Assembly (NCBI RefSeq): GCF_024298905.1
Contig: NZ_CP101154.1
Coordinates: 3,684,932-3,748,931, forward strand
Source: Natronomonas marina
GTDB taxonomy: Archaea; Halobacteriota; Halobacteria; Halobacteriales; Haloarculaceae
Reading direction: 5' to 3'
DNA: 64,000 nt
This document shows, in pieces, positions 1 to 64,000 of the stretch (positions are counted from its first letter, which is position 1; each line of letters starts with the position of its first letter). The translations under genes were made by a program, and so were the position numbers. Under the pieces are notes generated by a model. That model saw only the letters and a program-made list of their open reading frames with translations. It was not told the origin of the DNA and made no database searches.

Positions 1-68
1 CCGCTCTTCGGGTTGGCGTGGCGGCGCCACAGCGTCTCCTCTATCTCGTCGGCGGCGGGGACGTTCAT
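1..68 (-). CDS. N-terminal fragment of a DUF6653-like protein
   Basis: Only the first 22 codons lie in the window; the rest is beyond the left edge. The reading starts at an ATG (66-68 on the complement) with MNVPAADEIEETLWRRHANP. The Trp-x-x-His-x-Asn-Pro pattern near the N-terminus is what I recall from the small haloarchaeal membrane protein family DUF6653. The gene points away from the radical SAM gene's stop, with 76 bp between them. The family call rests on a very short stretch. Confidence 0.45.
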   Translation of the reverse strand, partial: MNVPAADEIEETLWRRHANPKS

Positions 69-144
69 GCGTCGTCCATCGGCCCGGACGGGGATAATCG
101 TACCTCCGGGTCCGGGGGAGACGCGAACCGGACGGGACGCCCGG

Positions 145-1869
145 TCAGTCGGCGCCCGGCGCGCGGCCGGCCTCGAAGAACCGCGAGAGGTCGGCGTCGA
201 CGCCGTCGGCGACTTCCTCGACGGAGTCGTAGGGCCGGTCGACGAGGATGTTGCCGGCCCGCTGCTTGCCGACGCCGGGCAGCATCCGCAACTCGTCCAT
301 CGAGGCAGCGTTGACGTCGAGCGGGTAGGGGACGCCCGACACCGACCGGAAGCCGTAGTCGGTGACGGCGACGTCGACCGTCCGGCCGAGTTCGCGCTCG
401 CCCGGGATGCCGACGAGCAGGGCGTAGGTACCCAGTTGCCGGCCGAAGGTCCTGCCGTCCTGATGGTACTCGAGGTAGACGTTCGGCAGGACGGTCCCCG
501 GCGGGGCGACCCGCTTCAGCATCGGGCGGTCGATCTCCTCGCGGACCTCCTCCTTGTAGCTCTTGAACAGTTGCTTGTGGTCGTTGGCCACCTCCGCACC
601 GGTCTCGGCCATCTCGGTGCCCTCGAAGGCCATCACCTGCCGGATGTTGATGCGCCGGAGCATCAGCCCCTCGTCGTAGACGTCCTGCAGGAACCGCTTG
701 TTGTGCTCGAAGGTCTCGCGGCGCTCGCCCTCCAGGCCGTGGACGAGGTTGATTCCGGGGAGGAGTTTCGGCAGGCGGTCGGCGTCCGGATCGACGCTCG
801 GCCCGGTGTCCGGCTCCTCGCCGGGGCGCCAGCCGCCGGCCTCGTTGACCACGCGGACCGCCTCAAGACACTCCTCTGCGGTCACGAGCAGGTTGTTCTT
901 CTCCTGGACGAGCGGGTCGGCCGACTCCAGGCCGAAGGCGGCGGTGTCGCCGGGCGTGTTGTGCTCGGCGATGATGCGAATCCCCTCCCGGGACTTCTCG
1001 GGGTACTCCGTGATGGTCACGGGGTTCATGTTGTCGAGGTGCAGCGTGCCGAGATTCGGGACGGCCTCGCGGATGCCGCCGTACAGTTCCCGGAGCGCGT
1101 CGGGGTTGGGCGCCTCGCCGTCGCCGCCGTACGCGAGGATGTCGGCCTGGCGGCCGAGCCGGAAGTGTCGGACGCCGTGGTCCGACAGGGCGTCGACCTC
1201 CGCCACGACGGCGTCGGGCGTCCGGAAGGCTGGGTCGCCGTACATCGGCTCCGTGCAGAACGAACACCGGTAGGGACAGCCCCGGGAGGTCTCCATCTCC
1301 GCGATGAGGTAGTCGGGGTGGTCGGGGTGCTGCTCGACGACGAAGGCGCCCTTCGCCGCCCAGCGGTCCAACTCGGCGTTGTCGCGGTAGCGGTCCTCGA
1401 ACCCCTCGAGGCCGCCGTGGACGAGGTCGTAGACCGCGGCCTCGACGTCCGCCAGCGCGAGGAAGTCGTAGTCGAGGTTCTGCCGCTCGGTCTCGGTGGC
1501 GCCCTCGTTGGACTCGCCGACGCCGAACCGGACGGGACCGCCCATCACGCTCGTTCCCTCGGCGGTCCAGGCCAGCTCGCGCACCTCGTCGGGTTCGGCG
1601 GGCGTGCCGCCGACGTAGTTGCCCGGGACGGTCATGCCGCCGACGTAGACGAACAGGTCGGCGTCGACGACGTCGCGTTTCTTGTGTCCGTCCTCGCGGA
1701 GTTCGTCGATGGTGTGGTAGGTGACCGACTCCCGGGGGACGCCGGCGTCGACGGCGGCCCCGGCGGCGAAGCGCGGGTACGTCGAGACGTAGGGCGGCAC
1801 GCCGAAGTGTGCCGGTTCGTCGACGTACCCGTCGACTATCGTGACCTCGATTTCCGCCGGGTCCTTCAT
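145..1869 (-). CDS. Radical SAM protein with C-terminal helix-hairpin-helix
   Basis: A 574-residue protein starting at MKDPAEIEV (ATG at 1869); the open frame runs further upstream but that part lacks family-like sequence. The middle carries the radical SAM cluster motif CxxxCxxC (CPYRCSFC, within SRGCPYRCSFCTEP), which holds a 4Fe-4S cluster and cleaves S-adenosylmethionine. The N-terminal part (about residues 1-190) may be a substrate or cofactor module. The last 60 residues form a helix-hairpin-helix (NAASMDELRMLPGVGKQRAG), a DNA- or RNA-binding fold also seen in archaeal YgiQ/Elp3-like radical SAM proteins. The gene follows the DUF429 gene on the same strand after 55 bp, so they may be cotranscribed. 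The reaction and substrate are not known from sequence. Confidence 0.85.
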   Translation of the reverse strand: MKDPAEIEVTIVDGYVDEPAHFGVPPYVSTYPRFAAGAAVDAGVPRESVTYHTIDELREDGHKKRDVVDADLFVYVGGMTVPGNYVGGTPAEPDEVRELAWTAEGTSVMGGPVRFGVGESNEGATETERQNLDYDFLALADVEAAVYDLVHGGLEGFEDRYRDNAELDRWAAKGAFVVEQHPDHPDYLIAEMETSRGCPYRCSFCTEPMYGDPAFRTPDAVVAEVDALSDHGVRHFRLGRQADILAYGGDGEAPNPDALRELYGGIREAVPNLGTLHLDNMNPVTITEYPEKSREGIRIIAEHNTPGDTAAFGLESADPLVQEKNNLLVTAEECLEAVRVVNEAGGWRPGEEPDTGPSVDPDADRLPKLLPGINLVHGLEGERRETFEHNKRFLQDVYDEGLMLRRINIRQVMAFEGTEMAETGAEVANDHKQLFKSYKEEVREEIDRPMLKRVAPPGTVLPNVYLEYHQDGRTFGRQLGTYALLVGIPGERELGRTVDVAVTDYGFRSVSGVPYPLDVNAASMDELRMLPGVGKQRAGNILVDRPYDSVEEVADGVDADLSRFFEAGRAPGAD

Positions 1870-1924
1870 GTTCGGGTGGTGGACGCCGAGGCGTAAAACC
1901 GACTCGGATGGACTCGCCCGACGC

Positions 1925-2737
1925 TCAGACGTAGATGCAGCCCTCGCGCTCGTCGTGCGGGGTCGTCGGCTCGAACCCTCGGTCGACGGCCCGGGCGGTC
2001 GCGACGGCGGCGACGACGCTGTCCAGTGCGTCGCCGCCGGATTCGGCGACGGCCCGCTCGCGCACCTCGTCGTCGATTCGAACCTCGAGGGCCGTCTCGG
2101 CGTCGAGTGCGGCCAGTATCTCCTCGCGGCGGCCCCTGGCCTCGCCGGTGGCCTCCTTGTATCCCTCGTCGACGGTGTCGAGTCGTCGCAGCGTCCCGGC
2201 CGGGTAGATTTCGACGAGGTTGGGGTCGCCGGGCGCCTGCATCGGCGGGGCCGAGACGGCACCGTCGGCCACGAGCGGCGCGAGCAGGTCCCGGACGCCG
2301 TACAGCGTCTGGTAGTAGGTGATGAAGCTGTACGGCGAGTTCGCCCGGACCGCGTCGTCGGTCCGGCGTTTCAACTCGACGCCGTCGGCGTCACTCGCCC
2401 TCGCTCGTCGCTTCAGCGCCTCGCGCATCCCGTCGGCGTCGGCCTCGCGGAACTCCCGGGCGAACCACTCGACGGATTCGGCCCAGCCGTCGATTTCCGG
2501 TGGCAGCAACGCGGCGGGCAGGCCGAAGGAGAAATCGAGCCCGGTCGTCCCCTCGCGGGTGCGGAGCGACTCGGCCAGGGCCTCCAGGACCGGCTTTCGA
2601 GCGGTCGCACCGAACGCCTCGGCGGCGGGCCGACACGACAGCACCTCGAGGCGGTCGCCGTCGAAGCGCCCGTCGGCGAGCCAGATGTCACAGCCCGGTT
2701 CCGCCGAACCACTGAAGTCGACGCCGCGAACCTCCAT
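1925..2737 (-). CDS. DUF429 family protein
   Basis: A 270-residue protein starting at MEVRGVDFSGSAEPG; the Met 13 codons upstream is less likely because the family begins with this beta-strand. The acidic residue in VDFSGS and the later acidic motifs (TTGLDFSFGLP, EIYPAG) agree with DUF429, a family predicted to have an RNase H-like fold. It is the likely first gene of a two-gene minus-strand unit with the radical SAM gene. No catalytic activity is proven for the family, so the nuclease-like role is only an inference from fold. Confidence 0.75.
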   Translation of the reverse strand: MEVRGVDFSGSAEPGCDIWLADGRFDGDRLEVLSCRPAAEAFGATARKPVLEALAESLRTREGTTGLDFSFGLPAALLPPEIDGWAESVEWFAREFREADADGMREALKRRARASDADGVELKRRTDDAVRANSPYSFITYYQTLYGVRDLLAPLVADGAVSAPPMQAPGDPNLVEIYPAGTLRRLDTVDEGYKEATGEARGRREEILAALDAETALEVRIDDEVRERAVAESGGDALDSVVAAVATARAVDRGFEPTTPHDEREGCIYV

Positions 2738-2805
2738 GCGTCGAGTGGGTCCCGACCCCACAAAACGTCGGGGCATTGATTACCGTCTCGGCCCTACACC
2801 CGGCT

Positions 2806-2964
2806 ATGCCGAAGACCCTGGAAGTCGTCTGCAACCGCGAGGCGTGCGACCTCGACATGTTCGAGCTACACTACCGGTACTCGATGCCGGACGGCACGGG
2901 TGTCGAGTCGTTCACCTGCCCGTACTGCGGCGAGAGCGACGGCCTCGAGGAAATCCACGCATGA
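2806..2964 (+). CDS. Small zinc-ribbon-like protein (52 aa)
   Basis: A 52-residue protein, MPKTLEVVCNREACDLDMFE..., ending TCPYCGESDGLEEIHA. Two Cys pairs (C-N-R-E-A-C near residue 10 and CPYC near residue 40) suggest a single bound zinc. Starting at the ATG at 2806 removes ten codons of unrelated sequence. Its stop overlaps the start of the next gene in an ATGA arrangement (2961-2964), so the two are translationally coupled. Such tiny Cys-pair proteins are common and conserved in haloarchaea, but their function is unknown. Confidence 0.75.
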   Translation: MPKTLEVVCNREACDLDMFELHYRYSMPDGTGVESFTCPYCGESDGLEEIHA

Positions 2965-3410
2965 TTCGGGAGGTCGGGGAGTCGCTGGGCCGGGTCGTCC
3001 TCGACGGCATCGGCCGGGCCTCCAGTCGCGTCCAGGAGCGCAAGCCGCTGTCGGTCGACCTGCTGGAGAGCGACGACGCCTACCTCGCGGTGTTCGACGC
3101 GCCCGGCGCGCGCGCCGGCGACGTCGACGTCAGGTTCGACGAGAACACCCTCACGGTCCGCGTCGACCGGTTCCGCGAGGACCACGAGGGCTACGCGATG
3201 CGGTTTCCGGGGCGGGGACTCTCGCTGAGCGGGTCGGTGACGCTTCCGGAGACGGCCGACGTCGAGGTCGACCGCGCGGAGGCGACCCTGACCGGCAGCG
3301 GCGCTCTCGAGGTGCTGATTCCGAAGGCGGCGGGCGAGGAAGCGGTCACCGCCTCGGACACCGTCGGGGCCGACGAGGGGTCGGCCGACGAGGCGTCCGC
3401 GGACGCCTAG
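2961..3410 (+). CDS. Hsp20/alpha-crystallin-like protein
   Basis: A 149-residue protein starting at MIREVGESLGRVV. Residues about 30-115 have the features of an Hsp20 domain: the early strand motif LLESDDAYLAVFDAPG, the middle section DVDVRFDENTLTVRV, and the strand LPETADVEVDRAEATLTGSGALEVLIPK, ending in the family's L-x-V/I-P-K pattern. Small heat-shock proteins hold unfolding proteins in soluble form without using ATP. The acidic, Ala-rich tail (residues 120-149) is typical of a halophile. It overlaps the preceding zinc-ribbon gene by 4 bp and the convergent oxidoreductase gene by 4 bp. Confidence 0.8.
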   Translation: MIREVGESLGRVVLDGIGRASSRVQERKPLSVDLLESDDAYLAVFDAPGARAGDVDVRFDENTLTVRVDRFREDHEGYAMRFPGRGLSLSGSVTLPETADVEVDRAEATLTGSGALEVLIPKAAGEEAVTASDTVGADEGSADEASADA

Positions 3411-4507
3411 CCGTCCAGCGTCATCCCCTCGACGATTTCGAAGTCCTCTTCGCCGTCGAACCGGGTGGGGTCGAAGGCCGGGACGCCGTCGCCGCCGAGC
3501 ACCTCCTCCGCCAGCCGGGTCGCGATGGCCGGCGCCCGCATGAAGCCGTGACCCTGGAAGCCGGTCGCAACGTAGATGCCCGGCGCTCGCTCGCCGACCA
3601 GCGGGTCGCCGTCGGGCGTCGCGGTGCAGAGGCCGGCCCACGAGCGCCGCTCGTCGAGGGACTCGCCGACCGCCGTCTCGAGGTACGACGCACAGTCGCG
3701 GCGGAACTCGGCGTCGGCCGACCGCTTCCAGTCGGTCGGGTCGTGGGCCTCCGGGACCGTCCCGTCACCGACCAGTAGCCGGCCGTCGTCCGGACGGGCG
3801 TAGTAGCCGGCCGTCGCGTCGTACAGCGTCGGGACGCGTTCGGCCAGCGGCGTCGACGCCGAGAGGTACGCCTGGACGCGGTAGGCCTCGACGGCCAGCG
3901 GGTAGCCGGCGCCGGCCAGCAGTCGGCCGGTGTATGCGCCGGCCGCGACGACGACGGCGTCGTAGGACTCGCCGTTGACGCGGCCCTCCTCGTCGAGTCG
4001 GGCCCGGGTGTTCGTCCGGGCGTCGGCGCCCGCCGAGACGGCGAACTGCGCGGTCTCGCGGGTGAACGCTCCGGTGTCGACGACGCCGGCGTTGCGCGCG
4101 ACGGCGGCCACCTCGATGTCGTCGGTCCGGAGGCCGGGCCAGCGGGCGCCCAGTTCCGAGGGCTCGACGAACTCGACGGCCCGGTCCTGCGCCTGCATCC
4201 GCGGGACGTGCTCGCGTATCGCCTCGGCGTTCCGCTCGTCGCCCTCGCGGGCGAACCAGACGTACGGGCGGTCGGTTATCGACCCACGCTCGCGGAAGGC
4301 GGCTATCGCGTCGCTCGCGATTTCGGCGTCGAGGGGGTCCGCGAAGGCGTCGTACACGATGCCGGCCGCGCTGCCGCTGGCCCCGCTGGCGACGTTCCCG
4401 GCGTCGAACAGCGTCACGTCGGCGTCCCGGCGGGCGAGTCGAAGCGCCGTCGTCGACCCGACGACGCCGGCCCCGACGACGGCGACGCGTTCGCCGTCGT
4501 CAGCCAT
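3407..4507 (-). CDS. FAD-dependent oxidoreductase (DAO family)
   Basis: A 366-residue flavoprotein. The N-terminus has the Rossmann dinucleotide motif ([18 protein letters not shown], GxGxxG), followed by an acidic strand end (VTLFDAG) that binds the FAD ribose. The C-terminal [18 protein letters not shown] is the typical second FAD-binding segment of the D-amino-acid oxidase/glycine oxidase family. It probably oxidises an amine or amino acid with FAD; the substrate cannot be read from sequence. Its start overlaps the end of the upstream gene (4500-4507), which indicates an operon with that TIM-barrel protein. Confidence 0.85.
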
Positions 4508-5285
4508 CCCGGGCGAACACCTCCAGCCCCCGGGCAGGATAGGCGACGACGTGGTCGACGCCGACGGACCGCAGCGTCTCGATGCGCTCCGCGACGGCGT
4601 CGGCGTCCCCGACCAGCGCGAAGTCCGTCGCCGCCTCGAGCAGCACCTCGCGGGCCCGCCCGGTGGCGGTCGCGTCCGTCGCGGCGTCGGCGGGGAGCGC
4701 CCGCCGGACCGGGCCGCGGCGGGCCACGTAGCTGCCGACGGCGTCCAGCGTCTCGTCGGGGTCGTCGGTCAGCACCGTCGGGGCGTACAGCGCGACGTCG
4801 CCGTCGAACCCGGCGGCACGCATCGCCCGCACCTCCCGTGCGGTGTTCGAGGCGAGCAGTTCGAACTGCGTGCCACCGGCGGCCAGCGCCAGTCGCTCGA
4901 CGCCCTCGGTTCCGACCCACGCGTCGGGTGCCCGCTCGCGGGCGGCCCCGAGACGCGGTGCGACGGCGCGCTTGGCCTCGCTCTCGGTCAGGTAGGCGTC
5001 GTTGCCGGCCACGAGGACCCGCGTCGCCCCGGCGGGCAGCGACGCCATCAGCGAGTCGTCGCCGAGCGGGTCGAAGCCGTCGGCCCGGACCGGCGTCGTC
5101 ACGTAGCAGTCCAGCGCCGACGCGAGCGACGACAGCGTCGCCGGGTCGGGCAGGTGCTCGCGGCCCTCGTAGTCGACGACCACGGACTCGACGCCGAGGG
5201 CCGTGGCTCGTTCGAGGTCGTGCTCGGCGGGTTTCAGCGCGACGGCGTCGACGCCGACGCCGTCGAGCGCGGTGGCGGTCAACAT
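4500..5285 (-). CDS. Haloarchaeal TIM-barrel-like protein, luciferase-like C-terminus
   Basis: A 261-residue protein ([21 protein letters not shown]). Alternating hydrophobic strands and helices ([47 protein letters not shown]) suggest a beta/alpha barrel. The C-terminal segment [26 protein letters not shown] resembles the end of F420-dependent luciferase-like oxidoreductases, but the N-terminal half does not clearly match that family. It is translationally coupled to the downstream FAD oxidoreductase. I do not recognise the exact function; a link to F420 or tetrahydromethanopterin chemistry is only a suggestion. Confidence 0.55.
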
Positions 5286-5435
5286 GGTATCAGGCGCGGC
5301 GAAACGGGCGCCGCAGTCGTCGTCATTACGTGTGGGTTGTCCCTGCCGTCCATATGCGTGTCGCTCTCCGCGAGGGTCGCCGGCCGGGGAGTCGAAAAGT
5401 GGGGGTTTTTCCGTCCCGAAGACGAGGCCTACGGT

Positions 5436-5831
5436 ATGCAGGGTAACCTACCGCCGGAGGCCCAGGAGAAGATAGAGGAACTCCAGGACCTTCAGGAGAC
5501 GGCCCAGCAGGTCGCACAGCAGAAACAGCAGGCCGAAACGCAACTGCAGGAGTCCGAGACGGCCCTGGAGACGCTCGACGGCATCGAGGGCGAGACCCAG
5601 ATGTACCGCGAGGTCGGCGAACTCCTCATCGAGACCGACTACGACGACGCCTACGAGAACCTCGAAGAGAAAGTCGACAGCCTCGAAGTCCGCGTCCAGA
5701 CGCTCCAGAAGCAGGAGGACCGGGTCCAGGAGCAGTTCGAGGAGCTCCAGGAGGAACTCCAGCAGATGCTGCAGGGCGCGGGCGGCGGTGGCCCGATGGG
5801 TCCGGGCGGACCGGGCGCCGGCGGCGACTGA
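5436..5831 (+). CDS. pfdB: Prefoldin subunit beta
   Basis: A 131-residue protein starting at [16 protein letters not shown]. It is almost entirely two long coiled-coil helices joined by a short beta-hairpin (around [24 protein letters not shown]), the architecture of the beta subunit. In archaea four beta and two alpha subunits form a jellyfish-shaped ATP-independent chaperone that passes unfolded proteins to the thermosome. The Gly/Pro/Met tail ([12 protein letters not shown]) is a common haloarchaeal extension. The DUF3194 gene follows after 6 bp, an arrangement widespread in archaea. Confidence 0.93.
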
Positions 5832-5837
5832 GCCGAC

Positions 5838-6110
5838 GTGACCGACGACTCGACCGCCGAACCGACCGACGAGGAGATCGTCGAGGCGGCGTCCGACGCC
5901 GCGGAAGGACTCGTTCTCTCGCGGTACAAGCAGTCCGAGGTTCGTGACCTGGACGTGACCGTCCGCTTCGAGGACGGCCGCCTCGACGTCGATGTCTACC
6001 TGGACGCGCCGGACGACCCCGACCCCGCCGTCGTCGCAAGCGAGGCCGTCGAGGCCGCCGAGGCCGCCGTCGACGACCTCTTCGAGGACGCCCCCGGCGA
6101 CGGTCCCTAG
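5838..6110 (+). CDS. DUF3194 family protein
   Basis: A 90-residue acidic protein with a GTG start at 5838; no ATG is available between the prefoldin stop and this point. The sequence TDEEIVEAASDAAEGLVLSRYKQSEVRDLDVTV followed by a [13 protein letters not shown] strand matches the small archaeal family DUF3194, which regularly follows prefoldin beta. Its role is unknown; conserved proximity to pfdB suggests a link with protein folding. Its stop overlaps the convergent DUF2070 gene by 4 bp. Confidence 0.8.
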   Translation: MTDDSTAEPTDEEIVEAASDAAEGLVLSRYKQSEVRDLDVTVRFEDGRLDVDVYLDAPDDPDPAVVASEAVEAAEAAVDDLFEDAPGDGP

Positions 6111-7972
6111 GGCGCGAGTAACAGTATCAGCAGGCTGACGGCCATCGCGCCGCCGATGACGAGCAGGAGTAGCGCGCCACCCATCTGTATCATGGCGTTG
6201 GCGGTCGAGGCCAGCGCCTCGGTGCGGTCGTTGCCGAACACCGTCACCTCGGTGTGTTCGACGGCCATCCCGGCCTCGACCGGTTCGAGGTCGGCGGCCG
6301 CCTCCTCGACGAGGTCCTCGACGACCGCCGCGAGTTCGTCGACGTCGATCTCGCTGCCGACCTGGTTGGCCGCCTCCATCGTGTTGACGATGTGGGTGTC
6401 GGTGGTCATCACCTCGGCCTCGTCGGCGTCGACGACCGCCAGCAGTTCCTCGCGGACGCCGGGGTTCATGTTGTTGCCGTCGACCAGACAGTAGACCGTC
6501 CGCTGGGGGTCGTCGTCGCCGACCTCGACGACGGCGACCCGGACCCCGAGCGGGCCGATGCCGTCTTCGGGTTCCCACTCGGTCGGCTCCCAGGCGACGC
6601 CGACCGACAGCGGGCGCTGTTCGGCGTCGGCCAGTCGCTCGCCGAGGCGCCCTGCGGCGGTCATCATGTCGAACGAGCGGCGCGACCCGGGGACGACGTG
6701 CCCGAGGTCGTCGCCGTCCAGCCCGTCGTTGCAGTTGTGGGCGTCGACGAGCAGGACGTTCTCGAGGCCGGAGACGCGGGCCTCGGCGGCCGCCGAGAGC
6801 CCGACCGAGAAGTCGACGTCGTCGGCACACCCCGGCGCGTGGGTGGCGACCACGAGGGCGTCCTCGCCGAAGGCCTGTCCGAGCAGTTTCGACTCGCCCT
6901 CCTGCTCGCGGCTGCTCTCGGTGGCCCGGTCGCGGTAGTCGATGCGGTCGTGGGCCCGCTCTGCGGCCTCGACGAGGGTCTCGACCTCGCGTTCGGTGAC
7001 GAGGTTGAAGTCGTGGCCGGCGGTGGCGTGCGGCGGGAACGCCACCCCGTCGGCGGTGTCGGCGATCCGCTCCGGGAGGTTGCCGCCGCCGATCTCACCC
7101 ATCGGGCCCGGGTGTATCATCGGCAGCACGAACCGCGCCTTCTCGGCGCCCCCGGGTCGTCGGACCGAGAGGACGGTGACCGGGACGACCGCCTCCTCGC
7201 CGAGGTCCTCGAAGAAGGCCTCCAGTTCGCGGGTCCCCTCGGCGATGTGACCGACGAAGCCGCGGATGAAGTCCAGCACGGAGACGCCGAGGCTCTGGCG
7301 CCACGGCCGGTCGATGGCGACGACGAAGACGTAGACCGCGACGGCGTAGACGCCGCACAGCGCCGCCAGCACCACGAAGTCGTCGGGTCTGACGACGGCC
7401 AACTCGGGCGGCGCCTCGCTCGTTCGCGCGAGGTAACTGTCGACGAGCGGCCCGCCGACCTCGAGGTACCGGACGGTGCCGCTGTAGACGAACGCCAGCG
7501 CCGCGGCGGTGACCGTCTGGATGCTCGCGGGGACCGACGCCACGAGTATCGACCGCCGGGAGACGGCCACGATGACGAACAGCCGGAGCGCGAAGATCGA
7601 GGCCAGTCCGACGACGAGCGCGTCGAAGATGAACACCTGCCACAGCCCCACGACCGCCGCGACGGCGGCGCTGGCGACGAGGAAGACGACGAGGATGACC
7701 TCACAGACCAGCGCCAGCAGCGCGGAGCGGTTGTAGGTCAGCTTCCCGCCGAGCCGTCGGTCGAACCACGGGGTCGTGACGGCGGCGACCACGGTCGGGA
7801 CGGCGATGTAGACCATCCCCTGGTAGGCGTCGTCGAGGACGAACTGCGAATCGAAGGCGGCGACGCCGGAGACGGCGGCGATGAGAAGTGCCGCGAACAG
7901 GCTGGCCGACCAGTCGGGCGTCCGGAAGACGAACCGGGACAGCGCCGCGAGGTCGCCCTGCGACTGCGTCAT
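6107..7972 (-). CDS. DUF2070 family membrane protein
   Basis: A 621-residue protein. The first 240 residues contain about six hydrophobic segments (for example ASLFAALLIAAVSGVAAF and LVCEVILVVFLVASAAVAAV). A large soluble domain follows, with His- and Asp-rich motifs (MIHPGPMGEIGGGNLPERIA, HATAGHDFNL, VDAHNCNDGLDG, CLVDGNNMNPGVRE), and one C-terminal membrane helix closes the protein. This is the layout of archaeal DUF2070. The conserved His/Asp clusters look like a metal site and could make it a membrane-bound hydrolase, but no reaction is established. It appears monocistronic. Confidence 0.85.
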   Translation of the reverse strand: MTQSQGDLAALSRFVFRTPDWSASLFAALLIAAVSGVAAFDSQFVLDDAYQGMVYIAVPTVVAAVTTPWFDRRLGGKLTYNRSALLALVCEVILVVFLVASAAVAAVVGLWQVFIFDALVVGLASIFALRLFVIVAVSRRSILVASVPASIQTVTAAALAFVYSGTVRYLEVGGPLVDSYLARTSEAPPELAVVRPDDFVVLAALCGVYAVAVYVFVVAIDRPWRQSLGVSVLDFIRGFVGHIAEGTRELEAFFEDLGEEAVVPVTVLSVRRPGGAEKARFVLPMIHPGPMGEIGGGNLPERIADTADGVAFPPHATAGHDFNLVTEREVETLVEAAERAHDRIDYRDRATESSREQEGESKLLGQAFGEDALVVATHAPGCADDVDFSVGLSAAAEARVSGLENVLLVDAHNCNDGLDGDDLGHVVPGSRRSFDMMTAAGRLGERLADAEQRPLSVGVAWEPTEWEPEDGIGPLGVRVAVVEVGDDDPQRTVYCLVDGNNMNPGVREELLAVVDADEAEVMTTDTHIVNTMEAANQVGSEIDVDELAAVVEDLVEEAAADLEPVEAGMAVEHTEVTVFGNDRTEALASTANAMIQMGGALLLLVIGGAMAVSLLILLLAP

Positions 7973-8028
7973 TGTTCACTCGACCGGTCGGATCGGGGTT
8001 AAATCGCTCGGGACGGAGCGGAGGACGG

Positions 8029-8511
8029 CTACGCGAGGAGCCGAGGGACGTGGACGGCCGCATACGGCGCGGTGGCGGCGACGAGGGTGGCGCCGACGAC
8101 CAGCAGCGCGACGAAGCCGACCACGTCTCGCCACGGCGGTCTCGGAGGACCGTCACCGAGCCAGCGGTCGGCCGCGCCGAGGCCGAACCCGACGAGGACG
8201 GCACAGACGCCGAGACCGAGACCGCTGCCGAGGTGGAAGGGGAAGTCCCGGATGGGGCGCGAGGCGAGCAGCACGCCGGCCGCGCCGGCACCGACGGCCG
8301 GGCCGACGCCCGCAAGGAGGGCCCGGGCGACGCCCCCTCGCCGCCGGGCGACGATAGTTCCGGCAGCCCCCGCACCCAGGAACGCGACCGCGAGGAGGGC
8401 GACGCCGACGACTCGCGGGAGGAACGCCGACAGGAGCGCGAGGACGAACCCCGAGAGTGCGACCAACAGCAGCGGTAGCCACCCCTCGATTCGTCTCGCC
8501 TGGAGGGCCAT
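8029..8511 (-). CDS. Hypothetical membrane protein
   Basis: A 160-residue protein with about five hydrophobic segments (PLLLVALSGFVLALLSAFL, VVGVALLAVAFLGAGAAGTIV, ALLAGVGPAVGAGAAGVLL, GLGLGVCAVLVGFGLGAADR, VVGFVALLVVGATLVAATA). There are no charged motifs pointing to transport or catalysis. It lies between the DUF2070 gene and uspA on the same strand, separated from both by more than 50 bp, so it is probably transcribed alone. The AT-rich stretch just upstream (8512-8560) could hold its promoter. Function unknown. Confidence 0.65.
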   Translation of the reverse strand: MALQARRIEGWLPLLLVALSGFVLALLSAFLPRVVGVALLAVAFLGAGAAGTIVARRRGGVARALLAGVGPAVGAGAAGVLLASRPIRDFPFHLGSGLGLGVCAVLVGFGLGAADRWLGDGPPRPPWRDVVGFVALLVVGATLVAATAPYAAVHVPRLLA

Positions 8512-8566
8512 GATTTCCTATTGTTTCGGGAGAAACAAAAATCTAACTACTCACTGTCACGAACGC

Positions 8567-9193
8567 TCACGCTTCGGTCCGTCGGATCGCGCTGGTCCGT
8601 CGCGTCACGGGGTCGACGTAGACGGTGAAGGCGCCCGCCTCGCCGGTCGCGTCGACGACCCAGACGTGGTTCTGGCGCTCGACGCCCTCTACCTCGGCGT
8701 CGTAGCCCTCCTCGGCCAGCGCGTCGGCGACGATGGCCGCCGCGGTGTCGGCGTCGGTCACGGTCTCGTCGGACCCAGGCAACCGGACGGTCAGGACGGG
8801 CCGTTCGGACCGGCGGACGACCGTCTCGGCGACGCTGCCGATGAGTCGCCGCCCGAGACCGGACCGGCCGTGGGTCCCCATTACGATCAGGTCGACATCG
8901 ACCTCCGCCGCGTACGAGCGAATCACGCCCGCGGGGTCGCCCTCCCGAATCACGGGTTCGGTCTCGACATCGTAGGTCTCTGCGAGTTCGGCGAGCGTCG
9001 CAACCGCCCGCTCGCCGGACTCGCGCAGTTCCCGCTCGGATTCGGCGTCGCCGAGCACGTCGCGCAGTCCCCGGTCGACGACGTACAGGAGGTGGACCGT
9101 CGCGCCGTACTGTTCGGCGAGGTCGAAGGCCTGCATCGCGACGTGGGCCGACCCGGTGCTGCCGTCGGTCGGAACCAAAATTCGTCGGTACAT
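8567..9193 (-). CDS. Universal stress protein (UspA family)
   Basis: A 208-residue protein whose start is MYRRILVPTDGSTGSAHVAM; the frame is open 33 codons further but that part is unrelated. Residues 1-140 form a UspA domain ending in the ATP-binding signature GTHGRSGLGRRLIGSVAETV (G-x2-G-x9-G-S). UspA proteins bind ATP and raise tolerance to stress, often as dimers. The C-terminal 60 residues (DADTAAAIVADALAEEGYDAEVEGV..., VDATGEAGAFTVYVDPVT) are an extra small alpha/beta domain not part of the core fold. A TATA-like ttacttttc lies about 30 bp upstream of the ATG, consistent with a leaderless transcript. Confidence 0.88.
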   Translation of the reverse strand: MYRRILVPTDGSTGSAHVAMQAFDLAEQYGATVHLLYVVDRGLRDVLGDAESERELRESGERAVATLAELAETYDVETEPVIREGDPAGVIRSYAAEVDVDLIVMGTHGRSGLGRRLIGSVAETVVRRSERPVLTVRLPGSDETVTDADTAAAIVADALAEEGYDAEVEGVERQNHVWVVDATGEAGAFTVYVDPVTRRTSAIRRTEA

Positions 9194-9554
9194 GACCGAA
9201 CGTAGGTCCGGAACTGAAAAGTAACGCACAGTTCGGTCCAGTCGACGGGGAGCGACCGGAGTGTTTATCAGACGTCGATTACGGCGAATCAACGGTTCGT
9301 TCGAGAGGCGTCAGGCCGAGATGGACCGTCGTCTCGGCGAACAGTCCGTCGACGGTTGCGTGTACGAATCGGATTCCACGAATGTCGGCTGTCACAGCAG
9401 GTTCGCCGTGCAGAGAGCCCCGAGAACGAACCCGGCACGGCGACGGGAGACTGGAACAGAGCGGTACTTGCGCGGTTCGACAGATGCGCGTTTTGAATGG
9501 TACAGCGATGGGCGGGAGAGAACAGTCGACCGACGGTCGACACCGGATTCGGTC
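9194..9554. other. Intergenic stretch without a recognisable gene
   Basis: A 361-bp stretch between uspA and a small membrane-protein gene. Open frames cross it on both strands, but none has acidic haloarchaeal composition, a sensible start or recognisable sequence. I see no tRNA, strong hairpin or repeat. It could be a decayed gene. Confidence 0.5.
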
Positions 9555-10004
9555 TCAGCCGGTCCCGCTCGAACGGATCATAGACCGTCCCTTGCTTCCG
9601 AGCCGGCGACCGACGGCGACCCCCAGTGCTGTAACGAGGACTGTCAGCCCGACCGAGAGCGGAATGGCCACGATGGTTCCGGCGACGACGGCTCCGATGC
9701 GCACCGTCGAGTCGACGGTGAGCCCGGCGTCAATACCGTTCCGGACGACGACGAAAGCGACCCCGAGTGAGGCGCCCAGTCCGGTCCACAGACTCAGGGC
9801 CTTCGTCGACCACTCCGGGTAGGCGAGCCCCGCGAGGAGACCGGCGACCAGCATCGGGTACGCCGGGAGACTCACGCCGATATTGACGACGTCTCGCCCC
9901 ATCGACGCGCCTCCAGTGAACACCACCCAGCCGACGAGTACCGCCGACGCAGCGAGACCGATGGCCACTGCTCCATCCGGCCGTGAATTATTTGATATAT
10001 CCAT
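9555..10004 (-). CDS. Hypothetical membrane protein
   Basis: A 149-residue protein (MDISNNSRPDGAVAIGLAAS) with four hydrophobic segments (AVAIGLAASAVLVGWVVF, YPMLVAGLLAGLAYP, LSLWTGLGASLGVAFVVV, IGAVVAGTIVAIPLSVGLTVLVTALG) and a short basic C-terminus. The region in front of the start (10005-10065) is strongly AT-rich, with candidate TATA elements such as tatatttaa, so it probably has its own promoter. No family is recognised. GC is somewhat lower than in neighbours, which may point to a recent arrival. Confidence 0.6.
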   Translation of the reverse strand: MDISNNSRPDGAVAIGLAASAVLVGWVVFTGGASMGRDVVNIGVSLPAYPMLVAGLLAGLAYPEWSTKALSLWTGLGASLGVAFVVVRNGIDAGLTVDSTVRIGAVVAGTIVAIPLSVGLTVLVTALGVAVGRRLGSKGRSMIRSSGTG

Positions 10005-10100
10005 TTTTCATATCGTATATTTAACCATACCTACTGATAAAAATCTACATTCAGTCTGATATTTTTGGTGCACGGTACCCTGGTTGATCGCCCCCAGCGG

Positions 10101-10658
10101 TCAGGCGCCGTTCTCGCAGACCGCGAGGAAGTTCTCGAAGACGGCCTCGCCCTCCTCGGTGTGGGCGACCTCGGGGTGCCACTGGACGCCGTAGAGGTTC
10201 CGGTCGGTGTCGCTCATCGCCTCGATGCCGCAGATGTCGCTGTGGGCCGTCCGGACGAAGCCCTCCGGGAGGTCGACCACCTCGTCGGCGTGACTCGCCC
10301 ACACCCGGGTTTCGGGCGCCAGCGACCCGACGAGGGGGTCGTCGTCGTCGTCTATTTCGACGGTGACGTCGGCGTAGCCGCCGTAATCGCCGGCCTCGAC
10401 GGCACCGCCCAGTTCCTCGGCGATGAGTTGCATGCCGAGACAGATACCGAGGACGGGGACGCCCGCATCGAGGTAGTCGGGCGCCCGGCCGACGCGGTCC
10501 ATGTCCGGTCCCCCGGAGAGAACGACCCCGTCGGCGTCGACGTCGGCCGGCGGCGTCTCGTTGTCGACGATCTCGGTGTCGACGCCCAGATCGCGGAGCG
10601 CCCGGTGCTCGAGATGCGTGAACTGCCCGTGGTTGTCGACCACGACGATTCGCGTCAT
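10101..10658 (-). CDS. guaAA: GMP synthase glutaminase subunit A
   Basis: A 185-residue class I glutamine amidotransferase. It releases ammonia from glutamine for the separate ATP-pyrophosphatase subunit GuaAB, which converts XMP to GMP; archaea commonly encode the two parts separately. The catalytic triad is visible: Cys73 in the elbow GICLGMQ, and His161 and Glu163 in VQWHPEV. Length and the start MTRIVVVDNHGQFTHLEHRAL are typical of archaeal GuaAA. A T-rich TATA-like element (ctttttacgc on the complement) about 27 bp upstream fits a leaderless mRNA. GuaAB is not in the window. Confidence 0.93.
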   Translation of the reverse strand: MTRIVVVDNHGQFTHLEHRALRDLGVDTEIVDNETPPADVDADGVVLSGGPDMDRVGRAPDYLDAGVPVLGICLGMQLIAEELGGAVEAGDYGGYADVTVEIDDDDDPLVGSLAPETRVWASHADEVVDLPEGFVRTAHSDICGIEAMSDTDRNLYGVQWHPEVAHTEEGEAVFENFLAVCENGA

Positions 10659-10844
10659 TGGGTGTCCGTATCGCGTGTGAGCGTAAAAAGGGTCTGAAAC
10701 AGGTGTTCGGCCGACCGACGGCGGCCCGTCGCCCGTCGAACCCCGCGACCAAGTTATAATAACACTTAGATTGTGAATTAATCACCTATTACAATTAATA
10801 CTAACTGTGTCGGGCGTCTGGGAGTCGAAGTATACGGATCAGCC

Positions 10845-12140
10845 ATGTCATCGGAGATCGCCTCGACCGCGCCGCCGGAGAAAGACGTACCGACCGAACC
10901 GGAGTCGGCCCGCGCCGTGGCCCGACGCCAGCTAAACCGGGCCGCCGCCTTCGTCGACATCGACCCCAACGTCGTCGAGCGGCTTGCCGACCCCAAGGCC
11001 GTCCACGAGGTGACCGTCCCCATCGAGCGCGACGACGGCACCGTCGAGACCTACACCGGCTACCGCGCCCAGCACAACAGCGTCCGCGGTCCCCACAAGG
11101 GCGGCCTCCGGTTTCACCCCGGCGTGAGCCGCGAGGAGTGCATCGGGCTGGCGATGTGGATGACCTGGAAGTGTGCCGTGATGGACCTGCCGTTCGGCGG
11201 CGCCAAGGGCGGCGTCGTCGTCGACCCCAAGGAGCTGTCGCCCGACGAGAAGGAACGGCTCACCCGCCGGTTCACCGAGGAGTTGCGGCCCGTCATCGGC
11301 CCCAACACCGACATCCCGGCGCCGGACATGGGCACCGACGCCCAGACGATGGCTTGGATTATGGACGCCTACAGCATGCAGGAGGGCGAGACCCGCCCCG
11401 GCGTCGTCACGGGCAAGCCGCCGGTCGTCGGCGGCAGTTACGGCCGCGACGAGGCCCCCGGTCGAAGCGTCGCCATCGTCGCCCGGAAGGCCCTGGAGTA
11501 CTACGACCGGCCGCTCGGGGAGACGACCGTCGCCGTCCAGGGGTTCGGCAGCGTCGGCGCCAACGCCGCCCGCCTGCTGGACTCGTGGGGCGCCGACGTG
11601 GTCGCCGTCAGCGACGTCAACGGCGCCGTCTACGACCCCGACGGGCTGGATATCGAGACCATCCCGACCCACGAAGAGGAACCAGAGGCCGTCACCAGAC
11701 AGGACGGCGAGGTCATCGACAACGAGGCGCTGCTCGGTCTCGACGTCGACCTGCTGGCACCGTGTGCGGTCGGCAACGTCATCACCGCCGACAACGTCGA
11801 CGAGGTCCGCGCCGACATCGTCGTCGAGGGTGCCAACGGCCCGACGACCTTCGAGGCCGACGCCGCCCTCGCCGCCCGCGACGTGCCGGTGCTGCCCGAC
11901 GTGCTGGCCAACGCTGGCGGTGTCACCGTGTCGTACTTCGAGTGGCTCCAGGACATCAACCGCCGGGCGTGGTCGCTGGAGCGGGTCAACGAGGAACTGG
12001 ACGCCGAGATGGAGAAGGCCTGGGCTGCGGTCCGGGACGCCTACGAACGGACCCCCGAGGCGACGTGGCGGGACGCCGCCTACATCGTCGCCCTGGAGCG
12101 CCTCTCGGAAGCCCACGAGGCACGCGGGCTGTGGCCCTGA
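10845..12140 (+). CDS. gdhA: Glutamate dehydrogenase (Glu/Leu/Phe/Val family)
   Basis: A 431-residue enzyme interconverting glutamate and 2-oxoglutarate plus ammonia with NAD or NADP. The N-terminal domain carries the substrate site ([20 protein letters not shown]) and the catalytic lysine Lys121 in PFGGAKGGV. The C-terminal Rossmann domain begins at [17 protein letters not shown] (GxGxxG). Length and motifs fit the hexameric haloarchaeal enzyme; coenzyme preference cannot be read safely. The upstream region 10758-10805 is AT-rich (ttataataacac and aattaatactaac), giving TATA candidates. It converges on orc1, 150 bp away. Confidence 0.93.
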
Positions 12141-12290
12141 CGAACTGAGCGGCCGCCGTTCCGGCAAGCATCCGCGAGCGCCCGGAGTCCACGCCCCACT
12201 TGCCGGGCGGCCGACGGCCGCCGCCGAATGGTCACGTCGGGGGAGCCGCCACGCGGTCGCCACCGGCGAGCGGCCGGCAAAAAGTGGGTG
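12141..12290. terminator. Region between convergent gdhA and orc1 with hairpin
   Basis: 150 bp between two convergent stop codons. The part near orc1 is GC-rich with self-complementary segments (cgaccggcgagcgg-type) followed, in plus orientation, by ccggcaaaaagtggg. The same ccggcaaaaa end closes the hairpins at 22812-22845, so this may be a transcription stop or a remnant of the same repeat family. Confidence 0.35.
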
Positions 12291-14042
12291 TCAGTTGTCG
12301 AACCGAGCCTGGACGAACGGCTGGGCGTCCTCGACCTCGCCGACGCGGGAATCGGAGAGGAGGACGGCCTCGGTCTCGTCGAGCGGGACCGAGAGGCTGA
12401 TCTCCTTGGTGCGGCCGTACCGGCCCTTGGAGACGACGACGGCGTTGACGATGCCGAGCATGTCGAGTTCGCTGATGAGGTCGGTGACGCGGCGCTGGGT
12501 GAGGACGTCGGCATCTATCTCCTGGCAGAGGCGCTTGTAGATGTTGAACACCTCGCCGGTGTTGATGTTGTGGACGCCGTTCTGCTCCAGCAGGATGGTT
12601 GCGTAGAGGACGAGTTTCGACTGGGTGGGAAGCGTCCGGACCACCTCGACGACCCGGTCGAGTTCGATCTTCTCCTGGGCGTGGCGGACGTGCTTCTCGT
12701 CGACGGTCTCCGTTCGGTCCCGCTCGGCCAGTTCGCCGGCGGTCCGCAGGAGGTCCAGCGCCCGGCGGGCGTCGCCGTGTTCCTGGGCAGCGAAGGCCGC
12801 ACACAGCGGGATGACGTCGTCCGAGAGGACGCCCGACTTGAACGCGACGTCCGAGCGGTGGTTGAGGATGTCCCGCAACTGGGTGGCGTCGTAGGGCGGG
12901 AAGACGATTTCCTCCTCGCCGAGGCTGGACTTGACCCGGGGGTCCAGGAAGTCGGTGAACTTCAGGTCGTTGGAGATGCCCATGATGGAGACCCGCGAGT
13001 TGTCGAGTTCGGAGTTCATCCGGGAGAGGTTGTACAGCGTGTCGTCGCCGGACTTCTCGACGAGTTTGTCGATTTCGTCGAGCATGATGACGACCACGCG
13101 CTCGTGGTAGTCGACGGCCTCGAAGAAGGTCTGGTAGACCCGGTCGGTGGGCCACCCGGTCATCGGGACGGGGTCGAACTCCTCGAGATCGTCCTCGAGG
13201 TCCCGGATCTCGGTCTCGACGGCGGCGACGCTGTCGAACGAGGAGTCGTCGAGGGCATCGGGGTCCTCGGCGGCCCGGTCCCGGAGGTCGCCGAGTTCGT
13301 CGAGGCGCTCCTCGATGTAGGTCTCGTTCTTCTCGATGAACTTGTTTGCGAGCTGTGCGAGGACGCGATACTGGGTGTCGGTTACCTCGCAGTTGATGTA
13401 CTCGACCTCGCAGGGGACCTCGTACTTCTGGGAGGTGGTCTCCAGTTCCTCGCTGACGAACTTCGCGCTGGCGGTCTTGCCGGTCCCCGTCTTCCCGTAG
13501 ATGAGGATGTTCGAAGGGGTCTCCCCGCGGAGCGCGCTGACGAGGATGGTCGCCATGTTGTTGATCTGCTCCTCGCGGTGGGGGAGCTTGTGCGGGGTGT
13601 AGGAGGGTCGGAGGACCTCCTTGTTCTCGAAGATCGGCTCGCCCTCCAGCAGGTCGTCGAAGAGACCACGGGAGGCCTCGTCGGTTTCACCCTCGGAGTC
13701 GGCGTCGAGGTCCAGATCGTCGAGGTCGACGTCCCCGGAGAAGCCGTCGGCCGCACTGTTTCCCTCGACGAGATCCGGGTCGACCGCGGACGACCCCTTG
13801 GAGACGCCGGCCGGTGAGCCATCGGTCGAGTGCCCGGTTTCTACCCCGTCGGCCGCGGTAGACCCCTTCGTTTCCACTGGAGAATCGCCAGACTGAGAGT
13901 GGTCGTCGGTGTCCAGGTCCGGATCGGTCGTGGCCCCATCCGAGTCGGACGGGTCCGGGGGTGTCCCCCTCTCGGAATCCGCTACCTTCGGACCAGAATC
14001 ATCGCCGTCAGCCGTCGTATCGTTTGAATCACCGTCGGTCAT
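12291..14042 (-). CDS. orc1: Origin recognition protein Orc1/Cdc6, long form
   Basis: A 583-residue AAA+ initiator that binds ORBs and loads the MCM helicase. Walker A is GKTGTGKT (residues 183-190), Walker B is VVVIMLDEID (Asp322, Glu323), and the C-terminal winged helix starts near residue 470 (HNINTGEVFNIYKRLCQEID). Most archaeal Orc1 proteins have about 400 residues. This one adds a disordered acidic N-terminus of about 130 residues (Asp/Ser/Thr-rich) and an acidic insertion at 245-295. An exact ORB (13861-13884) is encoded inside the N-terminal tail as SPVETKGS, and another ORB overlaps the likely promoter (14051-14074), suggesting self-regulation. It reads away from the 1.19-kb origin region. 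Confidence 0.95.
   Translation of the reverse strand: MTDGDSNDTTADGDDSGPKVADSERGTPPDPSDSDGATTDPDLDTDDHSQSGDSPVETKGSTAADGVETGHSTDGSPAGVSKGSSAVDPDLVEGNSAADGFSGDVDLDDLDLDADSEGETDEASRGLFDDLLEGEPIFENKEVLRPSYTPHKLPHREEQINNMATILVSALRGETPSNILIYGKTGTGKTASAKFVSEELETTSQKYEVPCEVEYINCEVTDTQYRVLAQLANKFIEKNETYIEERLDELGDLRDRAAEDPDALDDSSFDSVAAVETEIRDLEDDLEEFDPVPMTGWPTDRVYQTFFEAVDYHERVVVIMLDEIDKLVEKSGDDTLYNLSRMNSELDNSRVSIMGISNDLKFTDFLDPRVKSSLGEEEIVFPPYDATQLRDILNHRSDVAFKSGVLSDDVIPLCAAFAAQEHGDARRALDLLRTAGELAERDRTETVDEKHVRHAQEKIELDRVVEVVRTLPTQSKLVLYATILLEQNGVHNINTGEVFNIYKRLCQEIDADVLTQRRVTDLISELDMLGIVNAVVVSKGRYGRTKEISLSVPLDETEAVLLSDSRVGEVEDAQPFVQARFDN
13861..13884 (-). promoter_or_regulatory. ORB inside the orc1 coding region
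   Basis: The complement reads TCTCCAGTGGAAACGAAGG followed by GGTC, practically the archaeal origin recognition box consensus. It lies in frame in orc1 and encodes residues 54-61 (SPVETKGS) of the unstructured N-terminus. A weaker relative sits about 70 bp away (near 13788-13803). Confidence 0.75.
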
Positions 14043-14050
14043 GCTCTTTC

Positions 14051-14074
14051 GAACCCCTCCATTTCAGGTGGAAC
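14051..14074 (-). promoter_or_regulatory. ORB at the orc1 promoter
   Basis: The complement reads GTTCCACCTGAAATGGAGGG followed by GTTC, an ORB 9-32 bp before the orc1 ATG. Because haloarchaeal transcripts are often leaderless, Orc1 bound here would cover the transcription start and could repress its own gene. Confidence 0.7.
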
Positions 14075-14319
14075 ACCACCGCGCGACGAGTGAACCCGTC
14101 GAATGTAGACGATAGAGACCCGGTACATCGGGTCGGGTTACTGGCGGTGGTCCACTTGATGCAGAGGAACCGATGGTAGAATACGTTATTAAACGTTGCG
14201 GTGACCTTCCGCAACAGTAACTAGAACCGGGTCGTCCCTCCTGTCGGTAGAGCGGTCCCGGGGAACCGCAGCGTCGGTCCGAGTCCCGTCGCGGTTCGCT
14301 CGTCGACAGTCGGTTGGTG

Positions 14320-14349
14320 GGTACGAGGGGTGATGGTACGAGGAGTGAT
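14320..14349 (+). repeat. Two 15-bp tandem repeats in oriC1
   Basis: Units ggtacgaggggtgat (14320-14334) and ggtacgaggagtgat (14335-14349) differ at one base. Further gtacc/ggtac words follow, including an imperfect inverted pair (gtacca...tggtac, 14363-14384). They lie between the orc1-proximal ORB and the AT-rich element and may be extra protein-binding sites. Confidence 0.6.
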
Positions 14350-14565
14350 GGCAAGAAGGATAGTACCATGGGAAGGGGTGGTACGACGGGTGCTTCGGCG
14401 GGACCGAACGGTGAAGCCGGCCGGGACCCGGACGGCCCAGCCGGGAGATAGTGCCAGTGGCAGCCAGGGACAGCCACGATGGGTCGAGGGAAAGGGGCCG
14501 AACCGTGGGGGAATCGAAGGAGTGAATCCGACCTGCAGTTGATGCAGTCGAAGTGGAGGGGACAT

Positions 14566-14594
14566 CCCCCACACCCCTCCGTTTCGAGTGGAAC
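14566..14594 (-). promoter_or_regulatory. ORB with G-string, left of the unwinding element
   Basis: The complement reads GTTCCACTCGAAACGGAGG, then GGTGTGGGGG: an ORB with the terminal G-run found in haloarchaeal oriC1 boxes. It is inverted relative to 14822-14849; the TTCC ends of both face the AT-rich core and the G-runs point outward. A partial, oppositely oriented copy (tcgaagtggaggggac) lies just to its left. Confidence 0.85.
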
Positions 14595-14620
14595 CAGGAG
14601 AACGGGAGGGGGGTGCCGGA

Positions 14621-14790
14621 GAAGTTCTAGATATCTAGAAAAAGATTTAATATACTCTGTGTAAAACCATACCCGTATCAGGAAAGAAAGGATCTATTTT
14701 ATTTAGTTTCTCTGCTGTGTTGCTAGTAATTTATTGATGACGAGCTCACGATCAACCACACTAGTACAAATATCCCAAGTTTCTGCCGGC
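14621..14790. other. AT-rich duplex unwinding element
   Basis: About 170 bp far richer in A and T than anything nearby (for example aaaaagatttaatatac and ttttatttagtttc), between two inverted G-string ORBs. By comparison with other archaeal origins this is the likely site of first strand opening. It starts with the 16-bp palindrome. Confidence 0.85.
14625..14640. repeat. 16-bp perfect palindrome ttctagatatctagaa
   Basis: A perfectly self-complementary 16-mer at the left edge of the AT-rich element, 31 bp from the G-string ORB. A perfect dyad here suggests a binding site for a dimeric protein or a strand-opening hairpin. Confidence 0.7.
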
Positions 14791-14821
14791 TCTCTACCTC
14801 CCCCCGACAGCCGTCCGTCCC

Positions 14822-14849
14822 GCTCCACCCGAAACGAGGGGGTGGGGGG
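14822..14849 (+). promoter_or_regulatory. ORB with G-string, right of the unwinding element
   Basis: Plus-strand gctccacccgaaacgagg followed by gggtgggggg. It is the inverted partner of 14566-14594, with the G-run pointing toward oapA. Confidence 0.85.
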
Positions 14850-15032
14850 CTCTTTCCCGTCACTGGACCGGCCGGTCCGTTCGGCGTTTCTTCCCGGTCC
14901 GTAGGTGCCACCCGTTTCGTCCCGCTGGCCGTCTCGTTTCGCTCACCGTTCCGCTCACCGTTTCGTCAACCCACTCGACTCCTCACGGCTCCCGTCGGTC
15001 GGCGCCTCGTTCGTGGAGCCGTCCCTCTCTTT

Positions 15033-15056
15033 GACCCCGGGACTTCGAGTGGAAAT
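15033..15056 (-). promoter_or_regulatory. Weak ORB-like site in oriC1
   Basis: The complement ATTTCCACTCGAAGTCCCGG followed by GGTC keeps the TTCCACTCGAA half but has a degenerate centre. It may be a low-affinity Orc1 site. Confidence 0.45.
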
Positions 15057-15198
15057 CGGAGGAATCCCCGGCGTTCGGGACGTGGACGACGGAATCGCGG
15101 TTCCACGCCGACCCTCCGTCCTCCTGTCCGCTTCGTGAGGTATGTCTGACACACAGTTAAGTGAGTGCGGTATGGTAGTACGCCCAGAGCGACCTCGA

Positions 15199-15217
15199 TT
15201 TCGACCTGAAATCGGGG
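15199..15217 (+). promoter_or_regulatory. Weak ORB-like site before oapA
   Basis: tttcgacctgaaatcgggg resembles the ORB before orc1 (ttccacctgaaatggagggg) and contains a 7-bp inverted repeat, cgatttc/gaaatcg (15196-15214). It ends 16 bp before the oapA ATG, so it could regulate the oap genes. Confidence 0.45.
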
Positions 15218-15232
15218 CCGTGGGAGGATGAG

Positions 15233-15874
15233 ATGGGACTGCTAACCGACCTCAAATCGAGTATATCCCGGGCGACGTCGAGCCTGTTTGCGGGGAGCGA
15301 GCCGAAACGCATCGGCATCTACGGCCCTCCAAACGCGGGCAAGACGACGCTCGCCAACCGTATCGCTCGCGACTGGACCGGTGACGCCGTGGGGCCGGAG
15401 AGTCACGTCCCCCACGAGACGCGCCGTGCGCGCCGAAAGGAGAACGTCGAAATAAAGCGGAACGGCAAGTCCGTCACCATCGATGTCGTCGACACGCCGG
15501 GCGTGACGACGAAGGTCGACTACAAGGAGTTCCTCGAACACGACATCGAGAAGGACGACGCCGTCCGTCGGTCACGGGAGGCGACCGAGGGGGTTGCCGA
15601 GGCGATGCACTGGCTGCGGGAGGACGTCGACGGCGTCATCTACGTGCTGGATGCCGCCGAAGACCCGTTCACGCAGGTGAACACGATGCTCATCGGTATC
15701 ATCGAGAGCCAGGATCTGCCGGTGCTCATCTTCGCCAACAAGATCGACCTCGACGAGGCCAGCGTCCAGCGCATCAGCAACGCCTTCCCACAACACGAGA
15801 CGGTGCCGCTGTCGGCGCTGGAGGGGGACAACATGGACGAAGTCTACGACAAGATAGCGGAGTACTTCGGGTGA
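15233..15874 (+). CDS. oapA: Origin-associated Era-like GTPase OapA
   Basis: A 213-residue GTPase. Motifs: G1 GPPNAGKTT (residues 31-39), G3 DTPG, G4 NKID in FANKIDLDE, G5 SAL. A helical insertion between G3 and G4 (YKEFLEHDIEKDDAVRRSREATEGV) replaces the usual short switch region. Unlike true Era it has no KH RNA-binding domain. The gene is the first of three next to oriC1 in haloarchaea; its family is known as origin-associated, but the molecular role is not settled. oapB follows after 4 bp, indicating an operon. A weak ORB just upstream may couple its expression to the initiator. Confidence 0.9.
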   Translation: MGLLTDLKSSISRATSSLFAGSEPKRIGIYGPPNAGKTTLANRIARDWTGDAVGPESHVPHETRRARRKENVEIKRNGKSVTIDVVDTPGVTTKVDYKEFLEHDIEKDDAVRRSREATEGVAEAMHWLREDVDGVIYVLDAAEDPFTQVNTMLIGIIESQDLPVLIFANKIDLDEASVQRISNAFPQHETVPLSALEGDNMDEVYDKIAEYFG

Positions 15875-15878
15875 TACC

Positions 15879-16280
15879 ATGCCCGAGGTAACCACCGACG
15901 ACGACGGCGAGAAACTGGGCGACGGCATCCAGATCGACATGATAAGCGCCGAGCGGATGGAGGGGATGCGGACGATGGAGAAGATCCGTCTCATCCTCGA
16001 CGGCGTCCACGACGACAACATCGTCATCCTCGAGGAGGGCCTCGAACCCGAAGAGGAGTCGAAGCTCATCGAGCGGACGATGTCGGAGATCAACCCCGAC
16101 GGGTTCACCGGCATCGAGATCGAGACCTATCCCGGAAGCAAGAGCAGCGACACCGGCTTCCTGGGCCGACTCATGGGCAACGACGAGCCGAACAAGCTGA
16201 CCGTCATCGGCCCGGCGAACCGTATCGAGACGCTCCACAAGGACGAGACCCTCATCAGCACGCTCATCACCCGCCAGTAG
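15879..16280 (+). CDS. oapB: Origin-associated protein OapB (DUF2073)
   Basis: A 133-residue protein (MPEVTTDDDGEKLGDGIQID). The family signature is easily seen: DMISAERMEGMRTMEKIRLILDGVHDDNIVILEEGL, then the acidic NPDGFTGIEIETYPG segment. DUF2073 proteins accompany the Era-like GTPase at haloarchaeal origins and occur in other Euryarchaeota; one archaeal homologue is described as an RNA-binding protein. The basic SRPRK-like surface seen in some homologues is not obvious here. It lies 4 bp after oapA and 9 bp before oapC. Confidence 0.88.
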   Translation: MPEVTTDDDGEKLGDGIQIDMISAERMEGMRTMEKIRLILDGVHDDNIVILEEGLEPEEESKLIERTMSEINPDGFTGIEIETYPGSKSSDTGFLGRLMGNDEPNKLTVIGPANRIETLHKDETLISTLITRQ

Positions 16281-16289
16281 GCCAACAGG

Positions 16290-17078
16290 ATGCCACACCA
16301 GTGTACCGGCTGCGGTCGGACGTTCGAGGACGGGTCCAAGGAGATGCTGTCGGGATGTCCCGACTGCGGCGGCAACAAGTTCCAGTTCCGGCCGGAGGGC
16401 ACCGACTTCCCGGACGATCCGGACCCACCGGAGGCGGCCGGCGACGACGACGCGGTCCCGGAGGAGGGCGACGCCTCGGTTGCGGAGACCGTCGGCCGCG
16501 CCACGACCCGCGTCCGGGACTTCGTCTCCTCGACGCCCGACGAGGAACCGGACCCGAACGCGACCTGGCCCAGCGAGACCGGCGAGGACGCCCCCGGCGC
16601 ATCGGGCGGTGACGACGGCACCGACGACGGGGAGATCATCGATGCCGACGCACGCCGGGAGACTCCCGAGGAGGACACCGCCCAGTCGAGCGCACGGAGC
16701 GGCCTCGCCTCCGCCGAGGAGGTCCGCGACGTCGGGTCCCCGACCGAGGCGGACGACCCCGACCCGGACTCGACGGCCGGAACTGACGGAGCCGCCGGTC
16801 GTAGCGAGGGACTCGCCGGCGGGACCGGCGGGCCACCGACCGAAGACGACGACCGCATCGTCAGCGAGCCCAGCGACGAGGAGCCGGAGCTCTCGGAGCT
16901 CAGAGAGCAGCTCAACGACCAGTTCGAGTCCATCAAGATCGTCGAGCCCGGCCAGTACGAACTCAACCTGATGGAGCTGTACGACCGCGAGGAGTACATC
17001 ATCGCGCTCCAGGAAAACGGCCGCTACGTCATCCAGGTACCGGACCAGTGGATCGGCAACGACATCGACGAGCGCTGA
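16290..17078 (+). CDS. oapC: Origin-associated zinc-ribbon protein OapC
   Basis: A 262-residue protein with three parts. Residues 1-35 form a zinc ribbon (CTGCGRTF...GCPDCGGNKF). Residues 45-195 are low-complexity, rich in Asp, Glu, Gly, Pro and Thr, and probably unstructured. Residues 205-262 form a conserved C-terminal module (FESIKIVEPGQYELNLMELY, then EEYIIALQENGRYVIQVPDQ). It is the third gene of the oap operon. The ribbon suggests nucleic acid or protein binding near the origin; no activity is established. The end of the operon is followed by the 25-bp repeat array. Confidence 0.87.
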   Translation: MPHQCTGCGRTFEDGSKEMLSGCPDCGGNKFQFRPEGTDFPDDPDPPEAAGDDDAVPEEGDASVAETVGRATTRVRDFVSSTPDEEPDPNATWPSETGEDAPGASGGDDGTDDGEIIDADARRETPEEDTAQSSARSGLASAEEVRDVGSPTEADDPDPDSTAGTDGAAGRSEGLAGGTGGPPTEDDDRIVSEPSDEEPELSELREQLNDQFESIKIVEPGQYELNLMELYDREEYIIALQENGRYVIQVPDQWIGNDIDER

Positions 17079-17212
17079 CGGCGGGGACCGACGGAGACGG
17101 GCACCGACCGCGAGAACTGAGACGAGCGCCGACCGAATGCGGCGACGTGTGCCGGGCGGTGACGGTTGGAGCCGAGCGTGGTGACCGAGGGCCGACGCGA
17201 TTTCCCATCTCA

Positions 17213-17337
17213 CCTTCGATGTCGCTATTTCGAGTACCCTTCGACGTCGCTATTTCGAGTACCCTTCGACGTCGCTATTTCGAGTACCCTTCGACGTCGC
17301 TATTTCGAGTACCCTTCGACGTCGCTATTTCGAGCAC
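17213..17337 (+). repeat. Five 25-bp tandem repeats (iteron-like)
   Basis: Five direct units of ccttcgacgtcgctatttcg+agtac at 17213, 17238, 17263, 17288 and 17313. The first differs at one base (cgatg for cgacg) and the last at one base (agcac for agtac); the middle three are identical. Each unit holds the palindrome cgacgtcg and the word tttcgagt, which also occurs in the ORB at 14571-14594. A 25-bp unit cannot keep a reading frame, so the array is not coding. Confidence 0.9.
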
Positions 17338-17383
17338 TGCGGGACGGCCTCGGGTTCCCGCGACGGACGGCCGACCCCCGGCG

Positions 17384-17409
17384 ATACCCCTCCGTTTCGG
17401 GTCGAAATC
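17384..17409 (-). promoter_or_regulatory. ORB-like site beside the second orc gene
   Basis: The complement reads GATTTCGACCCGAAACGGAG followed by GGGTAT, matching the ORB core GAAACGGAGGGGT. It sits 5 bp beyond the stop codon of the second Orc1/Cdc6 gene and 46 bp after the tandem array. Confidence 0.65.
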
Positions 17410-17413
17410 GCGG

Positions 17414-18538
17414 CTACGATTCGAGCCGTTCGAGTATCGCCTCGGCGTCGTATGACAGCGAGAGCGCCCGCGAGCGCCCCCGTCCCTCGACGTCGGTGTA
17501 CTCGGCGTCGATGAGGCCCAGCTGGTCGAGCTTGTTGATTATCTCGGAGTAGCGGGTGTAGCCGAGGTCGGTCCGTTCGTGGAAGGCGTCGTAGACGTCG
17601 CCAGCGCGCTCGCCGTCGTGTTCGGCCAGTACGCGGACGAGGGCGGTCTCGGAGTCCGACAGGCCACGCAGGTGCCGCGAGAGGTGGACGTACTTGGCCT
17701 TCTCGTAGGCCTCGTCGACGTCGTCGGGGCTCACCTCGGCGGAGCCGCGCATCTCGGCGTTCAGCCCGGCCCGGCGGAGCAGGTCGATGCCGACCCGGAG
17801 GTCCCCGCCGCTGTCGGCGGTGTGTTCGGCGACGCGGTCCAGTACCCGGGTCCCGACGGCGTCGTCGCGGAAGCCACGTTTGACCCGCTCGTCGAGGATG
17901 TCGACGATTTCGCGCTGGCCGTACGCCGAGAAGTACACCTCCTCGGGCCGGAAGACCGACTGGACGCGACTGTCGAGTTCCTCGATGACGTCCAGGTCCA
18001 GGTCCGAGGAGACGACGATGACGCCTATCTTCGCGCCGCTGTGGGCCTCGTGGGCCCGCAAAAGCGAGTACAGGGTATCCGAGGCCTCGTCCTCGTAGAA
18101 GAGGTAGTTCACGTCGTCCAGGGCGACGACCAGTACCTCGTCGTTCTCGACGAGGTGGTCCGTAATCTGGCCGAACAGTTTCTTGAAGGAGATGCCGGAG
18201 GTCGGCGGTTCGTACTCGAAGAGGCCCTCGAAGAGCCGCGAGAAGACGGCGTATCTCGTCGAGTCGACCTGGCAGTTCACCCGGACGACCTCGACGTCGC
18301 TCGCGCCGGTCAACTCGTCGAAGAGCTTCTGGACGGCGGTCGTCTTGCCGGTCCCCGGCGGTCCCCGGGCCATCACGTTCAGCGGCCGCGAGCCCCGGAC
18401 GGCGGGCCGGAGGGCGTACTTCAGCGTCTCCATCTGCTCGTCGCGGTGCAGGAACGCCTCCGGCAGGTAGTCCAGTTCGAGGACGTGCTCGTCGCGGAAC
18501 ACCGACTCGTCCCACGAGAGCATGTCGTCGTCGGCCAT
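17414..18538 (-). CDS. Second Orc1/Cdc6-type replication protein
   Basis: A 374-residue AAA+ protein. Walker A is GPPGTGKTT (about residues 59-67), Walker B is VVALDDVNYLFYED with Asp-Asp in place of the usual Asp-Glu, sensor 1 is VIVVSSDLDLD, and the C-terminal winged helix spans about residues 290-374 (DVYDAFHERTDLGYTRYSEIINKLDQLGLI). It is shorter than orc1 at 12291 and diverged, so it is a paralogue, not a duplicate. Haloarchaea usually carry several such genes, each tied to an origin. The altered Walker B residue may change ATP hydrolysis. Its 3' end faces the tandem array and an ORB-like site. Confidence 0.93.
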   Translation of the reverse strand: MADDDMLSWDESVFRDEHVLELDYLPEAFLHRDEQMETLKYALRPAVRGSRPLNVMARGPPGTGKTTAVQKLFDELTGASDVEVVRVNCQVDSTRYAVFSRLFEGLFEYEPPTSGISFKKLFGQITDHLVENDEVLVVALDDVNYLFYEDEASDTLYSLLRAHEAHSGAKIGVIVVSSDLDLDVIEELDSRVQSVFRPEEVYFSAYGQREIVDILDERVKRGFRDDAVGTRVLDRVAEHTADSGGDLRVGIDLLRRAGLNAEMRGSAEVSPDDVDEAYEKAKYVHLSRHLRGLSDSETALVRVLAEHDGERAGDVYDAFHERTDLGYTRYSEIINKLDQLGLIDAEYTDVEGRGRSRALSLSYDAEAILERLES

Positions 18539-18605
18539 TTCACTTTCACCACGCTTCGGCGGGTGTTAAGCCTTCGGGGGCGGCGATTCGGCCGCCGCGG
18601 GACGG

Positions 18606-19025
18606 TCAGTCGTCGGCCGGCGTCGCGCTCGGTGCGGTCTCGCGTCGCTCCTCCTCGGCCGTCGTCGCCGCCTGCCACGCCATGAGCAACATCGCGACGA
18701 CGAGACAGAGCCCCCACAGGAACGTCGTGGGCATCAGAAACGAGAGACCGCCGCCCTCGCCGGCCCAGATGGTCACCGGCAGCCCCCACTGCCCGACCAC
18801 GAACAGTCCAGTGACCGCCTGTCGGAGGCGTCCCACGACGCCGAGCGCCGGGACGGCGAACCCGACGACGACCGCCAGTATCGACAGGACCCCGAGGTGC
18901 GCGTGGCCGCCGATCATCCACCCCGGAACGCTCCCGCCGCCCGCGAGCAGGTAGTTCTGGTACAGTCCGACGGACATCATGACCGCCAGGCCGAGGAATC
19001 CGGACGTCTTGAGCACTCTCGTCAT
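18606..19025 (-). CDS. Hypothetical membrane protein with HAHLG motif
   Basis: A 139-residue protein with four membrane helices (FLGLAVMMSVGLYQNYLL, LGVLSILAVVVGFAVPAL, VTGLFVVGQWGLPVTIW, FLWGLCLVVAMLLMAWQ) and an acidic tail. The motif GGHAHLGVLS at the second helix resembles the His-x-His segment of single-subunit relatives of haem-copper oxidase/NO reductase subunit I, so haem binding is possible. The full set of haem ligands of an oxidase is absent. Function is unknown; it appears monocistronic. Confidence 0.65.
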   Translation of the reverse strand: MTRVLKTSGFLGLAVMMSVGLYQNYLLAGGGSVPGWMIGGHAHLGVLSILAVVVGFAVPALGVVGRLRQAVTGLFVVGQWGLPVTIWAGEGGGLSFLMPTTFLWGLCLVVAMLLMAWQAATTAEEERRETAPSATPADD

Positions 19026-19231
19026 GTTGGCACCTCACATGGACGTACAGACGACATCCGATTTAGCTGAATGCAGGCGCTAAGCCCCCTTCCTCAGCGA
19101 GCGACCAACGGGAGCGAGCAGGGAGGGGATACAGCGCCGTCATCTCCTGTTCGTACACTGTTCTGTTGCGGGCCCACAGGCCCACGTTTACCAAAGCTGT
19201 TATACGTGTAGTGTGCATAACGTGCATTGCG

Positions 19232-19351
19232 GTGAAACGAAAGACAATCACCATTCGAGAGGACCAAGACGAGTGGATTGAGGACCAACACCTCAACCTC
19301 TCGTCGTTCGTCCGAGAGCAATTGGACGAACTTATTGAGGAACGAGAATAG
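19232..19351 (+). CDS. Small ribbon-helix-helix protein of the IS element
   Basis: A 39-residue protein from a GTG start at 19232: (M)KRKTITIREDQDEWIEDQHL then NLSSFVREQLDELIEERE. The beta-strand RKTITI followed by two helices, the second with the SSFVREQLDEL pattern, is a ribbon-helix-helix DNA-binding fold. It ends 4 bp before tnpB and so is likely cotranscribed. Such tiny RHH genes often precede tnpB in haloarchaea and may repress the element. An upstream TTG would add 22 unrelated residues. Confidence 0.75.
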   Translation: MKRKTITIREDQDEWIEDQHLNLSSFVREQLDELIEERE

Positions 19352-19355
19352 CGCA

Positions 19356-20603
19356 ATGTACTACGCCTACAAGTATCGTCTTAAGCCGTCCGACGCCCAC
19401 CGTGAGGAGTTGGATCACCACCGCGATATTTGTCGGCAACTGTATAACCACACGCTCTACCGCCTCAACGAGTACCAAGATAAACACGGCGAACTGCCGT
19501 CCATGACCACGCTTCGGTCGGAACTTCCCGATCTCAAGGAGTGGTGGGACGACCTCTCCGACGTGCACTCGAAGGTGCTCCAAACCGTCGTAGAACGGCT
19601 GTTCGACAACCTCAACGGACTCTCCAAACTCAAGGAGAACGGCTACACCGTCGGCCAACTCAAATGGAAGCCGCCACGGGAGTTCCGCAGTTTCACGTAC
19701 AACCAGTCTGGCTTCAAGCTCGACAAGAAGGGCGGTCAGACTGTCCTGTCACTCTCGAAACTCGGAGATATACCGATTCGGCTCCACCGCGCCATCCCCG
19801 ACGACGCGACGCTCAAACAGGTGACGGTTAAGAAGGAACCGACAGGCGAGTGGTTCGCCACCTTCGGCGTCGAACTGGACCGCGAACCGCCCGAACCACC
19901 TGAGAACCCCGAGCAGTGCGTCGGTATCGACGTAGGGATACTCAAGTACGCCCACGACACCGACGGGACCGCCGTCGAGTCGCTCGACCTCACCGATGAG
20001 CGCGACCGCTTGGAGCGCGAGCAACGGAAACTCTCGCGGAAGCAACACGGGTCGAACAACTACGAGAAGCAACGGCGACGGGTCGCGGAGTATCACGCTG
20101 ACCTCCGACGCAAGCGCCGGGATTTCCTACATAAACTCTCGAACTACTACGCTCGGGAATACGACCTCGTAGCGGTCGAAGACCTGAACGTGAAGAAGAT
20201 GATGGAAAGTCCGTCGAACAGCCGCAACACTGCGTCTGCTGCGTGGCGAACGTTCCTCTCGTTGCTCGAATACAAGTGCGAGCGTGAAGGAACGCACTTC
20301 GTCGCGGTCAACCCGAGAGGGACGACCAAGGAGTGCGCGTCGTGCGGCGTTTCGACCGACAAGCCGTTGTGGGTGCGTGAACACTCCTGCCCCGCCTGCG
20401 GGTTTGAGGCGGACAGGGACGCGAACGCGGCGTGGAACGTTCTTTGTCGCGGTCTAAAAGACGTAGGAGTGGGACACTCCGAATCAACGCCTGTGGAGAC
20501 TGCGCTCCCTGTGGACACTGCGGTTGTGTCTGCAAAGCGTGTCGTGGAAGCAGGAAGCCCCTGCCTCACGGAGCCGCCAACGGCGGCGAGTAGGCGGGGG
20601 TAG
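19356..20603 (+). CDS. tnpB: TnpB RNA-guided endonuclease (IS1341-type)
   Basis: A 415-residue protein starting MYYAYKYRLKPSDAHREELD. It has the N-terminal helical/wedge region, then a split RuvC domain: Asp192 (CVGIDVG), Glu275 (LVAVEDLN) and the DRDANAA motif (Asp353/Asp355). The zinc finger is CxxC...CxxC (Cys327, 330, 345, 348). All catalytic and zinc residues are present and the frame is unbroken, so the nuclease is probably active. TnpB uses an omega RNA from the element's right end to cut matching DNA next to a short motif, which helps keep the element in the genome. The last 40 codons overlap the likely RNA scaffold. Confidence 0.92.
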   Translation: MYYAYKYRLKPSDAHREELDHHRDICRQLYNHTLYRLNEYQDKHGELPSMTTLRSELPDLKEWWDDLSDVHSKVLQTVVERLFDNLNGLSKLKENGYTVGQLKWKPPREFRSFTYNQSGFKLDKKGGQTVLSLSKLGDIPIRLHRAIPDDATLKQVTVKKEPTGEWFATFGVELDREPPEPPENPEQCVGIDVGILKYAHDTDGTAVESLDLTDERDRLEREQRKLSRKQHGSNNYEKQRRRVAEYHADLRRKRRDFLHKLSNYYAREYDLVAVEDLNVKKMMESPSNSRNTASAAWRTFLSLLEYKCEREGTHFVAVNPRGTTKECASCGVSTDKPLWVREHSCPACGFEADRDANAAWNVLCRGLKDVGVGHSESTPVETALPVDTAVVSAKRVVEAGSPCLTEPPTAASRRG

Positions 20604-20611
20604 TTCACTAA
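20470..20611 (+). ncRNA. Probable omega RNA (TnpB guide scaffold)
   Basis: By analogy with other tnpB elements, the guide RNA starts within the 3' end of tnpB and runs across the right end; the guide is the host sequence just beyond. The stem-loop gcccctgcctc...gaggc-type fold at 20557-20600, including the inner hairpin gccgccaacggcggc, would be its 3' part. The start is an estimate. Confidence 0.5.
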
Positions 20612-20766
20612 TTCGTCCCGGAATCCGGGGTAATACTGGCGTAAACCCCGATGGGACGAGCGAGACGCCGAATCGCCGCTTCCTGCGGTGTCGCCCTGAA
20701 CGTCCCGGTCGCACCCGTTCGAGGGACCGACCCGTTCGTCAGTATCCGCGGCACCGACCGGGTGAA

Positions 20767-22755
20767 CTATCCGTCCTCGTCGAACTTCTCCAGCAGTTCC
20801 GCGTAGAGGTCGTCCCCCTCGTCGTCGGCCAGTTTCTCGACGATGAGTTCCGGGGTCGACCGTGCCAGGTGGTTCTTCACCGGCGAGCGGTTCACCTGCA
20901 GTTGGCCGTCCTCGAGGCCGGTGGCCTCGATGCCGTCGACGGTCACGTCGGCGTCGGCCGCCTCGCGTATCTCGCCGGCTAGGTGCGAGACGAACACGGC
21001 CGTCGAGTCGCTCTCCTCGAGCGCCTCGAGGATGCCGGCGATGATGACGGCGCTGGCTCCGGGTTCGGTGATGGACTCCAGTTCGTCCACCAGCACGAGT
21101 CGGCGGCGGTCGCCCGCCACGAGCGAGCCGAACTCCCGGAGCGTCGACTCGAAGGCACCGGCGTCGAGCGTCCCCTGGGTCTTCGCCTGGTAGTGTAGCG
21201 CCTCGAAGCGCTCCAGGCGGGCCCGTTCGGCCGGCACCGGCAGCCCCATCTGTCCCAGCACGACCACGAGCGCCACCAGGTCGAGCGTCGACGTCTTGCC
21301 GCCGCTGTTGACGCCGGACAGCAGCGCGGCGCCCTCGACGCCGTAGTCGACCGGTTCGACGTCCTCGAAGCCCACGTCGAGCAGCGGCGACCGGCCGCCA
21401 TCGACGGCGAAGCCGCGCCCCTCGAAGGTCGGGAACGTGCAGTCGAAGTCCTCGGCGAAGCGGGCGACCGCGAGTTCGACGTCGAGTTCGAGGGCGTTCT
21501 CGACGAGGCGTTCGGCGGGTTCGCGCATCTCGCGGAGTTCGTCGGCGAGTTCGCGTTTCAGTCGGGCGGCCCGGCGGTCCCGCGCGGCGGTCAACTCCTC
21601 GCGGAGCCGTTCGACCGCCCGCTCGTCGTGTTCGACGGGGAAGGTCGGCTCCTCGCCGAAGGCCTGCCGCGCCATCGACTCGTAGTCGTCGACTCCCAGG
21701 GCGTCGACGAGGTGCTCGCGGGCGGCCTCGACGGCCGCGGCGTACTCCTCGGACAGTTCGCGCTGGAGCAGCGAGTCGGCGCCGGCGCCCCGCTCGACGA
21801 GCGACAGCAGGTCCGCGCCCTCGATGGTCACGTCCCGCTCCTCGATGGCCGCCCGGAGACGGTCGTTGGCGACGCTCTCGGCCACGGAGACGGCCGCATC
21901 GAGGTCGGCGACTGCCTCTTCGAGGGCGTCGAGGCTCTCGTCGTCGGCGACGGTGCCGTCCTCGTTGAGTCGGCCGAGAGCCGCGTCCATCGCCTCGACG
22001 TCGCCGGGTGCCGGCAGGTCGGCCGCCCGGTGGACCGCCGCCGCCGCGCGAAGCCGGTCGCGGTTCCGGGCGAAAAAGGACAGCGTCCGCTCGGGGACGA
22101 CCGACGCGGGGTCCTCCAGTGCGCCCGGTTCGACCCGGACGTCGCCCTCGACGTCGACGCCGGCGAAGGCCTCGTCGAGGACGACCACCGTCGAGTATCC
22201 TCGCGCGAGGTCGGCGATGCCGCGGGCGTCCTCGACCAGTTCGACGCTCATCTCGGGGACCGCCTCCCTGGCTGCCGAGTAGGTCTCGGCGTCGTTGGTC
22301 GCCAGACAGCGGTCCCGGACCCGGACGTCCCGCGCCGGCTCCAGCGGCTCGACGCCGTCCAGCGCCTCCAGGACCGTCGGCGTCGGCTCCCGCTCGACGG
22401 CCTCGCGGGCGAACGCCCTGACCTCCTCGATGCGGGAGGCGGCCGCGCTGGGATAGAACGTCTCCAGCCGCTTTCGCGCGTAGTCGGTGACGGCCCGCTC
22501 GGTCAGAAGCTCCAGCGCGGCCTCGTAGATCTCGCGGGCCCGCGGCGTCGCGAGGAACTCGCCGTCGTCGTCGTGCTCGTGGCGGATTGCGGCGCGAGCG
22601 ATGCGGGCGGCCCGCCCCTCGCTGACGCCCGGCGCTCGCGCGAGGGTGGCGACGTCGCCCGCCGCCAGCGCCCCCTCGGGGTCGTCGAGTTCGGCCAGCC
22701 GCTCGGCCGTCTTCGCGCCGACGCCGGGGATGCTCTCCAGCTCCTCGAACTCCAT
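20767..22755 (-). CDS. MutS-family ATPase with N-terminal helix-hairpin-helix
   Basis: A 662-residue protein. Residues 1-50 are a helix-hairpin-helix (LESIPGVGAKTAERLAELDD). The middle is helical, like the lever/clamp of MutS. The C-terminal ABC-type ATPase has Walker A GVNSGGKTS (about 482-490) and Walker B RLVLVDELES (about 551-560), followed by the TAVFVSHLAGEI switch. The mismatch-reading N-terminal MutS domain is absent and no Smr nuclease domain is present, so it is neither MutS1 nor typical MutS2; archaeal MutS2-like proteins with HhH are known. It probably acts on branched or recombining DNA. Its start lies 41 bp from the left arm of a long inverted repeat. Confidence 0.87.
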   Translation of the reverse strand: MEFEELESIPGVGAKTAERLAELDDPEGALAAGDVATLARAPGVSEGRAARIARAAIRHEHDDDGEFLATPRAREIYEAALELLTERAVTDYARKRLETFYPSAAASRIEEVRAFAREAVEREPTPTVLEALDGVEPLEPARDVRVRDRCLATNDAETYSAAREAVPEMSVELVEDARGIADLARGYSTVVVLDEAFAGVDVEGDVRVEPGALEDPASVVPERTLSFFARNRDRLRAAAAVHRAADLPAPGDVEAMDAALGRLNEDGTVADDESLDALEEAVADLDAAVSVAESVANDRLRAAIEERDVTIEGADLLSLVERGAGADSLLQRELSEEYAAAVEAAREHLVDALGVDDYESMARQAFGEEPTFPVEHDERAVERLREELTAARDRRAARLKRELADELREMREPAERLVENALELDVELAVARFAEDFDCTFPTFEGRGFAVDGGRSPLLDVGFEDVEPVDYGVEGAALLSGVNSGGKTSTLDLVALVVVLGQMGLPVPAERARLERFEALHYQAKTQGTLDAGAFESTLREFGSLVAGDRRRLVLVDELESITEPGASAVIIAGILEALEESDSTAVFVSHLAGEIREAADADVTVDGIEATGLEDGQLQVNRSPVKNHLARSTPELIVEKLADDEGDDLYAELLEKFDEDG

Positions 22756-22796
22756 CTACCCCTCGTTGAGTCGGCATTCGGGAAAACTTCTCCGCA

Positions 22797-22973
22797 CGAA
22801 CTTTTTGCACGGTCGCTCGCCGCCGGCGAGCGACCGGCAAAAACTTCGATGAAAAATAGCTCCTCGCTCCAGCCGCCTCGCGCCTGCGGCGCTCGGCGTT
22901 AGTCGCTCGTCGCTACCGAGCGCTCCCTGCGGTCGCGCTCGGGGGAAACGCCTCGCTTCGCTCGGCGTATGCT
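22797..22973 (+). repeat. Left arm of a ~175-bp inverted repeat
   Basis: 177 bp that match the complement of 23747-23917. Apart from one base (cgcttcgctc here, cgctgcgctc in the partner's complement) the arms are identical outside a hairpin. The hairpin between gcacgg and ccggcaaaaa has the stem ggtcgctcgccg/cggcgagcgacc here but a different, shorter stem in the partner. The arm starts 41 bp before the MutS-type gene and ends 38 bp after the stop of the enclosed gene. Confidence 0.95.
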
Positions 22974-23011
22974 CCGCAGCCGCCGACCGTATCTTTTCCC
23001 CTGGATTCTCG

Positions 23012-23704
23012 TCAGTACCGCTCTTCTATCTCCGCTTTCGTCTCCCGGATGACTCGCCGCTCGGCCCGCCGCATCGACCGCAGCGCCTCGTCGGTGTACT
23101 CGACGTCGATTGTCGGGAGCCGGCTGACGAGGAAGCCGCCGCCCAGCACCTCCCCGGGGTCGATCTGGGTCGCCATTCGGAACGCCCCGCGGTGTTCCTG
23201 CATCGGGCCGGTGAATGCGAAGTGGTCGGCGACGAGGCGGGTCATCGCCTCGCGGTCGAAGGCCGTCTCGGCGGCCGCCCAGAAGTCGTCCTCGGGAGCC
23301 TCGACGAGCGGTGCGACGGCCGTCGCCAACCCCCGCTGGCGCTCGAAGAGCCGGTCCCGGAGTTCGGAACGGCGCTCCGGCGAGAGGTCCGACCGCAGGT
23401 TCGCGTCGTAGGCGTCCGCATCCAGGACCGCCGCACGATAGGTCTCGATGTCCTCGCCGCTCTCGATTGCGTCCAGGAGGATGTCGAACTGCGAGACCAC
23501 CTGCTCGCGGTAGGCGGTCAGTTCCGGTTCGACGACCTGCTCGCGGACGGTTTCCGAGTCGCTCAGGAGCCTGTCGACGACCTTTCCGCCGGCGCCGGTC
23601 GCGTCCGACTGCAGCGCCCGCGCGACGCTGAACTCCCGCTCGGTGTAGTCGAGAGCGTCCTCGACGAACCGCACGAATCCCGACCGGGCTGCCTGCCGTG
23701 TCAC
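23012..23704 (-). CDS. Unknown haloarchaeal protein enclosed by inverted repeats
   Basis: A 230-residue soluble, helix-rich protein (MTRQAARSGFVRFVEDALDY). It has no recognised motif; conserved-looking stretches are EREFSVARALQSDATGAGGKVVDRLL, DDFWAAAETAFDREAMTRLV, FAFTGPMQEHRGAFRMATQID and GGGFLVSRLPTIDVEYTDEAL. The latter part has strand character (VLGGGFLVSRLPTIDVEY). A TATA-like agttagata lies about 35 bp before the ATG, inside the segment bounded by the repeats, so promoter and gene form a self-contained 773-bp cassette (22974-23746). All neighbours are on the same strand. Function unknown. Confidence 0.7.
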   Translation of the reverse strand: MTRQAARSGFVRFVEDALDYTEREFSVARALQSDATGAGGKVVDRLLSDSETVREQVVEPELTAYREQVVSQFDILLDAIESGEDIETYRAAVLDADAYDANLRSDLSPERRSELRDRLFERQRGLATAVAPLVEAPEDDFWAAAETAFDREAMTRLVADHFAFTGPMQEHRGAFRMATQIDPGEVLGGGFLVSRLPTIDVEYTDEALRSMRRAERRVIRETKAEIEERY

Positions 23705-23746
23705 GGCCGACGATTGGTCGCCGAGGCGTATCTAACTGACGGCGGT

Positions 23747-23917
23747 AGCATACGCCGAGCGCAGCGAGGCGTTTCCCCCGAGCGCGACCGCAGGGAGCGC
23801 TCGGTAGCGACGAGCGACTAACGCCGAGCGCCGCAGGCGCGAGGCGGCTGGAGCGAGGAGCTATTTTTCATCGAAGTTTTTGCCGGCGCGGCGAAGCCGC
23901 GCCGTGCAAAAAGTTCG
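23747..23917 (-). repeat. Right arm of the ~175-bp inverted repeat
   Basis: 171 bp complementary to 22797-22973. It begins 42 bp before the start codon of the enclosed gene and ends 2 bp from the stop codon of the PolD large-subunit gene. Its outer hairpin has the stem gcgcggc/gccgcgc with loop gaa, in place of the 21-bp variant of the left arm, while the sequences on both sides of the hairpin are the same. Confidence 0.95.
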
Positions 23918-23919
23918 GG

Positions 23920-26900
23920 TTACATGAAGTCCGCGATGCCGCTCTGCTTGTTGGTGTCGTCCTCGAAGATGGACTCGACCGACCGGTCGAGAATCTCCAG
24001 TCGCTGGACGGTGTACTCCCGGCAGTCGTACTCCTCGGCGACCCGGAGGGCGGTGTCGATGTACTTGTTCACCGACCCCTCGTAGACGGTGAGGTTCACG
24101 TCGCCGCCGCACTCCCGGCAGTCGCCGGTCAGGGGCATCCGGCGGAACTTCTCGCCGCAGTCCTTGCAGCGGGTCTCCTGCCGAGAGAACGCCCGCAGGT
24201 TGCCGATGATGTCCGGCAGGAAGTGGTACTCGATGACGCGCTCTGCGACGTCCGTCTCGTCGACCGACCGCAGCTTCCGGGACAGCTCGAGCTGGGCGTC
24301 CATCTTCTCCATCATGTCGCCCAGCGTCTTGTACGCCGACAGGTCCGGTCCCAGCGCGACGTCGGCGGTGTCGTGGGTGTGCTCGAACCCCCGGTACTGG
24401 TCGTCGGTGCCGAGCGTGTCCTCGCCCAGTTGGATGCGTTCTTCGACGGCGCCGGGGTCGGCCATCTCGCGGGTCGCCTCGTAGAACTCCCGGGGGTACG
24501 ACGAGACGATGTCCATGTTGTGCGCCTCGTCGTCGATTTCGGCCGGGTCGATGCGCGAGGACATGACCAGGGGTGCGTCCATCCTCCCACCTCGCTGATC
24601 TGGCAGGAACGTTTTAGAGAAGTTGATAAGACCGTCCATGAGGAGCATCACGCAGTCCTCGTCGCCGTCACACTGGCGAGCGGACAGGTCTTCCGCGATG
24701 AGCGAGTTCGTCTCTTCGACCGTGAGGCAGTACACGTGGTCGGTCTCCGATTCGACGTATTCGACCTCCGAGACGGGGTCAAGGAGGTAGTCGTTGGTCC
24801 CTCCATCGTAGCAATACGCCGTTCGATCGGCGGGACGAATTTCGCCGACCTGTTCGTTCAGCGTTCGGTCCTTTCGCGAGAGGTGGAACCCGGCTACTTC
24901 CGCGAAGCGGACGGCACCATCGCGCGAGACGGTTATCTCGTATCCCCGCCGCGACAGGGAGTCGTCGTCCTCGTCGTAGAACTCCGGGAACTGCTCGCGG
25001 AGTGGAACCCGCGGACGATGGTTCACCTGGGCACTGATACCGAGTCGGGTAAGGAGTCCGAGCAGGTCGGACTTGAGTTCGCGGCTTACCGTACTGGCAG
25101 TGACACGAGGTGCGCTGTCGTCGGCCGAGCCGTCGCCGCTGAAGTACCCGCCGAGGTACGCACCGACGATGCGGTCCGGCGCGTCGAAGATCGGCTGTGG
25201 AACTCGCTTCGTGTGCGCGCGGGTTCCGGCATCGAGAATCGAGTCGACGAAGGTCCGGAGGAGTCGGCCCGACACCGTCACCTTTGCGTCGTTCTCCTCG
25301 TACGGTTCGACCCCGAACTCGCTGCGGAACACTTCCAGAGCGAACTCGCGTGCTTCGGCCTCGGTCCCGCAAATAGTCGTCTGGTGAATCGTCCCCTTCG
25401 GGGTCTCCTGTGCTCGGGTGAACCCTTCGGCCGCGTAGTAGCCCAGAAGCGTCGCGACCCGCTCGTCGAGTTCGATCGTTCGACTGATTTCGGTCCGGTC
25501 GCGCTTCATCCCCAACCGGACGTCGTCGGGAACGAACTCGAGGAGTCCCGTCGGCGTGTCGAAGAACTCCGACAGGAGCGTGACCGGGATACTCTCGCGA
25601 TAGAGATAGTTGCTCAGTTGTTTCTTCGTGAGACCGAGGTGCTCGGCGGTGCTCTGGAGTGGATAGAACTGGCCGCCCCAATCGTCCTCGAGACGGTCGA
25701 CGAACAGATCGTAGAGTCCGTCCTTGTCGAGTCCCTTCACCATCAGGCGTTCATTATCGATACTCGGTTCCTCAAGGAACGCTGCGAGGAGGTCGAACCG
25801 CCGTTCGGATTCCGAGGGAGATACGCTCTCGATGCCCCGCGGAGTGATGAGTCGATCAGTTTCGTCCAGTTCTCGAGCCTCGGCCGAGACGATTCGACCG
25901 AGTTCCGAGTCGTAGACGTGGACCCGATGGTCGGGCGTGACGGTGAGTTCCCGGCCCGATTCGGTCGCCACTCGGACCATGTGGTCCGGTGCGGGGTGTT
26001 TGCTCACCGCCTCGACTGGCTGGAGTGACTGGGAGCCGTCGTCACGCACCGACGGGACGTGAGGCACGGAATCGGATTCACCGAGGTGTGCGACGAGGGT
26101 TCCGAAGTCGTCTCGTTCTACCGTCCCGTCGTCGAGTCGTTCCTCGACGAGCGACTCAATCTCTTTGTGACGGGTGGCTCCGCCCTCGTCCTCGTACCAC
26201 ACCTTCGTCTCCGGGTGGAAGCAGTTCCGACGTTTCGCGGCGTGAAAGTACGGATGCGCGTACCCGACCGCGGCCGACGTGAAACCTATAACTCTCCCGA
26301 CAACAGCGGCGGAGGTGTGCGGTGCCATCCCGAAGACCAACTCGCCGACGAGGTCGTCACGGTCGTCGACCTCGTAGAACGGCTCGACGCCGTAGTACTG
26401 TTCGAGGAGGTCGTCGACGAAGTCGGCGGTCCGCAGCATGTGTTCGGCGGCGCCGTTCGAGAGCACGACGTCCTGGACGCGCAACTCGACGAGCTGGTCC
26501 TCGTGGGTCAGGGGGTCGCCGTGGATGTCGGTCTCGTAGCCGAGCGAGCGGAGCCGGTCGGCGTCGACGTCCAACTCGCGCGGCCGCACCGCGGTCACGG
26601 GCAGGTCCGTCATGTCGTAGCGGACGGTGCCGTCCTTGAACGAGGAGACGCCGTGCTTGGCCCGAAGCACCCCCTTCTCGATGGGTTCGGGGACCTTCTC
26701 GGCCGAGGACAGCCCCTTGACGCCCTTCAGGACGTCGAAGGCGTTCTCCCGCTCGCCGACGTTCTCCAGCGCCGAGCGGTACTCGTCGTTGACGTCGAGG
26801 GTCTTCGTCCGGACGGCGTCGGCCTCCCGTTCGCAGCGGGGACAAACCGCCCGGCCCGACTCGTCGGGTTCGACGTCGACGTCGCAGTCCCGGCAGACGT

Positions 26901-29067
26901 AGTGGGGGTCGGTGACGCCGTTGCACTCCGGGCAGCGCGCGCGGTGGGTCTCGGTCCCGCACTCGCCACAGCGGCGGCGGCCGACCTGCACGTCGACCAG
27001 TCCGGGGGTGTCCTGCATGGTCTCAGCGTGTTTGCCGGCGGCGGCGATGTCCCGCTGGGAACCGCCGGCCTCGCCGATGGGAAACAGCGTGTGGACGGCC
27101 GGCGAGAGGTCCCGTTTCTCCGACTTCTCGGGGCGACCCATCCGGCAACCGACGCGTGTCGGGGCGCGCTCGCGGACCTCGAAGGGGGCCACCTCCTCGA
27201 CGACCCGGATCGAGTTCTCGCCGTCGTCCCAGGTCCGGGCCGACTCCGGGAGGTCCGCGAGGGTCCAGGTGCGTTCGAGGTCCGCGGTGAGGCCGATCGA
27301 CCGCACCAGCGGGAGGGCGTCGGGCACGGTGAGCGTCTCCTCGCCCTGGGTGTGCTCGACGAGCAGGACCTCCAGGGCCTCCCGGACGGGTTCGCTTCTG
27401 GGCACGACGAGCGTCCTGTCGGCGCTCGGGGCGGCGGCGTCTCGTTCGACGGCGGCACCGTCCGCTTCCGCCCAGTGGCCCTCGCTGGCGGCCGTCGCCA
27501 GCGCGTCGAACCGCTCGACGTCGAGGTCGTGCCAGAGGTAGGTGTACTCGGGGTGCAACGGGACGTCGTACTCTTGGGCCCACTCGATGGCTTGCTCGGC
27601 GCTCGGGTGTTCGAGGTCGACCTGCGGGGAGTCGACCAGCGCCTGGACGTCGGCGCCGGCGGCCGCGAGGTCCTGTTTCCACCACTCCGGGGCGTAGGCG
27701 GCGGGCGAGAGCGGGTGGTTGTTCTCGACGAACTCGCCGTAGTTGACGAGGTACTCGCCCAGATCGAGGATGGCCTCGACGCCGTTGCGTATCTCGAGGG
27801 CCTCCGCGGGGTCGTCGACGCGCCGGACGTCGCCGTTGGCGAGTCTGACGGTCGGTCCCTCGATGGAGTCGACGGGGACGACGCCGGCGGCCTTCCCCGG
27901 GCGCTCGGTCTTGATCTGCGTGCCGGTCGCCAGGAAGTCGTCGACGAGGTGCATCGTCGCGGGGTGGACGCCAGCAGTGGCGAAGCCGTGGTTGCGGGCG
28001 CGGCCGTACCGGAGGCGGAAGCCCCCGGTCTCGGAGGGGTGGCCGAACACCGGCCGGCCGGCGATGAGGTCCCGGAGGAACTTCTTGGAGGGGTCGGGAC
28101 GCGGCGGGCCTCCGCGTTCTGGACCGTCGTCGGATCCGGGGTCGGTGTCGTCGTCGGCGTCGTCCGCCTCGCTGCCGTCGTCGCCGCCCGCCGCGTCGTC
28201 CTCGCCGCTCGTCTCGCTCTTCCCGTAGTTGCCGTCGATGAGGTCCTGGAGCCAGGGCCAGTCGACCTCCTCGAGTTGCGAGGTGTAGCGCTGAATCTTC
28301 GGCGCCTTCTGTGCGATGCCCTCGCCGAGAACGAGACACATCCCGCCGCGGGCGTTGTTGGTGTCGACTCGTTCGAGGTCCCGGAAGCCGGACACCTCCT
28401 CGTCGCCGGTGGCCTCCCCGTCCAGCATGATGGGGGTGTTCCGGGCGATGAACTTCGCCTCGGCGTCCTTGGGGGCGTACTGGAGGCCGGTCTCGTCGTC
28501 GTACAACGACAGCTCCTCAGCGTAGCGTTCGACCTCCGAATCCCGGGGCCGGTACTCCTCGATGCCGACGAGCGTCCGGGTGTAGTCGGCGACCAGCACC
28601 GACAGCGCCTGCGCGGTCCCGCCCGCCGAGCGGATGGGTCCGGCGTAGTAGATGTTGACGAACTCGGTGCCGTCGTCGTTCTCCAGCAGTTCGACCCGGT
28701 CGATGCCCTCAATGGGGGCGGCGACGACGCCCTCCGTCAGCAGGGCGACGGCGGTCCGGACCGCGCCCTCGACCTTGCCGGCGCGGGTGTCGTAGTCGCC
28801 GACCGACCCCTCCGCGAAGTCGGCCGCCAACTCGAGGGCCGCCTCCTCGCGGGAGAGGTCGGGGTCGTCCTCCATCTCGCGGACCCGCTCTGCGACCCCG
28901 TCGATGCCGAGGATGTTCTCGACGCGGTCGGCCATGTCCTTGGCGATGGGGATTTCGACGTCGTCGGTGGGGTCGCCGCCGCGCTCGCGGGCGTCCCGCG
29001 CCACCGACAGCGCCTCGTCGAGGCCGGATTCGAGTCGCTCGAAGTACCGTTCGTCGTCCGGGCGCAT
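23920..29067 (-). CDS. polD2: DNA polymerase D large subunit DP2, with intein
   Basis: A 1715-residue precursor; removing the 517-residue intein leaves 1198, the normal DP2 length. DP2 is the catalytic subunit of the replicative polymerase PolD. The intein splits RRN from CDGDEDC, the conserved acidic catalytic motif (Asp1467 and Asp1469 in the precursor), so the polymerase is inactive until splicing. Zinc clusters lie near residues 697-745 (CGECG...CPEC...CRDC...CPRC) and 1630-1655 (CKDCG...CRECG). The C-terminus QSGIADFM resembles a PCNA-binding PIP box. An acidic insertion at about 285-330 (DDADDDTDPGSDDGPE) is haloarchaeal. The start directly abuts the stop of the upstream PPC-domain gene, so both are one transcription unit. 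Confidence 0.96.
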   Translation of the reverse strand: MRPDDERYFERLESGLDEALSVARDARERGGDPTDDVEIPIAKDMADRVENILGIDGVAERVREMEDDPDLSREEAALELAADFAEGSVGDYDTRAGKVEGAVRTAVALLTEGVVAAPIEGIDRVELLENDDGTEFVNIYYAGPIRSAGGTAQALSVLVADYTRTLVGIEEYRPRDSEVERYAEELSLYDDETGLQYAPKDAEAKFIARNTPIMLDGEATGDEEVSGFRDLERVDTNNARGGMCLVLGEGIAQKAPKIQRYTSQLEEVDWPWLQDLIDGNYGKSETSGEDDAAGGDDGSEADDADDDTDPGSDDGPERGGPPRPDPSKKFLRDLIAGRPVFGHPSETGGFRLRYGRARNHGFATAGVHPATMHLVDDFLATGTQIKTERPGKAAGVVPVDSIEGPTVRLANGDVRRVDDPAEALEIRNGVEAILDLGEYLVNYGEFVENNHPLSPAAYAPEWWKQDLAAAGADVQALVDSPQVDLEHPSAEQAIEWAQEYDVPLHPEYTYLWHDLDVERFDALATAASEGHWAEADGAAVERDAAAPSADRTLVVPRSEPVREALEVLLVEHTQGEETLTVPDALPLVRSIGLTADLERTWTLADLPESARTWDDGENSIRVVEEVAPFEVRERAPTRVGCRMGRPEKSEKRDLSPAVHTLFPIGEAGGSQRDIAAAGKHAETMQDTPGLVDVQVGRRRCGECGTETHRARCPECNGVTDPHYVCRDCDVDVEPDESGRAVCPRCEREADAVRTKTLDVNDEYRSALENVGERENAFDVLKGVKGLSSAEKVPEPIEKGVLRAKHGVSSFKDGTVRYDMTDLPVTAVRPRELDVDADRLRSLGYETDIHGDPLTHEDQLVELRVQDVVLSNGAAEHMLRTADFVDDLLEQYYGVEPFYEVDDRDDLVGELVFGMAPHTSAAVVGRVIGFTSAAVGYAHPYFHAAKRRNCFHPETKVWYEDEGGATRHKEIESLVEERLDDGTVERDDFGTLVAHLGESDSVPHVPSVRDDGSQSLQPVEAVSKHPAPDHMVRVATESGRELTVTPDHRVHVYDSELGRIVSAEARELDETDRLITPRGIESVSPSESERRFDLLAAFLEEPSIDNERLMVKGLDKDGLYDLFVDRLEDDWGGQFYPLQSTAEHLGLTKKQLSNYLYRESIPVTLLSEFFDTPTGLLEFVPDDVRLGMKRDRTEISRTIELDERVATLLGYYAAEGFTRAQETPKGTIHQTTICGTEAEAREFALEVFRSEFGVEPYEENDAKVTVSGRLLRTFVDSILDAGTRAHTKRVPQPIFDAPDRIVGAYLGGYFSGDGSADDSAPRVTASTVSRELKSDLLGLLTRLGISAQVNHRPRVPLREQFPEFYDEDDDSLSRRGYEITVSRDGAVRFAEVAGFHLSRKDRTLNEQVGEIRPADRTAYCYDGGTNDYLLDPVSEVEYVESETDHVYCLTVEETNSLIAEDLSARQCDGDEDCVMLLMDGLINFSKTFLPDQRGGRMDAPLVMSSRIDPAEIDDEAHNMDIVSSYPREFYEATREMADPGAVEERIQLGEDTLGTDDQYRGFEHTHDTADVALGPDLSAYKTLGDMMEKMDAQLELSRKLRSVDETDVAERVIEYHFLPDIIGNLRAFSRQETRCKDCGEKFRRMPLTGDCRECGGDVNLTVYEGSVNKYIDTALRVAEEYDCREYTVQRLEILDRSVESIFEDDTNKQSGIADFM
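24673..26223 (-). other. Intein in PolD large subunit with LAGLIDADG endonuclease
   Basis: Residues 949-1465 of the precursor (517 aa). It starts with Cys (CFHPETKVWYED), has the block B pattern TVTPDHRVHVYD, and ends SLIAEDLSARQ before the +1 Cys of the extein. The last residue is Gln instead of the usual Asn, as in other haloarchaeal PolD inteins, so it uses the variant C-terminal cleavage. Two dodecapeptide motifs, LLGYYAAEGF and YLGGYFSGDGS, mark a LAGLIDADG homing endonuclease with both acidic residues present (Glu, Asp), so it may still be active. Confidence 0.93.
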
Positions 29068-29490
29068 CTACAGGGGCCAGAGGTCGAGGTCGGTGGTCTC
29101 GTCGTGTTCGCGCTCCAGGTGGGTGTCGAACTCCCGGAGGTACAACTCACCGGCGAAGGTGGTCGCGCTATCGAGGTGGCCGCCGACCGTCGAGCCGTCC
29201 TCCCGCGAGAGCGTGACGTGGGTGTGAGCGAACCGCTCGCCCTCAAGGTGGGAGACGTTGCCGACCGCCGCCGTCACCTCGAACGGTTCGTCGAACTCGA
29301 CGGGGTAGTACTCCTGCTCGCGCTGTTCGTAGAAGAAAAGCGTCGCGTCCTGGACGGCACCGAGACCGAAGAAGAAGGCGGCGTCGATACCCTCCGCGTC
29401 GGCGAAGGTCTCGATCTGCTCGCGCCAGTCGCGGCCGTGCTCCAGTCTGGCGACGTACTCGCGGTCGCCCTCGACGCGTCGGTAATCCAT
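29068..29490 (-). CDS. PPC domain-containing (DUF296) protein
   Basis: A 140-residue protein starting MDYRRVEGDREYVARLEHG; the Met nine codons upstream is not supported by family sequence. Almost the whole length is one PPC/DUF296 domain: FFFGLGAVQDATLFFY, GNVSHLEGERFAHTHVTLSR and STVGGHLDSATTFAGELYLREF contain the conserved His residues. Prokaryotic PPC proteins are small trimers whose role is unknown; plant versions bind AT-rich DNA. The stop TAG abuts the PolD2 start with no space, so translation of the two is likely coupled. Confidence 0.88.
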   Translation of the reverse strand: MDYRRVEGDREYVARLEHGRDWREQIETFADAEGIDAAFFFGLGAVQDATLFFYEQREQEYYPVEFDEPFEVTAAVGNVSHLEGERFAHTHVTLSREDGSTVGGHLDSATTFAGELYLREFDTHLEREHDETTDLDLWPL

Positions 29491-29632
29491 GCCAGAACGC
29501 ACGCCGGGCGACACCAAAAACGGTTCGCCCGGCGCCCTCGGACTCGGGGGCCCTGCCCGCCGGAACGGCCGGTCGACGCGGGGCTGGTCGGCGGGGAAGG
29601 CGGCTAAAAGTAGTCCGGCGGTCGGCCGCTCG

Positions 29633-29797
29633 CTACCGCCACTCGGCGGCGACGGTCGCGTCCGTCGACATCGAGAGCCAGGCGTCGTCGCGACAGAGTT
29701 CGGCTATGATGAGCCGTTCACCGTCGGTATCGCTGTCGACGGACGCCATGACCTCGCAGTCGGATTCCCGGACCGGAGCGGCCGTGTCCTGTGCCAT
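29633..29797 (-). CDS. Small conserved haloarchaeal protein (54 aa)
   Basis: A 54-residue protein, MAQDTAAPVRESDCEVMASV continuing to ...STDATVAAEWR. It reads as a single small beta domain (CEVMASV, GERLIIAEL, AWLSMS). It is preceded on the complement by ggttaaatac, a TATA-like element about 30 bp upstream, which fits a leaderless transcript. The composition is typical of a real haloarchaeal gene, and similar proteins are common in the group (I recall DUF7556). Function unknown. Confidence 0.7.
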   Translation of the reverse strand: MAQDTAAPVRESDCEVMASVDSDTDGERLIIAELCRDDAWLSMSTDATVAAEWR

Positions 29798-29965
29798 ACG
29801 TGTGCATAGCTGACAGTGAGTATTTAACCCTGACGATGTGACACCGTGTCATACCGTGATTTGCCGCCCAATTTATAAGCAGAAACCGTGGTTCCCGACC
29901 GAGAGACGCGACGGTCGTCCAACTCTTCGACCGGCGAGGGCGGCTCCGTCAGGGACGGATGGCAC

Positions 29966-30178
29966 CTATCGGCCCCAGACGAGGCGACCGACCGCCTCGT
30001 TCACGCGCGAGGAGACCCGCCCCATCCAGGCCGCCGGCGAGACGCGCTCGAGGTCCCGTTCTTCGACCTCGATACGCTCGCCGTCGAAGGGGTCCCGTGA
30101 GGCGTCCTCCTCGTCGTCGACGGCGTCGACCACGACGGTCATCGAACAGCGACCGCAGGCCTCCGTGTCCTTCGCCAT
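29966..30178 (-). CDS. Small Cys-pair protein (70 aa)
   Basis: A 70-residue acidic protein beginning MAKDTEACGRCSMTVVVDAV and ending EAVGRLVWGR. The single CxxC (CGRC) near the N-terminus could take part in a shared zinc site or redox chemistry. The rest is a charged helix. The 168 bp between this gene and the 54-aa gene contain a promoter-like AT-rich stretch. Divergent from the gene at 30350. Function unknown. Confidence 0.6.
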   Translation of the reverse strand: MAKDTEACGRCSMTVVVDAVDDEEDASRDPFDGERIEVEERDLERVSPAAWMGRVSSRVNEAVGRLVWGR

Positions 30179-30284
30179 GTGTGTCACTCCCACGGTTGGG
30201 GTCGAAGCCTGAAAAACCTGCCGAGCGTTCCACGCGGTGGGGGTGACCGACGCGTTTATACGGCACAGACGGCACCTCCACGAT

Positions 30285-30353
30285 ATGTCGTACCGAGGCA
30301 CGGATCCCGCACTCCAGCCGGCGGACGTGAGCGTCGCCGGCGACGGGCGATGA
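30285..30353 (+). CDS. 22-codon leader ORF
   Basis: ATG at 30285 begins MSYRGTDPALQPADVSVAGD, ending GR and TGA at 30351-30353. The stop overlaps the ATG of the next gene (ATGA at 30350-30353). A TATA box (gtttatacgg, about 30254-30263) lies at the distance that would put the transcription start at or just before this ATG, so the leaderless mRNA would start with this short frame and the main gene would be reached by coupled re-initiation. Confidence 0.45.
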   Translation: MSYRGTDPALQPADVSVAGDGR

Positions 30354-31030
30354 GCGAGCGGACCGACCCCGGGCCGGTCGAGGAGGGACCGGACTACGGC
30401 GACGACTGGGAGGACCCGGCCGAGGGCGCAGTGCCGAAGTCGGAGTTGCCCGACGAACTCGTCGAGGACGTTCCGTACTGGGACGACGACCCCTACCTCG
30501 ACCGGGTCAGCGACCGCCTGATGTACAACTACACGCTGGAGAAGTACCACCGGCTCCGCGGGGAGACTTGGGACCTCTACGGCGAGATGCGGGTCCTGAA
30601 CCAGAAGCAGTTCTTCCACCCGGCGCTGTCGTACGCCGACCACCGCTCCGAGGAGTACCTCTACGCCCGCCGCCTCGCCCGTCCGACCGTCGAGGAACTG
30701 CGGCGGCTGGTCGAGTTGGGCCACGAACTGGCCGACGAGCGAATCGAGGCCCACGAGGAGCACTACCGGACGGACGTCACGTTCGTCCTCGTCGCCGACG
30801 AGTTGCCCGACGACGTCCGGGCGTTCGTCGACGGCCAGCGCGAGCGGACCCTGCTGAAACTCGGCTACTACGGCCACTACGAGGTGAACCTCGCCGTCGT
30901 CGTCCCGGACGCACGGGAGGCCGTCGCCGGCGACGCCGCCGACGTCGTCGAGGCGTTCCGCCTCTGGGAGGACGTCACGGAGCCGAATGAGGGGTTCCTC
31001 TCGCGGCTCGCAAAGCGGTTCTGGAAATGA
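30350..31030 (+). CDS. Conserved hypothetical haloarchaeal protein
   Basis: A 226-residue protein starting MSERTDPGPVEEGPDYGDDW. The first 45 residues are acidic and unstructured. The core is helical (ERVSDRLMYNYTLEKYHRLRG-like start, EELRRLVELGHELADERIEAHEEHY) followed by strands (DVTFVLVADEL, HYEVNLAVVVPD). No domain is recognised. It overlaps the downstream lipoprotein gene in an ATGA arrangement (31027-31030), and its own start overlaps the 22-codon leader ORF, so the three form one unit. Starting at the upstream frame would add non-homologous residues. Confidence 0.7.
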   Translation: MSERTDPGPVEEGPDYGDDWEDPAEGAVPKSELPDELVEDVPYWDDDPYLDRVSDRLMYNYTLEKYHRLRGETWDLYGEMRVLNQKQFFHPALSYADHRSEEYLYARRLARPTVEELRRLVELGHELADERIEAHEEHYRTDVTFVLVADELPDDVRAFVDGQRERTLLKLGYYGHYEVNLAVVVPDAREAVAGDAADVVEAFRLWEDVTEPNEGFLSRLAKRFWK

Positions 31031-31629
31031 CGGTCCCGGTCGACCGCCGCACCGTCCTCGCCGGCTGTGCGGTCGCCGTGGCCGGCTGTTCGCTCCTGCC
31101 GGAGGAGCCCGACCCCATCGAGGCCGAGGCGACGGCGCCCGCCGTCCTCCCCGAATCGGCCGGCTACGCCACGGTCGTCTCCGAGGAACCGACCGTCGAG
31201 ACGACGATACGGGTCGACCTCTCCGGGGACGTCCAGTTGACCTCGCGCCGGGACGTCACCGCGACGGTGTTCCGGCGGGTCTAGGAGGCCCCCGACGGCC
31301 ACCGGTTCGGGCTCCTGACGGCCCCGGCGGTCGCGGTCGTCGAGGACCCCGAGGTGATACGCGACCCCGTCGCGTCGCTGGACGCCGACCGGGTGCTGGA
31401 ACTGGCGACGGACCGTACGGTCGCGTCGGTCGGGGAGTTCGAGCCCGACGGATCGGCGACGCTTCTGTCGACCGAGACGACCCGCGAGGTGACGACCGCG
31501 ACCGTGGGCGGCAGCGACGCCAGGGTCGTGCGGCTCCGGGTCCGTGCCGGCGGGGACTCCGTGACGGCCGTCGGGATCGCTCCCGACGAGGCCGACCACC
31601 CCTTCGGAGCGGTGACTCGGGAGGTGTAG
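31027..31629 (+). pseudogene. Lipoprotein gene (DUF6517-like) broken by one stop codon
   Basis: The frame starts at ATG 31027 with a twin-arginine signal and lipobox (DRRTVLAGCAVAVAGCSLL). It reads 85 codons to a TAG at 31282-31284, then continues in the same frame without another stop to TAG 31627-31629. Both halves have the same codon use and fit one protein of about 200 residues (ATVFRRV | EAPDGHRFGLL...PFGAVTREV). A single base change (tac to tag, Tyr to stop) would explain it. It resembles the haloarchaeal lipoprotein family DUF6517. Either a true nonsense mutation or a sequencing error. Overlaps the preceding gene by 4 bp. Confidence 0.8.
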
Positions 31630-31673
31630 CGCCGCTGGCGGTCGCAGCGCGTCGAAAAACGGTCGCGGTCGGG

Positions 31674-33554
31674 TCAGTCGTCGCTCGGTTCTGCCGCGGC
31701 GCCACCGGTCCGGTCCCGGACGGTGGAGATGTTGTCGTAGCCCTTCTTGACCAGCGCCAGCGCGAGGCCGATGAGGACCAGCGCCAGCACTATCTGGACG
31801 ATGGAGGATATCAGCGCCTCGCCACTCGCGCCGCCCTGGATGATGTTCTGGTAAACGTTGCTGTAGAACGCCAGCCAGGCCAGCCCCAGGACGGTGATAG
31901 TGACCATGACGGCCATCGGAACGCCGGTCGAGTACAGCTGCTTGCTGTCGTCCCAGTTTGCGAGCCAGACGGTGGCCGTCAACAGCGCCAGTGCCGCCAG
32001 CAGCTGGTTGGCGCCGCCGAACAGCGCCCACAGGGTGAGCCACTGCCCGGAGATGACGAGCAGGTAGGCCGGCAAGGCCTGGACGACGGGGTTCGTGTAG
32101 CGGCCGCCTAAGAGGGAGCCGAGCCCGCCGACGACGTCGGAGCTACCGGCCGTCTGACCGGCCGGGACGCCGATTATCTCCTCCATCATGTACCGACCCA
32201 GCCGGACGGCAGTGTCGGTCGACGTGAGGAGGAAGCTCACCAGCACCAGCGCCATGAACGGCGCGCCGAAGCTCTGGGGGATGCCGAGGCTGGTGAGGAT
32301 GATGCCGCCGCCGGTAGCGAAGTTCGGCAGGGCGGCGCCGATGCCGCCCGCCGGGTCGGCGAAGCCGGCCACTGCGAGCGTAATCAGCGCGACCGATGCC
32401 AGCAGGCCCTCCCCGAGCATCCCGCCGTAGCCGATGAGGCGGGCGTCGGTCTCCTTGTTCAACTGCTTTGCCGTCGTCCCCGAGGACACCAGCGAGTGGA
32501 AACCGCTGATGGTCCCGCAGGCGATAGTGATGAAAAGCAGCGGGAACAGCGGCGCCAGTCCCGCGCCCTCGACGCCCCAGAAGCCTTCGAAGGCGCCGAG
32601 TGAGTCGGCGACGACGAGCGGCTCCGCGGACGTGGCGAGCAGCGTCCCGACGACGACCGCCAGAAGCGCCCCGCCGACGCCGGCGTACAGCAGGAACGAC
32701 GAAAGGTAGTCGCGCGGTTGCAGCAGCACCCACACCGGGAGCGCGCTGGCGACGCCCGCGTAAATCATCACGACGGGAATCCACGCCGCCGTGTTCGGAA
32801 CGAGAAGCGCCTCGGGGTCGAGCGCGGCTCCCGGCACCCACGCTCCCGAGCCGAGCCCGAGGACTTCGGCGACGACGACGGTTCCGGCCGGATACGTGGC
32901 GTCGCCGACCGCCGGGAACAGTGCGAGCGGGTACTGGATGCCGACCCAGACGCCGGCGAAGACACCGGCGACGAAAAGCACCGTCCCCGGGAGGAACGGC
33001 CCGTTCAGCTGGTAGAGGTACACCCCGAAGGCCAGCGCCAGTACGATGTATATCAGGCTGGCCGTCGTCACCTGTGGGAACGCGTTGAAGACGATGGAGA
33101 CGACCAGTGCGAACACCGCGACCACCAGGATGATGGTGAGGAACGCGAACAAAAGCAGCATGTTCTTGCCGCCCTCGCCGACGTACTCGCCGATGATGTA
33201 GCCGATGGACTTCCCCTCGTGTCTGAGCGACCCCGAAAGCGAGACGAAGTCGTGGACGCTACCCATCAGCGGGTTCCCGATGGCGATCCACAGCAGTGCG
33301 GGGACCCACCCCCACACTGCGCCCGCCGTGATCGGTCCGACTATCGGTGCCCCGCCCGCGATACTGGAGTAGTGGTGTCCCAGAAGCACCGGCTTCTTCG
33401 ATGGCACGTACTCCTGCCCGTCCTCGTACTTGTGTGCTGGCGTCTCGTTCTCATCGTCGAGCTCGAGGAACCGTGAGAGGTACTTCGAGTACCCCAGGTA
33501 CCCCGCGCTGAACGTTACCAGTACGGCAAGTACGATCCAGATGACCTGTACCAT
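31674..33554 (-). CDS. cstA: Carbon starvation protein CstA family transporter
   Basis: A 626-residue membrane protein with about 16 helices. It begins MVQVIWIVLAVLVTFSAGYL and shows the CstA core: KPVLLGHHYSSIAGGAPIVG, GNPLMGSVHDFVSLSGSLRHEGKSI, TIACGTISGFHSLVSSGTTAKQL. In bacteria CstA proteins take up pyruvate or peptides during carbon starvation; the haloarchaeal substrate is unproven. An ATG at 33578 would add eight residues (MFVNGVHT) and is a real alternative, since the TATA box at about 33611-33620 is closer to it. The gene is monocistronic. Confidence 0.9.
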   Translation of the reverse strand: MVQVIWIVLAVLVTFSAGYLGYSKYLSRFLELDDENETPAHKYEDGQEYVPSKKPVLLGHHYSSIAGGAPIVGPITAGAVWGWVPALLWIAIGNPLMGSVHDFVSLSGSLRHEGKSIGYIIGEYVGEGGKNMLLLFAFLTIILVVAVFALVVSIVFNAFPQVTTASLIYIVLALAFGVYLYQLNGPFLPGTVLFVAGVFAGVWVGIQYPLALFPAVGDATYPAGTVVVAEVLGLGSGAWVPGAALDPEALLVPNTAAWIPVVMIYAGVASALPVWVLLQPRDYLSSFLLYAGVGGALLAVVVGTLLATSAEPLVVADSLGAFEGFWGVEGAGLAPLFPLLFITIACGTISGFHSLVSSGTTAKQLNKETDARLIGYGGMLGEGLLASVALITLAVAGFADPAGGIGAALPNFATGGGIILTSLGIPQSFGAPFMALVLVSFLLTSTDTAVRLGRYMMEEIIGVPAGQTAGSSDVVGGLGSLLGGRYTNPVVQALPAYLLVISGQWLTLWALFGGANQLLAALALLTATVWLANWDDSKQLYSTGVPMAVMVTITVLGLAWLAFYSNVYQNIIQGGASGEALISSIVQIVLALVLIGLALALVKKGYDNISTVRDRTGGAAAEPSDD

Positions 33555-33604
33555 GGTGTGTACTCCATTAACAAACATTGAAGACAACGTGTTAATAGTT
33601 TCTG

Positions 33605-33622
33605 TTATTATTCTATATATTA
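33605..33622 (-). promoter_or_regulatory. TATA box of cstA
   Basis: The complement reads taatatatagaataataa, the clearest TATA sequence in this part of the window. It lies about 35 bp before the ATG at 33578 and about 60 bp before the ATG at 33554. Confidence 0.55.
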
Positions 33623-33718
33623 CAAATAGAAAGAGTAGCGAACCGCCCTACGGGACGAAAAACCAGTTATTAACCGGAGCTAGTATCCGATTAATTATCA
33701 ATCGTTCCTCGGACTGCC

Positions 33719-34693
33719 CTACACGAAGGTCGGCGCTTCGGCCTCGGTCTCGACGTCGAGTTCGGCCGCGACGTCGTCCAGCAACTCGCCCTTCACCTCC
33801 GCGGTCCGGGAGGCGATTTCGGCGACCAGCGGCGGGTCGAACGTCTCCCGGACCTCCCGGAGGCGCTGTCGTTCGGTCGCCACCCGGTCCCGGAGGTAGC
33901 GCGCGCCGCGGCCGTCTTCGTGGTCGTCCGGTTCGGGTGTGAGTTTGTTGGCGACGAGGCCTCGCACTGCGAGGTCCCGCTCGCGCATCTCCTCGATGGC
34001 CCGGGCCGTCTCGTTGACCGACAGCTGGTCCGGGTTGAGCACGAGGAAGAAGGCCGCGTCCTCCCGGAGAGCGCCGCCGGCGAACTCGAAGAACTCCTTT
34101 CTGTCCTGCAGTCGCGCCAGCACCGGGTCCCCGTCCATGAGTCGCCGCGGCTCCTCGTTGCCGATGGCGGCCTTCTCGAAGAGGTCGATGCTCTTCTTCC
34201 GTTTGTGCATCAGCCGGTCGATCCACCCCTCGAGGAACTCCGGCAGGCCGAGTAGCCGGAGGGTGCTCCCCGTCGGCGAGGTGTCGAAGACGACCCGGTC
34301 GTAGGGGTCGGCGTTCCGCATCACGTCGACGAACCGGTCGAACAGCGCCGACTCGTAGGCGCCCGGCGTCCGGTGGGCCATCTCGAGTTGCTGGTTTATC
34401 TCGTTGACCATCGCCGCCGACACCTGCTCGGAGAGGTCCTTGCGGATGCCGTCGAGGTGCCGCTGGACCTCCGTGTCCGGGTCGATCTCCATCGCGTCGA
34501 GGCCGTCGACGCCGTCGACCGCTTCGGGTTCGTCGCCGAACGGCTGGTCGAAGACGTCGGTCACCGAGTGGGCCGGGTCCGTCGAGACGACGAGCGTCTC
34601 CAGCCCCGCCCGCGCGGACTTCACGCCGTAGGCACAGGAGACGGTGGTCTTGCCGACGCCCCCCTTCCCGCCGAAGAAGACGAACGGCTCCAT
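33719..34693 (-). CDS. ArsA/Get3-type ATPase
   Basis: A 324-residue P-loop ATPase. The deviant Walker A is FFGGKGGVGKTT (residues 6-17), followed by STDPAHSVTDVF (switch I) and VVFDTSPTGSTLRLL (switch II). The family includes arsenite pump ATPases and Get3, which delivers tail-anchored membrane proteins. There is one ATPase domain, as in Get3. No arsenic genes are nearby and the CxxC metal site of eukaryotic Get3 is not seen, so a membrane-protein targeting role is more likely than arsenic export. Its start overlaps the stop of the upstream 98-codon gene (34693-34695). Confidence 0.88.
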   Translation of the reverse strand: MEPFVFFGGKGGVGKTTVSCAYGVKSARAGLETLVVSTDPAHSVTDVFDQPFGDEPEAVDGVDGLDAMEIDPDTEVQRHLDGIRKDLSEQVSAAMVNEINQQLEMAHRTPGAYESALFDRFVDVMRNADPYDRVVFDTSPTGSTLRLLGLPEFLEGWIDRLMHKRKKSIDLFEKAAIGNEEPRRLMDGDPVLARLQDRKEFFEFAGGALREDAAFFLVLNPDQLSVNETARAIEEMRERDLAVRGLVANKLTPEPDDHEDGRGARYLRDRVATERQRLREVRETFDPPLVAEIASRTAEVKGELLDDVAAELDVETEAEAPTFV

Positions 34694-34989
34694 CAGAAGT
34701 GGTACTGCTGGCCCTTGCGTTCGAGGTACGACCGCCGGTCCCAGAGCCGTCGCTCCCAGGCCTCGAAGCTGTCCTCCAGGTACGGCAACAGTTCGGCCGT
34801 GTAGTACGAGACCGGCGACGGGATGCCGAAGGCGTCCGGGAAACAGGCCAGCATGAACGCGTCCTCGGTGTCCTCGGCCTCCTTCTCTATCTTCTCGTAG
34901 GCCGGATGCGTTATCATCCCGTGGTAGAGCCCGCGCGCCCACTCCCGGAGCGCCCGACGGAGGCGCTCTATCCGGTCGGCCAGGTCCAT
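34693..34989 (-). CDS. Conserved protein coupled to the ArsA-type ATPase
   Basis: A 98-residue soluble protein (MDLADRIERLRRALREWARG). It has a helical N-terminus and the segment DAFMLACFPDAFGIPSPVSYYTAELLPYLEDSFEAWERRLWDRRSYL. It is translationally coupled to the downstream ATPase by an ATGA-type overlap, so the two proteins probably act together. I recall such a gene beside the ArsA-like ATPase in other haloarchaea. No domain is recognised. Confidence 0.75.
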   Translation of the reverse strand: MDLADRIERLRRALREWARGLYHGMITHPAYEKIEKEAEDTEDAFMLACFPDAFGIPSPVSYYTAELLPYLEDSFEAWERRLWDRRSYLERKGQQYHF

Positions 34990-35112
34990 GTCATTCGATA
35001 ACGCTGGCCGCTGTTAAAAGCTGTCGGGGGCCCGCCGCGGCGATGGCTCGTGTGCCCTCGCCCCCGGCGTCGCCGGGAGCGGCTTCAAGTCCCTCGCCGG
35101 CGTAGCGACCCC

Positions 35113-36351
35113 ATGAGCGAGACGATTCCCGTCACCGTTCTCTCCGGGAGCCTCGGCGCCGGGAAGACGACGCTCCTGAACCACCTGCTGTCGAACGCCG
35201 GCGACCACGACGTCGCCGTCCTGGTCAACGACATGGGCGAGGTGAACGTCGACGCCGAACTGGTCGCCGAGGGGTCGGATGTCGACGTCGCGGGTGGGGT
35301 GACGGAGCTCTCGAACGGCTGTATCTGCTGTGAACTGCAGGACGACCTCGAGACGGCGGTCGTCCGCCTGGCGCGAAACCGCGAGTTCGACGCCCTGGTC
35401 GTCGAGTCGTCGGGCATCTCGGAGCCGGGCCCCGTCGCACGGCTGTTCACCACCGACTCCCGGGCGGCCGCGCTCTACCGCGTCGACGCCCTCGTCACCG
35501 TCGTCGACACCCGACAGTTCCTCGACACCTTCGCGGGCGGGGAGCCGACACGCCGCGGCGACGCCGACGACGCCGACCGCCCCCTCTCGGACCTGATGGT
35601 CGAGCAAATCGAACTCTCGAACGTCGTCCTCCTGAACAAGGCCGACCTCTGTACCGACGCCGAACTCGACGAGGCCGAGGAGCTGGTCGCGGCACTCCGG
35701 CCCGACGCCGAGACGGTCCGGACGACGTTCTCGCAGGTCGACCCCGACCGGCTGTTCGACCGCGGACTGTTCGACGCCGACCGGATGGGCGAGTACCCGG
35801 GCTGGAAGCGGGCCCTCGAAGGTGCCGGTCACGGGCACGCCCACGGCGAGGAGGGCGACCACCACGACGGGGACGGGAGCGACCACCACGACGACCACCG
35901 CCACCCCGACGAGGTGTACGGCATCTCGTCGTTCACCTACCGGCGCCGCCGCCCGTTCCATCCCGGCCGGTTCGCCGACTTCCTGAAGACGCTCCCGGAG
36001 GGCGTCGTCCGCTCGAAGGGGACCGCCTGGATCGCCGGCAACGAGTCCCGCGTCCTCGTCGGCCACGCCGGGCCGTCGGTCCGGGCGGAGGCGCAGGGGC
36101 CCTGGATAGCGAGCCTCCCGGAGGTCGAGCGGGATCTCTACCGGTCGAACCGGCCGGACCTGGAGTGGCACGACGAACACGGCGACCGGCGGACGGAACT
36201 GGTGTTCATCGGGACGGAGTACGAGGAGTCGGAGCTCCGGGCGGCCCTAGACGAGGCCCTCGTCACCGACGAGGAGTGGGCGGACGCGGGGTCGCTGGCC
36301 GACCACTTCCCGGCCGAGGCGGGCGAGGAAGCGACGATCCGGACGCCCTAG
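35113..36351 (+). CDS. CobW/COG0523-type metallochaperone GTPase
   Basis: A 412-residue G3E GTPase starting MSETIPVTVLSGSLGAGKTT. Walker A is GSLGAGKTT (12-20), the metal-binding CxCC is GCICC (Cys70, 72, 73), Walker B is VVESSGISEPGP, and the guanine motif is NKADL. A His/Asp-rich loop at about 236-262 (HGHAHGEEGDHHDGDGSDHH) probably binds zinc or another divalent metal. The C-terminal CobW domain begins near FTYRRRRPFHPGRFADFLK. Such proteins hand metal ions to target enzymes; the client is not known. The gene converges on a small zinc-finger gene with a 4-bp overlap. Confidence 0.9.
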   Translation: MSETIPVTVLSGSLGAGKTTLLNHLLSNAGDHDVAVLVNDMGEVNVDAELVAEGSDVDVAGGVTELSNGCICCELQDDLETAVVRLARNREFDALVVESSGISEPGPVARLFTTDSRAAALYRVDALVTVVDTRQFLDTFAGGEPTRRGDADDADRPLSDLMVEQIELSNVVLLNKADLCTDAELDEAEELVAALRPDAETVRTTFSQVDPDRLFDRGLFDADRMGEYPGWKRALEGAGHGHAHGEEGDHHDGDGSDHHDDHRHPDEVYGISSFTYRRRRPFHPGRFADFLKTLPEGVVRSKGTAWIAGNESRVLVGHAGPSVRAEAQGPWIASLPEVERDLYRSNRPDLEWHDEHGDRRTELVFIGTEYEESELRAALDEALVTDEEWADAGSLADHFPAEAGEEATIRTP

Positions 36352-36554
36352 CAGGCACAGGAGCGCCCGGAGGACCGCTCGAACCGCATCTCCTCGCCGC
36401 AGTCCGGGCAGGTCGCCTCGCCCTCCAGGTCGACGTCCCGAACCCGGACGTCGCAGTCGTCACACCAGTAGGCGCCCTCCGAGCCGTCGTCGGGGCGGGA
36501 CTTCGCGGACGGTTCGGCGGTCAGTGCCTCCTTGACGCTGCTGAAGAGGCTCAT
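36348..36554 (-). CDS. Small zinc-finger protein (68 aa)
   Basis: A 68-residue protein (MSLFSSVKEALTAEPSAKSR). A single zinc ribbon occupies residues 30-55: WCDDCDVRV...ATCPDCGEEMRFER. It ends in a third Cys pair, SCAC. It starts at 36554; four further upstream codons lack support. Small zinc ribbons of this type often bind nucleic acids or proteins, but no role is known. It converges with the CobW-type gene. Confidence 0.75.
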   Translation of the reverse strand: MSLFSSVKEALTAEPSAKSRPDDGSEGAYWCDDCDVRVRDVDLEGEATCPDCGEEMRFERSSGRSCAC

Positions 36555-36662
36555 ACTCGAAACCAACGGGAAGAAACCCTAAGGCTGTTGTGGGTGTGCC
36601 CCTCTCGCACACAGCCGGGTTCGTCGGCCGTCACGGGCACCGGCCGGGCGTCGACGGCCGCC

Positions 36663-37070
36663 CTACCCGACCGACTCGGCCAGTTCGTCTATCGCGCGCT
36701 TCAGTTCGCCCCGGCGCTTCCAGGCGGCGATGCGGTCGGCGAAGGGCAGCGGCAGGTTCAGCGCGACCGTCGACCGCATCGTGAGCCGCGACCCGTTCGA
36801 CTCGTCGGCGACGACGACCTGGGTCTCGAGGTGCTCGAACGGGCCGACCTCGCCCTCGGCGGTGTACCGGAGACCGTCCTCGGTGGACTCGAACCGCAGC
36901 GGGACGGACATCCCGGGCCCGACGGCGGTGACGACGGTTCCCCCGTCGGTCTCCTCGACGGCGCCGACGGTGAAGGTGCCCTCGGCGGCGACGACCGCCT
37001 CCGGCGAGAGCACGCGCCGGACGGCCGTCGGGTGTGCCAGCACGAACCGGGAGACCTCGACCTCGCGCAT
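36663..37070 (-). CDS. SRPBCC/polyketide cyclase-like protein
   Basis: A 135-residue protein starting MREVEVSRFVLAHPTAVRRV. The pattern of an N-terminal strand, a helix with hydrophobic spacing, six strands (TFTVGAVEETDGGTVVTAVG, LRFESTEDGLRYTAEG, LETQVVVADES, SRLTMRSTVALNL) and a long C-terminal helix is the START/SRPBCC fold, which binds hydrophobic ligands in a deep pocket. The ligand is unknown. The downstream C-terminus WKRRGELKRAIDELAESVG fits the family. The gene sits 23 bp after a small membrane-protein gene on the same strand. Confidence 0.75.
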   Translation of the reverse strand: MREVEVSRFVLAHPTAVRRVLSPEAVVAAEGTFTVGAVEETDGGTVVTAVGPGMSVPLRFESTEDGLRYTAEGEVGPFEHLETQVVVADESNGSRLTMRSTVALNLPLPFADRIAAWKRRGELKRAIDELAESVG

Positions 37071-37093
37071 ACGGGACCAACGGGGCGGGGGTA

Positions 37094-37405
37094 CTAAAGC
37101 AGGGGAACCGACAGCCCCAGGAGAATGACGCCGAAGGCGAGCGCGACGTACAGCAGGCGCTGAAAGCGGAGCTCGGCCGGCACCTGAACCCACGAGGGGG
37201 TGGCGACCCACACCAGTCGGTGGTAGGCGAAGGCGGCGACGGCGACCGCGCCGGCCGACGAGAGGACGAGGGAGACCCGGACCGAGAGGCCGTAGGCGAG
37301 CCCGTACAGCGGTCCCGTCGAGAACAGCAGCATGACCGACAGCCCGGTGGAGACGAGAAACGGCACCGGATCGACGGGGTCCCCGTTTCGGTTCCGGACG
37401 CGCAT
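37094..37405 (-). CDS. Small membrane protein (103 aa)
   Basis: A 103-residue protein (MRVRNRNGDPVDPVPFLVST) with three membrane segments: FLVSTGLSVMLLFSTGPLYG, VSLVLSSAGAVAVAAFAYH and LLYVALAFGVILLGLSVP. It is 23 bp before the SRPBCC-like gene and probably cotranscribed. No family is recognised. Confidence 0.6.
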   Translation of the reverse strand: MRVRNRNGDPVDPVPFLVSTGLSVMLLFSTGPLYGLAYGLSVRVSLVLSSAGAVAVAAFAYHRLVWVATPSWVQVPAELRFQRLLYVALAFGVILLGLSVPLL

Positions 37406-37463
37406 GTCCTAACAATAGGACTCCCTGATAAAGAGCTAAGGGGCGTGATACCCCTTCGCCGAC

Positions 37464-37676
37464 ATGGGCGATACGGACGGCTTCGAGGAGGGAGCCAGCG
37501 GGACCCGCGGGGACCCACGGGTCCTCGTCGTGATGAACGTCGTCCTCTCGACGGGGTTCGCGGCGATGGTCGTCTGGGGACTGAGCCTCCTCGGCGCCGC
37601 CGAGTTCACCTTCGTCAACGTCGCTACCGGCGCCATCCTGCTCATCGCGTTGAGTTACGTCGTCACACTGCAATGA
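37464..37676 (+). CDS. Small membrane protein (70 aa)
   Basis: A 70-residue protein starting MGDTDGFEEGASGTRGDPRV with two membrane segments (VLVVMNVVLSTGFAAMVVWGL and VATGAILLIALSYVVTL). The acidic N-terminus is likely cytoplasmic. It is divergent from the gene at 37405, with a 58-bp shared promoter region (ctaacaataggactccc lies in between). Function unknown. Confidence 0.6.
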   Translation: MGDTDGFEEGASGTRGDPRVLVVMNVVLSTGFAAMVVWGLSLLGAAEFTFVNVATGAILLIALSYVVTLQ

Positions 37677-37720
37677 GGTCTGACGCGACGAGCAAAGCGC
37701 GCTTCGGATAACGGGTCACG

Positions 37721-38611
37721 ATGACAGACGACCACTTCAGTCTCGGGGTTATCACCGGCACGCACGCCCCCACTCTCAGCGACGACGACGGGCTGCTCGA
37801 GGCGGCGCTCGCCGACCGCGGTGTCGGGGCCGAGCCGGTCCGCTGGGACGATTCGACCGTAACGTGGACGGACTACGACGGGGTGCTCTTCCGGTCGTGC
37901 TGGGAGTACCCGACGGACCTGGGGCGATTCCGGAGGCTTCTGGCCGAGCTACAGCGCACGGACATCCCGGTCTGTAACCCGCTCCCGGCGATCCGGTGGA
38001 ATATGCACAAGTCGTATCTCGTGGACCTGGCGGAGGCGGGCGTCCGACTGCCGCCAACGACCGTTATCGAGGCTGGCTCGGACGTGTCGCTCACGGACAT
38101 ACTCGACCGGCACGGGTGGAGCGAAGCGGTCGTGAAACCAGCCATCGGAAGCTTCTCACGGGACGTTCGTCGTGTCTCTCGAGGCGACGTCGACGATGCA
38201 GCGACACGTTTCCGGGACATCCTCGCGTCGAGCGACGTGGTCGTTCAGCGGTTCGTTCCGGAGATTACGGCTGGCGAGCGCTCCGTCGTGTTCTTTGCCG
38301 GTACGTACAGCCACGCGTGGAATAGCCTCACGCCCGACGACGACGTCACGGAGTTCGAGGGAGTCGATACGGGGTACGAGCCACCGGCGGCGATCCGCGA
38401 GCAGGCGGCCGGTGTACTCGATGCGGCCCGAGACCACCTCGGCGCCGATCCGGCGTCGCTCCCCTACGCACGGGTGGATTACGTTCACCGCGACGGGGCG
38501 CTACTGCTGATGGAACTCGAACTGATAGAGCCGTTCCTCGGCCTCGCCCGCGGGGCGAACGCCGCCGACCGGTTCGCCGATGCCCTCACGGCGTATTACC
38601 CGAATTGCTGA
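37721..38611 (+). CDS. ATP-grasp domain protein (RimK-like)
   Basis: A 296-residue protein starting MTDDHFSLGVITGTHAPTLS. The order of elements is that of ATP-grasp ligases: an N-terminal alpha/beta domain (GVLFRSCWEYP), a central segment with the nucleotide-binding Lys (AVVKPAIGSFSRDVRRV), the hinge VVVQRFVPEI, and the metal-binding acidic end (LMELELIEPFLGLARG). It resembles the RimK/cycloserine-synthesis branch, which joins a carboxylate to an amine using ATP. The substrates are unknown and no biosynthetic neighbours help. Base composition is slightly more even than in surrounding genes. Confidence 0.82.
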   Translation: MTDDHFSLGVITGTHAPTLSDDDGLLEAALADRGVGAEPVRWDDSTVTWTDYDGVLFRSCWEYPTDLGRFRRLLAELQRTDIPVCNPLPAIRWNMHKSYLVDLAEAGVRLPPTTVIEAGSDVSLTDILDRHGWSEAVVKPAIGSFSRDVRRVSRGDVDDAATRFRDILASSDVVVQRFVPEITAGERSVVFFAGTYSHAWNSLTPDDDVTEFEGVDTGYEPPAAIREQAAGVLDAARDHLGADPASLPYARVDYVHRDGALLLMELELIEPFLGLARGANAADRFADALTAYYPNC

Positions 38612-38652
38612 CACCGCCGCCCGCGAGCGGGGCCGCCGGGCGCTCGACCGGA

Positions 38653-40389
38653 TCAACTGAACTTGTGGACCGTCATCTCGAGGGTGTCGAGGTCCAGCAC
38701 CGGCGCGAAGCCGGCGTCGGGGTCGATGTTGACGCTCTTCTGGAAGTCGGTCTGTGCCTGCCAGCAGCCGGAGTTCACCGCCAGCACGTTGCGGTACTTC
38801 CCCCACCCGAGTTTGTGGACGTGGCCGGTGTGGAAGACGTCCGGCACCTCGTCGATGACGAGGTAGTCCTGCTCTTCGGGCGCCAGCCGGGTGTGACCGC
38901 CGAACTGCGGGGCGACGTGCCGTTTCTTCAGCAACTGGTACATCGCCCTGTCGGGGTCGTCGTAACTGGCCTTCTCCTCGGGCAGTTCGGCGATGACCTC
39001 GTCCAGCGAGACGCCGTGGTACATCAGCACGGAGACCCCCTCGACGGTCACGACGGCGGGGTTCGAGACGATCCGGGCGTCGTGGACCGACATGATGTCC
39101 CGTAGCTCCTCGTCGAACCCCGGTTGCGGTTCCGCCAGCCGTACCGCGTCGTGGTTGCCCGGGATCATGACGATCTCCATGTCCCCGGGGACCTCCTTGA
39201 GGTGCTCGGCGAAGGCCTCGTACTGGGCGAAGATGTCGACGATGTCCAGTTCCTCGTCCTGGTCGGGGTAGACGCCGACGCCCTCGACCATGTCGCCCGC
39301 GATGAGCAGGTACTCGATGCGCTCGGCCGCCTCGGTGTGGAGCCACGAGGTGAACCGCTGCCAGGCGTCCCGCATGAACTCCTCGCTGCCGACGTGGACG
39401 TCGCTGATGAGCGCCGCCTGGACCGGCCGGTCGGCCGTCGAGGGCTCGAACGTCCGGGGGACGTTCGGGAAGTGGATGTCGTCGACGAAGAGGATGCTGC
39501 CGTCGTCCGACAGCGACCCCTCGACGGCGATGACCTCGTCGTACAGCAGTTCGTCCACCAGTCCAGCGATTGGCCTGTCCTTCATGACGAGACAGGGGAA
39601 GACGCCGGTGGTGTCCTCCAGGTCGATTATCCAGTGGCCGGACTTCGTCGAACTGATGTCGGCGACCATCCCGACCATACCGGCCTCGCCGCCGCCGGGA
39701 CTCGCCGACAGCGCGTCGGCGTTGCGGTGGTTGACCCGGCCCTTCAGTTTCCCGGCGAGGCGCTCGTAGCGGTCCCGGAAGGTCGACACGAAGTCGCCGT
39801 ACTCGCCGGTCCCGGTCGAGCGGCCGGTCATGTCGTTGGCGACCGAGAGCGAGCGCAGCGAGGGGTCGATGTCGCGTCCCTCGGCGGACCCCTTCGTTTC
39901 GACTGGAACTCCCCCGCCCTCCTCTCCCTGCTCGTCGCCGGTCGTTCCAGTCGAAACGGAGGGGTCTTCGGGCGTCACGGCGTCCGGTTCGGCGCCGGCG
40001 GCCGACTCCGCGGTGGCGGCTCCGTCCGGGGGGGCCGTCCCGTTCGCCGTCGCCTCGCCGCTGACCGTTTCCGAGGTCTCCACCTCGTCGGCCTCGCCGC
40101 TCGCGGGTCCACCCACCCCGCTCGCCGTTCCCGAGGCCTCACTCCGTTCGGCCTCGCCGTCCGCTGCCGCCGAAATCGGGTCGCGGCGGCCGCGGGGTTT
40201 CCCGTCGAGGGCGTCCCGGACGTCGGCCGCCGAGAGTTTCAGCGCGTCGTCGGGCGTCGCCTCGACGGCCACCACCAGCGCGGTCTCGGGGTCTTCGGCA
40301 CCGGCCAGCAGCGTTATTGCCTCCCTGTCTGCGGCGTAGCCGTGGCTCGCCAGTTCGCGTGCGATGCGGGCCGGCTCCTCCAGCGGCAC
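38653..40389 (-). CDS. polD1: DNA polymerase D small subunit DP1
   Basis: A 578-residue protein, the proofreading subunit of PolD. Residues 1-70 form the N-terminal DP2-contacting domain. Residues 70-180 are a low-complexity linker, residues 215-300 an OB fold, and the rest a calcineurin-type 3'-5' exonuclease: SDVHVGSEEF, LLIAGDMVEG, MIPGNHDAVR, and HTGHVHKLG supply the metal ligands. The linker contains two ORB-like DNA sequences in inverted orientation, encoding DPSVSTG (142-148) and PVETKGS (162-168). The gene is divergent from the signal peptidase gene with 77 bp between starts, an arrangement found in other haloarchaea. Confidence 0.95.
   Translation of the reverse strand: MPLEEPARIARELASHGYAADREAITLLAGAEDPETALVVAVEATPDDALKLSAADVRDALDGKPRGRRDPISAAADGEAERSEASGTASGVGGPASGEADEVETSETVSGEATANGTAPPDGAATAESAAGAEPDAVTPEDPSVSTGTTGDEQGEEGGGVPVETKGSAEGRDIDPSLRSLSVANDMTGRSTGTGEYGDFVSTFRDRYERLAGKLKGRVNHRNADALSASPGGGEAGMVGMVADISSTKSGHWIIDLEDTTGVFPCLVMKDRPIAGLVDELLYDEVIAVEGSLSDDGSILFVDDIHFPNVPRTFEPSTADRPVQAALISDVHVGSEEFMRDAWQRFTSWLHTEAAERIEYLLIAGDMVEGVGVYPDQDEELDIVDIFAQYEAFAEHLKEVPGDMEIVMIPGNHDAVRLAEPQPGFDEELRDIMSVHDARIVSNPAVVTVEGVSVLMYHGVSLDEVIAELPEEKASYDDPDRAMYQLLKKRHVAPQFGGHTRLAPEEQDYLVIDEVPDVFHTGHVHKLGWGKYRNVLAVNSGCWQAQTDFQKSVNIDPDAGFAPVLDLDTLEMTVHKFS
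39887..39966. repeat. Inverted pair of ORB-like sequences inside polD1
   Basis: gaccccttcgtttcgactgg+aac at 39887-39909 and gttccagtcgaaacggaggg+gtc at 39944-39966. They are complementary at 22 of 23 positions and 34 bp apart, and both match the archaeal ORB consensus as well as the boxes in oriC1. They lie in the linker-coding part of the PolD small-subunit gene. Confidence 0.85.
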
Positions 40390-40466
40390 ACGCGAGGGTT
40401 GCCGCCGGCCGGCAAAAGCGTAGCGGACCCAGAACGTTCAAACGGACCGGGGCGCAAGTCCTCCCA

Positions 40467-41333
40467 ATGAGTGACGCTGGGGACGGGCCCGACGACGGAC
40501 GCCCGTCCGGCATCGTCGGCTGGCTGAAGTGGTTCTGGACGACCGACGAGGGGGTCGCCCTCTACGTCCGCGACGTGGTGACGAGCGTCGGAGCGGTCCT
40601 CGTCGTCGGCCTGCTCCTCTTCGCCGTCAGCGGTATCTGGCCGCCGATGGTCGCCATCGAGTCGGGCAGCATGAACCCGAACATGGAGCGCGGGGACCTC
40701 GTGTTCGTCGTGAGCGATGAGCGGTTCGTCCCCGAGGCGGCGCCGACCCACGACGGGGCGTCGACGGGCGTCATCCCCGCCGACCGCGCCGAGGAGGTCG
40801 GCCACAAGGAGTTCGGCAAGCACGGCGATGTCATCGTCTATCGCCCGGACGGCAACAACAGGCGGACCCCCGTCATCCACCGGGCGATGCTGTGGGTCGA
40901 GGACGGCGAGAACTGGTACGACCGCGCGGACCCAGACGACATCGCCAACGCCGACAACTGCCAGGAACTGCGGCACTGTCCCGCGCCCCACGCCGGCTTC
41001 ATCACGAAGGGCGACAACGGGGTGACGAACCCCAACTACGATCAGGTGTCGACGCTGTCGGCGCCGGTCCGACCCGAGTGGGTCGTCGGGACCGCGGAGC
41101 TGCGGGTACCTTACCTCGGACAGATTCGACTGCTGTTCTCGCAACTGTCGCCGGCACCGGCCGTCGAGTCGGCCGATGTCCCGACGACCGACGCCCGCTC
41201 CGGCGTCGAGCGACCGCTGGCCGTCGGGACCGCCGCGGCCGCCCCATCGTCGTCCGCTCCGGCCACGGCGACACCTCCATCGCCGTCCGCGCCCGCCGCG
41301 ACTCCCCAGGCCGGCTCGGTTCCGGCCGCCTGA
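40467..41333 (+). CDS. Signal peptidase I (S26B, Sec11-type)
   Basis: A 288-residue membrane protease starting MSDAGDGPDDGRPSGIVGWL. One membrane helix (SVGAVLVVGLLLFAVSGI) precedes the catalytic Ser in ESGSMNPNM, and the catalytic His lies in TPVIHRAML. The archaeal third residue is probably the Asp in FITKGDNGVTNPNYDQ. It removes signal peptides from exported proteins outside the membrane. The last 60 residues (APAVESADVP... and the Ala/Pro/Ser-rich TAAAAPSSSAPATATPPSPS) are low-complexity and unusual for the family. It is divergent from polD1. Confidence 0.9.
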   Translation: MSDAGDGPDDGRPSGIVGWLKWFWTTDEGVALYVRDVVTSVGAVLVVGLLLFAVSGIWPPMVAIESGSMNPNMERGDLVFVVSDERFVPEAAPTHDGASTGVIPADRAEEVGHKEFGKHGDVIVYRPDGNNRRTPVIHRAMLWVEDGENWYDRADPDDIANADNCQELRHCPAPHAGFITKGDNGVTNPNYDQVSTLSAPVRPEWVVGTAELRVPYLGQIRLLFSQLSPAPAVESADVPTTDARSGVERPLAVGTAAAAPSSSAPATATPPSPSAPAATPQAGSVPAA

Positions 41334-41346
41334 CGCGCCCGCGGCT

Positions 41347-41390
41347 CCTTTCGACCGACGACTACTCCCCTTTCGACCGACGACTACTCC
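41347..41390 (+). repeat. 22-bp perfect tandem duplication after phaC
   Basis: cctttcgaccgacgactact+cc occurs twice without a gap (41347-41368 and 41369-41390). The second copy contains the phaC stop codon (41384-41386); the first is between phaC and the signal peptidase stop. Confidence 0.85.
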
Positions 41391-42835
41391 CCTGCCGCGT
41401 CGATCCAGCCCTCGACGCGAGCGGTGCCGACGCCGGCGGCCTCCGCGACGGTCTCGGGGTCGGATTCGGCCAACTGTGCGACCGTCAGGATGCCGCCCTC
41501 GCGGAGTCGCTCGGCGTAGGCCGGCCCGATGCCGTCTATCTCCTCGAGGTCCGACCCCTCGGTACCGGCCGGGTCGACCGCCTCCTCGGCGATTTCGTCC
41601 TCGGCCTCACCGGCGACGGCCTCCTCGATGGCGTGGGCCTCCTCCTCGACGGCCGCCTCGACGTCGACGTCTATCTCCTCGATGCCGATCTGGTCGGTCG
41701 CCGCCTCGACGGCCGCCTCGACCTCGGCGAGGCGTTCGGGGTCGTCGGTGGACTTCTCGATGTACCACTCGGCGACGCGGGGCCAGACGTCGCGGTGGCT
41801 CGACCCCGACACCGCCAGCCCGATGTGACCCGTCGGGTACTCGATGATCTCGGTGTCGTCGCTGCCGACCACCTCGTTGAACGGCTTGCTGGCCCCCGAG
41901 GGGATGAGGTGGTCGTACTCGCCCGTAATCTGGAGGACGGGGACCTCGATGGACGTGATATCGACGTGTTCGCCGCCGAGGTACAGCTCGTTGCGGTGGA
42001 GCTTGTTCTCCTGGTAGATGTCCCGGAGGAACTGGACGTAGGCCTCGCCGGCGACGTCGATGCCCTCGTCGAGCCACTGCTCCATCCGGCCGAAGTTCTC
42101 GACGAAGTCGTCGTTGTCGAGGTTGTCGTACAGGCGGACGTACTTCGAGACGTAGTTGGCGACGGGGTCCATCAGGGCGAAGCCGACGTCGAGCATCTCG
42201 GCGGGGACGTTCCCGTAGACGTCGACGACGTCCTCGGGGTCGTAGTACTCCTGGTCGCCCCACAGTTCGAGGACGCCGCCGGTGTCCTCGAAGCAGAGCC
42301 CGGCGGCCATCAGCCCGAGCGTCCGCACTTTCTCCTGGTGGAGGGCGGTGTACATCGCGGTCATCGTTCCGCCCATGCAGTAGCCGAGAATGTTGATGCG
42401 GTCCTGTCCGGACCGTTCCCGGACGACATCGACGCAGTTGTCGATGTAGCGGTTGACGTAGTCCTCGAGCGTGAGGTGCTGGTCGAGCCGGGACGGCTCG
42501 TTCCAGTCGACGAGGTAGACGTCGTGGCCGGCCTCGAGCAGCCGCCGGACGACGCTGCGGTCCGGCTGCAGGTCGAGGATGAACGGCTTGTTGATGAGCG
42601 CGTAGACGACGAGGATGGGCGTCTCGTGCTGCTCGTCGGTCAGCGACTCGTAGTGGAGCAGTTCCAGTTTGTTCTCGGTGTAGACGACCTCGCTGGGAGT
42701 GTGTCCGACCTCGACGTCCTCCAGTTTCTCCAGTTGCTCGGGTGCGGCCTGCGTCTTCTCGAAGGCGTCCGTGGTGGCCTCCATCAGCTCCCGCTGGAAG
42801 TTCAGCGGCGCGAAGAAGGGGTTCTCGGAGCTCAT
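41384..42835 (-). CDS. phaC: Poly(3-hydroxyalkanoate) synthase subunit PhaC
   Basis: A 483-residue class III PHA synthase that polymerises hydroxyacyl-CoA into storage granules together with PhaE. Catalytic Cys153 is in the lipase-like box GYCMGGT, Asp308 in [12 protein letters not shown], and His337 in PTGHIGL. The enzyme proper ends near residue 370. About 110 extra residues follow: an acidic linker, then a helix-hairpin-helix (about 428-483, [20 protein letters not shown]), a fold found in DNA-binding proteins. The start overlaps the phaE stop by 4 bp (42832-42835). Confidence 0.94.
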
Positions 42836-43374
42836 TCCAGCGCCTCGATGACGCGGTCGAGCTTCTCCTCGACGCGGTGCTGGCGGCGCTCCAGTTCGAC
42901 GAGCCGCTCGCCCACCTCCTCGACGTCTGACTGGGTCGGCATCCCGAGTTCGGCCAGCGTCTCCTCGCCTACCTCGTCGGTCTGCTCGCGGAGGTCCATC
43001 ATCGCACGGACGAGCTGGCCGTTGGCCGCCGCGAACGCCGACGTGCTCATCACCTCCTTGAACGCCTCGTTGGCGCTCTGCAGCCAGATGTCGCGGAACT
43101 CCGCGGGAGCGACCTCGTCACCTTCGGCGGCGTCGGTCGTCCGCTCGAAGGTCTGCTCGGCGGCGTCCATCCACACCTCGTAGGCGTTGTTGTACCCCTC
43201 GACGCCGGAGGCCAGAGTCTCCTGGTCGGGGACGCTGTCCTCCATCGCGTCCGCCCACGATTCCATGAACGCGGCGCTCATCTCCATGTTCTGCTCGACG
43301 GACTCGGCCATCGCTTCGTTTACGTTCTGAACCATTCGTTGCCACTGGGCCGCCGGATCGTCACCCTCGCTCAT
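42832..43374 (-). CDS. phaE: PHA synthase subunit PhaE
   Basis: A 180-residue, mostly helical protein starting [20 protein letters not shown]. It carries haloarchaeal PhaE features: [20 protein letters not shown], the long helix [20 protein letters not shown], and the C-terminal coiled coil [18 protein letters not shown] that contacts PhaC. PhaE is needed for class III synthase activity. It is shorter than bacterial PhaE (about 350 residues), as usual in haloarchaea. The pair phaE-phaC is translationally coupled. Confidence 0.92.
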
Positions 43375-43442
43375 ACGTACCCTACGCGGAGCGTCACTAA
43401 AAGGCCAACGCGAACGCGGGCCTCGGTTGAGGGATCCTGGAG

Positions 43443-44870
43443 TTACTCCCGTTCCGTCACGAGGAACTCCTGTCCCGGCGTCATCCGCAGCGTCATCTCC
43501 GGGGAGATGGGCGGCTCGCCGTCGGCGTCGTTGTCGCCCAGCCAGTAGAGGTCGTACTCCCGACCGATGGTCGCAAGCGCGAGTTTCGCCTCCAGCAGTG
43601 CGAACTCCCGGCCGATACAGATGCGGGGCCCGCCGCCGAACGGCGCGTACGCGAAGTCGTGTAGCTCCCCCCGGAGGTCGCCGTCCCACCGCGATGGCCG
43701 GAAGCTGTCGGGGGCCTCGAAGAACCGGGGGTCCCGGTGGACGTGCCGGAGGGCCAGGATGATGCGACTGTCCGCCGGGATTCGATAGCCGTCGAAGGCC
43801 GTCGGCTCGGTACTCCGGCGCGGTAGCGAGTACACCGGCGGGTAGAGCCGCAACGTCTCGGTGACGACCCGGTCGGTCACCGGCAACTCGTCGAGGTCGT
43901 CCATCGTCGGCGGGCCGTCCAGGGCGTCGACCTCGGCGTGGAACCGCTCGCGGACCCCGGGATTGTTCGCCAGCGCCCAGAAGGCGAACGTCAGCGACGT
44001 GGTCGTCGTGTCGTGGCCCGCGAAGATGATGGTCACCATCTGGTCGCGCAGCCGCTCGTCGGTCAGCATGCCCGAGTCGGCGACGCCGCTCTCCCGGAGA
44101 CCGACCAAAAGCGACAGCAGGTCCTCGGCCTCGGCGGGGTCCGTCGGCGCGCCACCGGCCTTCTCTTCGAGTAGCCGGTCGGCCTCCGCCTGCAGCGTCG
44201 CCTTCCCCTTTCGGAACCGCCGGCGGGCCGGCGTCGGCACCCAGTCCGGCAGCAGGTACGACGTGGGAACGAACCAGTCGTGGAGCGCTTCGGCGGCCCG
44301 CCGGATCCGCTCGTCGCCGTCCAGCGCCAGTTCGCGTCCGAGGACGGTGGCGAAGAGGACGTCCAGCGTCATGTCGGTGAGCTCCGACTGCAACTCCAGT
44401 CGGTCGCCGTCGGCCCACCGGTCGCTCCGCCGTCGCACCTGCTCGACCATGCCGTCGGCGTAGTCCATCACGCTGTCGCGGGTGAAGAGCGGTTGCAGCA
44501 CGTCCCGCTGGGCGGCCCACTCCTCGCCCTCGACGGTGAGCAGGCCCTCGCCGAAGGCGATGCGGAAGTCGTCGCTCTTCCGGAACGTCTCCCGCTCGGT
44601 CAACAGGACGCGCTTTACGTGCTCGGGGTGGGCCAGCGAGAAGACGTCGCCCTCGCCGGGCAGGTGGCTCCGGACGACGTCGCGGGTCGCAAGCGCCTGC
44701 TCGCCGAACTCGAAGACGTCGCGCATCTGGTGGAGGAAGTGCAAGCGCGGGTGTCCGAGGTTGGGCGGGTAGGGCGGCAGCGGCAACTCCGAAGGGTCGG
44801 CGTCGTCGTCCCGCTTTCCCTCCTCGGACGGCGCCGGCTCCGTCCGTCGCCCCGTGGTATCGCTGCTCAT
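43443..44870 (-). CDS. Cytochrome P450
   Basis: A 475-residue P450. The I-helix oxygen-activating motif is AGHDTTTTS, the K-helix is ETLRLYP (ExxR), the PERF-like segment is FRPSRWDGD, and the haem loop is FGGGPRICIGREFAL with the Cys ligand. The overall sequence resembles the CYP102/CYP174-like soluble haloarchaeal and bacterial fatty-acid or terpene hydroxylases. The N-terminal 40 residues are Asp/Pro-rich and show no membrane anchor. The substrate and redox partner are unknown; no ferredoxin is nearby. It lies 68 bp upstream of phaE on the same strand. Confidence 0.93.
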   Translation of the reverse strand: MSSDTTGRRTEPAPSEEGKRDDDADPSELPLPPYPPNLGHPRLHFLHQMRDVFEFGEQALATRDVVRSHLPGEGDVFSLAHPEHVKRVLLTERETFRKSDDFRIAFGEGLLTVEGEEWAAQRDVLQPLFTRDSVMDYADGMVEQVRRRSDRWADGDRLELQSELTDMTLDVLFATVLGRELALDGDERIRRAAEALHDWFVPTSYLLPDWVPTPARRRFRKGKATLQAEADRLLEEKAGGAPTDPAEAEDLLSLLVGLRESGVADSGMLTDERLRDQMVTIIFAGHDTTTTSLTFAFWALANNPGVRERFHAEVDALDGPPTMDDLDELPVTDRVVTETLRLYPPVYSLPRRSTEPTAFDGYRIPADSRIILALRHVHRDPRFFEAPDSFRPSRWDGDLRGELHDFAYAPFGGGPRICIGREFALLEAKLALATIGREYDLYWLGDNDADGEPPISPEMTLRMTPGQEFLVTERE

Positions 44871-44943
44871 GAATTTGTCCTCGGCCGCCGGCCCAATAAA
44901 CGCCGGGATGGGTCGCGCGACGGCGGCGGCTGGGCGTCCTGGC

Positions 44944-46050
44944 TCAGGCGAAGAACCGCGCCAGCCGCGTTGCGGCCTCGTCGGCCCGCGGCGTCACCAG
45001 CGCGAAGCGGAGCCACTCGCTGCGGGACTCGCCGAAGGCCTCGCCTGGCATCCCCGCGACGCCGGCCTCGTCGACGAGCCGTTCGGCGTTCTCCAGCGTC
45101 CCGGGGTAGCCGTCGAAGCGCGCCATCACGTAGAAGGCGCCCTTCGGCCGGGTGTACTCGGCGCCGGCCTCGTCCAGCGCCGCACAGAAGGCGTCGACGC
45201 GCTCGGAGAGCAGCCGACGGTTGGCCTCGTAGTACTCCGCGGGCGTCTCCCGGAGCGCCTCGAGGACCGCCGTCTGAGCGGGCCGGGAGCCGGCGACGTT
45301 GACCAGCATGTGCCGGGTCCGGGCGGCGTCCACCAGCCACTCCGGAAGGACGGCGTAGCCGACCCGAAAGCCCGTAATCGCCATCGACTTCGAGAAGGAG
45401 TTCGTGACGGCGACCCGTTCGGAGTCGAACTCCAGGGCGGTGGCGAAGGCCCCCTCCTCGAAGACGAAGTGGTCGTACACCTCGTCGGAGACGAGGAGTG
45501 CGTCGTGTTCCTCCGCGACGTCGACGAGTTCCCGCTTCGTCTCTCGGCCGTAGACGGCGCCGGTGGGGTTGTTCGGCGAGTTGACGACGATGGCGGCCGT
45601 CTCCTCGCTCGCGGCCGCCCGGACCGCCCCGGGGTCGAGCGTCCCGTCCGGTTCGGCGGCGACGAACCGGGGCGTCCCCCCGAGCATCTTCGTCCGGCCC
45701 TGGTAGTAGGGGTAGACCGGGTCGGTGAGCAGCACCTCCTCGCCGTCCAGCGCCGCCAGTGCACAGGCCATCGCCAGGTAGTTCGCCTCGCCCGCGCCGT
45801 TGGTGACGACGACCCGCTCGACGTCGACGCCGCGCCTCGTTGCGATTTCCTCGCGCAACTCCCGGAGACCCTCGCTCGGCGGGTACTGGAACTCCGCGAC
45901 CGGGGCGTCGGCGTACGCCGACAGCCCTGCCCGGAGCGCCTCGGGGGCCTCCCAGTCGGGGTTGCCCGAGACCATGTCGACCACGTCCCGGTCGGCGGCG
46001 GCCGCGTACTCCATCAGGTGGAAGAACAGCGGCCGGTCGTAATCGTCCAT
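44944..46050 (-). CDS. Class I/II pyridoxal-phosphate aminotransferase
   Basis: A 368-residue enzyme starting MDDYDRPLFFHLMEYAAAAD. The PLP lysine lies in TNSFSKSMAITGFRVGYAV; the other signatures are VVNSPNNPTGAVYG (Asn that contacts PLP), LVSDEVYDHFVF (Asp and Tyr), and the C-terminal Arg in SRSEWLRFALVTP that binds the substrate carboxylate. This is the aspartate aminotransferase fold family, which also serves aromatic and branched-chain amino acids, so the substrate is open. It converges with no neighbour and is divergent from cinA, 126 bp away. Confidence 0.92.
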   Translation of the reverse strand: MDDYDRPLFFHLMEYAAAADRDVVDMVSGNPDWEAPEALRAGLSAYADAPVAEFQYPPSEGLRELREEIATRRGVDVERVVVTNGAGEANYLAMACALAALDGEEVLLTDPVYPYYQGRTKMLGGTPRFVAAEPDGTLDPGAVRAAASEETAAIVVNSPNNPTGAVYGRETKRELVDVAEEHDALLVSDEVYDHFVFEEGAFATALEFDSERVAVTNSFSKSMAITGFRVGYAVLPEWLVDAARTRHMLVNVAGSRPAQTAVLEALRETPAEYYEANRRLLSERVDAFCAALDEAGAEYTRPKGAFYVMARFDGYPGTLENAERLVDEAGVAGMPGEAFGESRSEWLRFALVTPRADEAATRLARFFA

Positions 46051-46176
46051 ACCACCCGTGACGGCGGAAGCCACGTCGGTCTAACGCTTTCGGCGGGCGG
46101 AACCGACACGGAACCGACCGCTGTCTCGCGCCGACGCCGGGAGCGGTTTCAAGGCGCCGGCGGCCGTCCGGTCGGT

Positions 46177-46671
46177 ATGGCAATCGAGGAACGCGTCGGC
46201 GACGCCCTCCGCGAGCGCGGGGAGTCCGTCGCCACCGCCGAATCGTGCACCGGCGGGCTCGTCGGCTCGCTCGTCACGGACGTTCCGGGCGCCAGCGACT
46301 ACTTCGACCGCTCGTACGTTACCTACACCTACGACGCCAAACTGGAGGAGTTGGGCGTCCCCCGTGAGACCCTCGACGGGGCGGGCGCCGTCAGCGAACC
46401 GGTCGCCCGGGCGATGGCGCGGGCGGCCCGGGACCGCGCGGGCGTCACCTGGGGCGTGGCGACGACGGGCATCGCCGGCCCCACCGGCGGCACCGACGAG
46501 AAACCGGTCGGCACCGTCCACGTCGGCGTCGCCCGCGCCGCCGAGTGGGGCACTGGCGACTCCTCCTGTGGCGTCGAGCGCTACGTCTTCGACGGCTCCC
46601 GGACCGAAATCAAGCGGAAGATAGCCGAGCAGGCCCTCGAGGACCTGCTCGCGGCGGTCGAATCCGCCTGA
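46177..46671 (+). CDS. CinA-family nicotinamide-nucleotide amidase
   Basis: A 164-residue protein starting MAIEERVGDALRERGESVAT. It corresponds to the C-terminal amidase half of CinA: TAESCTGGLVGSLVTDVPG holds the catalytic Ser, followed by YVTYTYDAKLEELGV and the glycine-rich TTGIAGPTGGTDEKPVGTV. Stand-alone versions (PncC-like) deamidate nicotinamide mononucleotide to the acid for NAD recycling. The N-terminal MoCF-like domain of full CinA is absent. It probably has its own promoter. Confidence 0.9.
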   Translation: MAIEERVGDALRERGESVATAESCTGGLVGSLVTDVPGASDYFDRSYVTYTYDAKLEELGVPRETLDGAGAVSEPVARAMARAARDRAGVTWGVATTGIAGPTGGTDEKPVGTVHVGVARAAEWGTGDSSCGVERYVFDGSRTEIKRKIAEQALEDLLAAVESA

Positions 46672-46735
46672 GGTTCCTCGAATACCGGCCCGGCGGCGAG
46701 TACTCTTTTACCGCGGCGGGTCGTCACCCCGCCCG

Positions 46736-47230
46736 ATGGACAAGGAAGGGCACGTCCTCAACGCTGTACTGCTCGGGGTCGGTCTCGGGTTCATCCTCGA
46801 ACCCGCCGGGACCCTCGCGACGCTGCGGACCGTCGTCGCCGTCACCATCCCGGTGACGCTCGGCGCGCTGTTTCCCGACGTCGACACCGCCTTCGGCAAG
46901 CACCGGAAGACGCTGCACAACCTCCCCGTCCTGGCGCTGTTCGTCGCCTTCCCGCTCGTCTTCGAGAACCTCGCGTTCGTCTGGGTCGGCGTCCTCACCC
47001 ACTACGTGCTGGACGTCCTCGGGAGCACCCGGGGTATCGCGCTGTTCTACCCCCTCTCGAGCAGCGAGTTCGGGTTCCCGGCCGGCGTCACTACCTCGAG
47101 CAGGTTCGCAAACGCCGTCACGCTCGTCATCACGGCCGTCGAACTCGGGGTCGCGGCGGCCGTCGTCCACGTCCTCCCGCAGTACGTCGACGTCTCGGCG
47201 GTTACCGAAATCGTCGCCGTCCTCCCGTGA
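46736..47230 (+). CDS. YdjM-like membrane-bound metal-dependent hydrolase
   Basis: A 164-residue membrane protein starting MDKEGHVLNAVLLGVGLGFI. The His near the N-terminus, the FPDVDTAFGKHRKTLHN motif and the LTHYVLDVLGSTRGI motif are those of the YdjM/LexA-binding (DUF457) family, predicted to be metal-dependent hydrolases because of conserved His/Asp residues between helices. Four to five membrane helices are visible. The true reaction is not known. The C-terminal helices (AVTLVITAVELGVAAAVVHVL) carry no further conserved residues. Confidence 0.8.
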   Translation: MDKEGHVLNAVLLGVGLGFILEPAGTLATLRTVVAVTIPVTLGALFPDVDTAFGKHRKTLHNLPVLALFVAFPLVFENLAFVWVGVLTHYVLDVLGSTRGIALFYPLSSSEFGFPAGVTTSSRFANAVTLVITAVELGVAAAVVHVLPQYVDVSAVTEIVAVLP

Positions 47231-47366
47231 TGCCCGGACGACCGACGACGAGGAGACGTTCGACGAAATATCGGGGAAAGCACGGCGTCGACCGCGGTGC
47301 GGTCCCGCGTTCGGCGGCGCCGAAACGAACCGACCATTTATTACGAGCGGTGTCCTCCCTGCCTTC

Positions 47367-47504
47367 ATGGGAAGCGACTGCGTCAACTGCGGGGACCCGG
47401 ACACCGAGCGGTACGAGCTCATGGTCCGCAACACCAACCACGACAAGGTTCCGCTCTGCGAGGAGTGTCACGCGGCCATCAGCGAGGAGCTGTCCGACGA
47501 TTGA
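47367..47504 (+). CDS. Small zinc-finger protein (45 aa)
   Basis: A 45-residue protein: MGSDCVNCGDPDTERYELMV, then RNTNHDKVPLCEECHAAISE ending ELSDD. Two Cys pairs, CVNC and CEEC, spaced about 24 residues apart, form one zinc site. The codon use and acidic end are typical of a real haloarchaeal gene. A leaderless start is likely, since tttattacgagcg lies about 30 bp upstream (47337-47349). Similar 40-50 residue proteins are widespread in the group (I recall DUF7558). Function unknown. Confidence 0.75.
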   Translation: MGSDCVNCGDPDTERYELMVRNTNHDKVPLCEECHAAISEELSDD

Positions 47505-47576
47505 GCGTCCGGTAGTGGCTCCGTCGGGGGCCACTGGGTGTCGAGCCGCGATGTCCGGCCGCCAGTTCTCAGCATA

Positions 47577-48089
47577 ATGTTTCAGGATATTCAGGTGCTG
47601 CACGTCGACGACGACCCCGCCATCCGGGACCTCACCGCGGAATTTCTCGAACAGGTCGACGACTCCATCTCCGTTCGGAGCGAATCCGACCCGACGGCCG
47701 TCCCCGCCCGCATCGACGCCGAGCAGATAGACTGCATCGTCAGCGACTACAACATGCCCGAGTGCAACGGCCTGGAGCTCTGCTGGTCGGTGCGGAAGGA
47801 GCGCCCCTGGCTCCCCTTCGTCCTCTTCACCAGCGAGCGCGGCGAGGAGATCGCCGAGCGGGCGCTGGACACCGGCGCGACCGACTTCATCCAGAAGGAG
47901 ACCGGCACCCACCACTACTCCCTTCTGGCCAACCGCATCACGCTCGCGGTCACGCGTCACCGCGCCATCCAGCGGCTCCGCGACAACGACGCCCTCCCCT
48001 CGGAGTGGCCCCCCGGCGCGGCCACCCCCGACCGCAGCGAGGCGCCCTCGGACGCCGACGCCGAGCCCACGAACGGGTTCAAGAGTTAA
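47577..48089 (+). CDS. Response regulator (receiver domain only)
   Basis: A 170-residue protein starting MFQDIQVLHVDDDPAIRDLT. The receiver domain (1-125) is complete: acidic pair DDD (residues 10-12), phospho-acceptor Asp in CIVSDYNMP, Thr/Ser in VLFTSERG, and Lys in TDFIQKETGTHH. No DNA-binding or output domain follows; the last 45 residues are low-complexity (Pro/Ala/Asp). Stand-alone receivers in haloarchaea often pass signals from histidine kinases, but no kinase is nearby. An upstream in-frame start would add 13 codons without family support. Confidence 0.9.
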   Translation: MFQDIQVLHVDDDPAIRDLTAEFLEQVDDSISVRSESDPTAVPARIDAEQIDCIVSDYNMPECNGLELCWSVRKERPWLPFVLFTSERGEEIAERALDTGATDFIQKETGTHHYSLLANRITLAVTRHRAIQRLRDNDALPSEWPPGAATPDRSEAPSDADAEPTNGFKS

Positions 48090-48110
48090 ACGGCGTCGGC
48101 AGTTCGTTCC

Positions 48111-49001
48111 TTACGGTTCCGCACTCGCAGTGTCGCTGGTGGAACGGGGTCCGTTCTCGGCGACGATGGTGAACTCGTACGGGCCGTCATCACACGTAGC
48201 GTCGTCCGGGGCTTCGAAAACCACGCCATCACCGGATTTCCCGCTTTCCGTCTGGTCGGTCGCGCCCCACGAGACCGTCACCTGTTCGGCGTTCGTCGTG
48301 GTCCAGCTGACCTCGAACTTGACATCGTCGTCTGGACCTGGGATCAGGCCACACGACGAGGTACTGGACGCCGAGAAATCGTCGACTTTCGGCGGAGCGG
48401 GTGTCGGCGTGGGTGTCGGCGTCGGCGTTGGCGTCAGCGTGGCCGTCGGCGTGGGTGTCGGCGTCGGCGTTGGCGTCAGGAAGTCGTCGTCGTCATCGTC
48501 TTCCTCCGTCGGCGTCGGCGTCGGCGTGGCGGTCGCCGTCGGCGTGTCCGGGACCTCGGTCGGCGTCCCCGGAGCGCGTGTCGGCGTGGCCGTCGCGGTA
48601 CCGGGCGTCACCGTCGGCGTGTCGGGTGGCGTCGGCGAGTCCGTCGCCGTCGGGGACGAGGAGTCGGTGTCGGTCGCGGTGTCGGTGACGGTCCCGGCCG
48701 GCGTCGGGGTCGGCGTGGCCGCGTCGGGACCGCCGTCGCCGCCGATGGGGTTCAGGTCGCCGGGGTCGGGTGCGGAGATGTCGCCGAGACCGCCGACCGC
48801 GGCGACGCTGCTGACGAGAAGAGCGACGACGCCGAGGGCGAGGACGACGCCGACGGCGTACGGGAGGACCGCCGCGACGTACGCCAGCGGGCTCGCCGGG
48901 CGGTCGTCCGGCGTCCACTCGAAGCGCCGGCCGAACGGCTCGACGCCCGCGGCCTCCTCGCGGGTCGTGGACACCGGCTCGTCTCGTCGGCCATCGGACA
49001 T
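48111..49001 (-). CDS. Membrane-anchored Pro/Thr-repeat protein
   Basis: A 296-residue protein starting MSDGRRDEPVSTTREEAAGV. One membrane helix (YAVGVVLALGVVALLVSSVAA, about residues 52-72) follows a cytoplasmic head. Then comes a long Thr/Pro/Asp/Ser-rich stalk with TPTPTPT and ATPTPTPTEEDDDDDD runs, typical of a glycosylated spacer. The C-terminal 85 residues form a small beta domain with two Cys (SSCGLIPGPDDDVKFEVSWT...ATCDDG), resembling an immunoglobulin-like module. It is probably displayed outside the cell. The repeat region could vary in length by replication slippage. Confidence 0.75.
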   Translation of the reverse strand: MSDGRRDEPVSTTREEAAGVEPFGRRFEWTPDDRPASPLAYVAAVLPYAVGVVLALGVVALLVSSVAAVGGLGDISAPDPGDLNPIGGDGGPDAATPTPTPAGTVTDTATDTDSSSPTATDSPTPPDTPTVTPGTATATPTRAPGTPTEVPDTPTATATPTPTPTEEDDDDDDFLTPTPTPTPTPTATLTPTPTPTPTPTPAPPKVDDFSASSTSSCGLIPGPDDDVKFEVSWTTTNAEQVTVSWGATDQTESGKSGDGVVFEAPDDATCDDGPYEFTIVAENGPRSTSDTASAEP

Positions 49002-49097
49002 GTGACTGATACGACTAACGGGGACCGGATTCAAAAGCCCTCCGGCTGGAACAATGCTGGTTTCGAGCGCCGTCGGCCCCCAGCGACGGCGCGACGG

Positions 49098-50543
49098 TCA
49101 GTCGTCGGCGCCCCCGGCGTCGGGCCGGTACTCCCGGCTGACCCGTTTCCAGACGCCCGAGCGGAACCGGTAGTAGTTCAGCGCCGCCGGCACGGATGTC
49201 TCCGCCAGGAAGGCCAGGTACAGTCCGTAGAGTCCCAGCGGCGTCACCGTCCCGAGGTAGACAAGCGGGATGGAGACGCCGAACATGCCGAGCGCCTGGC
49301 TGAGGAACGGCCACCGGGTGTCGCCGGCGGCGTCCAGCGGTCCGGCGGCGGCGCCGGAGACGCCCTGGAGAACGACGGCGACGCAGGCGACCCGGACCAG
49401 CGGGACCGCGATGGGGACCGCCGGCGCGGTCGGGTCGCCGACGAAGAGCACCACCACCGGCTCGGCGAGGACGAAGACGACGGCGGCGACGACGGCGTAG
49501 ACCGCGACCGCGAAGCGAACGATTTCGCGGCCGTAGGCGTCGGCGAGCCCCTCCTCGCCGGTGCCGAGTTCCTGGCCGACGAGGCTGGCCGACGCCAGCC
49601 CGAAGCCCCACCCCGGCGTGTTCATCAGCCCGAGGATCCGGCGGGCGATGACGAACGCCGAGACGACGTCCCGGCCGAAGACGTCGAGGATGGCGAACAT
49701 GGGGAACTCGGCGACGGTCCACACGAGGTTCCGGCCCATCACCGGCAGGCCGATGGCGACGAGGTCCGAGACCGTCCCGCGGTCGAGGTAGCGTCCCCGC
49801 GGGTCGACGGTGACGGGGAACTCGCCGGCGCCGGGGAGTCGGCCGGCGGTGAGGCCGATCCCGAAGGCCGCGGCGACGACGACGTTCGAGACGACCGTCC
49901 CGATGGCGGCGCCCTCGACGCCCATCCCGAGACCGAAGATGAGGACCGCGTTGATGACGACGTTGGCGACGGCGCCGCTGCCCCGGAGCACCATCGCCGT
50001 GTAGGAGTCGTCGGCGCCGACCAAAACGCGACTGCCGACGAGGTTCAGGCCGGCGAAGGGAATCCCGAGGGCGACGACGCGCAGGTAGGCGCCGCCGAGC
50101 CGGACGGTGGCGGCGTCGCTGCTCAGCAGGCCGATAAGTTCTGTCGGGAACGCCCGAAAGACGGCGACGACCGGCAGCGTCGCCGCGACGACGAGCAGGA
50201 CGCTCGAGCGGACCGCGAGCCCCAGGCCCGCCTCGGCGTCGGCGCCGTACCGCTGGCTCACCAGCGCGATGGTGCCGCCGGCGACGCCGCCGCCGATGGA
50301 GAAGGCCAGCCCCCAGAACGGCCCGGCGATACCGACTCCGGAGATGGCCGCCGACCCGACGGCGACGCCGACCATCGCCACGTCGACGGCGTTCTTCGAC
50401 ATCCGGGCGATGCCCGTGACTATCCGCGGCCACGCGAGTTCGGTCGTCCGGCGGGCCCGCGCCTCGGTGACGAGACCGAGCCGTGACAGGGCGAGACCGA
50501 CGGCGAGAATCGCCAGTCGAACCGGGTTCGGGACGGCGGACAC
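49098..50543 (-). CDS. MATE family efflux transporter
   Basis: A 481-residue membrane protein with 12 predicted helices in two halves. MATE features include the N-terminal region KNAVDVAMVGVAVGSAAISGVGIAGPFWG, SQRYGADAEAGLGLAVRSS, and the repeated pattern in the second half, AFVIARRILGLMNTPGWGFGLASASLVGQELG. MATE proteins export organic cations or drugs by exchange for sodium or protons; haloarchaeal substrates are unknown. A second Cys-rich region is absent. It is transcribed alone and is divergent from the DUF4129 operon. Confidence 0.9.
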   Translation of the reverse strand: MSAVPNPVRLAILAVGLALSRLGLVTEARARRTTELAWPRIVTGIARMSKNAVDVAMVGVAVGSAAISGVGIAGPFWGLAFSIGGGVAGGTIALVSQRYGADAEAGLGLAVRSSVLLVVAATLPVVAVFRAFPTELIGLLSSDAATVRLGGAYLRVVALGIPFAGLNLVGSRVLVGADDSYTAMVLRGSGAVANVVINAVLIFGLGMGVEGAAIGTVVSNVVVAAAFGIGLTAGRLPGAGEFPVTVDPRGRYLDRGTVSDLVAIGLPVMGRNLVWTVAEFPMFAILDVFGRDVVSAFVIARRILGLMNTPGWGFGLASASLVGQELGTGEEGLADAYGREIVRFAVAVYAVVAAVVFVLAEPVVVLFVGDPTAPAVPIAVPLVRVACVAVVLQGVSGAAAGPLDAAGDTRWPFLSQALGMFGVSIPLVYLGTVTPLGLYGLYLAFLAETSVPAALNYYRFRSGVWKRVSREYRPDAGGADD

Positions 50544-50650
50544 GTCGTGCGTTTAACTGACCGGTCAGTCAGCCAAATGTCTTCCCTTTCGGGGTCGGCG
50601 GGGGGACGCGCCGTACGAACTCTTTTTTATATCGGCCCACAACGGCGGCC

Positions 50651-51607
50651 GTGGACCGCGACCGTGCCCTCCCGCTCCTCGTAGCCCTCCTGGCCATCGT
50701 GGCGCTCTCGCTCGCGGCGGCGACCCTCGATTCGGCGGTCGACCCCGGTGGCTCCGGCTTCGGCGGCGGCAGCGACACCGGTGTCGGCGACGACGACCCC
50801 GGCGAGACCCCGACGCCGAAGCCAGCGGTGGGAGAGGCGGCCGACCCGACGAGCGAAATGCTCATCTTCTCGACCTGCTTCCCGTTCCTCCAGAAGCCAC
50901 CGGCACTGTTGGCGCTCTTCGTGGTGTTCGGCGGGGTGTTCGCCGCGACGTACCGCTTGACGAAGTCGAAGTTCGCGGGACTGGCCGTCTGTGCCGCGCT
51001 CGCGCTTCCCGGCGCCCTGGTCTACGGCGGGCTGGCGTTCTGCGGGGAGTCTTCCGCCGCCCCCCAGCAGACATCGACCGAGGGCGGACCGACGCCCAAC
51101 GGCAGCAATCTCCCGGAGGGTGGCGGTGGCGGTCTCGGCGAGACCGGCACCGAGGCCCTCTCGTCGCCGTCGCTACTCCTCGCACTGCTCGTGGTGGTCG
51201 CGCTGGCCGTCGTGGTCGTCGCGGTACTCGCCACCGGTAGCGACAGGGCCGGCACGGCCGAGGAGCCGACGGAGGACCTGCCGGAGGACGCCCCCGAGAC
51301 CATCGGTCGCGTCGCCGGGACGGCCGCCGACCGGATCGACGCCGACGGCGACGTCGACGCCGAAAACGAGGTGTACCGCGCCTGGCGAGAGATGACCGAA
51401 TCCCTCGCGGTCGCCTCGCCGGAGACGACCACGCCCCGGGAGTTCGAGCGGGCGGCCGTCGACGCCGGCATGGACCGCGAGGACGTCGCGGCGCTGACCG
51501 ACCTCTTCGAGTCGGTCAGGTACGGTGGTCTCGAACCGACCGACGAGCAGGAACGGCGGGCCGTCGAGACGCTCCGCCGCATCGAGTCCGGCTACGGGGA
51601 GGACTGA
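50651..51607 (+). CDS. DUF4129 domain membrane protein
   Basis: A 318-residue protein from a GTG start at 50651 ((M)DRDRALPLLVALLAIVALS); a TATA-like ttttttatatcg lies 25 bp upstream, fitting a leaderless mRNA. An N-terminal anchor and two further membrane segments (LLALFVVFGGVFAATY, LLLALLVVVALAVVVVAVLA) surround Gly/Pro-rich loops. The C-terminal 75 residues are a DUF4129 domain (EVYRAWREMTESLAVASPETTTPREFERAAVDAG). It is the first gene of a four-gene operon (TGATG and GTGA overlaps) with DUF58 and MoxR-associated proteins, a widespread membrane system whose job is not known. Confidence 0.85.
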   Translation: MDRDRALPLLVALLAIVALSLAAATLDSAVDPGGSGFGGGSDTGVGDDDPGETPTPKPAVGEAADPTSEMLIFSTCFPFLQKPPALLALFVVFGGVFAATYRLTKSKFAGLAVCAALALPGALVYGGLAFCGESSAAPQQTSTEGGPTPNGSNLPEGGGGGLGETGTEALSSPSLLLALLVVVALAVVVVAVLATGSDRAGTAEEPTEDLPEDAPETIGRVAGTAADRIDADGDVDAENEVYRAWREMTESLAVASPETTTPREFERAAVDAGMDREDVAALTDLFESVRYGGLEPTDEQERRAVETLRRIESGYGED

Positions 51608-52143
51608 TGCGGCGGCTCGCACTCCTCGGCATCGCCGCCGTCGCTGTGGGCGCCCTGACGCTCGTCGAGCGCGGGCTCGCGGGCTTTTTCCAGCTCGACT
51701 ACCTGTTCGTCTCGGCGGTCGGCGTTCTGGCGGTCGTGTTCGGGCTCCGTTACGCGCTGGCCGGCCGGTGGGCGACCCGGTGGACGGCCGAAATCGAGTC
51801 CCCGGAGCCGCGCTACCGCTCGACGGTTCTCGGCGAGGAGGTCGAGACGGCGCTCGGCTCCGGCGGGCAGCTCGGCATCGGGCGCCGGGCCGAACTCCGG
51901 CGGCGGCTCCGGGACGTCGCGGCGGACGTCCTCGTCACCTACGCCGGCTACGACCGCGAAGGCGCCGAGACCGCGGTCGAGGAGGGGACCTGGACGGACG
52001 ACCCCGTCGCTGCGGGCTATCTCGCCGAGCCGATCGACCTCCCGCGCCGGCTGCAGGTCCGCAACCTGCTTCGTCGACGGTCGATGGTCCGGACCTGCGT
52101 CGAGCGGTCGCTGACCGCAATCGAGGAGGTGCGCGAGCCGTGA
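51607..52143 (+). CDS. Membrane protein of the DUF58 operon (DUF7269-like)
   Basis: A 178-residue protein starting MRRLALLGIAAVAVGALTLV with two membrane segments near the N-terminus (residues 3-20 and 30-50), then an Arg-rich helical soluble domain (RRAELRRRLRDVAADVLVTYAGYD, RRLQVRNLLRRRSMVRTCVERSL). The start overlaps the preceding stop (TGATG at 51605-51609) and the end overlaps the next GTG start by 4 bp, so it is translationally coupled on both sides. I recall this as a haloarchaeal family found only with DUF4129 and DUF58 genes. Confidence 0.78.
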   Translation: MRRLALLGIAAVAVGALTLVERGLAGFFQLDYLFVSAVGVLAVVFGLRYALAGRWATRWTAEIESPEPRYRSTVLGEEVETALGSGGQLGIGRRAELRRRLRDVAADVLVTYAGYDREGAETAVEEGTWTDDPVAAGYLAEPIDLPRRLQVRNLLRRRSMVRTCVERSLTAIEEVREP

Positions 52144-53405
52144 CCCGGACGAACCGCTGGGTCGGTCTCGGCGGAGCCGCGCTGGTCGTCGTCGGCGTCG
52201 CCGTCCTCTTTCGGGAGCCGGGGCCGGTCCTGGCTGCCGGTGTCGCGGCCGGCTACCTCGCGGTGCGGTCGGCGACCGCCCCGCCGACGCCCTCGCTTCG
52301 GGTCGAGCGAACCGTCGAGACGGAGACGCCGGACCCCGACGAGGAGGTCCGGATCGAGGTGACCGTCGAGAACGAGGGAGCGACGCTGTACGACCTCCGA
52401 CTCGTCGACGAGGTACCCGACGGGCTGGCGGTCGTCGACGGCCCGGCCAGACACGCCACGGCACTCCGCGGCGGCGACGCGGCGACGTTTTCCTACACCG
52501 TGCGGGCCTCCCGCGGCAGCCACGAGTGGGAGGACCTGCGGGTCGTTGCGCGGGACCCGCTCGGCGTCCACGAGCGGGAGACGACTGTCGACGCCCCGAG
52601 CACGCTCCGGTGTGTCCCAACCTTCGAGGGGACGGCGGACCTGCCGCTGCGGGGACTGACCACGCCGTACGCCGGCCGCGTCCCGACCGACGTGGGCGGG
52701 TCCGGCATCGAGTTCTACGCCGTCCGGGAGTACCGCCGCGGCGACCCGCAGGCCCGCGTGGACTGGAACCGGGCGGCCCGGACGGGCGAACTGGCGACGC
52801 TGGAACTCCGCGAGGAACGGGCGGCGACGGTCGTTCTGGTGGTCGACGCCCGAACGGCGGCCTACGTCGCGCCGTCGCCGGAGGCCGAAAGCGCCGTCGA
52901 GCGCAGCGTCGACGCCGCCGGCCACCTGGCCGACGTCCTGCTGTCGAAGGGCGACCGCGTCGGCGCGACGGCGTTCTCGCCGCGGGCCTGCTGGCTCGCG
53001 CCCGGCACCGGCACGGCGCATCGGGCGCGACTTCACGACGCGCTCGTGACCGACCCCGGCTTCGCGCCGACGCCGCCGGATCCCGACGCCCGGTTCGTCT
53101 CCCGGCTGTGGCGGCGGCGGTTCCGCCGCCGGCTGCCCGCCGACGCACAGGTGATGCTGTTCTCGCCCTGCGTCGACCGGGCGCCGCTCGTCCTCGCCGA
53201 GCGGCTGAACGCGCTGGGCCACCTCGTGACGGTCGTCTCGCCCGACCCGACCCCTACCGAGGGTCTCGGCGGCCGCGTCGTCGGCATCGAGCGGGACCTT
53301 CGGCTGGCGGAGTTGCGGGCCAGCGGCGTCCGCGTCCTCGAGTGGTCGCCGACGGAGCCGTTCGCCGTCGCCGGCGACCGGGCCGGCCGGAGGTGGTCCG
53401 GGTGA
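52140..53405 (+). CDS. DUF58 domain protein
   Basis: A 421-residue protein from a GTG start at 52140 ((M)TRTNRWVGLGGAALVVVGV). Two N-terminal membrane segments precede an extracellular-type beta domain (RVERTVETETPDPDEEVRIEVTVEN...LRVVARDPLGVHE). The DUF58 signature, FYAVREYRRGDPQARVDWNRAARTGELATLELRE, lies at about residues 195-230. A von Willebrand A-like domain follows, starting ATVVLVVDARTAAYV. DUF58 proteins work with MoxR ATPases, here encoded separately at 58560. The gene overlaps its neighbours by 4 bp on both sides. Confidence 0.9.
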   Translation: MTRTNRWVGLGGAALVVVGVAVLFREPGPVLAAGVAAGYLAVRSATAPPTPSLRVERTVETETPDPDEEVRIEVTVENEGATLYDLRLVDEVPDGLAVVDGPARHATALRGGDAATFSYTVRASRGSHEWEDLRVVARDPLGVHERETTVDAPSTLRCVPTFEGTADLPLRGLTTPYAGRVPTDVGGSGIEFYAVREYRRGDPQARVDWNRAARTGELATLELREERAATVVLVVDARTAAYVAPSPEAESAVERSVDAAGHLADVLLSKGDRVGATAFSPRACWLAPGTGTAHRARLHDALVTDPGFAPTPPDPDARFVSRLWRRRFRRRLPADAQVMLFSPCVDRAPLVLAERLNALGHLVTVVSPDPTPTEGLGGRVVGIERDLRLAELRASGVRVLEWSPTEPFAVAGDRAGRRWSG

Positions 53406-53998
53406 GCGTCACGACGACGGACGCGGGGAGCCGCGCGGACGACGACGGAGGCGGCGACGGCGATCACGAGACCGACGAGGTCACGGCGACGGAGCCGACC
53501 GACGCCGAGCCGACACCGGCACCGCCCCGCCTTTCGGTCGGGCTGGCCGTCGGCCTCGGCGGCTTCGCGGCGGCCCTCCTCGCGGCGGGGTCGCTCCTGT
53601 CCGGTGCGGTCGCCCTGCTCGGCGTCGCCCTGCTCGGGGCGTCGCTGTCGGTCGTCTCCGTGCGCCTCTGTTCGGCCGCCGGCGTGACGTTCGTCCTCGC
53701 GTTCGTCGCGGCGGCGGCGACCGGCGCGGTCGCGGCACCGCTGGTCGGCGGTGCCATCCTCGCGGTGGCGGCCTGGGACGTCGCCGACCACGGCATCGGC
53801 CTGGCCGGCCACGTCGGCCGGGAGGCGCCCACCCGGCGGAACGAACTCGTCCACGCGGCCGCCAGCCTGGCGGTCGGGAGCGCGGCCGGCGCGGTCGCCT
53901 TCGGCGTCTACCTGGCGGCCGGCGCCGGCCAGCCCTCGACCGCGCTCGTTTTCCTGCTGTTCGGGGGCGTCCTTTTGCTCGTCGCGCTCCGGGACTGA
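53402..53998 (+). CDS. Membrane protein at the end of the DUF58 operon (DUF7519-like)
   Basis: A 198-residue protein from a GTG start at 53402. The first 42 residues are acidic and unstructured (DDDGGGDGDHETDEVTATEP). About five membrane segments follow (LSVGLAVGLGGFAAALLAAGS, AVALLGVALLGASLSVVSV, GVTFVLAFVAAAATGAV, LVGGAILAVAAWDVADHG, and a last one, STALVFLLFGGVLLLVALRD). It is the fourth gene of the operon, coupled to DUF58. I recall it as a haloarchaeal partner family; no catalytic motif is visible. Confidence 0.75.
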   Translation: MSVTTTDAGSRADDDGGGDGDHETDEVTATEPTDAEPTPAPPRLSVGLAVGLGGFAAALLAAGSLLSGAVALLGVALLGASLSVVSVRLCSAAGVTFVLAFVAAAATGAVAAPLVGGAILAVAAWDVADHGIGLAGHVGREAPTRRNELVHAAASLAVGSAAGAVAFGVYLAAGAGQPSTALVFLLFGGVLLLVALRD

Positions 53999-54112
53999 TA
54001 CTGACAGACGAGATCAACTGAAGCCGGTGCGTGGACGCCCAACCGTTCGCTCCGTCGAACGGCTCGATTCTCGCGAGCCGCGTGTCCGCTCGTTCGTCCG
54101 TCAGTATGGGCG

Positions 54113-54961
54113 TCAGCCCACCACGCGACGGGCGGTGCCCGCGAGGTCGTAACTGTCGCCGAGCATCCAGCGAGTCAGCCGACCCGACAGCCACGCCAGC
54201 CCGTTCAGGAGATGGAGGGCGACCAGCAACAGGACGACCCCGACGACGGCGACGACTACCGCCTCCGAGAGCCGGGTAATCCGCCAGGATCCGACGGTGA
54301 CGGCCGGCTCCAGCGTGACCAGCAGCCGGTTCCACCCGAGGTGCAGCGTCGGGTGCAACTCGACGGGCCGGTCGGTGACGACCCCAACGTAGACGCCCGG
54401 CTGCCGGTAGTACAGCGGCGCGAGCAGGAGCGCCACGGCCGTCGAAAGCAGGACGGTCATCACGAGAAATCCCGCGACACCGAGGACGAACTTCACGGGG
54501 AGGTACGCCACCGCCAGCCAGGTCCCGGAGTCGACGAGCACCGACAGCACGCGCCGTGGCGCCGATGGCTCCTCGTCATCCCCGGCGTCGGCGGTCGACC
54601 CTGTGGAAGCCTCGACGTCGCCGGCTTCGCCGTCGGTTTCGGCGTCTGACGACCCGAAGTCCACGCCGAGCAGCAGTGCTGCCAGCCAGCGCTCGAAGCC
54701 GGCGATGCCGAGCGTCACTCCCACGACCACGACCAGGATGGGGATTCCGACCAGCACGATGGCGAGTCCTATCCCCAGCGAGAGGCCGATGGTGACGAAT
54801 ACGAGGTACAACACCCCGAGCGGGAAGGCCAGCGCGAGGTACAGCAGGTTCAGGTACGTCTGCGGCCGGAGGGGGGCCGCGAGGAACGACCGCAGGTGGG
54901 CACCGGAGGGGCGGCTGACGGCGTCGAGCATCCAGGTCGTGTCTGCCGGGCTTGCGGACAT
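54113..54961 (-). CDS. Sensor-domain membrane protein
   Basis: A 282-residue protein starting MLDAVSRPSGAHLRSFLAAP; an ATG ten codons upstream is possible but adds no conserved sequence. The start segment RSFLAAPLRPQTYLNLLYLALAFPLGVLYLVF is the signature of the PF13796-type 'sensor' membrane domain. Two helix pairs flank an acidic linker (residues 90-135, DAETDGEAGDVEASTGSTAD), then strands and two more helices (AVVVAVVGVVLLLVALHLL). No kinase domain follows, so it cannot signal by itself. It is a paralogue of the protein at 56205. Confidence 0.78.
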   Translation of the reverse strand: MSASPADTTWMLDAVSRPSGAHLRSFLAAPLRPQTYLNLLYLALAFPLGVLYLVFVTIGLSLGIGLAIVLVGIPILVVVVGVTLGIAGFERWLAALLLGVDFGSSDAETDGEAGDVEASTGSTADAGDDEEPSAPRRVLSVLVDSGTWLAVAYLPVKFVLGVAGFLVMTVLLSTAVALLLAPLYYRQPGVYVGVVTDRPVELHPTLHLGWNRLLVTLEPAVTVGSWRITRLSEAVVVAVVGVVLLLVALHLLNGLAWLSGRLTRWMLGDSYDLAGTARRVVG

Positions 54962-55099
54962 AAACGTTCGGGACGGGTGTCGAGCGGACAACTCGTCGAA
55001 AGGGTAGAGCCCCTCGAGCGACGATTCAGTGACGATCGTGACCGACGAGACGCCCGCGACGCCGGGGATTTATGTACTACCCTCTGAACCGGAGTGAGT

Positions 55100-55450
55100 A
55101 TGGGGGAGGAGCCGCCCGACGAGGAGGTCGTCGTCGAGGTCATCGGCGACGACTACTCCCGTCGAATCCTGACGCTGACCCGCGAGGAGCCCCGCTCAGT
55201 CGAGGTGCTCAGCGAGGCCTGCGGCGCGGACCCCTCCACCATCTACCGGCGGATCGAGCGCCTCCAGGAGGCCGGCCTGCTCGAGGACCGCCAGGAACTG
55301 GACCCCGGCGGCCACCACTACAAGGTCTACGCCGCGACCCTGCGGGAGGTCACCCTCCGGTTCGAGGAGGAGGGCCTCGAGGTCGAGGTGCGCCGCGAGG
55401 AGGAGACGGCAGCCGACCGCTTCACCAGACTCTACGAGGGATTCAAATGA
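55100..55450 (+). CDS. Winged-helix transcriptional regulator
   Basis: A 116-residue protein starting MGEEPPDEEVVVEVIGDDYS (ATG 55100, with a GTG six bp upstream as alternative). The winged helix is clear: SRRILTLTREEPRSVEVLSEACGADPSTIYRRIERLQEAGLLEDR, with the recognition helix at PSTIYRRIERL. A dimerisation-type helix with charges follows (VTLRFEEEGLEVEVRREEETAADRF). It overlaps the next gene by 4 bp (55447-55450), so it probably controls the membrane proteins encoded after it or the two sensor-domain genes around it. A TATA-like element (gatttatgtac) lies 30 bp upstream at about 55067-55077. Confidence 0.85.
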   Translation: MGEEPPDEEVVVEVIGDDYSRRILTLTREEPRSVEVLSEACGADPSTIYRRIERLQEAGLLEDRQELDPGGHHYKVYAATLREVTLRFEEEGLEVEVRREEETAADRFTRLYEGFK

Positions 55451-55839
55451 CGGGACAGAGCGCGTTCGCGGCAGTCGCCCTCGCGGTCCCCGACGGGCCG
55501 CGAGCGACCGGCCTCGTCGACCTCGCCACGGCGCCGGTCGCACAGGCGTCCGGTGGCGCCCCCACGCTCGTCCTGCTCGTGTTCGCGGCGCTGGTCGTCG
55601 CAACGGTGCTGTCGCTGTACCTCGCGGTCCGCCTCTACCGCGGCTACACCGAGGGCGGCGACACCGGGATGCTCGTCCTCGGGGCCGGGCTGGTGCTCCT
55701 GACGACGGTGCCGATGGTGCTGCGGTTCGTCCTCTCTAACGTCCCGGGCGTCGCGCCGACGACCCAGGAACTGCTGGCGACCGCCTGCCAACTGCTCGGG
55801 TTGCTCGTCATTCTCGGGGTGATCCATGGCCGCCGTTGA
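55447..55839 (+). CDS. Membrane protein coupled to the HTH regulator (DUF7521-like)
   Basis: A 130-residue protein starting MTGQSAFAAVALAVPDGPRA. The first 35 residues may be a signal or outer loop. Three membrane segments follow (APTLVLLVFAALVVATVLSLYLAV, GMLVLGAGLVLLTTVPMVLR, LLATACQLLGLLVILGVIH), with the motif LYRGYTEGGDTGMLVL between the first two. It is translationally coupled to the HTH gene and its end overlaps the next gene by 14 bp. HTH plus one or two such proteins is a recurring haloarchaeal cassette of unknown purpose. Confidence 0.75.
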   Translation: MTGQSAFAAVALAVPDGPRATGLVDLATAPVAQASGGAPTLVLLVFAALVVATVLSLYLAVRLYRGYTEGGDTGMLVLGAGLVLLTTVPMVLRFVLSNVPGVAPTTQELLATACQLLGLLVILGVIHGRR

Positions 55840-56110
55840 CGCCGCCGTCGTGCTGTTCGCGACGGCGCTGCTCACCGCCGTGGTCGGCAGCGTCGTCGCC
55901 GTCACCGCCTACCGCGGCTACCGGCGCAACGACAGCGAGCCGATGCTGTACCTCGCGGTCGGCATCGCCTGCATCACCGTCGGCCCGTTTCTCGTCACCT
56001 ACGGGGTAGCGCCGGTCGCGGCGCTGTCGGATGCTGCCGCGCTGCTCGGCGTCCTGTTCGCCACCATCGCTGGCCTGCTCGCCATCCTCTACTCGCTGGA
56101 GGGGACGTGA
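55826..56110 (+). CDS. Membrane protein, paralogue of the preceding gene
   Basis: A 94-residue protein starting MAAVDAAVVLFATALLTAVV. Three membrane segments and the motif YRGYRRNDSEPMLYLAVGIA parallel YRGYTEGGDTGMLVLGAGL of the preceding protein, so the two are related and may pair in the membrane. It overlaps that gene by 14 bp, and is the last of the HTH cassette. An AT-rich stretch follows the stop (tatataaatctttctta, about 56124-56141), which could end the transcript or start the next one. Confidence 0.75.
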   Translation: MAAVDAAVVLFATALLTAVVGSVVAVTAYRGYRRNDSEPMLYLAVGIACITVGPFLVTYGVAPVAALSDAAALLGVLFATIAGLLAILYSLEGT

Positions 56111-56204
56111 GTCCCTCGAACCTGTATATAAATCTTTCTTAGGACTGGTCGCTCGACAGCCGTCGCCCCCGTTTTAGGGGGATACCGGCCCTCCGGTCGA
56201 GTGG

Positions 56205-56843
56205 GTGATCCCCGTGACTGCAACGAGTCCACGCGACGCCGTTCGGTCGTTCCTCGGCGTCCCCCTCGAACCGCGGACGTATCGTGCCCTCGTGTACAAC
56301 CTGCTCGCGTTCCCGCTCGGAATCGCGTACTTCGTCGTGCTCACGGTCGGGTTGGCGGCGACCGTCGGCCTGAGTCTCACGCTGGCCGGCCCGGTCGCGC
56401 TGGTCGTGACGCTGCTTTCGGTCGTGACGCTCGCGTGGGCCGACGGCCGACTCACCGGCGGCCTGCTCGGCGCCGACATCGCCCCGCAGTTTCCCGACGA
56501 CGACGACCCGGTCGAGTTCCTGAAGACACTGGTGTTCGGCCGCCTCACCTGGACGGGCGCCGTCTACCTGCTGTGGCGCTTTGCCGTCGGAGTCGTCGTC
56601 TTCGTCGTCCTGGTCGCCGGCTTCTCGCTGGCCGGAAGTCTCCTCGCCGCCCCGTTCGGCTACGGCGAGCACCTGGCGGTCCGCGTCGGTGCCGGATCGG
56701 TCGCCATCGACACGCTCGGCCGCGCGCTCGCCGCTTCGCTGGTCGGCGCCCTGATCGGTCTCGTGACGCTGCACCTCTCGAACCTCCTCGGAGAGGCCAA
56801 CGCCGCCGTCGCCGACGCCCTCCTCGACCCCGACGGGCGGTGA
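56205..56843 (+). CDS. Sensor-domain membrane protein, second copy
   Basis: A 212-residue protein from a GTG start at 56205, or from a second GTG at 56214. The opening RSFLGVPLEPRTYRALVYNLLAFPLGIAYFVV matches the start of the protein at 54113 (RSFLAAPLRPQTYLNLLYLALAFPLGVLYLVF), so both belong to the same sensor-domain family. About five membrane segments are visible and the acidic linker is short (PQFPDDDDPVEF). It lies after the HTH cassette, 94 bp downstream, on the same strand. No effector domain is attached. Confidence 0.78.
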   Translation: MIPVTATSPRDAVRSFLGVPLEPRTYRALVYNLLAFPLGIAYFVVLTVGLAATVGLSLTLAGPVALVVTLLSVVTLAWADGRLTGGLLGADIAPQFPDDDDPVEFLKTLVFGRLTWTGAVYLLWRFAVGVVVFVVLVAGFSLAGSLLAAPFGYGEHLAVRVGAGSVAIDTLGRALAASLVGALIGLVTLHLSNLLGEANAAVADALLDPDGR

Positions 56844-57382
56844 CGACCCCGCCGTCCCGCGACGTCGTTCGGCCCTCCACGCTGTCCCGTCCCGTCTTCA
56901 CCGGTATTCCCGTCTCGTTTTTCGAGCGCGTGCGTTCCCGAAGAACGATTCACTCCTTGAAACTGAAACGAGCCCGCCACGTACACGGAGCCCAGCATCC
57001 GCCGAGCAGGGCCTTCGGAGACGGCCCCCGAGGCGGTTCGCAGCGGCGCTTTGCGCCGCCGTAGCGCGCACGGACTGACGCGACGCCGACGGCGTCGCGG
57101 AAGGAGTACGCGCGCATATTTTCCCCACGTTTTTGCCGCGGATTGCGGGCGAAGCCCGCAACCGGAAGGCGCGGCGGTAACGCCGCCGCGCGGCCGGCGG
57201 CTCCGCCGCCGGGTCGTGTAAAAAGTGGGCTCTATGGAGTGGGGATTCGATTCATCCCTCCCTGAAAACAGTTCCCGGGAGGAGTTCTACGGCACCCTCT
57301 CGATCGGCTGCGGCTGGATACCTGGTCGGGCTCCGACGAGCGGGGGGACCTGGTCCAGTGGCGCCGGCGTCACGCTGTCGGT
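56844..57382. repeat. Gene-free stretch with a cluster of GC-rich hairpins
   Basis: 539 bp with no credible gene. At least four strong hairpins lie in 57043-57215: gcggcgc-ttt-gcgccgc (57043-57059), gcgacgccg-a-cggcgtcgc (57080-57098), ttgcgggc-gaa-gcccgcaa (57143-57161) and gcggcg-gtaa-cgccgc (57171-57186), then a further GGCGG/CCGCC fold. The last group is bordered by cacgtttttgccgcgg and gtgtaaaaagtggg, like the borders of the hairpins at 22801-22845 and 23872-23913. Probably a decayed mobile repeat. Confidence 0.6.
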
Positions 57383-58270
57383 TCAGTTCAGTCGTTCCAG
57401 CGTCACGCTGCCGTTGCTCGTCTCGACGGTCAGCCGCGGGCCGCCGTCGCCGAGCGTCCCGGTGACGCGGTCGTCCCCGCGGCGGCCGCCCTCGAGGCCG
57501 ACGTTGCCGACCGAGATGCTTCCGGTGGTCGTCGTGACCTCGAGTTCGGCGTCGAGGTCGGACGCCAGCGCCGCCGTGACGCTGCCGGTGGTCGCCTCGA
57601 CGGAGACGTCGCCGTCCATCGCCGGCACCTCGACGTCGATGCTGCCGGTCGTCGTCGTGACGTCGCCGAGACGGGCGGGGTTCCGGACGTCAACCGAACC
57701 GGTGGTCGCGGATGCGGCGGCCGTCCCGTCGACGTCTTGGAGATCGATCGAGCCCGTACTGGTCTCGGCCTCGACATCGCCGTCGACCGCGCGAACGCCG
57801 ACGGAGCCGGTGCTGGCGGTCACCGAGAGGTCGCCCGTCGTGTCGGCGATGTCGATCGACCCGGTCGCGGTGTCGACCGCCTCGAGGGCGACCGACTCCG
57901 GCAGGACGACGTCCAGGTCCATCGACGGTCGGCCGCCGAACAGCGGCTCCCGGCCGGTGTATTCCGAGAACAGCCGTAGCCGACCGTCCTGCCGTTCGGT
58001 CCGGAACTGGAGGTCGGTCACGTCGGCGGTGACCGAACTGGACTGTTTGACGATGTCGATGTGGACATCCTCGCGGTCGGCGGTCCGGACGGTCACACTC
58101 CCGCGGGACGTCTCGACGGCAACGACGTCGACGTCGTCGACGGGGACGCTTTCGGTCGATTCGATACGCTGGCCGACGAAGGGCGTCAGCCCCGTACAGC
58201 CGGCCGTGGAGGTCAGGGCGGCAGCGGCGCCCCCTGCCAGGAAGCGCCGCCGAGTCGTTTCTCGACTCAT
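57383..58270 (-). CDS. DUF4097-type beta-repeat lipoprotein
   Basis: A 295-residue protein starting MSRETTRRRFLAGGAAAALT. A twin-arginine signal (TRRRFLAGG) and lipobox (STAGCTGL) show export in folded form and lipid anchoring outside the membrane. Residues 60-290 consist of short beta-repeats of the type TGSIDIADTTGDLSVTASTGSVGVRAVDG, about ten in number, which stack into a beta-helix or solenoid. This is the DUF4097 family, often called putative adhesin. Expression is probably from the TATA box at about 58293-58304 (ctgtttatacgg on the complement). Confidence 0.85.
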   Translation of the reverse strand: MSRETTRRRFLAGGAAAALTSTAGCTGLTPFVGQRIESTESVPVDDVDVVAVETSRGSVTVRTADREDVHIDIVKQSSSVTADVTDLQFRTERQDGRLRLFSEYTGREPLFGGRPSMDLDVVLPESVALEAVDTATGSIDIADTTGDLSVTASTGSVGVRAVDGDVEAETSTGSIDLQDVDGTAAASATTGSVDVRNPARLGDVTTTTGSIDVEVPAMDGDVSVEATTGSVTAALASDLDAELEVTTTTGSISVGNVGLEGGRRGDDRVTGTLGDGGPRLTVETSNGSVTLERLN

Positions 58271-58292
58271 ACTCGTTCGGTCGGACGACAGC

Positions 58293-58349
58293 TCCGTATA
58301 AACAGGTGGACGCCTGTCGTCGCGACAGGCCGCCGGAACGTTTATATAC
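58293..58349 (-). promoter_or_regulatory. Two TATA elements around an 8-bp inverted repeat
   Basis: On the complement, ggtatataaacg (58338-58349) and ctgtttatacgg (58295-58306) bracket the perfect inverted repeat gcctgtcg-tcg-cgacaggc (58312-58330). The inner TATA is at the right distance for a leaderless start of the DUF4097 gene; the inverted repeat is a candidate operator directly upstream of it. The remaining 58350-58559 shows no gene. Confidence 0.5.
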
Positions 58350-58559
58350 CCTCATTCGTCGTCCGGGGACATACTGCCGGCTGTCGGTCCGTGACTATCG
58401 TTTCGCGATGGTCGACGGGAGATGCGCTGATAGCGACTGCTGTACGTCATCGGGGTCGACCGCACGAGGGCGTTCGGTCGAAACGGTAAACAGATACAGC
58501 AGTCTCTACGAGAACCTATCTTCTGGCCGGGTCGCATCACGTAGGTGCAGTCGGCAGTA

Positions 58560-59531
58560 TCAGTCGACCGTCGGCACGGGTGCGGCGTCGAGGACGTCCT
58601 CGACGACGGCCCGCTTCTCGATGCCGGAGACGGTCGCGTCGGCGGTCAAAACGAGGCGGTGGGCGAACACGGGCGTGACGACGTCGGCGACGTCGTCCGG
58701 CGTGACGAACGCCCGACCCTCGAGGACGGCCTTCGCGCGGGCGGCTTCGAAGAGCCGCTGGACGCCGCGGGGGGAGACGCCCACCTCGACGCGGTTGTCC
58801 TCGCGGGTCGCCCGACCGAGTTCGGCCACGTAGCTCAGGAGGTCCTCGTCGACCCGGACGTCCTCGGGGGCCGCCCGGAGCGCCGAGACCGTCGCCTCGT
58901 CGACGACCGCCTCGACGGTCGGGCTCCGTTCGGCGCGGCCCGCCCGACGGCGCAGCAGTTCGGTCTCGCCGTCGAGGTCCGGGTAGCCCATCGCGGTCTC
59001 GACGACGAAGCGGTCCAGTTGTGCCTCCGGCAGCGGGAAGGTCCCTTCCTGTTCGACGGGGTTCTGGGTCGCGATGACGAAGAACGGCTCCGGCAACTCG
59101 TGGGTCTCGCCGTCGACGGTCACCTGCCGCTCCTCCATGGCCTCCAGCAGCGCGGCCTGGGTCTTCGGCGGCGCCCGGTTGATCTCGTCGGCCAGCACGA
59201 CGTTGGCGAAGATCGGGCCGGGGGAGAACTCGAAGCTCCGGTCCCGCTCGTCGAAGACGTTGGTTCCGGTGACGTCGCTCGGCAGCAGGTCCGGCGTGAA
59301 CTGCACCCGCGAGAACTCCAGCCCGAGTGCGGTCGCAAGCGTCCGGGCCGTCAGCGTCTTTCCGGTGCCGGGGACGTCCTCGACGAGGACGTGTCCGCGG
59401 GAGAGCAGCGCGACGAGCAGCCGCTCGAAGAACCGCTCGTCGCCGACGACCGCCTCGCCGACGGCGTCGACGATGTCCGCACACGCGGCGCCCGCGGTCT
59501 CGACATCCATCCGGTCGTCGTCGGTGTCCAT
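58560..59531 (-). CDS. MoxR family AAA+ ATPase
   Basis: A 323-residue ATPase starting MDTDDDRMDVETAGAACADI. Walker A is EDVPGTGKTL, Walker B is VVLADEINRAPPKTQAAL, sensor 1 is FFVIATQNPVEQEGTFPLPEAQLDRF, and sensor 2 lies in GVSPRGVQRLFEAARA. MoxR ATPases act as chaperones that mature or activate proteins carrying von Willebrand A domains. The DUF58 protein at 52140 is the natural partner, though the genes are 5 kb apart and on opposite strands; usually they are adjacent. It probably has its own promoter. Confidence 0.93.
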   Translation of the reverse strand: MDTDDDRMDVETAGAACADIVDAVGEAVVGDERFFERLLVALLSRGHVLVEDVPGTGKTLTARTLATALGLEFSRVQFTPDLLPSDVTGTNVFDERDRSFEFSPGPIFANVVLADEINRAPPKTQAALLEAMEERQVTVDGETHELPEPFFVIATQNPVEQEGTFPLPEAQLDRFVVETAMGYPDLDGETELLRRRAGRAERSPTVEAVVDEATVSALRAAPEDVRVDEDLLSYVAELGRATREDNRVEVGVSPRGVQRLFEAARAKAVLEGRAFVTPDDVADVVTPVFAHRLVLTADATVSGIEKRAVVEDVLDAAPVPTVD

Positions 59532-59580
59532 ACATTCCGGACGGGGGCCGCGAGACAAAAACCTCCCGCCGCTCCCGCCG

Positions 59581-59964
59581 TCAGGTCTCGATTTCGAGTT
59601 CGAGCCGGTAGCCCGACTCCCCGCGAACCGCGTCGAGGCGGACGTCCTCGCGCCGGCCGGCCAGCGAGACGTCGGCGTGGGCCTCGACCCGCTCGCCGAC
59701 CTCGCGCAGCCCCGCCGACGGCCCGGGAGAGCCGTCCCAGGCGACGCAGGTCTCGACGTGCTCGCCGTCGATGGCTGTCTCGACGACGGCGTTCGCGGCC
59801 GTCGACAGGTCCCCGGCGTCGAGCGGGAGGGGGTCGGTGACCGTCGCTGCCGGTCGCAGGCGGAGTCGGTAGGTCGACCCCGGGCAGTCCCGGCCGGCGT
59901 CCTCGATACAGCCGGACCCGGCCGCGGCCGCGAGCGCGAGGAGGCGACGACGCGACAGCGCCAT
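59581..59964 (-). CDS. Small twin-arginine lipoprotein
   Basis: A 127-residue protein starting MALSRRRLLALAAAAGSGCI. The signal has SRRRLLALA (twin-arginine) and a Cys at position 19 (GSGCIEDAG), suggesting a lipid-anchored exported protein. The mature part is a small beta domain (TYRLRLRPAATVTDPLPLDAG, EHVETCVAWDG, ARGESGYRLELEIET-type strands) with two Cys that may form a disulfide. It is upstream of the MoxR gene by 49 bp on the same strand and may be cotranscribed. Function unknown. Confidence 0.68.
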   Translation of the reverse strand: MALSRRRLLALAAAAGSGCIEDAGRDCPGSTYRLRLRPAATVTDPLPLDAGDLSTAANAVVETAIDGEHVETCVAWDGSPGPSAGLREVGERVEAHADVSLAGRREDVRLDAVRGESGYRLELEIET

Positions 59965-60086
59965 ACCCCACCTCGGCCGCTCGGCTCGAAGTGCCTTGCG
60001 GTCGCCGGGGACCGTCCCCGAATCGCCTCGGGGGTCACCGGGGTCGGGAGCCGAAGGCACTTTCGGCGCGGACACCAAGCGGTGGT

Positions 60087-61139
60087 ATGGTTCAGCCAAC
60101 GCGCCGCCGATTTCTGGCGGCGGCCGCCGGCGTCGCGGCCGGACTCGCCGGCTGTTCGGCCGGCCGGCGCGAGTCGCCGGACCCGATCCAGCGGGAAACG
60201 CCGGGCGGCGACCGCGGCTCCGTCTACACCGAGGTGTACCGAAACCGGATCGACTCGGTCACGTTCGTCAGGGGCGAGCAGGGCAGCGGCTCCGGTTTCG
60301 TCTACGACGGCTACGTCGTCACGAACCAGCACGTCGCCGGCGAGGCCGACGCCATGGATGTCCGCTTCGAGGACGGCGACTGGCGGGAGGCCGGCGTCGT
60401 CGCCACCGACGTCTACGCCGACCTCGCGGTGCTGTCGACGGACGTCCCCGACTACGCGGCGCCGCTGCGGTTCGTCGAGACCATCCCGCCGGTCGGGACC
60501 GAGGTGGTCGCGCTGGGCAGCCCCTTCGGGCTGGAGTCGTCGGTCTCGACGGGCATCATCAGCGGCAAGGACCGCGCGCTCCCGAGTCCGAGCGGGTTCT
60601 CGATACCGAACACGGTCCAGACCGACGCTGGTCTCGACCCCGGCAACAGCGGCGGCCCGCTGCTCACGCTCGACGGCGCGGTGACCGGCATCGCCGTCGC
60701 CGGTGCCGGCACCAGCGTCGGCTTCGCCGTCTCGCCACTCCTGGCCCGCCGGGTCCTGCCGGAACTCGTCGAGACCGGCGAGTACGAACACCCGTTCCTC
60801 GGCATCGCGCTGCGGCCCGTCACGCCCGCCGTCGCCGAGGCCAACGACCTCGACGCGGTCCGGGGGGTCATCGTCGTCGAGGTGCTCGATTCGGGACCCG
60901 AGGGCCAGACGCTGCAGGGGTCCGACGGCGAGACGACCGTCGACGGCCGGTCGGTCCCCGTCGGCGGCGACGTCATCGTCGAACTCGCGGGCAACCGAAT
61001 CGAGTCCGACACCGACCTCGGGACGACGCTGGCGCTGGAACTCTCCCCGGGCGACCGCGTTCCAGCGACCGTCATCAGGGACGGCGAGCGCCGGGAGATA
61101 GAGGTGCCCATCGGCGCCCGACCGGAACCGGGCGAGTAG
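60087..61139 (+). CDS. HtrA/DegP-type serine protease with PDZ domain
   Basis: A 350-residue protein starting MVQPTRRRFLAAAAGVAAGL, a twin-arginine signal with lipobox (LAGCSAG). The trypsin-like triad is complete: His in VVTNQHVAGEA, Asp in YADLAVLSTD, Ser in DPGNSGGPL. A PDZ domain covers about residues 240-340 (YEHPFLGIALRPVTPAVAEANDL...GDVIVELAGNRI), giving the normal S1C layout. It probably degrades damaged proteins outside the membrane. The start at 60087 lies 122 bp from the divergent lipoprotein gene. Confidence 0.93.
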   Translation: MVQPTRRRFLAAAAGVAAGLAGCSAGRRESPDPIQRETPGGDRGSVYTEVYRNRIDSVTFVRGEQGSGSGFVYDGYVVTNQHVAGEADAMDVRFEDGDWREAGVVATDVYADLAVLSTDVPDYAAPLRFVETIPPVGTEVVALGSPFGLESSVSTGIISGKDRALPSPSGFSIPNTVQTDAGLDPGNSGGPLLTLDGAVTGIAVAGAGTSVGFAVSPLLARRVLPELVETGEYEHPFLGIALRPVTPAVAEANDLDAVRGVIVVEVLDSGPEGQTLQGSDGETTVDGRSVPVGGDVIVELAGNRIESDTDLGTTLALELSPGDRVPATVIRDGERREIEVPIGARPEPGE

Positions 61140-61178
61140 GCCGCGAACCCTTTTGTCCCGCGCCCCCGACTGGAACGT

Positions 61179-62078
61179 ATGTCAGTCCGTTCCGTCGAGT
61201 TCGACAGCGAGGGGCAGACGCTGGACGGCGAACTCCGGCTCCCCGGGGACGCCGCCGACGGCGACGAGGATCCGCCGGTCGTCGTGATGGCACACGGCTT
61301 CGGCGCCGAACGCGACTTTCGGTTGCCGGCCTACGCCGACCGGTTCCGCGAATCCGGGGTCGCCGCGCTGCTCTTCGACTACCGCGGCTTCGGCGATTCC
61401 GAGGGAACCCACCAGCTTATCGACCCCTTCCGGCACCGGGCCGACTGGCTCGCGGCCGTCGACTTCGCCCGCGACCTCGAGGCGGTCGACGGCGACCGGG
61501 TCGCGCTGTGGGGCAGTTCCTTCAGCGGCGGCCACGTCGTCGAGACGGCCGCCAGACGCGACGTCGAGGCCGTCTGCTCGCAGGTACCGTTCGTCGACGG
61601 CGTGGCGACACTCGTCCACCTCGCGCGCAACTCGGGCGTCGAGTACCCGCTGGAGGCGACGAAACATGGCCTGGTCGACGCCGTCCGGGGGCTGTTCCGC
61701 CGGGGGCCGCACACCGTCCCCATCGTCGGGCCGCCCGAGGAGTTCGCGATGCTGAACACGCCCGGTGCCGAGGCCGGCTACCGGGACATCGTGCCCGCAG
61801 ATAGCGACTGGGAGAACGCCTGCCCGGCCCGGGTCGCCCTGCAGGTGCCGCGCTACCGGCCGGTCTCGAGGGCGAGCGAGGTGGACGCGCCGCTGTTCGT
61901 GACCGTCGCCAGGGAGGACCGAATCGTCCCGCCATCGGCGGCCGAACGGCTCGCTCGACGGCTCGACCACGCCGAGGTTCTCCGAGTTGACTGCGGGCAC
62001 TTCGGCGTCTACGACGGCGCTCCCTTCGAGCGTGCCGTCCAAGAGCAGGCCGCCTTCCTCGAACGGCACCTACAGTGA
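61179..62078 (+). CDS. Alpha/beta hydrolase
   Basis: A 299-residue hydrolase starting MSVRSVEFDSEGQTLDGELR. The fold is clear: oxyanion-loop motif VVMAHGFGAERDFRLP, the nucleophile elbow LWGSSFSGGHVVE (Ser in GSSFSG), the acid Asp in VTVAREDRIVPP and the catalytic His in DCGHFGVYDG. Sequence resembles the dipeptidyl aminopeptidase/acylaminoacyl-peptidase and DUF1749/fermentation-type esterases with a cap region (residues 150-220). No signal peptide, so cytoplasmic. Substrate unknown. It lies 39 bp after the protease gene and may share its transcript. Confidence 0.88.
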   Translation: MSVRSVEFDSEGQTLDGELRLPGDAADGDEDPPVVVMAHGFGAERDFRLPAYADRFRESGVAALLFDYRGFGDSEGTHQLIDPFRHRADWLAAVDFARDLEAVDGDRVALWGSSFSGGHVVETAARRDVEAVCSQVPFVDGVATLVHLARNSGVEYPLEATKHGLVDAVRGLFRRGPHTVPIVGPPEEFAMLNTPGAEAGYRDIVPADSDWENACPARVALQVPRYRPVSRASEVDAPLFVTVAREDRIVPPSAAERLARRLDHAEVLRVDCGHFGVYDGAPFERAVQEQAAFLERHLQ

Positions 62079-62105
62079 GCGCCGGGACCGGCCCGACAGC
62101 GGCCC

Positions 62106-64000
62106 TCACGGTGAGGCGAGCGTCGGGACCCGCTCGCTCCGGGTCGCGGCCCGCTCCCAGACGACGATTATCGACGGCAGCAGCAGCACGGAGCAGGCGT
62201 AGGCGTAGAAGACGCCCAGGCCGAGCAGCAGGCCGAACTCCTGGATGAGCGGGATGATGGCGAAGAACAGCGCGCCGAGACCGAAGACGGTCGTCAGCAT
62301 GCTGCCCGTCAGCGCGCCGCCGGTCCCCTGGATGGTCGTCCGGAGAGCGTCGAAGACGTCCGTTCCGGGGGTGTACTCGTCGACGAAGCGGTGCATGAAG
62401 TGGACGGCGTAGTCGACGCCCAGCCCGATGGAAACGCCGAGTATCGGCGCGTTGATGGGCGACAGCGCGATGCCGAAGAAGCGCATCGACGCCGCCAGGA
62501 GCGCGACCGTCACGAGCACCGGCAGGAGATTGAGGAACCCGTAGACGGCCCGCCCCTCGAGGAAGCGATACGACAGCGCCAGGAAGACCGCCGTCAGCAC
62601 GAACGCGACGGCGAGGCTCTGGATGGCCGACTCGAGAATGACGTCGATGACGGCGGCGTTGACGATGAGCGTCCCGGTGGCGACGGCGTCGACCGGCATC
62701 CGGTCGGCGATGCGCCTGGCGTCGGCGACGATCTCGTCGTCGGTGGCGTCGGACTTCAGCGTGAAGTCGATGCGTGCGCTGCCGCGGTCGGCGGCGATGT
62801 AGTTGCGGGCCTGCGAGCGGGCCGGCGAGTCCAAGAGCGCGTCGTAGACCTGGTCGACGTTCTGGTCGGGGACGCCGTTGCCGGTGCGGTCGTTGCGCGC
62901 GACCAGCGCGGCGAACTCGGGGTCCCGGTCGGCCCGCGACTGGATGACCGTCACGATGCTGCTGGCCTGGGCGTCCCCGTCGGCCGCCCGCTGGAAGGAG
63001 TCCGGCGGCTGTCTCGTCGCCCGGTGGAGTATCTCCAGGGAGTCGTCGTCCCGGACGGACTCGTCGACGTATATCGTGACGGTGCTGAACTGCCGGGCAC
63101 CGAACTCCTCCTCGAAGAGACGGATGGTCTTCGTGAATGTGTACTCCGTCGGCGCGAGCGGTTCCGGCAGCGCTTGGTATGCCTCGACGCGGTCCTCGTC
63201 GGGGAAGAAGATCTCCTGTGAGAACTCCGCGTCGACGCCGGTACCGTAGACCGCGGCACCGCCGCCACCGACGACGGCGACCACGACGACGACCGCGGGG
63301 GCGATCCGCGCCAGCGAGACGCTGCTCTCGAGGACCCGCCCCATCAGCGACCCCTCGCTTCCCAGCGGCGTCGATCCGAACTCCGGGAAGTACGGAATCC
63401 GGGCGCGAGCGCGGTCGGCGAGCACCTTCGTCGCGGGCAGGAACAGCCCGAAGACGACGAACGTGATGACGATGCCGATGGCGGAGACGATGCCGAAGTC
63501 CTGCAGCGAGCCGAGCGGGCTGGTGAGGTTCGCGGCGAAGCTGATGGCGGTGGTGATCGTCACGATGGCGAAGGCGACGAGCAACTGGTCGGTCGTCTTC
63601 CGCATCGCCGGCGCGATGTCGTCGCCGGCCAGCGTCGCCTCGCGGTAGCGGTTGATGGTGTGGATGCCGAAGTCGATGCCGACCGCGAGCAACAGCGGGA
63701 ACAGCGGCACCATCGTGTTCGAGAAGGGGATGCCGGCCCAGCCCATGACGCCGAAGGTCCAGACCAAGACGACGGCCAGCGAGCCGAGCCCGAGGAACAT
63801 GTCGACGGGGTCCCGGTAGGCAAGGAGCAGGAACCCGAAGAGGAATATCACCGTCGCGGGGAAGACGATGATCGCGGTGTCGGTCAACAGCGCGTTGAAC
63901 TCGTTTTGGATGACGCCCTGTCCGAAGAGGATAGCGTTGTCACCGGCCTCGTTGCCCTCGACGGAGTCGATCACGTCGATGGTCCGCTCCTGCAGCGTCG
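62106..64000 (-). CDS. MMPL/RND-family transporter, N-terminus outside the window
   Basis: At least 630 residues; the frame stays open to the right edge (…LQERTIDVIDSVEGNEAG), so the N-terminus is missing. Two membrane halves of about six helices each are visible: FNALLTDTAIIVFPATVIFLFGFL to AISFAANLTSPLGSLQDFG, and SLAVAFVLTAVFLALSYRF to GSMLTTVFGLGALFFAIIP. Each contains the RND-type GIDFGIHTINRYREA/GVDYAVHFMHRFVDE motif with a conserved Asp. A large external loop lies between them. Related proteins export lipids, hopanoids or drugs; here the cargo is unknown. Confidence 0.87.
   Translation of the reverse strand, partial: TLQERTIDVIDSVEGNEAGDNAILFGQGVIQNEFNALLTDTAIIVFPATVIFLFGFLLLAYRDPVDMFLGLGSLAVVLVWTFGVMGWAGIPFSNTMVPLFPLLLAVGIDFGIHTINRYREATLAGDDIAPAMRKTTDQLLVAFAIVTITTAISFAANLTSPLGSLQDFGIVSAIGIVITFVVFGLFLPATKVLADRARARIPYFPEFGSTPLGSEGSLMGRVLESSVSLARIAPAVVVVVAVVGGGGAAVYGTGVDAEFSQEIFFPDEDRVEAYQALPEPLAPTEYTFTKTIRLFEEEFGARQFSTVTIYVDESVRDDDSLEILHRATRQPPDSFQRAADGDAQASSIVTVIQSRADRDPEFAALVARNDRTGNGVPDQNVDQVYDALLDSPARSQARNYIAADRGSARIDFTLKSDATDDEIVADARRIADRMPVDAVATGTLIVNAAVIDVILESAIQSLAVAFVLTAVFLALSYRFLEGRAVYGFLNLLPVLVTVALLAASMRFFGIALSPINAPILGVSIGLGVDYAVHFMHRFVDEYTPGTDVFDALRTTIQGTGGALTGSMLTTVFGLGALFFAIIPLIQEFGLLLGLGVFYAYACSVLLLPSIIVVWERAATRSERVPTLASP

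Follow-up and report, generated by a model that had tools for sequence, protein, structure and literature searches.

Two sister species of Natronomonas, QS_4_69_225 (G011) and QS_8_69_73 (G014; support 100/99), differ, to judge from their aligned sequences, by the inversion of a single-gene cassette that lies between polD2 and a mutS-like gene, with both neighbours intact. In Natronomonas marina, the same cassette is enclosed by two inverted copies of a dispersed hairpin repeat that usually lies at gene 3′ ends. In our assessment, the best explanation of the locus, and probably the correct one, is inversion and gene conversion between such inverted 3′-end units, neutral with respect to the direction in which the enclosed gene lies.

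Within the window (the whole stretch of 64,000 nt of contig NZ_CP101154.1 that was analysed), a repeat search recovered the near-perfect inverted repeat that the first-pass annotation had described, as 140 nt at 99% complementarity around a spacer of 773 nt, with an extra 16-nt perfect match at the outer ends of both arms (Table 1). The arms are 171–177 bp long, and their end-to-end global alignment leaves a single substitution and one replaced hairpin stem; chance is excluded as the origin of a 140-nt inverted repeat at this identity. The annotation was also right that the arms end at gene borders, with 2 bp left to the polD2 stop on one side and 41 bp to the ATG of the mutS-like gene on the other, and that the 773-bp cassette holds one gene, ORF230, with a promoter-like element of its own. 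The intein of polD2 bears a LAGLIDADG domain, and the homologous genes of relatives appear to vary in intein content. Beyond the mutS-like gene lies a gene for a TnpB-type RNA-guided nuclease (19278–20603), with a 61-aa ORF just upstream (19166–19351) that by eye has a ribbon–helix–helix look and had no match in Pfam. A link between TnpB and the arms was considered and rejected: its flanks carry no arm-like sequence, and the only matching piece, of 21 nt, lies inside the gene.

Table 1. Features of the polD2–mutS-like interval of Natronomonas marina (window coordinates)
Feature	Position	Strand	Description
Left arm	22797..22973	+	A full repeat unit, with hairpin 1 at its outer end, on the mutS-like side; inner end GGCGTATGCT
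Right arm	23747..23917	-	Second unit, inverted; hairpin 1 begins 2 bp past the polD2 stop; fits the stop-codon rule of the family
Left-arm hairpin 1	22803..22843	+	Stem CGGTCGCTCGCCG/CGGCGAGCGACCG; stem covaries over copies
Right-arm hairpin 1	23877..23911	-	Stem CGGCGCGGC/GCCGCGCCG; different stem, same fold as in the left arm
Left-arm conserved core	22838..22858	+	CAAAAACTTCGATGAAAAATA; minus strand, read as ORF230 is transcribed, gives TTTTTC (T5C)
Right-arm core	23862..23882	-	Same core; homologous core is the probable crossover site in the sister species
ORF230	23012..23704	-	230-aa protein, predicted helical, of a haloarchaeal family
ORF230 TATA-like promoter element	23727..23740	-	TTAGATAC at 23728–23735; inside the cassette
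polD2 (DP2) with intein	23920..29067	-	Upstream neighbour
MutS-like ATPase with HhH domain	20767..22755	-	Downstream neighbour

Sequences of the arm type also occur away from the cassette, each arm being a single complete unit, about 177 bp long, of a dispersed repeat in which hairpin 1 (CTTTTTGCAC, stem, GGCAAAAAC) is followed by the core and then by additional stems. The search for further arms that had been proposed returned 28 dispersed matches to the core pattern in the Natronomonas marina genome and 59 in the congener G002, and the reversed pattern, used as a specificity control, gave zero in both; the arms are thus ordinary intergenic repeats rather than unique ends. Among the genomes searched, 40 of 97 contain the core pattern. 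Elsewhere in the window, the family is represented by a core at about 57117–57135 (minus strand) and a partial hairpin at 12254–12290. The units had no Rfam match above the gathering score, the exact core was absent from viral contigs and plasmid records yielded one 32-nt match. We found no description of the family in the literature searched, in which subscription papers were mostly outside coverage.

The hairpin stems covary across unit copies, the structure of which is conserved. Among 58 copies from three genomes, the 45 that were readable begin the stem of hairpin 1 in 26 different ways; pairing is 0.92 within a copy versus 0.64 across copies (0 of 2,000 permutations as good), and the corresponding values for the inner stem are 0.91 and 0.63. 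Because stems vary by compensation from copy to copy, the replaced stem that the annotation had noted between the arms is real but typical of the family, and not peculiar to this pair. Of the two strands of the units, the minus strand folds better (z-scores of −5.9 versus −3.6). On that strand, for example at 22860–22920, two covarying stems flank a conserved internal loop, GACTAACG/CGGCTGGA, which would possibly form tandem G–A pairs if the minus strand is an RNA. An IS630-like insertion sequence (DDE_3) is present in seven copies in the Natronomonas marina genome (L229–L236); all seven lie inside a hairpin loop, and three or more are within or next to repeat units.

Units are placed mainly at gene ends. 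A stop codon in sense lies just upstream of 35 of the 45 copies that have a gene ending no more than 150 nt upstream, an approximate count since it relied on a simple gene caller, and the distance from stop to hairpin is mostly a few bases. The left arm is an exception, with no stop codon preceding it in sense; a counterpart of its unit occupies the same site in G007 and G011, and its outer part alone is present in G014. Units that lie close together (<2.5 kb) are hairpin-outward in 13 of 13 pairs from three genomes, for which chance would predict a quarter. Several such pairs carry no cargo, with a spacer of only about 50–100 bp and no gene, and they also occur between co-directional genes. 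Other gene-enclosing hairpin-outward pairs were seen at G016:C2:1426061-1427739 (L150) and G002:C1:2381364-2383250 (L186).

ORF230 is present once in the Natronomonas marina genome and patchily among haloarchaea (17 of 60 genomes). It falls into no family in Pfam, NCBIfam, PHROG or PADLOC, and searches of PDB sequences, of the PDB with Foldseek and of viral libraries gave no usable match and no significant structural or sequence relative. The predicted fold is helical (pLDDT 88.7), and a dN/dS of about 0.2–0.45 points to moderate purifying selection, apart from the copy in G014, which a frameshifting 50-nt deletion has made a pseudogene. The promoter-like element lies 24–31 bp before the ORF230 start, and a similar element, GTCA..TA.AT, was recognized by eye at the equivalent position in five congeners (G007, G011, G014, G013 and G015). 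It lies within the cassette in all six species, and so moves along with ORF230.

Among the genomes examined, polD2 adjoins the mutS-like gene only in Natronomonas, and the interval between them varies widely. It is a bare junction of 57 bp in G010, G016 and G001, holds unrelated genes in G009 and G018 and a cargo-less unit pair in G002, and contains ORF230 in six species. Descent of the G002 spacer from the promoter of ORF230 was considered, and dropped as other cargo-less pairs have comparable AT-rich spacers. The arms around ORF230 vary as well, with only one in G007 and none in G013 and G015. ORF230 runs along with polD2 and mutS in Natronomonas marina (G000), G007 and G011, and in the opposite direction in G014, G013 and G015. 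The comparison of relatives that had been suggested thus found presence, absence and orientation all to vary, and the uniform orientation that would have spoken against inversion was not seen. Since one assembly represents each species, these are differences between species.

The best-resolved change of orientation is that between G011 and G014. Both sisters share a collinear arrangement of polD2 and mutS, so the cassette alone has turned. The outer flanks and hairpins have stayed put (94% identity over 52 nt on the polD2 side and 87% over 119 nt on the mutS side) and the inner halves have changed places: the MutS-side inner half of G011 is that of the polD2 side in G014, identical for more than 100 nt past the hairpin, and the polD2-side inner half of G011 matches the MutS-side inner half of G014. 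The inner half next to the ORF230 start is accordingly the polD2-side one in G011 and the MutS-side one in G014. This pattern places the crossover, in all likelihood, within the shared core, and it bears out the earlier suggestion that a flip would harm neither neighbour, since the two species differ exactly by inversion of the cassette. The longest perfect identity noticed between the two G011 arms is 28 nt. A perfect core of 28 bp is short for homologous recombination and also of a length that ordinary assembly can resolve. The reversed genomes, however, are split into 40–140 contigs, and at least that of G014 is metagenome-derived, as is that of its sister G011. The tree requires at least two orientation changes, because G013 and G015 are reversed yet armless, and the arm junctions explain only one of them; the reversal in G013 and G015 possibly came about by a different mechanism.

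Gene conversion is suggested by a comparison of the arms themselves. The two arms of a pair are strongly divergent in G011 and in G014; in Natronomonas marina, their inner parts are near-identical and their outer hairpins different. Over its full length, the left unit of Natronomonas marina aligns with the unit on the MutS side in G007 and G011. From these alignments we infer that the right inner half was recently converted by the left. Of the two origins offered by the annotation for the near-identity of the arms, recent duplication or continuing gene conversion, it is a recent conversion that they appear to fit.

A second operon flanked by units gives a measure of how often such flips occur. 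In G002 and G015, inverted units enclose cupin and DUF393 genes that lie between the thermosome gene and a CBS-domain gene (L185, L192–L205), and at the corresponding locus of Natronomonas marina the hairpin of one unit is split by an IS630-like element. Strong cupin matches came from 14 species, a few of them without an informative neighbour gene; the operon has the same orientation in all 10 species in which orientation was readable, which indicates that flips are rare.

These observations also make it improbable that the locus is the invertible switch that had been proposed, in which a recombinase would flip the cassette to alter expression of ORF230 or its neighbours. Such a switch would account for both orientations among close relatives and would maintain near-identical arms such as those of Natronomonas marina, and the cassette resembles the Hin, fim and shufflon systems in having inverted repeats around a segment known in both orientations. 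Unlike in those systems, however, the promoter-like element is internal, so that inversion neither connects nor disconnects a promoter or reading frame; the arms are general repeats; and flips are seen between species only. A search for tyrosine recombinases found none in the window and the nearest about 140 kb away. Moreover, the flipped copy of G014 is a pseudogene, three of the relatives carrying ORF230 lack one or both arms and the cupin–DUF393 operon is unflipped.

We give equally little credence to the idea that the units are palindromes of the REP/BIME/REPIN type that a Y1 (RAYT) transposase mobilizes, and that ORF230 became caught between a pair of them. The units resemble these bacterial elements in being extragenic, palindromic, multi-copy, dispersed, biased to 3′ ends and arranged in inverted pairs. 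Y1 genes, however, do not follow the cores in number (one short Y1 for 59 cores in G002, none for 22 in G011 and four for one in G003), and the Y1 proteins present are short, of IS200 size only. At about 177 bp, with several stems whose fast-changing sequence varies freely by compensation, and in an archaeal host, the units also differ from the 20–40-bp REPs described in PMC3733652. Given the likeness in location, palindromy and pairing, the units are best called REP/BIME-like. Roles in termination and mRNA stabilization have been proposed for the bacterial elements (PMC3733652, PMC2817692), and the main text of a 2025 survey of REPs that covers archaea mentions neither Natronomonas nor ‘Halo-’ organisms (PMC12306157).

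Least likely of all, and mostly refuted, is the other earlier proposal, a cargo-carrying miniature element whose terminal repeats brought in ORF230 as a unit: although the extra DNA of Natronomonas marina relative to the bare 57-bp junction coincides almost exactly with the span of the arms, the arms share their 16-nt outer repeat and they enclose a gene as in MITEs with passenger genes, there is no target duplication (the flanks CTCCGCA and GGTTACA show none, and none was evident by eye in relatives), ORF230 homologues away from the locus are all armless, arms plus cargo were not found at several sites, relatives carry ORF230 here with one arm or none, units occur singly across the chromosome and often in cargo-less pairs, and phage and plasmid records gave no match.

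Under the favoured explanation, inversion and conversion between 3′-end units, hairpin-outward units would recombine, most likely by ordinary homologous recombination, and their arrangement permits two outcomes, inversion of the enclosed gene or conversion of one arm to the other. After a flip, each neighbour would retain its own outer hairpin, and the enclosed gene would retain its promoter and again run into the T5C tract of a unit. Its orientation would then be free to drift, making the locus a flip-neutral slot rather than a regulatory switch. The recombination pathway, the neutrality of the flip and the left-to-right direction of conversion are all proposals at this stage, as is a function of the units in termination. 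In the outward direction from the cassette, TTTTTC followed by TTTTTG occurs in each unit, and transcription leaving polD2 would meet TTTTTG in the right unit no more than about ten bases after the stop. In Haloferax volcanii, T5C gives 95% termination (PMC7237163), and the core resembles the T-stretch terminators of that species in its T5C/T4C, present in one direction, and its T5G, present in both; it differs from them in that a large, conserved unit with several hairpins surrounds the tracts. The units are hence putative two-way terminators; if they do terminate both ways, the cassette would be insulated in either orientation and a flip would cost nothing.

The locus shows the inversion of a single archaeal gene with the junctions preserved in both arms, and links it to a dispersed, strongly covarying repeat family. 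A broader reading, which we put forward only tentatively, is that this undescribed archaeal 3′-end repeat family forms hairpin-outward pairs that serve as two-way insulators and as crossover homology, making slots in which self-contained genes repeatedly invert, swap or are lost, perhaps still inverting within populations. Two-way terminators, if that is what the units are, would explain how a gene beside that of a replicative DNA polymerase can flip without cost, and would provide a simple route by which gene orientation changes in compact genomes.
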